Shown: in pieces, positions 1 to 23,576 of the stretch
Layout of the letters: each line of letters opens with the position of its first letter
Position numbering within the stretch: position 1 is the stretch's first letter
DNA from: a virus
Strand: one strand, 5' to 3'
Virus record (IMG/VR): IMGVR_UViG_3300025168_000688
Location: 1-23,576 of that record
Length of the DNA stretch: 23,576 nucleotides
Made by a program: the position numbers and the translations under genes
The notes under the pieces: generated by a model
Seen by the model: only the letters and a program-made list of their open reading frames with translations
Told to the model about the DNA's origin: nothing
Database searches by the model: none

Positions 1-130
1 CTTCAAGATCTCTAATCTTATCTTTCAGTTGAGAGATTTCTTCAATCATAGCCATAAACTTATTGAGATCCATCTCAACTTCGTTACGATCCATATCGCC
101 TGAAAATCTACTTCTGTTATCTTCCATCAT
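1..130 (-). CDS. Partial small protein, C-terminus off the left edge
   Basis: The frame opens with ATG at 130 and stays open to the window edge, giving about 43 residues. The stop is outside the window. The visible part is acidic and Met-rich (it starts MMEDNRSRFSGDMD) and then becomes a helix-prone stretch ending in EEISQLKDKIRDLE, which suggests a coiled coil. The start overlaps the stop of the preceding XhlA-like gene as ATGA, so the two are probably translationally coupled. I do not recognise the family. Being next to candidate membrane/lysis genes is the only hint to its role. That it is a real gene rests on the coupling and the open frame only. Confidence 0.55.
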   Translation of the reverse strand, partial: MMEDNRSRFSGDMDRNEVEMDLNKFMAMIEEISQLKDKIRDLE

Positions 131-309
131 AAAAATTTAGCTAAAACTACACTTATAACAATAAAAGGGTATACACCCCATATCATGTTTTCTAATTTAT
201 CAAACCGCTTATCCCCAGACTCTAGCCTGGATTCAATATTTTTGTAGCGAATTGCACACTCTCTTTCATGCGACTCTAGTTTATTGAGAGCATCTTTGAC
301 AGTAGCCAT
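127..309 (-). CDS. XhlA-like small membrane protein (holin-associated candidate)
   Basis: This 60-residue protein has a charged, helical, coiled-coil-like N-terminal part (about residues 4-42, rich in E, K and R) and one hydrophobic C-terminal segment (WGVYPFIVISVVLAKFL, about residues 44-60) that should cross the membrane. This layout matches the haemolysin XhlA family of small phage/prophage membrane proteins, which act with holins in lysis. It sits in a run of small genes after the tail-fibre genes, next to a second membrane protein (510-677), which supports a lysis role. No endolysin is visible in the window. It could also be another small membrane protein of like topology. Confidence 0.6.
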   Translation of the reverse strand: MATVKDALNKLESHERECAIRYKNIESRLESGDKRFDKLENMIWGVYPFIVISVVLAKFL

Positions 310-312
310 AAG

Positions 313-513
313 TTATTTTTTCTTTTTTTTAACTTTGACTGTAGTGTAAGCTTCATCAACATCTGGGGTTGATGGATCATCAGCTACATACCTGCCTTTT
401 TTGTTTCTTGCTCTGACTAGCTCTGTTTCATATTCCTCTTCTTTTAAAGGATTTGGAAGCTCATCTGCTGGCAAAGGCTTAAAAAAGCTAACTAATTTAT
501 TCCACCAACTCAT
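313..513 (-). CDS. Small phage protein with amphipathic N-terminus and Lys-rich tail
   Basis: This 66-residue protein starts with an aromatic, amphipathic stretch (MSWWNKLVSFFKPL), continues with an acidic middle (KEEEYETELVRARN), then a polar KGRYVADDPSTPDVDEAY segment, and ends in a run of five lysines. The ADDPSTPDV segment is one I recall from small marine phage proteins of unknown function. Its start codon overlaps the stop of the upstream 55-residue membrane protein as ATGA. The N-terminus could lie on a membrane surface. No enzymatic motif is visible. A lysis-cassette or virion role is only inferred from position. Confidence 0.6.
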   Translation of the reverse strand: MSWWNKLVSFFKPLPADELPNPLKEEEYETELVRARNKKGRYVADDPSTPDVDEAYTTVKVKKKKK

Positions 514-677
514 TTGTCTTTTGCCTTTCCAATATTAATTGCACACCAATCTATCACCCAATAAACTTTTGCAAGCATTTGGTCATCCTTTGGTGTTGGG
601 GTTAAAGCACAAATAAGTGATGCACCTGATATTACCCAAGGTGCTAACTGTATTAATTTTAAAGTTAAATCTAACAT
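510..677 (-). CDS. 55-residue membrane protein, holin candidate
   Basis: The short frame starts with ATG at 677 and ends in TGA at 510-512. The product begins MLDLTLKLIQLAPWVISGAS and continues LICALTPTPKDDQMLAKVYW before a C-terminal half ending NIGKAKDK. One hydrophobic segment covers about residues 5-24, followed by a TPTPKDD turn and a second, weaker amphipathic stretch (VYWVIDWCAINIG). The ATGA overlap with the next gene (313-513) supports it as a real, coupled gene. Small size, membrane character and a place between the fibre genes and an XhlA-like gene fit a holin. The same pattern (TPTPKDD after a hydrophobic segment) is one I recall from small marine phage proteins, but the function is not established. 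Confidence 0.65.
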   Translation of the reverse strand: MLDLTLKLIQLAPWVISGASLICALTPTPKDDQMLAKVYWVIDWCAINIGKAKDK

Positions 678-686
678 ATTTTACTC

Positions 687-1256
687 CTACGAAGTTGGTT
701 CTGTTGGCCAATCACCTAGTGGTCTTACTGGTGGTGTGGCATCGTTATACACATATAGTGCGGCCAAAGCATCTACATTTGCAACTGCATTTATCTTTGT
801 TCTCATGTCTGATGCGGCTGTTCTTACTGCTACTCTGTAATCTAACCAATCTGAAGGTATGGCTTTTGAACTTTCTGCATTTCTAACTACCATCCAGTCA
901 TTAGGCTGGAGTAAGCCATAAGCTTGATTGTCTATTGTTTGAGAGTGTGTATATTTTAAACCTCTAGTAACATTTCCATCAGTAGTTGTATCATCTAAAG
1001 GTTTTGCTGTAGCTGTACCATAGGTGGCTGTAACTTTGCCACTCCCAAATGCAAAAGACTGATTCGTATTAATATAATATTCAGGGTCTTTATAATTGGT
1101 GTTGTTTATAACAACCTCATAAATGCCTATGGCTTCTAGCTCAGAGCTAGTCCAAAGCATAAAAATGTTGCTAGGATATTGAATATCTCCTAATGTTAAT
1201 TTTGTTGGTCGTGTATAGACTTTGCTAACACTTCCTGATTCTACTAATGCCCACAT
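687..1256 (-). CDS. Tail-fibre assembly-like protein
   Basis: This 189-residue protein lies directly after the fibre genes, the usual place for fibre-assembly chaperones. The C-terminal part has the pattern seen in many phage tail-fibre assembly proteins: a PNDWMVVRNAE segment (about residues 117-127) followed by IPSDWLDYRVAVR and a helix. The N-terminal part is less typical, with many Thr, Asn and Tyr residues, and may be a small beta domain. Assembly proteins of this kind either help trimerise fibres or remain as small tail accessory proteins. The assignment rests on the C-terminal pattern and gene order. A minor structural protein is the main alternative. Confidence 0.5.
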   Translation of the reverse strand: MWALVESGSVSKVYTRPTKLTLGDIQYPSNIFMLWTSSELEAIGIYEVVINNTNYKDPEYYINTNQSFAFGSGKVTATYGTATAKPLDDTTTDGNVTRGLKYTHSQTIDNQAYGLLQPNDWMVVRNAESSKAIPSDWLDYRVAVRTAASDMRTKINAVANVDALAALYVYNDATPPVRPLGDWPTEPTS

Positions 1257-1271
1257 ATTATTATCTTACCT

Positions 1272-2342
1272 CTATCTTGCTGTTGTTGGAATACCTGTTG
1301 AACTTGTAAATGGTGATTCTGCAAATGCCATGTAGATGTAGGTTGCGCCTGATGTATTATGCCATCCATCTGTATTTCTTATTTTAAAACCATTACTTAA
1401 AAAATCTGTATTTGCTGCAGTTCTAACATATTCAGCAGAACTTTCATTAGCTGCTATTTCTTTACCAATAACATTAAAATCAGACCTTTTGTTATCAAAA
1501 ATAGCCCAAGCGTCACCTGCTGCACTACTTTTTTTAACCAGTACCCAAGCAGGTTTAAAGCCTGTATAGACAAACGGACCATTTGCATTTCCGTTACCGA
1601 CATAACTACCAAACTTGCTAAATCCTTGTACTTCTGCAAACACATAAGCTACATAATTAGTACTATTAGTATTTGTTGGTCTGTAACCACCTGACCCACC
1701 TATTGAATAAACAGAAGATGTTGGTGCTGTGTCATTCCAGTCTGTAAAAGTTGATGCTGCATCAGTTTGTGGCATTTGTAAATATTTAGTCGGTCCAATT
1801 GCTTCGTGATAACAACGCCAAGTTGGTACATTAGATGACCCACCTCTGTCCTTAGATATAATCATTTTAGGTACAGCACCTAAACCATGTCCTACTGTTT
1901 GACCTGTAGCACCATTACCTGTGTAAGTAACAATACTAAATCCTGCTGTAGTATTGGCTTGAATTGTTGTTGTTATACCACCGTCTGAGTTTGAAGAAGT
2001 AGTGCCTCCAGCGGCTTTCCATTGCCACGCTACATAAAGACCACCACCAGTATTTACTCTATCGTTTGGACCGTTTACTGTAAATCCATCTGTACCAAAT
2101 GCTTCTACATCAGCAGTAGAAGAAACTTCACCTAAATCATTATTAGTGCTGAGATATAAGTCTGTTCCTCTTGTGCTGTCTGTAATAACATGAATGTCTG
2201 CATCATTTCTTGATTTAATCCAAAGCCAATCAGGTTTTAAATTACTATTTCCATCATTTGTAACAGCAAGTTGAGAGTTTTGCCCACTATAAATTTTAGT
2301 CTGAAAATGTGCTGAAGGATCGTCTATATTTGTATAAGCCAT
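1272..2342 (-). CDS. Tail fibre/receptor-binding protein, DUF7483-like
   Basis: This 356-residue protein is rich in Gly, Thr, Asn and Ser and low in Cys, as expected for an extracellular fibre. It contains patterns I associate with the DUF7483 domain of marine phage fibres: GFSIVTYTGNGATGQTVGHG with GLGAVPKMIISK (about residues 134-165), then a GxWRCYHE segment, YVAYVFAEVQGFSKFG with FVYTGFKPAWVLVKK, and FLSNGFKIR. The start overlaps the stop of the LamG-SPRY gene upstream as TAATG. The N-terminus (NIDDPSAHFQTKIYSG) resembles an internal joint in longer fibre proteins, so the pair may be one fibre split in two. A role in host binding is inferred from family context and position. Confidence 0.65.
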   Translation of the reverse strand: MAYTNIDDPSAHFQTKIYSGQNSQLAVTNDGNSNLKPDWLWIKSRNDADIHVITDSTRGTDLYLSTNNDLGEVSSTADVEAFGTDGFTVNGPNDRVNTGGGLYVAWQWKAAGGTTSSNSDGGITTTIQANTTAGFSIVTYTGNGATGQTVGHGLGAVPKMIISKDRGGSSNVPTWRCYHEAIGPTKYLQMPQTDAASTFTDWNDTAPTSSVYSIGGSGGYRPTNTNSTNYVAYVFAEVQGFSKFGSYVGNGNANGPFVYTGFKPAWVLVKKSSAAGDAWAIFDNKRSDFNVIGKEIAANESSAEYVRTAANTDFLSNGFKIRNTDGWHNTSGATYIYMAFAESPFTSSTGIPTTAR

Positions 2343-3724
2343 TATCCAAACTCCGCTAAGTTTTTAGTGCATATTGCATATCCATCTTGAGTTGGGTATT
2401 CAAAACTTCCATATCCGTTAGGGTCTGTATTTGCTGAAGAAATAGCTTGTGCAGTAAATCCACCAAGATTTACATTTATAGTGTAGCCACTACCATAAGG
2501 TGCGATATAAGGAAAAGCATAACCTGATGTTTGCATAGTACTTCCACCATCATCAGGCATGGTTACATGAAGTGAGCCGTTTCTGTACCATTTTATTTTA
2601 TTGTTATCTAAATCTACAAGAAACCCATTAACAACATTTGCACCATACCCATCACCATGTCCGAAACCTGCGGCATAAAAAGCATATCCTGCGTTATAAA
2701 CTCCTGTGCTATTTAACCCTGCATCCCATTGTGTATCAAAACCAAGACCACATAATCCCTCAGAACTAGAGCCATTTGCAGTTGATGTTGCTGTCCATTC
2801 AAAATACCATTTACCACCACTAGCTATATTTAAGCCTATAGTTGCATAATTTTGAGCATATGCATTTTTAGAGGCGGCTATTGATGTAGCACCATTAAAA
2901 CAAACATATGACTCATCATCTCCTGAATTAATATCGTAAATTAAAGGATTGAGGGTTGCAAAATTATTAGTAGGCGTGTCAGTCGCTTGATCTGCGGCTG
3001 TGATGTTGGTTTCTGCAAAGTCTGTACCACCACTAGCATCATTGCCCATATTAGAGCCATCTTCAAAGTCTAAGTAAAAACCATTAGTGCCATGTGAACC
3101 TGTGTAGGCTTTAGGTTTCCATATACCACTATCATCATCAAACTCACCAAAAGAAGTTGGGGTTAATGCAGTTCCATCAACCAAGTGTAGTTCTGCCATG
3201 TAGCCATTAAAAAGGTTTGCGTAAGTGGTTTCTTCATTAGAATATTTACCCACTTCATGCTCATTAGTGCTGTTCATAAGAGTGTCATAATTTAAAGCCA
3301 TATTGTCATAGGTGCTAGTTGAAAATGAGGTTTCTTGAACACCATTAACCCAAACTTTTGCTCTGTTAGATGCTGTTCCTTGTGTTGTATCGCATTGTAC
3401 AACTATGTGATACCAAGCGGATGTATCTCTAAATAATCTATTGGTAATTATAAAAAAGTTTTCACTAGCCGCTCTAAAATTAATCTGTAGGGCATTGCCA
3501 TCAAACTGTATATAAGTATCACCCGCACTTAATATTTGGTTTCCACCTGAACCTATTTCTGTTCTTTTAACCCAACCACTAAATGTCCAAGTTTTTCTGT
3601 TCCCAGCAGAGCTTGGTGTTTTACTAAGATATTCACTATTATCAGCTTCAAACTTACAAGAGTTAGCAATATCATACCCAGTCGAGACACTTCCTCGATT
3701 AGCAGTTCTCTGTAGGGTTTCCAT
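2342..3724 (-). CDS. LamG-like and SPRY-like tail fibre protein
   Basis: This 460-residue protein contains two beta-sandwich domains. Residues about 25-220 look like a concanavalin/LamG domain: FEADNSEYL, then TWTFSGWVKR, then AWYHIVVQCD with VWVNGVQ, and finally FNGYMAELHLVDG. Residues about 295-430 look like a SPRY domain: KWYFEW at 305-310, LCGLGFD at 324-330, and NGFLVDLDNNKIKWYRNG. Both folds commonly bind sugars or proteins and are frequent in phage fibres, so a virion surface or host-contact role is likely. The C-terminus ends CTKNLAEFG, just before the TAATG overlap with the DUF7483-like gene. There is only one base between its start and the end of the upstream fibre gene. Confidence 0.7.
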   Translation of the reverse strand: METLQRTANRGSVSTGYDIANSCKFEADNSEYLSKTPSSAGNRKTWTFSGWVKRTEIGSGGNQILSAGDTYIQFDGNALQINFRAASENFFIITNRLFRDTSAWYHIVVQCDTTQGTASNRAKVWVNGVQETSFSTSTYDNMALNYDTLMNSTNEHEVGKYSNEETTYANLFNGYMAELHLVDGTALTPTSFGEFDDDSGIWKPKAYTGSHGTNGFYLDFEDGSNMGNDASGGTDFAETNITAADQATDTPTNNFATLNPLIYDINSGDDESYVCFNGATSIAASKNAYAQNYATIGLNIASGGKWYFEWTATSTANGSSSEGLCGLGFDTQWDAGLNSTGVYNAGYAFYAAGFGHGDGYGANVVNGFLVDLDNNKIKWYRNGSLHVTMPDDGGSTMQTSGYAFPYIAPYGSGYTINVNLGGFTAQAISSANTDPNGYGSFEYPTQDGYAICTKNLAEFG

Positions 3725-3725
3725 T

Positions 3726-4706
3726 TTAGCTTTGTGTTAAGTTTTGACTAATACCAATATTTTGCCATTTTGAACCATTGTATCTAAAGGTATAGATGTC
3801 GGTCTTTGCATCTGTGGCGGTCATGGTTGGAGTTACATCTCCCACAAATTCAAATACAGCGTTCCATGCCAAAGTATATGGACCGCTCGTGGCGTGTTGT
3901 GCCACCTCAATACTAATAATAGCTCCTTCAACATTGTTGGAGGGTGCTGATATGGTTGAGTTTTCTTCTAGTAATAAAAATGCATTTGCCGCGGCTTTTG
4001 CATCCCAGGATACTGTACCGTCAGTTAAAGCTACTTGACTAATGTTGGCTGAAGTAGATGCTGTAACTATTTGTGGCATGGTCACATTTTGGTTCTCATC
4101 AACTGAGATAGCTGGTGTTGTACCAACTGCTGAACCAAGACCTATAACCAAATCATCTGCACTATCATCAAGGCCTATATAAAAGTCTTGAGCGTTACCG
4201 TCAAATACTATTTTAGTATCTTCAGCAGTAGCATCACCTATGGTAAGAGTTGTACCGTTAATTGATAAGGTATCTGTAACTGCTAAGTCAGTAAATACAT
4301 CTAATACTGCTGCTCCGCTTCCTGCTCCGTCTAATTGAACTACAGCAACTTCGCCATTTCCTATGGTGACATTAGCTCCAGAGCCTTGTGAAATAATTAT
4401 ATTTTGAGATCCACTGGTAGCGTTTTCAATAATTTGCACACGCTTCATTGTGTTAGGGCCAATCGTAATGGTGCAAGCTGAATCTAGCGTACCTGTGTAT
4501 TTAAGATAAAAAGCTCGACCAGCATCTGATGTACCATCTGCTACTGTCGTTGCATGAGTATCTGCGTTGGTGGTAATGCCTTCTGTTCCTATGCCTAAAG
4601 CTTCACCTATCAGCTCTAAATTAGCATTTGTAGAAGTACCCCAAGTTCCAGACTCATCACCTGTAGCGATTTCTTTGAGTCTTAGATTATTAACGTAAGT
4701 TGCCAT
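3726..4706 (-). CDS. Tail fibre/tail structural protein with N-terminal LRLKEIATGDESG motif
   Basis: This 326-residue protein starts MATYVNNLRLKEIATGDESG, followed by TWGTSTNANLELIGEALG, an N-terminal module I recall from many marine phage tail proteins that probably anchors the fibre to the particle. The rest is Thr, Ala, Gly and Asp-rich with many short beta-prone stretches, an LSINGTTLTIGDATAEDTKI turn typical of beta-helical fibre shafts, and a C-terminal end FRYNGSKWQNIG. No catalytic motif is visible. It lies between the 22-residue repeat protein and the LamG-SPRY fibre. I infer a fibre base or shaft; which part of the tail it forms cannot be told from the sequence. Confidence 0.6.
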   Translation of the reverse strand: MATYVNNLRLKEIATGDESGTWGTSTNANLELIGEALGIGTEGITTNADTHATTVADGTSDAGRAFYLKYTGTLDSACTITIGPNTMKRVQIIENATSGSQNIIISQGSGANVTIGNGEVAVVQLDGAGSGAAVLDVFTDLAVTDTLSINGTTLTIGDATAEDTKIVFDGNAQDFYIGLDDSADDLVIGLGSAVGTTPAISVDENQNVTMPQIVTASTSANISQVALTDGTVSWDAKAAANAFLLLEENSTISAPSNNVEGAIISIEVAQHATSGPYTLAWNAVFEFVGDVTPTMTATDAKTDIYTFRYNGSKWQNIGISQNLTQS

Positions 4707-4733
4707 ATTATTTTACCTCGTCTATATATTAGA

Positions 4734-5372
4734 TTATGCCGCCACTTCTGTCCAATTAGGAGTTTGTGAATCGTCAATTTCTTGCCATTTAAAAGGAGTG
4801 CCAAGTTCTCCTGTAGCAGATACGCCTGTTATTGTAACATTAGCTTTGCAATTAAAGGTTGGATTGCCAAGATATCCAGCGGTATTACCGAATACATTTA
4901 CCACAAACTTATTATCAGTTTTTGTGGTTGCAGTACCTAAAGCTGATGTTCCAGCTTGTCCTGTTGGAACTTGATTGGCTTTGGCTATGGTGGTTGGTGA
5001 GCCTACAGCTCCAGTACCTTCTTGACCAGTCACTGATACATTTGCTTCTGCATCCGGGACGATAGATCCAACGCCTGTTGTACCTGCAAGGCCGCTAACA
5101 CTTATGCTATTGTTTGATATGGTTGTAGCTGTACCTAAAGCGGATACTCCAGCCAATCCATTGACTCCTACAACCCCTGGCGCATCAACCGCTACGCCAC
5201 CATTTACAATAGTTGCAGATAAACCGCTAGGTGATACTGTAGCTTTTGCTACAACTGATATTGTTCCTAGAGCAGAAGTTCCTGCTCCCGGAGCTGATAG
5301 TGTGACTGGTATGGGTTCGCCCCAGGTTAATTGACCCCAAGTGCCTCGACCCCAACCGTTAACAATAGCCAT
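4734..5372 (-). CDS. Virion protein with 22-residue tandem repeats
   Basis: This 212-residue protein starts with a Trp/Gly motif (GWGRGTWGQLTWGE) and then carries about seven tandem units of 22 residues from about residue 28 to 183, with core G-x-A-G-T-x-A-L-G-T followed by a variable beta-prone half (for example GLAGVSALGT then ATTISNNSISVS). The last full unit has 23 residues, then a partial unit and a C-terminal WQEIDDSQTPNWTEV. The strict period and the Gly/Ala/Thr/Val content suggest a beta-solenoid or a string of short hairpins, as in fibre shafts. It is flanked by structural genes. I know no named function. The repeats may vary in number between related phages. Confidence 0.6.
   Translation of the reverse strand: MAIVNGWGRGTWGQLTWGEPIPVTLSAPGAGTSALGTISVVAKATVSPSGLSATIVNGGVAVDAPGVVGVNGLAGVSALGTATTISNNSISVSGLAGTTGVGSIVPDAEANVSVTGQEGTGAVGSPTTIAKANQVPTGQAGTSALGTATTKTDNKFVVNVFGNTAGYLGNPTFNCKANVTITGVSATGELGTPFKWQEIDDSQTPNWTEVAA
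4820..5300 (-). repeat. Coding tandem repeat, 66-base period (22 residues)
   Basis: Inside the 4734-5372 gene the encoded unit repeats at 22 residues for six consecutive units, then once at 23. At DNA level the copies are diverged: the conserved part is the stretch coding for AGTSALGT-like sequence. The boundaries given are approximate. Confidence 0.65.
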
Positions 5373-5378
5373 TTAAGG

Positions 5379-5804
5379 CTAGGCGATTCTTATAATCGCT
5401 GTTGAGGATGCTGCTGCTGGAAATACAATAGTAAAGTCTCCAGCGGTAGATGTTTTATCCCCACCAAAGTCAATTGTTGCAACTGATTTGTTGCTATCGC
5501 TTGAGTTGTAAATCATACAACCTCTAGCTGTTATTGTTGCTGTACTGAATGTTAAATTACCAAAGTCAGTAAAAGCAGTTGTTCCAGAGCTAGTAGGTGC
5601 AACTTTAGTTAAAGCTGATCCACCTGTACTATAACCAGTTCCGCTAGCTTGACCAGTTGTTGTGAACGAAGTTGTGGTAGCGCCTAATGTAGCTGATGAT
5701 GTATACAAAGCTAATTTGTATGCGTCACCATTAGTTGCAAAATTATGATTGCCGAGCAACAGCTCTTTTTTAAAGCTTGTTGTAAGTGTTGATGATATTG
5801 CCAT
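5379..5804 (-). CDS. Small virion structural protein, beta-rich
   Basis: This 141-residue protein begins MAISSTLTTSFKKELLLGNH, continues with YKLALYTSSATLGATTTSFT, and later has FTDFGNLTFSTATITARGCM and KSVATIDFGGDKTSTAGDFT segments. It is Ser/Thr/Ala/Gly-rich and almost without charge in the core, with a regular series of beta-strand-like stretches. This general protein type, including the LALYTSSATLG segment, is one I recall from marine phage structural modules without an assigned role. Gene order (between the 97-residue protein and the repeat protein) suggests a tail or fibre component. No catalytic or metal-binding residues stand out. Confidence 0.55.
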   Translation of the reverse strand: MAISSTLTTSFKKELLLGNHNFATNGDAYKLALYTSSATLGATTTSFTTTGQASGTGYSTGGSALTKVAPTSSGTTAFTDFGNLTFSTATITARGCMIYNSSDSNKSVATIDFGGDKTSTAGDFTIVFPAAASSTAIIRIA

Positions 5805-5808
5805 AATA

Positions 5809-6102
5809 TTATAGTTTCCTAATTAAATCAGCAGCTTCTTTTAAACCTGCTTTTTCTAATTCATTGTTTATTGTAATCCTATCAGATTTTATAGCGTTTT
5901 GCATATACTGTTCAATAACTTTTTGAATGTTATCTTGATACTCATTTACTTGTTTTTTTATGTTTTCAGGAGCATCTTCACTTACAGATACAATTTTTTT
6001 AATACATAAGTCAGACCAAAACTCTACTGGATGGCCTCCTTCGCTGGTTGTATGTACCTCAATCATTCCTAATTCAGGACCTGCTTTGTAACTCATTACC
6101 AT
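5809..6102 (-). CDS. Small helical phage protein, unknown function
   Basis: The product of 97 residues has a short N-terminal beta-like part (GPELGMIEVHTTSEGGHPVE) and a long helical, charged C-terminal part (from about residue 45) rich in K, E, N and Q, probably a coiled coil. The upstream gene ends in TAA at 6096-6098. Two starts are possible: ATG at 6102 (MVMSYKAG), preceded by GGAGAG at a suitable distance, or ATG at 6096 (MSYKAG), which overlaps the upstream stop as TAATG. I chose 6102 for its ribosome-binding site. I do not recognise a domain. Its place between a Rossmann-like gene and a virion gene gives no clear function. Confidence 0.55.
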   Translation of the reverse strand: MVMSYKAGPELGMIEVHTTSEGGHPVEFWSDLCIKKIVSVSEDAPENIKKQVNEYQDNIQKVIEQYMQNAIKSDRITINNELEKAGLKEAADLIRKL

Positions 6103-6839
6103 TTATTCGGCTCTCCTACTTGGTTTTTTTTAAGATGACTATCATGTTTATCAATTAATATAGGTTCTTTTTCTTGTTTAAATTGCTGTACTTGACTTCT
6201 TTTTTTTGCAATTAAAATGCCTTTTTCATCAGTTATAACAACCAATGGATCTTCAAGCCTGTGGTAGCCATAAAGTTTTTCATGCAGAGGAACTGCTGTA
6301 TCAAGCAAGTAACTTGTATGTGCAACTTCAACTTGAATGCCTTGATTCATAGCTTTGCTTAACCAAAACTCTACAGATGCTCTGCCTGATTCAGCAAAAT
6401 GCAGATTGCCTTTATAACTAAAGTCAACTCCAAATAATTTTATTTTTGCAACTTTATTCCAAACAGCAAATGCAACTGCATACGAAACTGTATTATTTAA
6501 ATAGTGACAACCACATGCACCCAAAACTTCATCAATAGGATATTCAACCAGGCCAGGGCAACGATCATCTAACTCACATGTATAGACTGGGCCTTCATGT
6601 TCAGTGAGAAGTTTAGACATACTATTGGTTTGTCCCCCGGCATCATCGGTATCTAAAAATCTAGATGCTGGATCCATCATAAATACTCTATCGTGAAATA
6701 TAACTGATGCTACTGAATTAATAGCCCATACCTCATCAAAGTGTGCGCCATGTGATTTTGCTAAATTATAATCAAACCAACTACTGCCCATGCCGACAAT
6801 AGCCACAGTTTTACCTTCAAGTTTCTTGATTGGTTTCAT
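6096..6839 (-). CDS. Rossmann-like protein, MptE/sialyltransferase-like (DUF115-type) candidate
   Basis: This 247-residue protein starts with a beta-strand and glycine loop, GKTVAIVGMGSS (residues 9-20), followed by DEVWAINS (35-42) and RVFMMDPASR (51-60), and later KIKLFGVDFSYKGN (132-145). This series (Gly/Ser loop, an Asn-containing strand end, an Asp-Pro strand end, a late GVDF strand) recalls the MptE-like/DUF115 and GT42 sialyltransferase-like Rossmann proteins, which bind nucleotides or nucleotide-sugars. The C-terminus after about residue 205 is charged and probably disordered. It lies among neck and tail genes, so it may modify a virion or host surface molecule, but no substrate can be read. 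The fold call is moderate; the reaction is unknown. Confidence 0.5.
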   Translation of the reverse strand: MKPIKKLEGKTVAIVGMGSSWFDYNLAKSHGAHFDEVWAINSVASVIFHDRVFMMDPASRFLDTDDAGGQTNSMSKLLTEHEGPVYTCELDDRCPGLVEYPIDEVLGACGCHYLNNTVSYAVAFAVWNKVAKIKLFGVDFSYKGNLHFAESGRASVEFWLSKAMNQGIQVEVAHTSYLLDTAVPLHEKLYGYHRLEDPLVVITDEKGILIAKKRSQVQQFKQEKEPILIDKHDSHLKKNQVGEPNKW

Positions 6840-6851
6840 ACTCTCTCTCCT

Positions 6852-7535
6852 TTATGTAACCGTTGTTCTAAGCGAATCGTATCTATATTCGTCTCTTCTA
6901 CCTCTTGCTTCTGCTTTGTTTTTAAGTCTAGCCATTTCTTGTTGAAATCTAGATTCGTATAAATTCATCATATCAGCATCACCTTTCATAAAAGTGTAAG
7001 CTTCTACCAAACAACCATACAAGAGTCCATTTCTTGCATGTTCTGATATCCATGTACCGGTTGTATCTGTAACCAATGAATTAGGTTTATAAAGATAATG
7101 TAATTCTGTTACATAGTCTTGATCTGGTACTGGAGATATTATAATAGTTGACTCTCTTGTCCCTGTATTTAAATCCTTATCAAAGTCTCCATAATACAAA
7201 GGTAATCCACGCGAGCCAGAGTCTGTTGGATCTGGAGCATATTCTTGCATAAAACTGGTATGTTTTTTATCCAAAAAACTATAGTCTCCATTTGACTTAA
7301 TGACTGCTAATGAAAAGGATAATTCAAAATCATCTGGTGTTGTTAAAAATCTTGAACCAGTTGTCATTAAGCCTTTTACATTTTTTCTAAAATAATCAAA
7401 CTGAACAAGCTCAAATATTCTTTCTTCTGTATTTTTTATTATATCGTCTAGAGTGCTGACAAATGTGGCTTCACTATTTTGAGTATAGTTTTGAATTAAA
7501 GTTTTTAATTCTGATAATGTTACTGGACTGCTCAT
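6852..7535 (-). CDS. Head-tail adaptor-like protein (second adaptor)
   Basis: This 227-residue protein begins with a helical region (LSELKTLIQNYTQNSEATFV, residues 7-26, and IIKNTEERIFELVQFDYFRK), followed by a mixed region with FLTTPDDFELSFSLAVI, TIIISPVPDQDYVTELHYLY, and a helical C-terminus (EHARNGLLYGCLVEAYTFMK). The same order (helices, a 'P.DF' beta segment, 'I.P.P' strand, C-terminal helices) is typical of the phage adaptor proteins (SU10-type) that bind below the portal. Size and order relative to the other adaptor gene (8264-8938) support this. Basic residues in the last 30 positions (RLKNKAEARGRRDEYRYDS) are notable. It could instead be a tail-tube-like protein of a short tail. Confidence 0.6.
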   Translation of the reverse strand: MSSPVTLSELKTLIQNYTQNSEATFVSTLDDIIKNTEERIFELVQFDYFRKNVKGLMTTGSRFLTTPDDFELSFSLAVIKSNGDYSFLDKKHTSFMQEYAPDPTDSGSRGLPLYYGDFDKDLNTGTRESTIIISPVPDQDYVTELHYLYKPNSLVTDTTGTWISEHARNGLLYGCLVEAYTFMKGDADMMNLYESRFQQEMARLKNKAEARGRRDEYRYDSLRTTVT

Positions 7536-7536
7536 A

Positions 7537-8262
7537 CTAAGTATTTAATTGGCCACCCATACCTGAGTGATTAGTACAGTAATAATAAAGCGTAGGTGCT
7601 CCACTTGCAACTTCTATCTGGGTGTAAGCCCCTGAAGATCCGGGAGTGCCGCTTGTAGTAACGCCTGTTGTATATTCAGACCCACCAGAATGAGTTCCAT
7701 TTGAAGTAGTAGAAAATCTTAACGGATGATTATTGTTGGTACTATCTGACTGGTCAAATTTGTAAGTTTGGCCTTCTGTTAAAGTTAAAGTTGGAGCGCG
7801 AGAACCATCAATATAAAAATAATTTGCCCCTAAATAGTTAGCTACAGTAACTGTATAAGTTGTTGGGCTAGGTGTTGGACTAGGACTAGGACTTGGACTA
7901 GGGCTTGGACTAGGCGTTGCAGCTGCTCCTGATATTGTTATTTCTCCTACACTTCCGGTTGATGGAGGAACTAGGAAGTTTGTTCCTATAATATCTGAGT
8001 TCATATAATGTTGTTCATAAATATTTGTATAAATAACAACTACAAAACCTTCACCAACTTCTTTGTCTGTATTTGGTCTAGGTTCATATAAAGCCTCTGG
8101 ATCCATTACATGAGGCAATGGCTCAAGCTGTGGATGTTTAGGTTCATAGCACTCAGGACAAGTCTTTAAACCATTCCATTCTTTTTTTAATTGTCTAAGG
8201 GGGTATTCAAAAGAACATCTATCGCATTGTGCTATTGCATACTTACCTGTAGCGTATGCCAT
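7537..8262 (-). CDS. Zinc-ribbon plus cupredoxin-like fusion protein of the neck/tail module
   Basis: The 241-residue product has three parts. Residues 13-38 hold two CxxC pairs (CDRC and CPEC), a zinc-ribbon-like knuckle. Residues about 116-134 are a linker of repeated Ser-Pro with two Thr. Residues about 135-241 form a beta-sandwich-like domain with a candidate type 1 copper site: H179 in NHPLRF, C229, H232 and M235 in YYYCTNHSGMGG. The C-x2-H-x2-M spacing equals that of the amicyanin ligand loop (C-T-P-H-P-F-M). The gene lies one base from each adaptor gene, so a virion protein is likely. Whether it binds copper, or keeps only the fold, cannot be decided here. Confidence 0.65.
   Translation of the reverse strand: MAYATGKYAIAQCDRCSFEYPLRQLKKEWNGLKTCPECYEPKHPQLEPLPHVMDPEALYEPRPNTDKEVGEGFVVVIYTNIYEQHYMNSDIIGTNFLVPPSTGSVGEITISGAAATPSPSPSPSPSPSPTPSPTTYTVTVANYLGANYFYIDGSRAPTLTLTEGQTYKFDQSDSTNNNHPLRFSTTSNGTHSGGSEYTTGVTTSGTPGSSGAYTQIEVASGAPTLYYYCTNHSGMGGQLNT
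7867..7914 (-). repeat. Short 6-bp tandem repeat coding for a Ser-Pro linker
   Basis: On the plus strand the stretch reads as repeated hexamers such as ggacta, ggactt and gggctt, coding for alternating Pro and Ser (or Thr) in the linker of the zinc-ribbon/cupredoxin protein. Such arrays can change length by slippage, which would alter linker length without breaking the frame. Confidence 0.75.
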
Positions 8263-8263
8263 A

Positions 8264-8938
8264 CTAATATCCGTTTCTTAAATAAGGCGCAATTCTAAAA
8301 GAGGCCCTATCTTCATCTTGAGACAATGCTCTTTCGAATTCATCTTCATACATTTGTTTTAACATAACCACTCTGTCAGGAGCTTTTTTAATTGCTATGT
8401 AATATGCAAGTCCAGCGGCAAAACATGGGTAAAATCTAAAAGGCATATCCACGGTGTTAGTCCCGGCATCAGCATCATCCATTCTTACTAGCTTGTTAAA
8501 AACCAATACATCAGTAGAGTTTTCTGGAGCTGGCCATATTTTTAAAATAGGAGTGGTAAGTTTATCTAGAAAAAATTGAGAAGGTCTAGACTTGGTTGAC
8601 TTGGTTGGAATATTTAAATATTCACTTCTGCTAATCATGGACATCTGAAGATCTAAATTAGTTCCGTCAGTGTTTCTTCTTATTGAACAATCTAATATAT
8701 CAATAACATTAGAGTTTAATGTGTAATCGTTTTGACCTTCAGTAACTGTTTGAGTTGATTGTTCTATGGTCCATTGATTAAGACCTCTGTTAGCCCATTC
8801 AGCAAGCATAAGGTTAATGGAACGTTTTGCAGTTTTTAAATCATAACCAGTTCTAAGCTCTAGGCCGCATCTTTCGAATGCTTCCTCTACGAACTCAGCT
8901 ACGTTTGGTTCAAAATTTGTACTGCCTGAAAGTGCCAT
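8264..8938 (-). CDS. Head-tail adaptor/connector protein
   Basis: This 224-residue protein starts MALSGSTNFEPNVAEFVEEA, followed by FERCGLE, RTGYDLKTAKRSINLMLAEW and NQWTIEQSTQTVTEGQNDYT, then LPxxVIDIL-like NSNVIDILDCSIRR, and a C-terminal helical part with AAGLAYYIAIKKAPDRV and MYEDEFERALSQDEDRASFR. This pattern (N-terminal helices with an 'A...IN..L..WANRG' segment, a 'G...Y.L...V.DI' strand and C-terminal helices) is the common adaptor or gp4/tail-tube-A-like connector of short-tailed phages that docks under the portal. The start overlaps the stop of the 41-residue gene upstream as TAATG. Confidence in a neck role is good; the exact family is less sure. Confidence 0.65.
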   Translation of the reverse strand: MALSGSTNFEPNVAEFVEEAFERCGLELRTGYDLKTAKRSINLMLAEWANRGLNQWTIEQSTQTVTEGQNDYTLNSNVIDILDCSIRRNTDGTNLDLQMSMISRSEYLNIPTKSTKSRPSQFFLDKLTTPILKIWPAPENSTDVLVFNKLVRMDDADAGTNTVDMPFRFYPCFAAGLAYYIAIKKAPDRVVMLKQMYEDEFERALSQDEDRASFRIAPYLRNGY

Positions 8939-9063
8939 TATTTCTTACGTTTGGTTGTTTTAAGAGATCTTTCTATTTGTTTCGCTTGTTTCAAATGAAG
9001 CTTTGAAGCTCCTTTTAATTCTTTAACAAGTTTTTTTTTCTGTGATACTGATAATTCAGTCAT
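8938..9063 (-). CDS. 41-residue basic helical protein
   Basis: The short frame starts with ATG at 9063 and ends in TAA at 8938-8940. The product starts MTELSVSQKKKLVKELKGAS and ends KLHLKQAKQIERSLKTTKRK with one more Lys. It is highly basic and predicted helical throughout. It is joined at both ends: its ATG overlaps the stop of the upstream 226-residue gene as TAATG, and its stop overlaps the adaptor start as TAATG. This double coupling is the main reason to call it real. Function is unknown. DNA binding or a capsid-internal role are possible from its charge. Confidence 0.65.
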   Translation of the reverse strand: MTELSVSQKKKLVKELKGASKLHLKQAKQIERSLKTTKRKK

Positions 9064-9743
9064 TATTCCTCCGTATCGTTATACAAGTTATCGAAAACTC
9101 GATTTACATCCAATGTATAGTCTAAATCAGATTTAGAATAATGTATATGTGCAGAAGGTTTAAAGTCAGGTGCCCCTTCTCCAACCTGAAACCAAGCCGG
9201 GTGGGTAGCTCTAACTCTATTGTTTGGCAAAGCTACAATGTTTCCCGTCCATTCTCCTGCATCAAGTAGCTCTAAAACATGACTGCTTTTATGTTGGGCA
9301 GGATCATCTGCTATCTCACTTTCTGCATAATCGACAGTGAAGTAATATTTTGCCGGGAACATTTTACCATCAATCTTAGCAAGCCACGGACATGGTGTTG
9401 CTCGATTCATAACATAAACAGAATTATGGTGAGATGAACAATCCCAGGGTTGTGCATCATGTACAGCCATAGGTTCTGGCCATTCTTCAAAAGGAGTATC
9501 GCCAACTAAAGCTGTAATAGGCATACGAGCCCACATAGCGCCACCGTGAATTGTATCTTCTGGTTCGCCTTCTGCTTCTACGCCTGTAAATATAATATGA
9601 AAACCTAAACAACGATTTGGCATAGTGGTAACACCAATAGCCATTGCATGCAAGAACTCACCATGATATTGCTCATGGTTGTGCGTGTACTCTCTCCTTA
9701 CCCAGCACTTAAAGTGGGGTATATTACTATATAAGTAAGACAC
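9063..9743 (-). CDS. His-rich conserved-looking protein, unknown function
   Basis: This 226-residue protein is unusually rich in His (15 residues) with four Cys (13, 45, 102, 118) and many Trp. Clusters include HNHEQYHGEF (21-30), WDCSSHHNSVY (100-110), and PSAHIHYSK (197-204). The composition is soluble, globular and not repeat-like, and I recall similar proteins from marine phage genomes without a function. The His clusters could bind metal or form an active site, but no known enzyme motif is recognised. The start overlaps the stop of the Lys/Gly repeat gene upstream as TAATG. It lies between basic micro-proteins and the adaptor genes, so it could be a virion or an assembly protein. Confidence 0.6.
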   Translation of the reverse strand: MSYLYSNIPHFKCWVRREYTHNHEQYHGEFLHAMAIGVTTMPNRCLGFHIIFTGVEAEGEPEDTIHGGAMWARMPITALVGDTPFEEWPEPMAVHDAQPWDCSSHHNSVYVMNRATPCPWLAKIDGKMFPAKYYFTVDYAESEIADDPAQHKSSHVLELLDAGEWTGNIVALPNNRVRATHPAWFQVGEGAPDFKPSAHIHYSKSDLDYTLDVNRVFDNLYNDTEE

Positions 9744-9925
9744 TATTTACTTACTTTACCGCCTTTCTTATAACCTTTAGTGCTTACCTTTCCGCCTTTT
9801 TTATAGCCTTTAGTGCTAACCTTACCACCTTTCTTGTAGCCTTTTGATTTCATCATCCCGCCTTTTTTCATGCCTTTTGATTTAACCATCCCACCAGATG
9901 CGTAGCCTTTAGTTTTTTTAAACAT
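9743..9925 (-). CDS. Lys/Gly repeat protein (KGYKKGGKVST repeats)
   Basis: The 60-residue product is almost wholly repeats. Residues about 29-60 contain three nearly identical 11-residue units (KGYKKGGKVST), and the N-terminal half has degenerate versions (KGYASGGMVKS, KGMKKGGMMKS). It has no acidic residues, so it is extremely basic and very likely disordered alone; it may bind DNA, RNA or an acidic partner. The Lys-Gly-Gly motif resembles the basic tags of four other small proteins in the window. The ORF is coupled to the downstream gene by TAATG. This could be a protein that packs or contacts the genome; that is inference from charge. Confidence 0.65.
   Translation of the reverse strand: MFKKTKGYASGGMVKSKGMKKGGMMKSKGYKKGGKVSTKGYKKGGKVSTKGYKKGGKVSK
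9750..9848 (-). repeat. 33-bp tandem repeat inside the Lys/Gly repeat gene
   Basis: Three consecutive 33-base units (9750-9782, 9783-9815, 9816-9848) code for the KGYKKGGKVST unit. The copies differ by only a few bases, mostly synonymous. Degenerate copies continue toward the start codon. Copy number may vary between strains by recombination. Confidence 0.8.
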
Positions 9926-9933
9926 AATTGCTC

Positions 9934-10254
9934 CTATGAAAATTTAGTTTTCTTTCGTCTATTGCTCATTACTTTACCACAACCTCTAGCAATTCTTCTT
10001 ACTTCGCCACCATTTTTTAATCTGACTTTTGCTTTTGGAGTATTTGCTACAACAGTCTTACCTTTCTTTCCTGCTGATTTTTTCTTTCTTGCTGTAGACG
10101 CTCTTTCTGCTTTTGATAAACTTTCTGCTGTTGCTTTTGGCAGACAACGATCAGGGTTTTTTTTATCTGGACTCGTTCCACATTCTCCCAAAATAGAACC
10201 ATCTGCTCCTATACGAACCCACTTTTGATCACGCCATTCTTTTAGCTGGCCCAT
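9934..10254 (-). CDS. Basic Cys-containing small protein with C-terminal RGCGKVMSNRRKKTKFS
   Basis: The 106-residue product begins MGQLKEWRDQKWVRIGADGS and has a CGTSPDKKNPDRCLPKA segment (C26 and C38 region), followed by ERASTARKKKSAGKKGKTVV and a basic tail KNGGEVRRIARGCGKVMSNR plus RKKTKFS. The pattern 'Cys, then Lys/Asn/Pro, then Cys' and the RGCG tail are ones I recall from small marine phage proteins with no known function. It is strongly basic overall. It lies in a run of four basic genes (9743-10744) with tight spacing; its start meets the stop of 10254-10469 in a TAATG overlap. A virion-internal or DNA-binding role is an inference. Confidence 0.6.
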   Translation of the reverse strand: MGQLKEWRDQKWVRIGADGSILGECGTSPDKKNPDRCLPKATAESLSKAERASTARKKKSAGKKGKTVVANTPKAKVRLKNGGEVRRIARGCGKVMSNRRKKTKFS

Positions 10255-10469
10255 TATCTAAGTCTTTCTTTCATTACGATGCCTTGTCCTTTGATGCTAA
10301 CAAGTCCACCGTTCTTCATTTTCTTTTTAGAGCCTTTTGCGTAGTTTGGATCTTTGCAATATTTAGATGCGGCCATATTTGCATAGGCGCTTGGGTATGT
10401 ATCAAAAGTTCTTTTAGCCCAAGCTTTTCCTTTTGGGCATATTTTTCCACCACTTTTTGCTTTAGCCAT
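10254..10469 (-). CDS. Basic small protein with ICPKGKAWAKRTFDTYPSAYAN motif
   Basis: This 71-residue protein has a compact, conserved-looking N-terminal part (KICPKGKAWAKRTFDTYPSA, then YANMAASKYCKDPNY) with two Cys at about 11 and 38, followed by a KKKMKNGGLVSIKGQGIVMK tail. The KMKNGG-x3-IKGxG pattern in the tail also occurs at the C-terminus of the 104-residue protein at 19844-20158. Both ends overlap neighbours as TAATG, so translation is coupled within the four-gene basic cluster. I recall similar proteins in marine phages but no function. Two Cys could bind a metal only with a partner. Confidence 0.6.
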   Translation of the reverse strand: MAKAKSGGKICPKGKAWAKRTFDTYPSAYANMAASKYCKDPNYAKGSKKKMKNGGLVSIKGQGIVMKERLR

Positions 10470-10744
10470 TACTTCCTCTTTGATTTAGCTCCAACACATT
10501 TCCATCTTTTTCTTGATAGATTGTTGGGAGTGTTAGGGTCGTTTTGTTTTTTCTTAGATAGTCTTTTTTTTATACCAAGACTTCTAGCGCAATATGAATC
10601 ACCCTTAGATGTACCGGGCTTTACTCTTGCTCCGCCACCTTTAGATTTGCCTGCTTGCCCGTAACTAACTTTTTTACCAGAAGCGGTTATTTTTACTTTT
10701 GCTTTACCCCTTCTTGGAGTTGTTTTTCTACTTCTTACTGCCAT
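10469..10744 (-). CDS. Basic small protein with SYCARS...NDPNTPNNLSRKRWKC motif
   Basis: This 91-residue protein has an N-terminal basic stretch (MAVRSRKTTPRRGKAKVKIT), a Gly/Lys middle (SYGQAGKSKGGGARVKPGTS), the segment DSYCARSLGIKKRL, and NDPNTPNNLSRKRWKCVG with its second Cys. The 'YCARS ... DPNTPN-x-LSRKRW-x-C' pattern occurs in many phages in my memory, unassigned. About one third of residues are Lys or Arg. It is the first gene of the four-gene basic cluster, and a 10-bp inverted repeat lies just upstream of its start. Role unknown; nucleic-acid contact is an inference from charge. Confidence 0.6.
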   Translation of the reverse strand: MAVRSRKTTPRRGKAKVKITASGKKVSYGQAGKSKGGGARVKPGTSKGDSYCARSLGIKKRLSKKKQNDPNTPNNLSRKRWKCVGAKSKRK

Positions 10745-10755
10745 AACACTTAATA

Positions 10756-10780
10756 TAGTAGCACTATAGAAGTGCTACTA
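10756..10780. other. Perfect 10-bp inverted repeat in the gap before the basic cluster
   Basis: The arms TAGTAGCACT (10756-10765) and AGTGCTACTA (10771-10780) are perfect complements around a 5-base loop. The structure fills most of the 43-base gap between genes 10788-11198 and 10469-10744. On the minus-strand RNA no T-run follows, so it is not a standard terminator. It may be an RNA processing or pause site, an mRNA-stabilising hairpin, or an operator. Confidence 0.6.
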
Positions 10781-10787
10781 CAAAAAT

Positions 10788-11198
10788 TTAAGCAGCGAAG
10801 TTTTTAAAAAGAGTTAACACTATTACATACGAATCGCCACTTGAGTGACCAGTTGTAGTAAGAGCTATGTCTCCTGTTTTTCCACCTGCTGCTGCTGTAT
10901 TTACCAGTCCGCCAAACTCTGTAAAGTCTTCTGAATCAGCATAGTTTTCGTTTAAGTCCCAGCAAATAGTATTAGTGGTTGCAACCCACAAAAGTTTTGC
11001 ACTCATCCCAAAGGTTGAATAACAAATTTTTGCAAGACGAACACCAGTACATGCTTTGCCAAAGTTATTAGGCTGTAAAGCACTAACATCTACTTTTGTG
11101 ACTGCACTTTCACCATTACCATCAGATGTATTAGTCAGCTGAATAATAGCAAGCCTATCACTATCTAACAGAGTTGTTGAAGTTACTGCATCTGCCAT
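10788..11198 (-). CDS. Small virion structural protein, unknown function
   Basis: This 136-residue protein has a beta-rich composition (Thr, Ser, Ala, Val, Gly) with segments RLAIIQLTNTSDGNGESAVT, KVDVSALQPNNFG, and SSGDSYVIVLTLFKNFAA at the C-terminus. It resembles the small unassigned structural proteins I recall downstream of marine phage capsid genes. It is the second gene after the internal terminator and is separated from the basic cluster by a hairpin. The C-terminal hydrophobic strand suggests a compact beta domain, possibly a capsid cement or spike subunit. That is a guess from position; no motif proves it. Confidence 0.5.
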   Translation of the reverse strand: MADAVTSTTLLDSDRLAIIQLTNTSDGNGESAVTKVDVSALQPNNFGKACTGVRLAKICYSTFGMSAKLLWVATTNTICWDLNENYADSEDFTEFGGLVNTAAAGGKTGDIALTTTGHSSGDSYVIVLTLFKNFAA

Positions 11199-11211
11199 AA
11201 TTAGCTCCTAC

Positions 11212-11721
11212 TTACGCGTCAGCAAATGGTGTAACTATTGTTCCTGAACCAATTAATAATGAATCGTGAACTAAATAAGTAACTGCATCAATAGCTGTAA
11301 CTCGTACAACACTTCCTGCAATACCACCTTTAGTTGATCCATTCATAGTCATAACATCGTTAGATGCTCCTGGAACAAAAGCTTTCTTAGCGCCATCGTC
11401 TACAGCTACTAATACTGCACCTTCAAATTTGTCGGTACCATCAGTTTTAATATCTAAGTCTGTTGCTGCTGTTTCTATTACAAAATAGAAAGAAGCACCA
11501 ATGTTGTTAGCTTGGTTAGGGTCTGTAGGATCGCTTGGAGTTGCTGATGAGATAGAAGGTAAAGTAAATTTACCGTCTGCATCATTACACAATAAGATTT
11601 TTCCTGCATGTGCATCTACTGTTAAAGTAGTATCTGCGGTTAAAGAAACAGAGTTATTAACCCCTGCTGAAATAAATCCTGCCAATGATTTGACTGGACC
11701 TGAAAAAGTTGATTTAGCCAT
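11212..11721 (-). CDS. Virion structural protein, possible head decoration/fibre
   Basis: This 169-residue protein is Thr/Asp/Ala/Gly-rich and beta-prone. It starts MAKSTFSGPVKSLAGFISAG and contains TADTTLTVDAHAGKILLCND, FYFVIETAATDLDIKTDGTD, and a C-terminal VTYLVHDSLLIGSGTIV. The composition matches the non-enzymatic beta proteins of marine phage virions that decorate capsids or form short spikes. It is the first gene after the capsid-gene terminator, with a good ribosome-binding site (AGGAGAA) close to its ATG and a candidate promoter about 70-95 bases upstream. Identity as a decoration protein is inferred only. Confidence 0.55.
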   Translation of the reverse strand: MAKSTFSGPVKSLAGFISAGVNNSVSLTADTTLTVDAHAGKILLCNDADGKFTLPSISSATPSDPTDPNQANNIGASFYFVIETAATDLDIKTDGTDKFEGAVLVAVDDGAKKAFVPGASNDVMTMNGSTKGGIAGSVVRVTAIDAVTYLVHDSLLIGSGTIVTPFADA

Positions 11722-11786
11722 AAGGTTCTCCTAACTAAATGTGTTGCGCCATCTTTGGAGTAAGTCTGCCGAGCCAGTTGGTGCAA

Positions 11787-11815
11787 CTATTAATCCCGGT
11801 TTAATTGATTGTAAA
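11787..11815 (-). promoter_or_regulatory. Candidate sigma70-type promoter after the capsid terminator
   Basis: On the minus strand, TTTACA (11815-11810) and TAATAG (11792-11787) are separated by exactly 17 bases, followed by the gene at 11721. The -35 box has five of six consensus bases, but the -10 box only about three. Position just past a strong terminator favours it; base match alone is weak. Confidence 0.35.
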
Positions 11816-11827
11816 TTAAATATCTGT

Positions 11828-11865
11828 AAAAAGAAAGAAAAAAAAAGGGAGCCGAAGCTCCCTTT
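11828..11865 (-). terminator. Rho-independent terminator after the capsid gene, UUCG tetraloop
   Basis: Plus-strand 11844-11852 (aaagggagc) and 11857-11865 (gctcccttt) pair perfectly around cgaa; read on the minus strand this is a C-UUCG-G tetraloop hairpin followed by nine Ts and further T-rich sequence. It begins about 17 bases after the capsid stop codon. The structure is strong and its orientation is clear: it terminates leftward transcription only. Confidence 0.9.
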
Positions 11866-11881
11866 ACCAATAGAATTGGGT

Positions 11882-12790
11882 TTATGCACCTTGTGATGCA
11901 AATAGACACCTTGGGTTTGAAAAACCAAAAGAATATCTTTCTCTAGCTTTGAATCTGACGTTGCCAGTATCAAAGTCACCTTCCATAGAAGTTGAAAGAG
12001 GAGATCTCTCGAAGTGTTTAAAACCATCAGGACAATCAGTCTTCAAGAACCATGCATCGTTGTCTGTTAAGAAATGGTTAACTGAATAACCTTCTGGGAC
12101 CATTCCCATATTCTTAAGAGCATTGATGTCATTGTCAGAAGTGCTAACTCGGCCAGGAGTATTGAGTAATCTATCAGCCACAAATTGTAATTGTGGTGGG
12201 ACTATCAATTTAGTTCCTTGTAGAGCAAGAATCATGTTTCTGTCATCAACAAAAGTTGAGATAGAAATGATTGCATCTTCTAATGAAGTCTCATTTAAGT
12301 CAGTATAAGTGCTTGGTCTGTTTGAGAAAGTACCGCCACCAGTTAATGGGTGAGCTGTACTTACTAGAGCAACACCATCTCCGCCAGTAAAACTGGATGA
12401 GAAAGCATTATTCAACACAGAAGCAGCTTTTACTTGCTTTGTATGAGCCATAGATCGTGCTAGAGCTTTTGTATATCTAGCTCCTAATCTATCGTATAGG
12501 TTATCTTCGATTGCTTCTTCAGTAAGTGCAAATGCTAACGCAACAGTCTCGTGAGAGTATCTTGCAGTATAGCCTTCTGAAGCGTTGTCGAATGCGACTC
12601 CGTTTCCTTCAGCTTTTACTTGTGCGTTACCGAAACCTACTATTAAGGTTTCTTCTTCAAATGCTCTATCTGATGACTCAGTATCAAAGATTTCAGCATG
12701 CTCGCTTTCATAGCGATTATACTCCATCCCGAATAAGGCGTTTAGACCTGGTTCTAGCTCTTTAGCTAATTGTGAACGATTAATAGCCAT
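11882..12790 (-). CDS. Major capsid protein (HK97-fold, Mu gpT-like)
   Basis: This 302-residue protein is the probable major capsid subunit. It starts MAINRSQLAKELEPGLNALF and has an N-terminal helical segment, then FGMEYNRYESEHAEIFDTES, a YTARYSHETVALAFALTEEA segment, the STAHPLTGGGTFSN motif typical of Mu gpT-like and related phage capsid proteins, and a FVADRLLNTPGRV segment. Size (about 300 residues), gene order (scaffold and decoration candidate just upstream) and a strong terminator right behind, expected for a gene needing high, bounded expression, all agree. It assembles with the scaffold into the procapsid. There is no visible cleavage site. Confidence 0.8.
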   Translation of the reverse strand: MAINRSQLAKELEPGLNALFGMEYNRYESEHAEIFDTESSDRAFEEETLIVGFGNAQVKAEGNGVAFDNASEGYTARYSHETVALAFALTEEAIEDNLYDRLGARYTKALARSMAHTKQVKAASVLNNAFSSSFTGGDGVALVSTAHPLTGGGTFSNRPSTYTDLNETSLEDAIISISTFVDDRNMILALQGTKLIVPPQLQFVADRLLNTPGRVSTSDNDINALKNMGMVPEGYSVNHFLTDNDAWFLKTDCPDGFKHFERSPLSTSMEGDFDTGNVRFKARERYSFGFSNPRCLFASQGA

Positions 12791-12792
12791 TG

Positions 12793-13371
12793 TTAAACTC
12801 CCGTTACTTGAGCGTAGAAGTGCTCGTTAATTTTGACTATCAAGTTAACGTTTGCTGATTGAGAACCAGTACCTAAAGTATTATTCTCAGGATCATTGGA
12901 AATTCCAACAATTCTAAGTTGAGCAGAAGTAGCAGCAGTGGTTCCACTGATTGTAACATCAGATTGTCCATCTACTGTTGAACCAGCAGAGTATACAATA
13001 TCAGCATTGTTACCAATAACTGTTTGTACAACTGAACCAGTTGCAGCACTTTCTACTTCGAATAATGCATTAGGATCGTCAACAACGAAAGCCACCGCGT
13101 CTGATGAGACAGTACCGTTAGGCCAGTAAGGAGAGTAAATTATTTCCCCACTAGAATCAGTATATCTGCATCCTCTGAAGACTCCCAGAAGAAGATCACC
13201 AGCAGCAGCTACTAAAATAGTACCTGTACTCGCCATCTTAACTGGATCGCCTGAAAATATGTTTCCGCTTGCACCTGAAGCAATTGAGTATTCTGTAGTC
13301 CCTTCGGAGTTTACATTACTACCCAGTTTGCTATTAGGTCTTAAGCCGAAAGCAGCATTTTGGTTTGCCAT
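12793..13371 (-). CDS. Putative capsid decoration/accessory protein
   Basis: This 192-residue protein lies two bases upstream of the capsid gene. It starts MANQNAAFGLRPNSKLGSNV and has beta-rich segments such as SGNIFSGDPVKMASTGTILV, LLLGVFRGCRYTDSSG, and AQLRIVGISNDPENNTLG. The 'A-FGLRP' start and 'G-x-x-x-SGDPV' turn recall proteins often found next to marine phage capsid genes. A capsid decoration (cement) protein is a reasonable guess. An internal head protein or a head fibre are alternatives. A 7-bp hairpin straddles the stop of the upstream gene and might affect its translation. Confidence 0.5.
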   Translation of the reverse strand: MANQNAAFGLRPNSKLGSNVNSEGTTEYSIASGASGNIFSGDPVKMASTGTILVAAAGDLLLGVFRGCRYTDSSGEIIYSPYWPNGTVSSDAVAFVVDDPNALFEVESAATGSVVQTVIGNNADIVYSAGSTVDGQSDVTISGTTAATSAQLRIVGISNDPENNTLGTGSQSANVNLIVKINEHFYAQVTGV

Positions 13372-13404
13372 AGTTATTTCCTAAATTAAATTTATTTAAG
13401 AGTC

Positions 13405-13423
13405 AGTAAAGTTATCCTTTACT
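13405..13423. other. 7-bp inverted repeat overlapping the stop of the 170-residue gene
   Basis: AGTAAAG (13405-13411) and CTTTACT (13417-13423) pair perfectly around a 5-base loop. The hairpin includes the stop codon of gene 13412-13924 (13412-13414) and precedes the decoration and capsid genes. No T-run follows, so termination is unlikely; RNA processing or translation control is possible. Confidence 0.4.
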
Positions 13424-13924
13424 TCCTCCGCCAAATGTTACCCTTGACTTCAACTCTCTCGAGATTGGCATCGCGGGATTTTCTTCACGCATCAGGTCGT
13501 TCTCTACTGCATGCATTTGGTTATCAGTTTGGGCCGCGAAATATTCATTACGCTGATCTGCGATTTCTTTCGGTATCTTGCACAGTATTAACCCACCAAC
13601 ACCAATAATTCCAGCATGTCGACCATCATCGACTATAGGCAAATCATGAAAGCCGGGAAGTTCTTCTGGTTTAACTGGCTCGAATCCTTCACGAAATCTT
13701 TTTGAGACATTCGTTTTGTCATCTTGTCCAGCTACAGATTCTCTTACCCATCGATAAACAATTCCTTGAGATTTTGCAATTTCTACAGCTTCTTCTGGAA
13801 GCTCAAGAGCTGAAGGCATCTTCCAGGCTTTTGGCCTTTCTGATTTACTTCTGGCTTCTGAGTCTCTAGGGACTCTGTCATCGTTGCTATTTGCTCTCGT
13901 TACTTTTATCTCTTTATTGCTCAT
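13412..13924 (-). CDS. Unknown protein of the capsid-assembly module
   Basis: This 170-residue protein is charged and partly disordered at its ends: the start MSNKEIKVTRANSNDDRVPR is basic/polar, the middle has a compact region (FHDLPIVDDGRHAGIIGVGG, then LILCKIPKEIADQRNEYFAA), and the end is SRELKSRVTFGGGSKG. Such proteins are common between scaffold and capsid genes in marine phages in my memory, with no role established. The gene's ATG overlaps the scaffold stop as ATGA, so the two are translated together. A capsid accessory or assembly role is inferred from location. The FGGGSKG end is short, basic and glycine-rich, mildly like the tag motif of other small proteins here. Confidence 0.55.
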   Translation of the reverse strand: MSNKEIKVTRANSNDDRVPRDSEARSKSERPKAWKMPSALELPEEAVEIAKSQGIVYRWVRESVAGQDDKTNVSKRFREGFEPVKPEELPGFHDLPIVDDGRHAGIIGVGGLILCKIPKEIADQRNEYFAAQTDNQMHAVENDLMREENPAMPISRELKSRVTFGGGSKG

Positions 13925-14922
13925 GATTTTTGTAGCCTCGCTTTTTGTATTGCGTAATCTTTAAATGACACTCCAAGTTTTTTGGCTAATGCCTGTTCAC
14001 TTGGCGTCAATTGAATACGATTCTGTTTGCGTCCAGTCGATGTGTTGCGTGTGGCTGAAGCGACTGTTTGGACGTTCTTTTTCGCTTCCACGTTAAACTT
14101 GTGAGGCAACTCTTGTTGTACCCTCTTATCAATCTCACTATAGTACTGATCAGAGTCAGTGTCAAAGCCTTCATTTTCTAGTTGCTTATGAACAGCAAAG
14201 GCAACTGACGTTGCAACTTGGTCTTGTCCAAACCAAGTATTCTTTTGTGCCCACTCTCTAGCTTTAGGAGATGGCTCATTAAACTCTTCAGCTGGTTGAG
14301 CATATTGCTCTGGAGTTTGATTTTGTTGTTGATTTTGAATATAAGCAGCTTCTTGCTCTTCGTACTGCTTTTGAGCTTGAGAGTATTGCTGAAGCCTAGC
14401 TTTATCAGTTGTAGCTAAAGTTAAAGCTTCTGTAGCTGAAGCAATAGCTTCTGAGTCTCCGGCTTCTGTTGCTTGTCTTAATGCTTGTTTTGCCAAAGTC
14501 ATTTGAGATTCAACCCTGTTGGTGAACTCATCACTGTAACTACTAGAGAAAGACTTTTGTTGTTGTCTTAATTTTTCGTTTTGATCTTTAAGATCTTTGG
14601 CATATTGAACCGCCATGAGTTCTCTTCTTTGAAACTCTTTGGCTTGAGCAACTGCTTTGTTAATTCTGTTTTGTGCTAGAGATGCTCTTTTCTCTACCTC
14701 AGATAAATCTTTTGCTTGTTCCTCTACTTTTGGAGAAACTGCAAAGTCTTCTTGAACTTCGTCTTCTGTTACAGGAGAAACTTCTTGAGAATCATCACCC
14801 AATGAAACTTCGACAGCTTCATCGCTTACTTCTTCTTCAACGCGTCTTTTCTCAGGCAATGCTGCCTTTTCGATCTTCTCGTCTGTAATTTCTATGTCTA
14901 AATTTTCTGCTTCGTTTGCCAT
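13921..14922 (-). CDS. Putative scaffolding protein
   Basis: This 333-residue protein has the profile of a phage scaffold: acidic, low-complexity N-terminus (residues 1-75, with many E and D), a long coiled-coil region (about 75-205, rich in A, Q, K and E with EKLRQQQKSF), a Gln-rich stretch (YIQNQQQNQTPEQYAQPAEE), then a small helical, basic C-terminus (PSEQALAKKLGVSFKDYAIQ). The basic C-terminal helix fits capsid binding in P22-like and other scaffolds. It precedes the capsid gene and is preceded by the GroES-like gene. No protease motif is visible. The role is well supported by composition and position but not by a specific domain match. Confidence 0.65.
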   Translation of the reverse strand: MANEAENLDIEITDEKIEKAALPEKRRVEEEVSDEAVEVSLGDDSQEVSPVTEDEVQEDFAVSPKVEEQAKDLSEVEKRASLAQNRINKAVAQAKEFQRRELMAVQYAKDLKDQNEKLRQQQKSFSSSYSDEFTNRVESQMTLAKQALRQATEAGDSEAIASATEALTLATTDKARLQQYSQAQKQYEEQEAAYIQNQQQNQTPEQYAQPAEEFNEPSPKAREWAQKNTWFGQDQVATSVAFAVHKQLENEGFDTDSDQYYSEIDKRVQQELPHKFNVEAKKNVQTVASATRNTSTGRKQNRIQLTPSEQALAKKLGVSFKDYAIQKARLQKS

Positions 14923-14934
14923 GCTTTACCTCTC

Positions 14935-15399
14935 TTATAAAGATTTAATATCGTCAGGATCTAAAATTGTTCCAATGATGTCATCGTCATTAATGATTCT
15001 AACTTCGTGATCATCTTCTAAACGGAAACGGGAACCAGCATATCTGCCAATTAACACCCAGTCTTTTTCTTGACACCAGGGTTTGTCTCCATATTTTTCT
15101 TTTTCTTTATAAGCTAAAGGTCCAACCTTTAGAACGTAAGCAACCACTGTAGACAAAGATTCTCTGTCCATGGTTTCTTTAACGAGCTGAATACCGCCTT
15201 CAGTTACACCCTTACCTCTATAAGGTAAAACAAGAATACGCCATCCAGATGGATTTGGCATTCTGTCTAATAATGATTTACTGAGTAGTTTGGGATCTAG
15301 AACTCTTGCTTCTTCTGTTACAAAAGCTTTATCAAGTTCTAATGAGGCTTCTTTTTTTTCTTCTATATTTTCTGCGACTTTGTCATTCATCGATATCAT
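14935..15399 (-). CDS. Phage GroES-like co-chaperonin
   Basis: This 154-residue protein has an N-terminal extension of about 45 residues and then a GroES/Cpn10-like domain (about 49-146): SGWRILVLPYRGKGV (51-65), a mobile-loop motif GGIQL (68-72) like the GGIVL of bacterial GroES, VGPLAY with DKPWCQEKDWVLIGRYAGSR (105-124), and EVRIINDDDIIGTIL (132-146). Bacterial GroES has about 97 residues, so this copy is longer. It would cap host GroEL and help fold phage proteins such as the capsid subunit, by analogy with T4 gp31. The two possible starts are MISMNDK (15399) or MNDK (15390); both overlap the upstream gene. Confidence 0.8.
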   Translation of the reverse strand: MISMNDKVAENIEEKKEASLELDKAFVTEEARVLDPKLLSKSLLDRMPNPSGWRILVLPYRGKGVTEGGIQLVKETMDRESLSTVVAYVLKVGPLAYKEKEKYGDKPWCQEKDWVLIGRYAGSRFRLEDDHEVRIINDDDIIGTILDPDDIKSL

Positions 15400-15577
15400 C
15401 CATATGCAGCGTTTCTTTTAAATCGTCTATGAGTGAGCGAACCGCCGATAACGCACCCATATGATATTTGTACTCTTCCATGGATTGTACATTCCCTGCT
15501 GAAAGACTGTCAACTAAATCCTGTTCTCTTTTGCGCAGAGTCTTAAAAAAATACTCCGCGAGTTTTACGCTATCCAT
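15383..15577 (-). CDS. Small helical protein upstream of the GroES-like gene
   Basis: This 64-residue protein is wholly helix-prone: MDSVKLAEYFFKTLRKREQD, then LVDSLSAGNVQSMEEYKYHM, GALSAVRSLIDDLKETLHMD. The heptad-like pattern of L, V, I and A with charged residues suggests a helical hairpin, possibly dimeric. I recall such short proteins near capsid and portal genes in marine phages without a known role. A good AGGAGAG ribosome-binding site precedes the ATG. Its end overlaps the GroES-like gene. It might act in assembly with the scaffold or co-chaperonin; this is only inferred from neighbours. Confidence 0.55.
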   Translation of the reverse strand: MDSVKLAEYFFKTLRKREQDLVDSLSAGNVQSMEEYKYHMGALSAVRSLIDDLKETLHMDDIDE

Positions 15578-15601
15578 GGCTCTCTCCTGCCGATGTGATG
15601 T

Positions 15602-16561
15602 TTATCTTAAATTAAAGTTTCCAAAACTTGGAATCATTGGTCTTCCACCCATAGCTGGTTTTCCAATTTCTGGCATTTCAAACTTAGGTAAGTTTGAAAA
15701 ATCTATGTTAGGTATGTTTGGTATGTTAGGTATGTTAGGTATGTTGGTTCTAGGCATTACAGGCGGAACAAAAGGGACTGGATCTCCAACTGGCATCCTT
15801 GTTACTCTGCCTTCTAACATATCACCTATGCTCATTCCCGGACCACGAGGTCCATCTGGTACTGGCATAGTTGTGAATCTTGGTTCGTCCACAGGCATAG
15901 GCCCAATTGGAGGAAGATCTCTAGGATCAGGCAAGAAACTTTCAATTGGCTCTGGTTCACCCATTTCCATTCTGTCTCTATATTGATCCATAAGATCATC
16001 GTAATCGATATCAAAATTAGGAAGGCCGCTAAAATCTAAGTCTCTTATAAAATCTGGTATTCCCGGAAAAGGACCGCCTGGTACAAAAGGCTCTGGTTCT
16101 GGTACAGGAGAAGGAGTTGGTGTAGCCAACTGGCCTTCTAGCTCTGCAATACGATCCATCATCTCTTGGAACCTTGTATCTTGAGCTGCTTGTTCTTCAG
16201 CACGCTGTGCCATCTCAGCTTCTCTGATTGGAGCTTGAGTTGCTTCGTACTGTTGTTGAAACTGTTGACCCATGGGAGATTGCATTTGACGCATGAACTG
16301 TTGCCCAATTGGATCAGGTCTTACATCAGTTGGCATGAAAGCTTGAGTGGGCTGAGGTGGGGCATTGTAGCCTTGGGGGGTAAAATATGCTGGTCCACCC
16401 ACAACCGCTGTTGGTCTGCCTATCGGCATGGGTTCTGGTGGTAATGCCATTTGGCCAGGTGCTTGACCCAAACCTTGAGAGTAGCCAGGTACTCTAGATG
16501 GTTGACCATACATCTGATTTTGTAAACCAGCAGGTGCAACCATTGCATCACCAATCGCCAT
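15602..16561 (-). CDS. Pro/Met/Gln-rich protein with NIP repeats, probable virion protein
   Basis: This 319-residue protein is mostly low-complexity: Pro, Met, Gln and Gly-rich N-terminus (MYGQPSRVPGYSQGLGQAPG), a coiled-coil-like region (about 104-144, with EAEMAQRAEEQAAQDTRFQE), a Pro/Asp-rich linker (TPTPSPVPEPEPFVPG), and near the C-terminus a run of NIP units followed by IDFSNLPKFEMPEIGK and MGGRPMIPSFGNFNLR. It is likely disordered with a short helical bundle. Location between portal and co-chaperonin genes suggests a minor virion or assembly protein. No family is recognised with certainty. Base composition is less AT-rich at the proline-coding parts than in nearby genes. Confidence 0.5.
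   Translation of the reverse strand: MAIGDAMVAPAGLQNQMYGQPSRVPGYSQGLGQAPGQMALPPEPMPIGRPTAVVGGPAYFTPQGYNAPPQPTQAFMPTDVRPDPIGQQFMRQMQSPMGQQFQQQYEATQAPIREAEMAQRAEEQAAQDTRFQEMMDRIAELEGQLATPTPSPVPEPEPFVPGGPFPGIPDFIRDLDFSGLPNFDIDYDDLMDQYRDRMEMGEPEPIESFLPDPRDLPPIGPMPVDEPRFTTMPVPDGPRGPGMSIGDMLEGRVTRMPVGDPVPFVPPVMPRTNIPNIPNIPNIPNIDFSNLPKFEMPEIGKPAMGGRPMIPSFGNFNLR
15704..15747 (-). repeat. 9-bp tandem repeat coding for NIP units
   Basis: Plus-strand units tatgttagg or tatgtttgg repeat at 15704, 15713, 15722, 15731 and 15740 (the last one partial). They code for repeated Asn-Ile-Pro in the 15602-16561 gene. Such short arrays can gain or lose copies by slippage without changing frame. Confidence 0.8.
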
Positions 16562-16735
16562 TTAAGAAACTCCGTTAAATTTAGTGCCTCTTAAAGCTGC
16601 GCCACCCCCACGAGATTTACCTTTGCCATATGGTTTAGGTGCGCCTGGGTTTGGCATACTTTCTACTTGCTTGTAGTTTACAGTGCCTTGGTCTTTGATG
16701 GTTACGCTTGGTTTAACGCCTTTTACTTTTTCCAT
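16562..16735 (-). CDS. Small basic protein with C-terminal GGGAALRGTKFNG tag
   Basis: The chosen ATG at 16735 gives 57 residues starting MEKVKGVKPSVTIKDQGTVN and ending GKSRGGGAALRGTKFNGVS. An upstream in-frame ATG at 16780 would add 15 residues, but that part lies inside the 51-residue gene, and an AAGG motif just before 16735 fits the shorter form. The Pro/Gly/Lys-rich protein has one short beta-like part and a basic glycine-rich tail. The GGGxAxRGTKFxG end is one I recall from many marine phage proteins; the sense is unknown. The gene ends one base before the ATG of the Pro/Met-rich gene. Confidence 0.6.
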   Translation of the reverse strand: MEKVKGVKPSVTIKDQGTVNYKQVESMPNPGAPKPYGKGKSRGGGAALRGTKFNGVS

Positions 16736-16868
16736 TTTTATTACCTTTATTTTTTCTTGCTTCTTGTAGAGCAATCGCAATGGCAGTTTTCTGTTTCTTA
16801 CCGCTGCGTGTTAATTCACTTATGTTAGCAGATATTGTCTTCCTACTGCTACCTTTTTTTAAAGGCAT
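16713..16868 (-). CDS. 51-residue basic protein nested over the next gene's start
   Basis: The frame opens with ATG at 16868 and ends in TAA at 16713-16715. The product starts MPLKKGSSRKTISANISELT, continues RSGKKQKTAIAIALQEARKN and ends KGNKNGKSKRR. The TAIAIALQEARK segment resembles the QAIAIALSEAR segment of DUF6496-type small phage proteins. It overlaps the start of the 57-residue gene by 23 bases in another frame, and lies one base from the stop of the Lys-rich gene upstream. It is strongly basic, with an amphipathic helix and a charged tail; nucleic-acid binding is possible. Confidence 0.65.
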   Translation of the reverse strand: MPLKKGSSRKTISANISELTRSGKKQKTAIAIALQEARKNKGNKNGKSKRR

Positions 16869-16869
16869 A

Positions 16870-17130
16870 TTATTTTTTCTTTTTAACTGCCTTCTTAACT
16901 ACCTTGGCCTTAGTCTTAACGACAGACTTAGACTTTTTGGCTTTAGACTTGACCGTTTTGGTTGCTTTCGCAAGGACCTTGTCTGCATCTTTGTCTGCTT
17001 TTTTGGCGATCTTGTCGATGTCGATATTTGCATTCTCATTGATGATCGGTTGATTGCCATTTAATTTTGCCTCTTCTTCTTTCATTACAGCCTTGTTTAT
17101 TGCTGTCATTTTTTGTCTAACTGAACTCAT
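16870..17130 (-). CDS. Lysine-rich protein with histone H1-like tail
   Basis: This 86-residue protein has a mixed N-terminal half (MSSVRQKMTAINKAVMKEEE, then AKLNGNQPIINENANIDIDK) and a C-terminal half of Lys, Ala, Val and Ser only (KATKTVKSKAKKSKSVVKTK, then AKVVKKAVKKKK). This composition is that of histone H1 C-terminal tails and of bacterial KxxAK-type DNA-binding proteins. The start overlaps the portal stop as ATGA, so it is translated with the portal. A DNA-condensing or virion-internal role is plausible but not shown. Simple linker or disordered tail is the alternative. Confidence 0.65.
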   Translation of the reverse strand: MSSVRQKMTAINKAVMKEEEAKLNGNQPIINENANIDIDKIAKKADKDADKVLAKATKTVKSKAKKSKSVVKTKAKVVKKAVKKKK

Positions 17131-19589
17131 TTGTTACCTCGCATGATATCCATTGCTTTGAATTGATTTTGTTGTTCGATCCTTTCACGAGCAATTGTGT
17201 CTTTCATCATAGCAATTTCTTTTTGAATTTGTAACCTTTGCTCTGCAAGTTCATTGCCTTGCATTGCTTTCATTGCATCAAACTGTTGACGCTGCACAAA
17301 CTCTTCACGCTTGCGTTGTACATCATCAGCTTTAATGTCTAGCTCTTTGCCCCTTAATTCTACCAGTGGATCTGGCATGGGTGGAGGTGGCATAAACATT
17401 TGATTAATTTGTTGCATTAACTGAGCAACCACCGCAGATACATCACGAGCCACAGAATCTTTTAGTTGCTGTTGATAACCCATAGACATTTCTGGTGGCA
17501 ACATATTGATCTGTTGCATTGTTGCTTGGAACTCTGGGTTCTGAGCATTTTGTTGATCTACTATTTCAGCGGCCCTAAATGAAACATGCTGATAAACGTG
17601 TGCTTGTATAAGAGATAAGACTGGCGGATTCGATTGAGCAGTAATGGTGTTATACAAAGACATGTGTGAATTAATGTGTGCATCATGATCTTGTCCCATA
17701 AATGCTTGTTGGGGCAATCCTGTAATCAGCCCTGCGTTCTCACTTGCTGGGTCCATAGGTTGTGGCTGTGGAGGAGGTGGCAATAACTGTTCTATGTTTT
17801 GTACTCCCATGGCCGCGTACATTCTTCTATAAGCTTCATGAATACCATTCGGGCCATGAATCTCTGGATTGCTTTGTACTGTTCTAAGTAACTCTTGAGC
17901 CATCATGACTCGTTGCGCCATAGAGAAAGTATTCGGATCTGATATTGGTAAGACGTCTACACGCTCATCAAAGTCCACAGCCTTGATGGTTTGATTACCA
18001 TTGGCTGTGTTGTACGGATAAGCAGGTGGCAAGTATTCAGCAAAAACCTTGGATAAGATTTCAAACTCAATTCTTTGAGATGCATGCAATCTTTTGTGAA
18101 TTGCAGACATAACTCTTGTGCCACGCTCAAGTAGAGCAACCGTTGTACCTACCGGCGCATTTTGATTCGCATCACCAATTTGCATGTCAGCAATAGATGC
18201 GAAACGCCGACCACTATCGACAAGGATTCCCAGGAGAGAAAGTAGAGTTTGAGAAGGTTCCTTGAACGGTAACGGTACAAAGGCGTCTCGCAAACTTCCA
18301 CCGGGAGCGTCCATGTCTCTGAACTCACCTGGTTGTAAGGGTTGATCGTCATTGCGAATACGAATTCCACGCGCCTTAAAGCCAGCTGGTAAATTGGATA
18401 AAGTACCAGCGTCAATAAGTTGACGTAGAATGGAGGTCGAGGCTTTGGATAAGCCTCCGATCATGTGGGTTAAACCAAAGCCATAGAATCCTAGGCCTGG
18501 TAAAAACTTGTAATGCACAAAGTAATTGATGCGTTCTTTTAACTGATCATTTTCTTTGTAGTTTCTTCTGATGGACAATACTTTGTCATTGGCCATGGTA
18601 ACGATGTATGGCAACTTAATGCCTGTCTCTTCACCTTCAGCGTTCATGTCTTCAAAGCCCGGTATGTCTAACTCGACATGGGACTCAAAGACTTGACAGC
18701 TATCATCGTCTGAATAGCTAGGCTCAACGCCCTGTAACTTATCGATCTCCTCTTGGATTTCGTCAGTTTCGTCTGGATTTACTGTTCCATAGTTTAGTTC
18801 TACATCACGATAAAAACCAACTTGTTGCAGCTTGCGTATTTCATTCATTGACATATTAATCACATGAGTGATTCTTGTCGCGCTGTGTAAGTCTGTTGCC
18901 CCATATGGAACAATTAAGTCTTCACTTGGAATGAACTTAGAAACTGCTCTGCCTAAGTTTTGATCGTAATATACTTTTCTAAAGGCTGAACCACTCAGCG
19001 GTAGGTAGAACAACATCTGATCGGTTTCTGAATCATACTCACGCATAACTTGCATGAGCTGATAGTTCATGAACTCTTGCACGCGTGATGCTTGTTGTTC
19101 TGTTTCAGGGGTAGCCATGCCAATGACTTGTGTCTTGACTGGTCCTTGCGATGGTAAGAGTTCGTTATAGGCTTGCGCTTGGAACTGAGTTACAGATTCT
19201 GCAAGCAATGGATGCATAACACCAGAAGCCCCATCAAATGGTTGGGTTCTTTCTTCGTAGTTCATACCAAGATATTCTAGGCCTTCGCGATATGTTTTTT
19301 CCCATTCTTTGCGTGACTCTTTATCAGCATCGATGCTGCCCATCAAATCATTTTTGACTGTTCTTAGTTCTTTATCATCAATGATTTCAGCAAGGTTGGC
19401 ATAGAAGTCTGTATCTTCCATAGGGGGAGTGGGCATGCCAAATGCAATGTTGCCATCTTCAAGTTGCTCAAAGTTATCGAAGTCTGCATCTTCTTCAGTT
19501 ACATCAACTTCTAGCTCCATGCCTTTGGATCTATCTCTAACCTTAAGGTCTACTTGATCCTCAATGGTGATTGCTTTCTCTATTGCCAT
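17127..19589 (-). CDS. Portal protein
   Basis: This 820-residue protein is the portal (head-tail connector), the dodecameric ring at the packaging vertex. Features: acidic N-terminus (MAIEKAITIE, then EEDADFDNFEQLEDG), conserved-looking core with YREGLEYLGMNYEERTQPFD (100-119), GASGVMHPLLAESVTQFQAQ (120-139), and FIPSEDLIVPYGATDLHSAT. A Pro/Gln-rich segment (LLPPPPQPQPMDP) precedes a Met/Gln-rich, helical C-terminus of about 150 residues ending in alternating charges. The length, well above the roughly 500-residue norm, is as in P22-like and T7-like portals with long C-terminal barrels. The gene directly follows small basic genes and the terminase, in typical packaging-module order. Confidence 0.8.
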   Translation of the reverse strand: MAIEKAITIEDQVDLKVRDRSKGMELEVDVTEEDADFDNFEQLEDGNIAFGMPTPPMEDTDFYANLAEIIDDKELRTVKNDLMGSIDADKESRKEWEKTYREGLEYLGMNYEERTQPFDGASGVMHPLLAESVTQFQAQAYNELLPSQGPVKTQVIGMATPETEQQASRVQEFMNYQLMQVMREYDSETDQMLFYLPLSGSAFRKVYYDQNLGRAVSKFIPSEDLIVPYGATDLHSATRITHVINMSMNEIRKLQQVGFYRDVELNYGTVNPDETDEIQEEIDKLQGVEPSYSDDDSCQVFESHVELDIPGFEDMNAEGEETGIKLPYIVTMANDKVLSIRRNYKENDQLKERINYFVHYKFLPGLGFYGFGLTHMIGGLSKASTSILRQLIDAGTLSNLPAGFKARGIRIRNDDQPLQPGEFRDMDAPGGSLRDAFVPLPFKEPSQTLLSLLGILVDSGRRFASIADMQIGDANQNAPVGTTVALLERGTRVMSAIHKRLHASQRIEFEILSKVFAEYLPPAYPYNTANGNQTIKAVDFDERVDVLPISDPNTFSMAQRVMMAQELLRTVQSNPEIHGPNGIHEAYRRMYAAMGVQNIEQLLPPPPQPQPMDPASENAGLITGLPQQAFMGQDHDAHINSHMSLYNTITAQSNPPVLSLIQAHVYQHVSFRAAEIVDQQNAQNPEFQATMQQINMLPPEMSMGYQQQLKDSVARDVSAVVAQLMQQINQMFMPPPPMPDPLVELRGKELDIKADDVQRKREEFVQRQQFDAMKAMQGNELAEQRLQIQKEIAMMKDTIARERIEQQNQFKAMDIMRGNK

Positions 19590-19823
19590 TTATTTTTTCT
19601 CTATTCCAAAACCTTTTTTAGCTTCTCTGTTCGATGGGGTGTATTTTTTCTTTGCTTCTTTTGTTTTTTTATTAGCTAAAACAGTTCCTGTACCAGCTGC
19701 TGATAAAACAACTGCACTTTCTGCAAACTCTGAAGACCCCTCTCCATATTTAGCATCAATTTTTTTTTGAATTTTTCCTAAAGGTTCTTTAATAGCTTTA
19801 GCTATTTTTTTAATCTTGCTCAT
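19590..19823 (-). CDS. Small Lys-rich protein between terminase and portal
   Basis: This 77-residue protein starts MSKIKKIAKAIKEPLGKIQK, a strongly amphipathic basic helix, then has an acidic bit (DAKYGEGSSEFAESA), a short hydrophobic stretch (VVLSAAGTGTVLA) which may be a membrane-interacting or packed helix, and a basic tail (TKEAKKKYTPSNREAKKGFG). Its position between large terminase and portal is suggestive of a packaging or virion protein, but I do not recognise the family. The stop codon ends directly before the portal ATG. Charge suggests nucleic-acid or membrane contact. Confidence 0.5.
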   Translation of the reverse strand: MSKIKKIAKAIKEPLGKIQKKIDAKYGEGSSEFAESAVVLSAAGTGTVLANKKTKEAKKKYTPSNREAKKGFGIEKK

Positions 19824-19843
19824 GATTTGTCTACTGTTGTCAT

Positions 19844-20158
19844 TTATTTTCCTGTCAATGCTTTCCCAAATCCTTTAATAGCTATACCGCCACCTTTCAT
19901 TTTCTTAACTGGCTTAACTGAATTAGCTTTGCCCATCTTTTTATCTATGGCTGCCTGTATCTTAGGGTCTTTTGATTTAAAAACAATCCTTCCAGTTTTA
20001 ATGCCTTTGCTAAAGCTAGGAGAAAAATTATCTGACTCTAATAAATCTTGAGTAAATTTTTCTTTTCTTTTTTCAAACTCAGCTTTCTTCTTTATTTTTT
20101 CTGCAATTTCTTTAGCAGTCTTAGACACTGATTGGATTGTCTTTTTTTTCTTAGACAT
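19844..20158 (-). CDS. Basic protein with C-terminal GGGIAIKGFGKAL tag
   Basis: This 104-residue protein starts MSKKKKTIQSVSKTAKEIAE, followed by KIKKKAEFEKRKEKF (a long charged helix), a middle part (SFSKGIKTGRIVFKSKDPKI) and a tail KPVKKMKGGGIAIKGFGKAL plus TGK. The K(M)K-GG-x3-IKGxG tail is shared in style with the 71-residue protein at 10254-10469. It lies between the large terminase and the 77-residue gene, with an 8-base gap from the terminase stop. The protein is highly basic. I recall the GGGIAI-x-G-x-G-KAL end from marine phages; function unknown. Confidence 0.55.
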   Translation of the reverse strand: MSKKKKTIQSVSKTAKEIAEKIKKKAEFEKRKEKFTQDLLESDNFSPSFSKGIKTGRIVFKSKDPKIQAAIDKKMGKANSVKPVKKMKGGGIAIKGFGKALTGK

Positions 20159-20166
20159 ATTAACCT

Positions 20167-21636
20167 CTAATAATAAACTCGTTGTCTAGGAATTGGCTCT
20201 TCATCTTCTTCATCTGAATCCAATTTTACAAAGTTACCTTGACGAAATCTTAGTATAGCCTGTGTTGTTGAATCTACAAAATCATCGTGTTCACCGAAAG
20301 GAAAGGCTGCGCATTCCTCTATAACTTCCTCTGCATAAATAGCATCGGGAGCCCACACCATCCCTGCTTCAAACACAGGAGAGGCGCTGTGTACACGGGT
20401 GACTTTGTCCTTCCCTTTAGTGGGTCGGTAGTTCACCACAGGTATGCCCATCATTCTCAGCTCGTGCGTCAAAGGCGTACCACTTGCTTGAGATTCTATC
20501 AAGACAATGTCCGGTTGCCAATAGCTATATTCATCATAAGCTGTCGACTTAAGATCGGGAAAGTCCCAACGCCCACGTTTGGCATCGAGCAAGATAATAG
20601 ATTCAGGTGCACCATCGCTCGGACGAAACACGCCCCAAGTGGTAATGGCGCTGTAGTCAGCAGTCTGCTTAGAACTAAAAGCGGTATCGTAAGACTGGAG
20701 TATGTACGAACAAGGAGGTGGATCATCGTGCTCCCACATCTGCCACCATTCGCGTTTGAGCAAAGCGCCTTCTTCAGAGGTAGGGTTTTGCATGTACTGG
20801 GCGTTCCACTTGGCCACAGGCAACGAAGCTTTCACAGACTCAAGCTCTTCAATCTTCCAGTACCCAGGCCACAAGGGTGTGTTGTCTTCCAAAATGGCAG
20901 GCAACTCTAAGATCTCCCATTGATCAGCATGGTCTTCGCTCATGCGCTTAATAAGTTTCTCAGTCAAATCTAGCGTTGACCAACGCGTCATGACAATCAC
21001 AATGATACCGCCGGGCTGTAAACGCTGGCGCGGGCCAGAGGTATACCATTCATACGCTGACTCAAGGGCAGACGGAGACATGGCATCTTGCTCAGAGTGT
21101 GGATCATCAATGATCAGCAAGTCAGCGCCTCGACCCGTAATCGCGCCACCGACTCCAGCCGCAAAGTATTCACCGCCTTTGTTCGTCTCCCAGCGCCCGG
21201 CTGACTTAGAATCAGCAGACAGCTGTACGTTCTCAAAGATCTGCTTGTACTCATTGGTGTCCATCAAGTTACGCACCTTGCGCCCAAACCTTGCTGAGAG
21301 TTCCGCGGTGTGAGTGGTTTGCATGATTTTCATATCAGGACGCAGTCCCATGATCCAACTTGGGAAGAACACAGAAGCAAACTCGGACTTGGTGTGACGT
21401 GGGGGCATGTTAACGATCAGGCGCTTGCACTTGCCTTGGGCTACCGATTCGAGTTTTTGCGCGAAGAGCCTGTGGTGATCGCCTTCGATGAAGCCATCCC
21501 AGACTTGCTTGACGTAGTGAATGAAGTCTTTCTGAGCTTTGCCGCTGGTTTTAAGTTTCTTGATGCGATCTTGGATGGCCACTATCTCTTTTAGGGCATC
21601 ATCTGGAACATGGTCTAGTTTTGTTTCTTTTCCCAT
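20167..21636 (-). CDS. terL: Large terminase subunit (DNA-packaging ATPase and nuclease)
   Basis: This 489-residue protein is the packaging motor. The ATPase half shows a variant Walker A (PPRHTKS, 78-84), Walker B (LLIIDD, 173-178) and a coupling motif MTRW (216-219). The nuclease half shows the acidic residues of an RNase-H-like fold: D317 in QSYDTAF, E381 in VLIES, and D452/D455 in HDDFVD. It acts with the portal to translocate DNA into the procapsid, and cuts it. No small terminase is seen in the window; the XF1762-like gene takes its usual place. The start overlaps that gene's end by 22 bases. Confidence 0.9.
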   Translation of the reverse strand: MGKETKLDHVPDDALKEIVAIQDRIKKLKTSGKAQKDFIHYVKQVWDGFIEGDHHRLFAQKLESVAQGKCKRLIVNMPPRHTKSEFASVFFPSWIMGLRPDMKIMQTTHTAELSARFGRKVRNLMDTNEYKQIFENVQLSADSKSAGRWETNKGGEYFAAGVGGAITGRGADLLIIDDPHSEQDAMSPSALESAYEWYTSGPRQRLQPGGIIVIVMTRWSTLDLTEKLIKRMSEDHADQWEILELPAILEDNTPLWPGYWKIEELESVKASLPVAKWNAQYMQNPTSEEGALLKREWWQMWEHDDPPPCSYILQSYDTAFSSKQTADYSAITTWGVFRPSDGAPESIILLDAKRGRWDFPDLKSTAYDEYSYWQPDIVLIESQASGTPLTHELRMMGIPVVNYRPTKGKDKVTRVHSASPVFEAGMVWAPDAIYAEEVIEECAAFPFGEHDDFVDSTTQAILRFRQGNFVKLDSDEEDEEPIPRQRVYY

Positions 21637-22082
21637 CTAAATTTCATTTGTCCTATAACTGGTTGCCATTCTCTCCCTGGTCTTGTAGTCCAACCTTTGC
21701 CTTCTTTCCATCCGCCTGTTTCTCCAATCATTTTCCAACCAACAGCTTTCATGGTAGATCCAGACTCAGTTTGTAATGTATAGGTTATCATTCTTTTGCC
21801 ACCCATTTGATTCCAAACTCTCCAGCACCTTCCATATAAAAATGAATTAGTATTTTTTGGAGCATCTTCTAAAACACAAGTTCTTGTTACTTCAGCTGTA
21901 AATCCATCGTCTAGCTTTCTTGCGACAGGCCTTCCAACAATTGATACTCCTACAAGTTTATCATCACAACTAGCTCCTAAACAAAACCTAGCTCCTTGAG
22001 CTTTTTTATTGTGTCTATGAAAATTTGTTACAAACTCATTTGCTTCCCTTAATGTTATGGGAATTATCTTTAGTCTCTCCAA
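21615..22082 (-). CDS. XF1762-type GNAT-like protein, TTG start
   Basis: This 155-residue protein matches the XF1762 family pattern as I recall it: IPITLREANEFV (7-18), HRHN, VGVSIVGRPVAR (44-55), EVTRTCV (64-70), ITYTLQTESG (99-108) and GWK (115-117). The family has a GNAT-like look and is often phage-encoded, with no known substrate. TTG at 22080-22082 is the best start, since an in-frame TGA lies just upstream and no ATG precedes the conserved block; GAGAG lies 5' of it. It is the first gene of the leftward module and overlaps terL by 22 bases. Confidence 0.7.
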   Translation of the reverse strand: MERLKIIPITLREANEFVTNFHRHNKKAQGARFCLGASCDDKLVGVSIVGRPVARKLDDGFTAEVTRTCVLEDAPKNTNSFLYGRCWRVWNQMGGKRMITYTLQTESGSTMKAVGWKMIGETGGWKEGKGWTTRPGREWQPVIGQMKFRWEKKQN

Positions 22083-22118
22083 TGCACAGCTCTCTCAAAA
22101 TGTTTTTTTCTGTGTGCA
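22083..22118 (-). promoter_or_regulatory. Possible leader hairpin just 5' of the XF1762 start
   Basis: The minus-strand leader contains TGCACACAG and, after about 20 bases, CTGTGCA, which pair with a two-base bulge, placing the TTG start directly behind the stem. The GAGAG that would act as ribosome-binding site lies in the loop near the stem. Pairing could affect translation of the first leftward gene. Evidence is only this imperfect inverted repeat. Confidence 0.3.
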
Positions 22119-22354
22119 ATATAGTACCCCAATAGGGGTCCCAAAAAAAGAGGGGGGGGGGGAAATGTATTTTTTTGTAAATTGTTTGTGCTGATAGTTA
22201 TTTATACACCTCAGAAAAAAAACACACGCCCCTATATGTGGGGGTGGGGGTCAGCCAAAAAAAGCTGCAAAAAAATGGCACTCGATCCAATAGAGACCCA
22301 AGGTATGACGCTTAGTATGACATTTTATTATATGTATATTAGTTGTCACACAAT

Positions 22355-22381
22355 TTGCTATTCTGTGTGTATTCATATAAC
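22355..22381 (+). promoter_or_regulatory. Candidate promoter for the rightward operon
   Basis: TTGCTA (22355-22360) and TATAAC (22376-22381) are separated by 15 bases; the -10 box has five of six consensus bases and the -35 box four. The spacing is short, so the call is weak. The -10 overlaps the inverted repeat at 22378-22396, which would suit repression. Confidence 0.3.
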
Positions 22382-22396
22382 ATACGTAGTATGTTA
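22378..22396. promoter_or_regulatory. 19-bp inverted repeat, operator candidate
   Basis: TAACATAC (22378-22385), GTA, GTATGTTA (22389-22396) form a perfect 8-bp palindrome around three bases, located 7 bases before the AAAGGAGG of the first rightward gene and overlapping the candidate -10 box. It would be a natural site for a dimeric repressor; as RNA, a hairpin is also possible. Two GTATGAC copies upstream share part of the half-site. Confidence 0.5.
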
Positions 22397-22402
22397 ACCA
22401 AA

Positions 22403-22410
22403 AAAGGAGG
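22403..22410 (+). promoter_or_regulatory. Strong ribosome-binding site deciding the start at 22418
   Basis: AAAGGAGG is followed by seven bases and then ATG at 22418. This strong site is why the ATG at 22418 was preferred to the longer frame opening at 22343. Confidence 0.85.
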
Positions 22411-22417
22411 AATTAAC

Positions 22418-22765
22418 ATGAAGCAATTGGATAAAATAAAAAGTCTACAAGATCAACTTGTAGCAATGGAGACTAAAGAGATACGTAAGTATCTCGAGGT
22501 TAAGAAAACTATTGATGCTTTAAGAAGTGAGGTTAGAAAAGAAATGACATCACAACTTATCATCAAGCCCAATGGATTTGGTATCCCTAAGACTATGAAG
22601 TCTTGGACTGATTCCAATATGATTGATGCTCTCGTTTCTAAAGATAGAAAAAGCGTGAGTGGTGTTATTAAGGGTAACAAAGCATTAGCACTTGTTAAGC
22701 TTAGTCATCGTTCACCATTTGAGGTTAAAGCATCTACCATGTTAAAAATAGTGGGGTGGTCATAA
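22418..22765 (+). CDS. Unknown small helical protein, first gene of rightward operon
   Basis: The ATG at 22418 gives 115 residues beginning MKQLDKIKSLQDQLVAMETK. The N-terminal half (to about residue 45) is a charged coiled coil; the second half has GFGIPKTMKSWTDSNMIDAL, then VSGVIKGNKALALVKLSHRS and a C-terminal VKASTMLKIVGWS. It could be a small DNA-binding or regulatory protein, but no helix-turn-helix is clear. A strong ribosome-binding site precedes it, and its stop overlaps the next start as TAATG. The upstream palindrome suggests regulated expression. Function unknown. Confidence 0.65.
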   Translation: MKQLDKIKSLQDQLVAMETKEIRKYLEVKKTIDALRSEVRKEMTSQLIIKPNGFGIPKTMKSWTDSNMIDALVSKDRKSVSGVIKGNKALALVKLSHRSPFEVKASTMLKIVGWS

Positions 22766-23298
22766 TGCCAAATCATACATCTAACTTCGTTGAAGTAGAA
22801 ACAAATACAGGTTGCTCGAAAGAGCAACTTGCATTGCATAGCCTTAGAACCATGCTTTCCATTCATAGTGGAAAGTTTGATTTTAATGGAATGATACCAA
22901 TGCCATCTGACTTAAAAGGAGCAATGGAGATTGATGACCCATTTGCTTTTGGCGATGGTGATAATTGGATGCTTAAAGATGGTCACCTTGTACCATCTGA
23001 TCCACTCACTAGAAAGCGATGGATTAAAGAGCATGGTGCTGATAATTGGTATCGATGGAGCATAGATAATTGGGATACCAAATGGAATGCTTACGATGTT
23101 GATGTTGAGCTTGATGGCATGGATCGAATTCATGTCTCATTCTTAACTGCATGGTCATGTCCAACCAAAATCTATCTCAAGCTAAAAGAGTATTGCGATG
23201 AGCATAATCTATCTTTAGATTGGGGAGTGCAATTTGAGTTCGATGATGAATACTTCGATCTGAAAGAGCAAAACCTTGACGATGGGAGGTGGCAGTAA
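22765..23298 (+). CDS. DUF1281/YubB-like (Api92-like) protein
   Basis: The start ATG at 22765 overlaps the preceding stop as TAATG; a GTG at 22756 is possible but less likely. The 177-residue product has the pattern of DUF1281/YubB ferredoxin-like proteins: MPNHTSNFVEVE (1-12), FDFNGMIPMPSDL (38-50), WYRWSIDNWDTKWNAYDVDV (95-114), IHVSFLTAWSCP (122-133) and FEFDDEYFD near the end. These proteins are common on plasmids and phages, including Api92-like, and are of unknown molecular function. Two neighbours, one helical and one membrane protein, do not reveal it. Family assignment is good; role is unknown. Confidence 0.75.
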   Translation: MPNHTSNFVEVETNTGCSKEQLALHSLRTMLSIHSGKFDFNGMIPMPSDLKGAMEIDDPFAFGDGDNWMLKDGHLVPSDPLTRKRWIKEHGADNWYRWSIDNWDTKWNAYDVDVELDGMDRIHVSFLTAWSCPTKIYLKLKEYCDEHNLSLDWGVQFEFDDEYFDLKEQNLDDGRWQ

Positions 23299-23420
23299 TG
23301 GAAAGCTTTAATCAATTTGTTAAAGAGCTCAAGTCTATGGAGGGACTTGAGCGATTTAATTGGTATGTCCTGAAACCAATAGCACTTATGATCTGCATCC
23401 TAGTGGTTGCATTTATGTAG
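23298..23420 (+). CDS. 40-residue single-pass membrane protein
   Basis: ATG at 23298 overlaps the DUF1281-like stop as TAATG, and TAG ends the frame at 23418-23420. The product starts MESFNQFVKELKSMEGLERF and ends NWYVLKPIALMICILVVAFM. The C-terminal 15-18 residues form one hydrophobic segment that should span the membrane, with a charged N-terminal helix. A GGGAGG ribosome-binding site lies just before. A strong terminator 19 bases after the stop closes the operon. Such small proteins can alter the host membrane or act as toxins; nothing more can be said. Confidence 0.65.
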   Translation: MESFNQFVKELKSMEGLERFNWYVLKPIALMICILVVAFM

Positions 23421-23438
23421 GATATGCCAACACCAACT

Positions 23439-23465
23439 AGGGGAGCAGTTGCTCCCCTTTTTTTT
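23439..23465 (+). terminator. Rho-independent terminator of the rightward operon
   Basis: AGGGGAGC (23439-23446) and GCTCCCCT (23451-23458) form a perfect 8-bp stem around a 4-base loop, followed by a run of eight Ts (23458-23465). Orientation and strength are clear: it ends transcription coming from 22418-23420. Confidence 0.9.
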
Positions 23466-23536
23466 GCCCAGTCCAAAGCAGCTTTTCAGATTCCTGGCAT
23501 GGCTCCTGATTTCAAATCTGGTAAATGCTAACGCTG

Positions 23537-23575
23537 AAGATCGCAAAAATTATTTGAACGCACAAGATCGCAAAA
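23537..23575. repeat. 12-bp direct repeat at the right edge
   Basis: AAGATCGCAAAA occurs at 23537-23548 and again at 23564-23575, start-to-start 27 bases. It lies after the terminator and before any visible gene, so iterons, an operator pair or a promoter region of the next genes are possible. The window ends here, so further copies cannot be seen. Confidence 0.55.
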
Positions 23576-23576
23576 C

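Follow-up and report, generated by a model that had tools for sequence, protein, structure and literature searches.

A mobile cupredoxin-like domain with an invariant His-Cys-His-Met ligand set in a predicted phage neck protein and other virion proteins of marine phages

The window analyzed here is the whole stretch of 23,576 nucleotides of viral DNA (IMG/VR record IMGVR_UViG_3300025168_000688, positions 1 to 23,576), and its gene content includes a terminase, a portal, a GroES-like protein, a gpT-like capsid protein, adaptors, and fibre proteins. A minus-strand gene at 7537-8262 (ATG at 8262, stop at 7537) encodes a protein of 241 residues; this is the sole open strand, the plus strand of 7537-8262 having many stops and no ORF. 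The upstream (8264-8938, minus) and downstream (6852-7535, minus) neighbors match the Pfam family SU10_adaptor (PF24175) with E values of 1e-13 and 2e-18, respectively, which bears out the earlier placement of the gene between two head-tail adaptor genes. Among the relatives with room for the neighboring gene, an SU10-type adaptor lies directly upstream in 78 of 79 and downstream in 71 of 71. Thus, the gene occupies the location of an SU10/Pam1-type neck module, between two SU10-type adaptor genes. Furthermore, phage DSL-LC04 has the gene layout of the window, and a ‘Pam1 adaptor protein’ is annotated beside its member of the phrog_28581-type N-terminal family. From this synteny, we infer that the 241-residue protein is a component of the virion neck.

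Several other minus-strand genes of the window deserve mention. The 226-residue protein encoded at 9063-9743 matches phrog_3704, labeled ferredoxin (E 1e-29), but a ferredoxin cysteine pattern is missing from it, and the label seems mistaken for this protein. Next to it, at 9743-9925, lies a 60-residue Lys/Gly protein made of repeats of about 11 residues (KGYKKGGKVST), one among several small, very basic ORFs between the capsid and adaptor genes. A 247-residue protein of the virion module (6096-6839) has a Rossmann-like start (VAIVGMGSS) and no match in Pfam, PHROG, or NCBIfam. The GroES-like Cpn10 protein (14935-15399) is likewise found within the virion module in DSL-LC04 and CRP-902. An XF1762 family protein (21615-22082; E 3e-49), which also matches the Mom protein family (DNA modification), adjoins the terminase gene.

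The searches split the 241-residue neck protein into two separate predicted modules, an N-terminal anchor and a C-terminal cupredoxin domain. The anchor comprises residues 1-66 (8065-8262, minus) and carries the pattern CxxC-x18-CxxC, and the cupredoxin domain comprises residues 132-241 (7540-7869, minus). Between them, the Ser-Pro repeat linker of the preliminary description is present at about residues 116-133 (7864-7917, minus; a 12-bp tandem repeat in the DNA). All eight residues singled out in that description, namely C13, C16, C35, C38, H179, C229, H232, and M235, are found at exactly these positions upon translation of the minus-strand ORF. The codon of H179, the first predicted copper ligand, lies at 7726-7728 (minus), and the codons of the copper loop, C229-T-N-H232-S-G-M235, at 7558-7578 (minus). 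A sequence search identified 80 viral relatives of the neck protein, the majority of them matched over the full length; the linker consists of Ser-Pro in some relatives and of SALGSVTV-type repeats in others.

The anchor belongs to phrog_28581 and is found in DSL-LC04, the roseophages CRP-901 and CRP-902, and the pelagiphages HTVC023P and HTVC027P. In the phrog_28581 proteins of DSL-LC04, CRP-902, and HTVC027P, the N-terminal domain is the same and the gene likewise lies between or beside adaptor genes, whereas the C-termini differ (SALGSVTV-type repeats or other sequences) and the cupredoxin domain is missing. The window protein has two CxxC knuckles (C13/C16 and C35/C38), and all four Cys are present in 70 of the 81 full-length family sequences. 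The remaining 11 have lost one or more of them, 10 of these 11 having lost three or four together (ICDRSG...VGPDQ), and DSL-LC04 has C, C, C, and D at the four positions. Such concerted loss is consistent with a metal site that is useful yet dispensable for the anchor fold. Since Pfam zinc-ribbon profiles match the anchor marginally (the best, Zn_ribbon_20, at E 0.009 in 4 of 32 sequences), it is the CxxC pairs that justify the name zinc ribbon; a PDB search with the N-terminal domain returned no meaningful relative. Therefore, the earlier picture of a zinc ribbon joined to a cupredoxin-like domain stands as regards the CxxC pairs, but the ribbon is optional and is part of a separate anchor family.

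For the C-terminal domain, AlphaFold2 (AF2) with a 124-row alignment predicted a strand-rich model with a pLDDT of 97.7 and a pTM of 0.90. This run replaced an earlier one based on 15 close relatives (pLDDT 62), the Foldseek matches of which already favored cupredoxins. AF2 and Foldseek together describe the predicted domain as a Greek-key beta-sandwich of cupredoxin topology. The first 13 Foldseek matches in the PDB are all copper cupredoxins (best E 3.2e-4; TM 0.46-0.60), in an order that runs from a three-domain nitrite reductase (E 3.2e-4) via rusticyanin to a multicopper oxidase. In the AF2 model, H179 stands just before a strand, C229 at a strand end, and H232 and M235 in the next loop, ahead of the last strand. 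This predicted placement is the anatomy of a cupredoxin; as far as strand and loop positions allow one to judge, the model does not scatter the four residues.

Independent of the structural route, a PDB profile search returned pseudoazurin first (E 0.017), followed by five plastocyanins, with H179 aligned to the plastocyanin ligand His and the Cys and His to the loop ligands. The hhalign comparison with PF00127 proteins gave an E value of 1.7e-4 at a probability of 50%, with the Cys and the second His aligned and H179 unpaired. Each sequence score alone is marginal; the structure and sequence-profile routes converge, and therefore fold and ligands agree. Single-sequence searches of the PDB and Pfam found nothing for this domain, PF00127 did not match the neck protein or the 15-row alignment of close relatives at the Pfam cut-off, and no Pfam or NCBIfam model covers the domain, which in PHROGs is carried inside tail-fibre and baseplate families. 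A CuA reading was discarded, as the ligand set is His2CysMet and the two Cys of CuA are missing. Ig domains are among the weak matches, and tail proteins often contain Ig-like domains; hence one may ask whether the pattern arose by chance in an immunoglobulin-like decoration domain unrelated to cupredoxins. This explanation is very improbable and already disfavored, as cupredoxins outrank Ig folds in the structure and profile searches alike. The reading of the C-terminal domain as cupredoxin-like in the preliminary description, and its interpretation as a whole, is thus largely supported.

His, Cys, His, and Met form the ligand set of type 1 copper sites, and C-x2-H-x2-M is the spacing of amicyanin. 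H179, C229, H232, and M235 are each present in all 81 full-length family sequences and in all 307 distinct copies of the domain (at least 80 residues each, drawn from viral contigs, phage records, and cellular contigs), and no other column is so conserved among the 307. They are also the sole invariant columns of the 124-row alignment, in which mutual identity is below 82%, identity with the window protein goes down to 29%, and mean column identity is 42%. Some of the search patterns had included the copper loop; the possible selection bias was checked by a scan without C229, H232, and M235 in the patterns, in which C-x2-H-x2-M was kept in 76 of 76 distinct copies. The four residues are thus conserved together, as had been asked of them, and homologues do not lose the Cys or His freely. 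Judged from these alignments, the His/Cys/His/Met pattern is not a chance one.

Loop length varies among known cupredoxins while the ligands stay. The phage domain behaves likewise: a few remote copies have longer loops with the ligands kept (CTVHGNAM, CYVHGIGM, CSTHGNSM, and CVNHAASQM), and the variants C-x2-H-x3-M and C-x2-H-x5-M retain the ligands as well. The C-H-M loop is lost only in remote baseplate copies of cyanophages (S-RIM2, S-BM1, S-RIM4, and S-P4), where Cys and Met are gone together; the baseplate copies of S-SSM4 and ACG-2014d retain the H and C-x2-H-x2-M. The loop-less copies indicate that the fold can serve without metal. Besides, the residue after the first ligand His is Pro in 293 of the 307 copies, where type 1 sites usually have Asn or Ser. 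Therefore, the spectroscopy and potential of the site may differ from those of textbook cupredoxins. The loop-less baseplate proteins and the replacement of the second-shell Asn/Ser by Pro would both suit a metal-free relic of the cupredoxin fold, in which hydrogen bonds or packing through the conserved residues keep the loop in place. We consider such a relic unlikely, as neither the restriction of invariance to His, Cys, His, and Met among about 105 positions nor the retention of these residues through changes of loop length would be expected of it. Conservation this strict of His, Cys, His, and Met, kept at identities as low as 29% and through loop-length change, is hard to explain without a metal.

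A metal, either copper or, in the cytoplasm, zinc, could also be a structural staple only, with no role in adsorption beyond folding stability. The ligands are invariant across very different virion contexts, and other phage fibres and spikes contain structural metals, which lends this explanation some weight. Against it, the first half of the domain persists in some relatives that have lost the loop, so the metal is unnecessary for folding in general. A purely structural metal is a possibility to be taken seriously, albeit a minor one.

The domain is far from confined to the neck protein. At E<=0.01, it occurs in about 176 phage records, in tail-fibre, baseplate, and structural proteins of marine phages, mostly phages of Synechococcus and Prochlorococcus and also of Pelagibacter and Methylophilales. 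In marine T4-like cyanophages (P-SSM2, Syn1, S-TIM5, and Bellamy), the same domain is 32-67% identical, has all ligands in most of the full-length matches examined, and sits in fibre or baseplate proteins without the zinc-ribbon anchor; the cyanophage carriers are annotated merely as tail fibre or virion structural protein. On two contigs (L012 and L013), a complete cupredoxin copy is inserted near residue 107 of the downstream adaptor, the rest of which is intact. These adaptors are encoded at L013:4719-5759 and L012:2989-4014, and their counterpart in the window (6852-7535) has no insert. Tandem copies occur on L064, L343, and L344. Thus, the domain, earlier described as a feature of this neck protein, is present here but is not particular to it, being a widespread mobile module of marine phages.

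Outside phages, the domain lies inside a protein of about 3400 residues with C-type lectin and DUF11 domains on a marine Flavobacteriaceae chromosome. On Flavobacteriaceae contigs L103, L101, and L105, it is found at the same position (about 1674) of open frames of about 3400 residues in several genomes, the L103 frame containing C-type lectin, DUF7507, and DUF11 domains. Collagen repeats accompany the domain on a contig that was binned as Euryarchaeota and is possibly viral. Among Foldseek neighbors in BFVD are beta-sandwich proteins of Marseillevirus/Pithovirus (A0A481YVH3, A0A481Z6J5, and A0A481Z7Q7; E 2e-5 to 5e-5). That the domain occurs alongside fibre, baseplate, lectin, and collagen sequences points to display for attachment or decoration and not to an enzyme. 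The ligand set and the fold are those of electron-transfer proteins, and an active redox role, in which the domain would shuttle an electron or quench oxidants, be it on the host surface or within the particle, has to be weighed. However, the neighborhood of the cupredoxin domain showed no domain or gene for a redox partner, and the domain travels with lectin, collagen, and fibre domains and not with oxidoreductases. A redox role is therefore quite improbable, and adhesion, metal-stabilized or metal-bridged, is likelier than redox work.

Taken as a whole, we favor a reading in which a neck anchor carries a stalk and, on it, a mobile cupredoxin domain of the type 1 copper kind, most likely for attachment, and give it a probability of roughly 0.55. 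The N-terminal domain would dock the protein at the adaptor ring and in most members would be a structural zinc ribbon; the flexible Ser-Pro stalk would hold the cupredoxin domain outward from the particle. With its full type 1 ligand set, this domain would most likely bind one copper ion, which may stiffen the tip loop of the beta-sandwich. Seawater or lysate could load the site after release. The metal-stabilized or metal-bridged display module would most likely mediate surface attachment, either to the envelope of the host or of one virion part to another. The occurrence of the domain in fibre and baseplate proteins, its insertion in an adaptor, its tandem duplication, and the giant lectin-bearing protein count for the display role. 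Similarity to solved cupredoxins at the edge of detection in sequence (E 0.017; hhalign probability 50%) counts against the favored reading, as do the Pro after the first His, the loop-less baseplate copies, and the assembly of virions in a reducing, copper-poor cytoplasm.

The recurrence of the module in tail fibres, baseplates, and neck proteins of ocean phages suggests that many phage particles carry putative copper sites. A broader proposal is that marine phages at large carry copper-loaded cupredoxins, that the copper site is used in host recognition or adsorption, with copper in the part that iron plays in the ‘Ferrojan Horse’ idea, and that the module is shared with adhesin-like marine bacterial proteins; we regard this proposal as speculative and rather doubtful. 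Should copper prove to be bound here, a sizeable fraction of ocean phages would have a redox-active metal centre on the particle, one that neither Pfam nor NCBIfam annotates and that the literature searched does not mention, and seawater copper chemistry would be linked to phage adsorption and stability. Within the searchable literature, which covers a minority of the subscription journals, no description of such a copper-type domain in phage tails, cyanophages, or virions was found; automatic fold annotations of the domain may exist elsewhere. The domain does not represent a new fold; what is new is the role in which a known fold family appears.

Among known systems, the best structural matches are three-domain copper nitrite reductase (2dv6 and 6tfo) and rusticyanin (1rcy and 2cak), with Foldseek E values of 3e-4 to 6e-3, TM values of 0.50-0.60, and about 16-18% identity; these known cases are an enzyme domain or an electron carrier. 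With plastocyanin, pseudoazurin, and amicyanin (PF00127), the phage domain shares the beta-sandwich, the His before one strand, the Cys at a strand end, and the His and Met in the following loop, as well as the C-x2-H spacing and, specifically, the amicyanin-length C-x2-H-x2-M. In contrast to them, it falls below the PF00127 score and has Pro for Asn after the first His. Furthermore, where plastocyanin, pseudoazurin, and amicyanin are soluble periplasmic electron carriers, the phage domain is a module of virion proteins.

Follow-up and report, generated by a model that had tools for sequence, protein, structure and literature searches.

A gene resembling groES lies among the head genes of a marine phage, in a virus record of 23,576 bases, a 23.6 kb fragment whose whole length we call the window, and it raises the question of which proteins such a co-chaperonin would serve, and on which chaperonin. 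The original prediction was that it works with host GroEL in the folding of the phage capsid protein. Here we examine the identity of the gene, its linkage to its neighbours and the parts of the protein that could bear on its function.

Results

The gene encodes a Cpn10/GroES-family protein

The predicted interval proved to be correct; the strand, which had not been named, is minus. The ORF opens with ATG at 15399 and reads from 15399 to 14935, and the plus strand of the same interval is closed by many stops.

14935–15399, minus strand: GroES/Cpn10 co-chaperonin gene, 154 aa (PF00166 above cut-off, PHROG 3188, AF2 model and PDB matches)

Both motifs on which the family assignment had drawn, GGIQL and IINDDDIIGTI, are seen in the translation. 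Residues 50–145 match the Pfam family PF00166 (Cpn10) at 26.0 bits against a cut-off of 21.1 (E 9.7e-6), and the protein matches PHROG 3188, ‘co-chaperonin GroES’, at E 1.1e-13. A PDB search with the single sequence gave weak matches, the best of them Cpn20 at E 4.6e-5. When a profile of 60 relatives was used, 14 distinct solved sequences were found at E < 0.001, all of the Cpn10/GroES or chloroplast Cpn20/Cpn23 type, with Cpn20 of 7ekq (structure title CrClpP-S2c) as the best match.

The AF2 model of the 154-aa protein has a mean pLDDT of 74.8 and a pTM of 0.63; the barrel is confident from about residue 50 and the N-terminal extension is poorly predicted. Fold comparison with Foldseek and VIA-align 2 ranked solved GroES chains first. 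The model core (residues 42–152) gave its best score with 8wuc (Z 10.5, 94 residues, rmsd 3.3), followed by 1aon (Z 8.5) and the gp31 entries 2cgt (Z 8.4, rmsd 1.9 over 72 residues) and 1g31 (Z 7.9), while the first structural match that is not a co-chaperonin, a quinone oxidoreductase, scored Z 6.2. The GroES fold anticipated from the motifs is therefore what AF2 predicts. Predicted viral structures (BFVD) include many entries named ‘Co-chaperonin GroES [uncultured virus]’, the best being 44% identical and 155 aa long; these presumably derive from the ISME J 2017 study of virioplankton chaperonins. We conclude that the 154-aa ORF is a member of the Cpn10/GroES family.

GroES lies within a conserved head-gene cassette

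The minus-strand order in the window is terminase, small genes, portal, small genes, a 64-aa ORF, GroES, genes for proteins of 333, 170 and 192 aa, and the capsid gene.

20167–21636, minus strand: terminase large subunit (phrog_38, E 4.3e-112)
17127–19589, minus strand: portal protein, SU10 type (PF23899, E 6.6e-12; phrog_1216, E 2e-48)
15383–15577, minus strand: 64-aa ORF (phrog_32603), overlapping the GroES start by 17 nt
13921–14922, minus strand: scaffold-like acidic 333-aa protein (phrog_28737), 12 nt after GroES
13412–13924, minus strand: 170-aa protein (PHROG match, phrog_36003)
12793–13371, minus strand: 192-aa protein (PHROG match, phrog_37556)
11882–12790, minus strand: major capsid protein, 302 aa, 33.1 kDa (PF25209, E 5e-12; phrog_371, E 1.4e-20)

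The cassette bears out the placement of GroES in the capsid module. The prediction had it directly before both the scaffold and the capsid gene, which holds for the scaffold, across a gap of 12 nt, and not for the capsid gene, the fourth downstream. A homologue of the scaffold-like protein is found directly downstream of GroES in all 132 loci with at least 1300 nt of downstream sequence. ‘Scaffold’ is a putative label given by position, the protein match being to a PHROG of unknown function. At this position MW202675 (3868–4740) has a gene labelled ‘endopeptidase clp ATP-binding subunit C’ and Pag-Yong1 (4945–5832) one labelled ‘kinesin motor domain-containing protein’; both are probably misannotated coiled-coil scaffold-like proteins.

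On the other side of GroES, 118 of the 131 loci that include 400 nt or more of upstream sequence have a homologue of the 64-aa ORF immediately before GroES; in the other 13 it is missing or unrecognised. The product of this ORF is a possible partner of GroES or of the scaffold. In DSL-LC04 the gene at this position carries the annotation ‘type III secretion system’.

Elsewhere on the minus strand of the window, a Mom-like DNA modification protein (21615–22082; PF25680, phrog_1384) adjoins the terminase, and two SU10-type adaptor homologues (PF24175) are encoded at 6852–7535 and 8264–8938, with one gene between them. The structural region also holds an ORF at 9063–9743 that matches phrog_3704, labelled ferredoxin. 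A 60-aa Lys/Gly-rich peptide with SKGYKKGGKV-like repeats is encoded at 9743–9925, beside small basic ORFs.

GroES is linked to one type of capsid protein

Among the 80 IMG/VR capsid matches listed, GroES precedes the capsid gene by ∼2.0–2.3 kb in all 37 loci that extend 3.5 kb or more upstream. A capsid gene is present in all 57 IMG/VR GroES loci that extend 3.3 kb or more downstream. These loci are close relatives (capsid protein 69–92% identical to that of the window) and hence non-independent. A search of 50,697 public phage records with the capsid protein gave 22 matches. In all 18 of those with at least 38% identity, GroES lies directly before the scaffold-like gene, as established from gene tables for 13 records and from tblastn coordinates for CRP-901, GB2A, RLK, KcrB and Pra-JY27, the latter five having a GroES-to-capsid spacing of ∼2.0–2.3 kb. 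Exactly the same 18 records were matched by the portal protein. In CRP-901, CRP-902 and MW202675 the portal gene is ∼9–11 kb from GroES, as compared with 1.7 kb in the window, and GroES nevertheless remains with the scaffold and capsid genes.

Three of the four more distant capsid-matching records were inspected for Cpn10, MW202604 being left out. In MW202601 and the archaeal virus vir526, whose capsid proteins are only 27–30% identical, Cpn10 is encoded elsewhere in the genome; in the third, an unannotated fragment of 10.8 kb, no Cpn10 was found. In vir526, the host of which is given as Methanomicrobiales, groS (100–456) lies before the terminase gene and not before a scaffold gene.

To provide a control, 12 phages that the capsid search had not matched were picked among the best 60 of 2,535 terminase-matching records, and none encodes Cpn10. 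This control is small and its phages are distant, so it indicates that Cpn10 is not general, without establishing capsid type as the cause. A mirror-tree analysis of five genes of the cassette, based on 115 unique loci, was not decisive, all of the genes being correlated; the partial correlation of GroES was highest with the capsid protein (0.39), modestly above that with the scaffold (0.25), the pairs being non-independent. Because neighbouring genes are linked to GroES as well, linkage does not single out the capsid protein.

Genome contigs provided 32 loci, from metagenome-assembled and single-cell genomes that span many phyla; four carry the label Pelagibacter or Pelagibacteraceae. Since these loci probably represent phage contigs that were recovered or binned together with cells, we claim no host for the window.

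No GroEL was found in the window record, a 23.6 kb fragment, nor in 16 public phage records (one of them a fragment) or 12 IMG/VR records (several of them fragments), while the same search detected GroEL in 14 of 14 control genomes. The earlier remark that no GroEL is visible thus extends to all 29 records searched, the window and several fragments included.

The mobile loop is lengthened and its outer hydrophobic residues are conserved

15184–15198, minus strand: mobile-loop motif GGIQL, residues 68–72 (I70 and L72 in 62 of 62 close CDS)
15061–15123, minus strand: roof-region segment, residues 93–113 (21 residues, 20 in solved GroES)

The loop had been described as longer than usual, and the count agrees. 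Counted from its GG up to the glycine conserved in V-x-x-x-G, the segment is 24 residues long in every row of a 60-row alignment of relatives and in 26 of the 27 rows of a second alignment, the remaining row having 25, as against 20 in bacterial GroES from Xanthomonas oryzae (3nx6) and Thermus thermophilus (4v4o and 1wnr, two entries for one protein), all counts being read from alignments. The original prediction also relied on conservation of the hydrophobic triplet in relatives. This is the case for its outer two residues, which are hydrophobic in all 60 rows of the larger alignment and in 26 of 27 of the smaller, the exception being IIR in cyanophage MinM2. It does not extend to the middle residue, which is variable and often polar: 56 of 62 close relatives have Q at this position, and 42 of the 60 rows have Q, Y or H.

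The roof segment has 20–27 residues across the 60-row alignment, and only 12 in one distant row of the 27-row alignment, MW202796. No hairpin is assigned to this segment in the AF2 model.

Half of the N-terminal extension is under purifying selection

15262–15399, minus strand: N-terminal extension, residues 1–46 (AF2 pLDDT about 48–56 for residues 1–40)
15262–15342, minus strand: conserved half of the extension, residues 20–46, with the motif RVLDPxLLxKS..RMP (pN/pS 0.26)

The extra N-terminal stretch, put at about 45 residues in the prediction, amounts to 46 residues ahead of the barrel. When the start in relatives is taken as the first ATG that gives a protein of 105–185 aa, 31–69 residues precede the conserved proline (Pro48) in 59 of the 60 aligned rows and two in the other. 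Selection on this region was assessed with 78 complete IMG/VR genes that resemble the query and reduce to 62 unique CDS; pN/pS was calculated for the 43 CDS of at least 79% identity (903 pairs). The ratio is 0.085 for the core, 0.26 for residues 20–46 and 1.3 for residues 1–19. R32, V33, L34, D35, P36, L38, K41, R46, M47 and P48 are invariant in all 62 unique CDS. We conclude that purifying selection acts on the second half of the extension, which has a motif shared across the clade. Residues 1–19 (15343–15399, minus strand) have a pS of only 0.075 and a pN of 0.098 among the 43 close genes; their odd ratio may reflect repetitive K/E codons and the fact that the upstream gene overlaps this stretch.

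Met47 is a plausible internal start, which raised the possibility that the extension is a translation artefact. This was rejected as the main reading because residues 20–46 evolve as coding sequence and because relatives outside the clade, with I or L in place of Met47, still keep the frame; a short second product from Met47 is possible.

Wider relatives often have an extension with a VPDHVA-like opening, a variable charged linker and then a segment like RVLDPxLLxKS..RMP. In the window protein the extension is probably a flexible arm that includes a single short conserved segment. Distant phages have a short extension, with six residues before the conserved proline in one and 17–26 in three. 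The extension is thus a feature of the clade and is unnecessary for being a phage GroES.

Discussion

We think it probable, with a good measure of reserve, that this phage co-chaperonin caps host GroEL over head proteins, above all the major capsid protein. GroES would form a seven-membered lid, the mobile loop of which would bind host GroEL; the lid would close the GroEL chamber over phage head proteins encoded in the same operon, with the major capsid protein as the presumed main client. The role in capsid folding proposed for GroES is well motivated by its linkage to the cassette.

The precedent is T4 gp31, which replaces GroES and is needed for gp23 (PMC6318259, PMC3012670). Its mobile loop has 22 residues as compared with 16 in GroES, it is without roof loops, and it serves a capsid protein of 56 kDa (PMC6318259). 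The capsid protein encoded in the window, at 33.1 kDa, is small enough for an ordinary GroEL–GroES cage, and the size argument made for gp31 is therefore not transferable. The original suggestion that the extension and longer loop could alter the folding cage keeps some force from the four additional loop residues; the unshortened roof segment and the small capsid protein argue against it. The gp31 homologues prefer their own gp23 (PMC3012670), which indicates that features besides size can set specificity. Specificity of that kind would suit this phage better than would a change in cage size, with the longer loop and the arm as possible contributors.

A stronger version of this model makes the protein a dedicated capsid lid, in which the extension is a client- or scaffold-binding arm that feeds capsid protein to GroEL or the scaffold. 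We regard this as doubtful. The extension would bring nascent capsid protein to host GroEL, or pass it on to the scaffold, and the lid would then pick its client via a separate arm; we know of no such selection for GroES or gp31.

The protein might instead be a general substitute for GroES that adds to or replaces the host lid for any client, its place in the head operon reflecting late, high expression. The core does resemble ordinary GroES, the capsid protein is small, and gp31 can stand in for GroES with Escherichia coli proteins (PMC6318259), so that this is a real, if lesser, possibility. A general helper could sit anywhere, however, whereas this gene goes with a single type of capsid and portal (all 18 records, against none of the 12 controls) and keeps its place beside the scaffold and capsid genes where the portal has moved away. 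Its fixed position among head genes, taken with the polar middle residue of the loop and the long, poorly ordered extension, could also be accounted for if GroEL function had been lost and the GroES fold retained in a head protein, for instance an assembly or virion component of the scaffold–capsid cassette. That is quite unlikely, as the loop glycines and outer hydrophobic residues are under strong purifying selection, as expected for GroEL binding; furthermore, in the account of the unrelated siphovirus B8b, GroES is listed without virion peptide counts, which some of its neighbours have (PMC4294664).

The chloroplast proteins Cpn20 and Cpn23 are known to sit on a ClpP core, and the first rank of Cpn20 of 7ekq in the profile search could suggest that the phage protein acts by capping or jamming some other ring, or host GroEL, for instance in the takeover of the host. 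We give this the least credence: Cpn20 comes first only when matches are ranked by sequence, GroEL-bound GroES leads when they are ranked by structure, and the gene lies in a late head module and not among takeover genes.

The system has several attractions. It links a phage GroES to a single lineage of capsids in phages that infect Alphaproteobacteria, Betaproteobacteria and cyanobacteria. The capsid protein is of a size that does not call for the larger cage of gp31, which provides a clean test of why a phage supplies a lid of its own, the question being one of client choice rather than cage size. The conserved arm on the lid is open to deletion and assay.

The occurrence of GroES beside capsid genes is largely known in relatives from Pelagibacter, Roseobacter, Caulobacter and cyanobacteria. 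Co-chaperonin GroES is among the 13 core genes of HTVC023P-type pelagiphages (PMC9599517) and is marked in the CRP-901 type (PMC10149686); siphovirus B8b also has GroES, and greater complexity of its capsid or tail was put forward by its authors to account for this (PMC4294664). In the portions of the literature that our search returned, we found no statement on linkage of GroES and capsid genes across hosts. The present analysis adds the fixed linkage with a single capsid type in phages of different hosts, the residue count of the loop and the finding that half of the extension is conserved.

The closest named relatives, HTVC023P gp36, HTVC027P gp55, 023Pt_psg01 and the DSL-LC04 GroES, are 44–54% identical to the window protein over its residues 46–154. 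The HTVC023P-type phages and DSL-LC04 share the gene order of the window from the small ORF to the capsid gene, the HTVC023P capsid protein being 69% identical to that of the window, and their GroES proteins have 39–49 residues ahead of the conserved proline. The RVLDPxLLxKS..RMP motif of the window clade is partly kept in DSL-LC04 and unrecognisable in HTVC023P. Among predicted structures the best matches are the virioplankton GroES entries of BFVD, the first three of which are 29–44% identical and 139–155 aa long. Bacterial GroES (1aon, 8wuc, 4v4o) has the same fold and loop motif; the bacterial chains aligned differ in being without an N-terminal extension, in a loop four residues shorter and in V at the middle of the triplet. 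T4 gp31 is alike in fold (2cgt, Z 8.4), yet only 11–12% identical in structural alignment. The two phage proteins share a loop longer than that of GroES; in contrast to gp31, the window protein keeps an unshortened roof segment and accompanies a capsid protein of 33 kDa rather than the ∼56 kDa of gp23.
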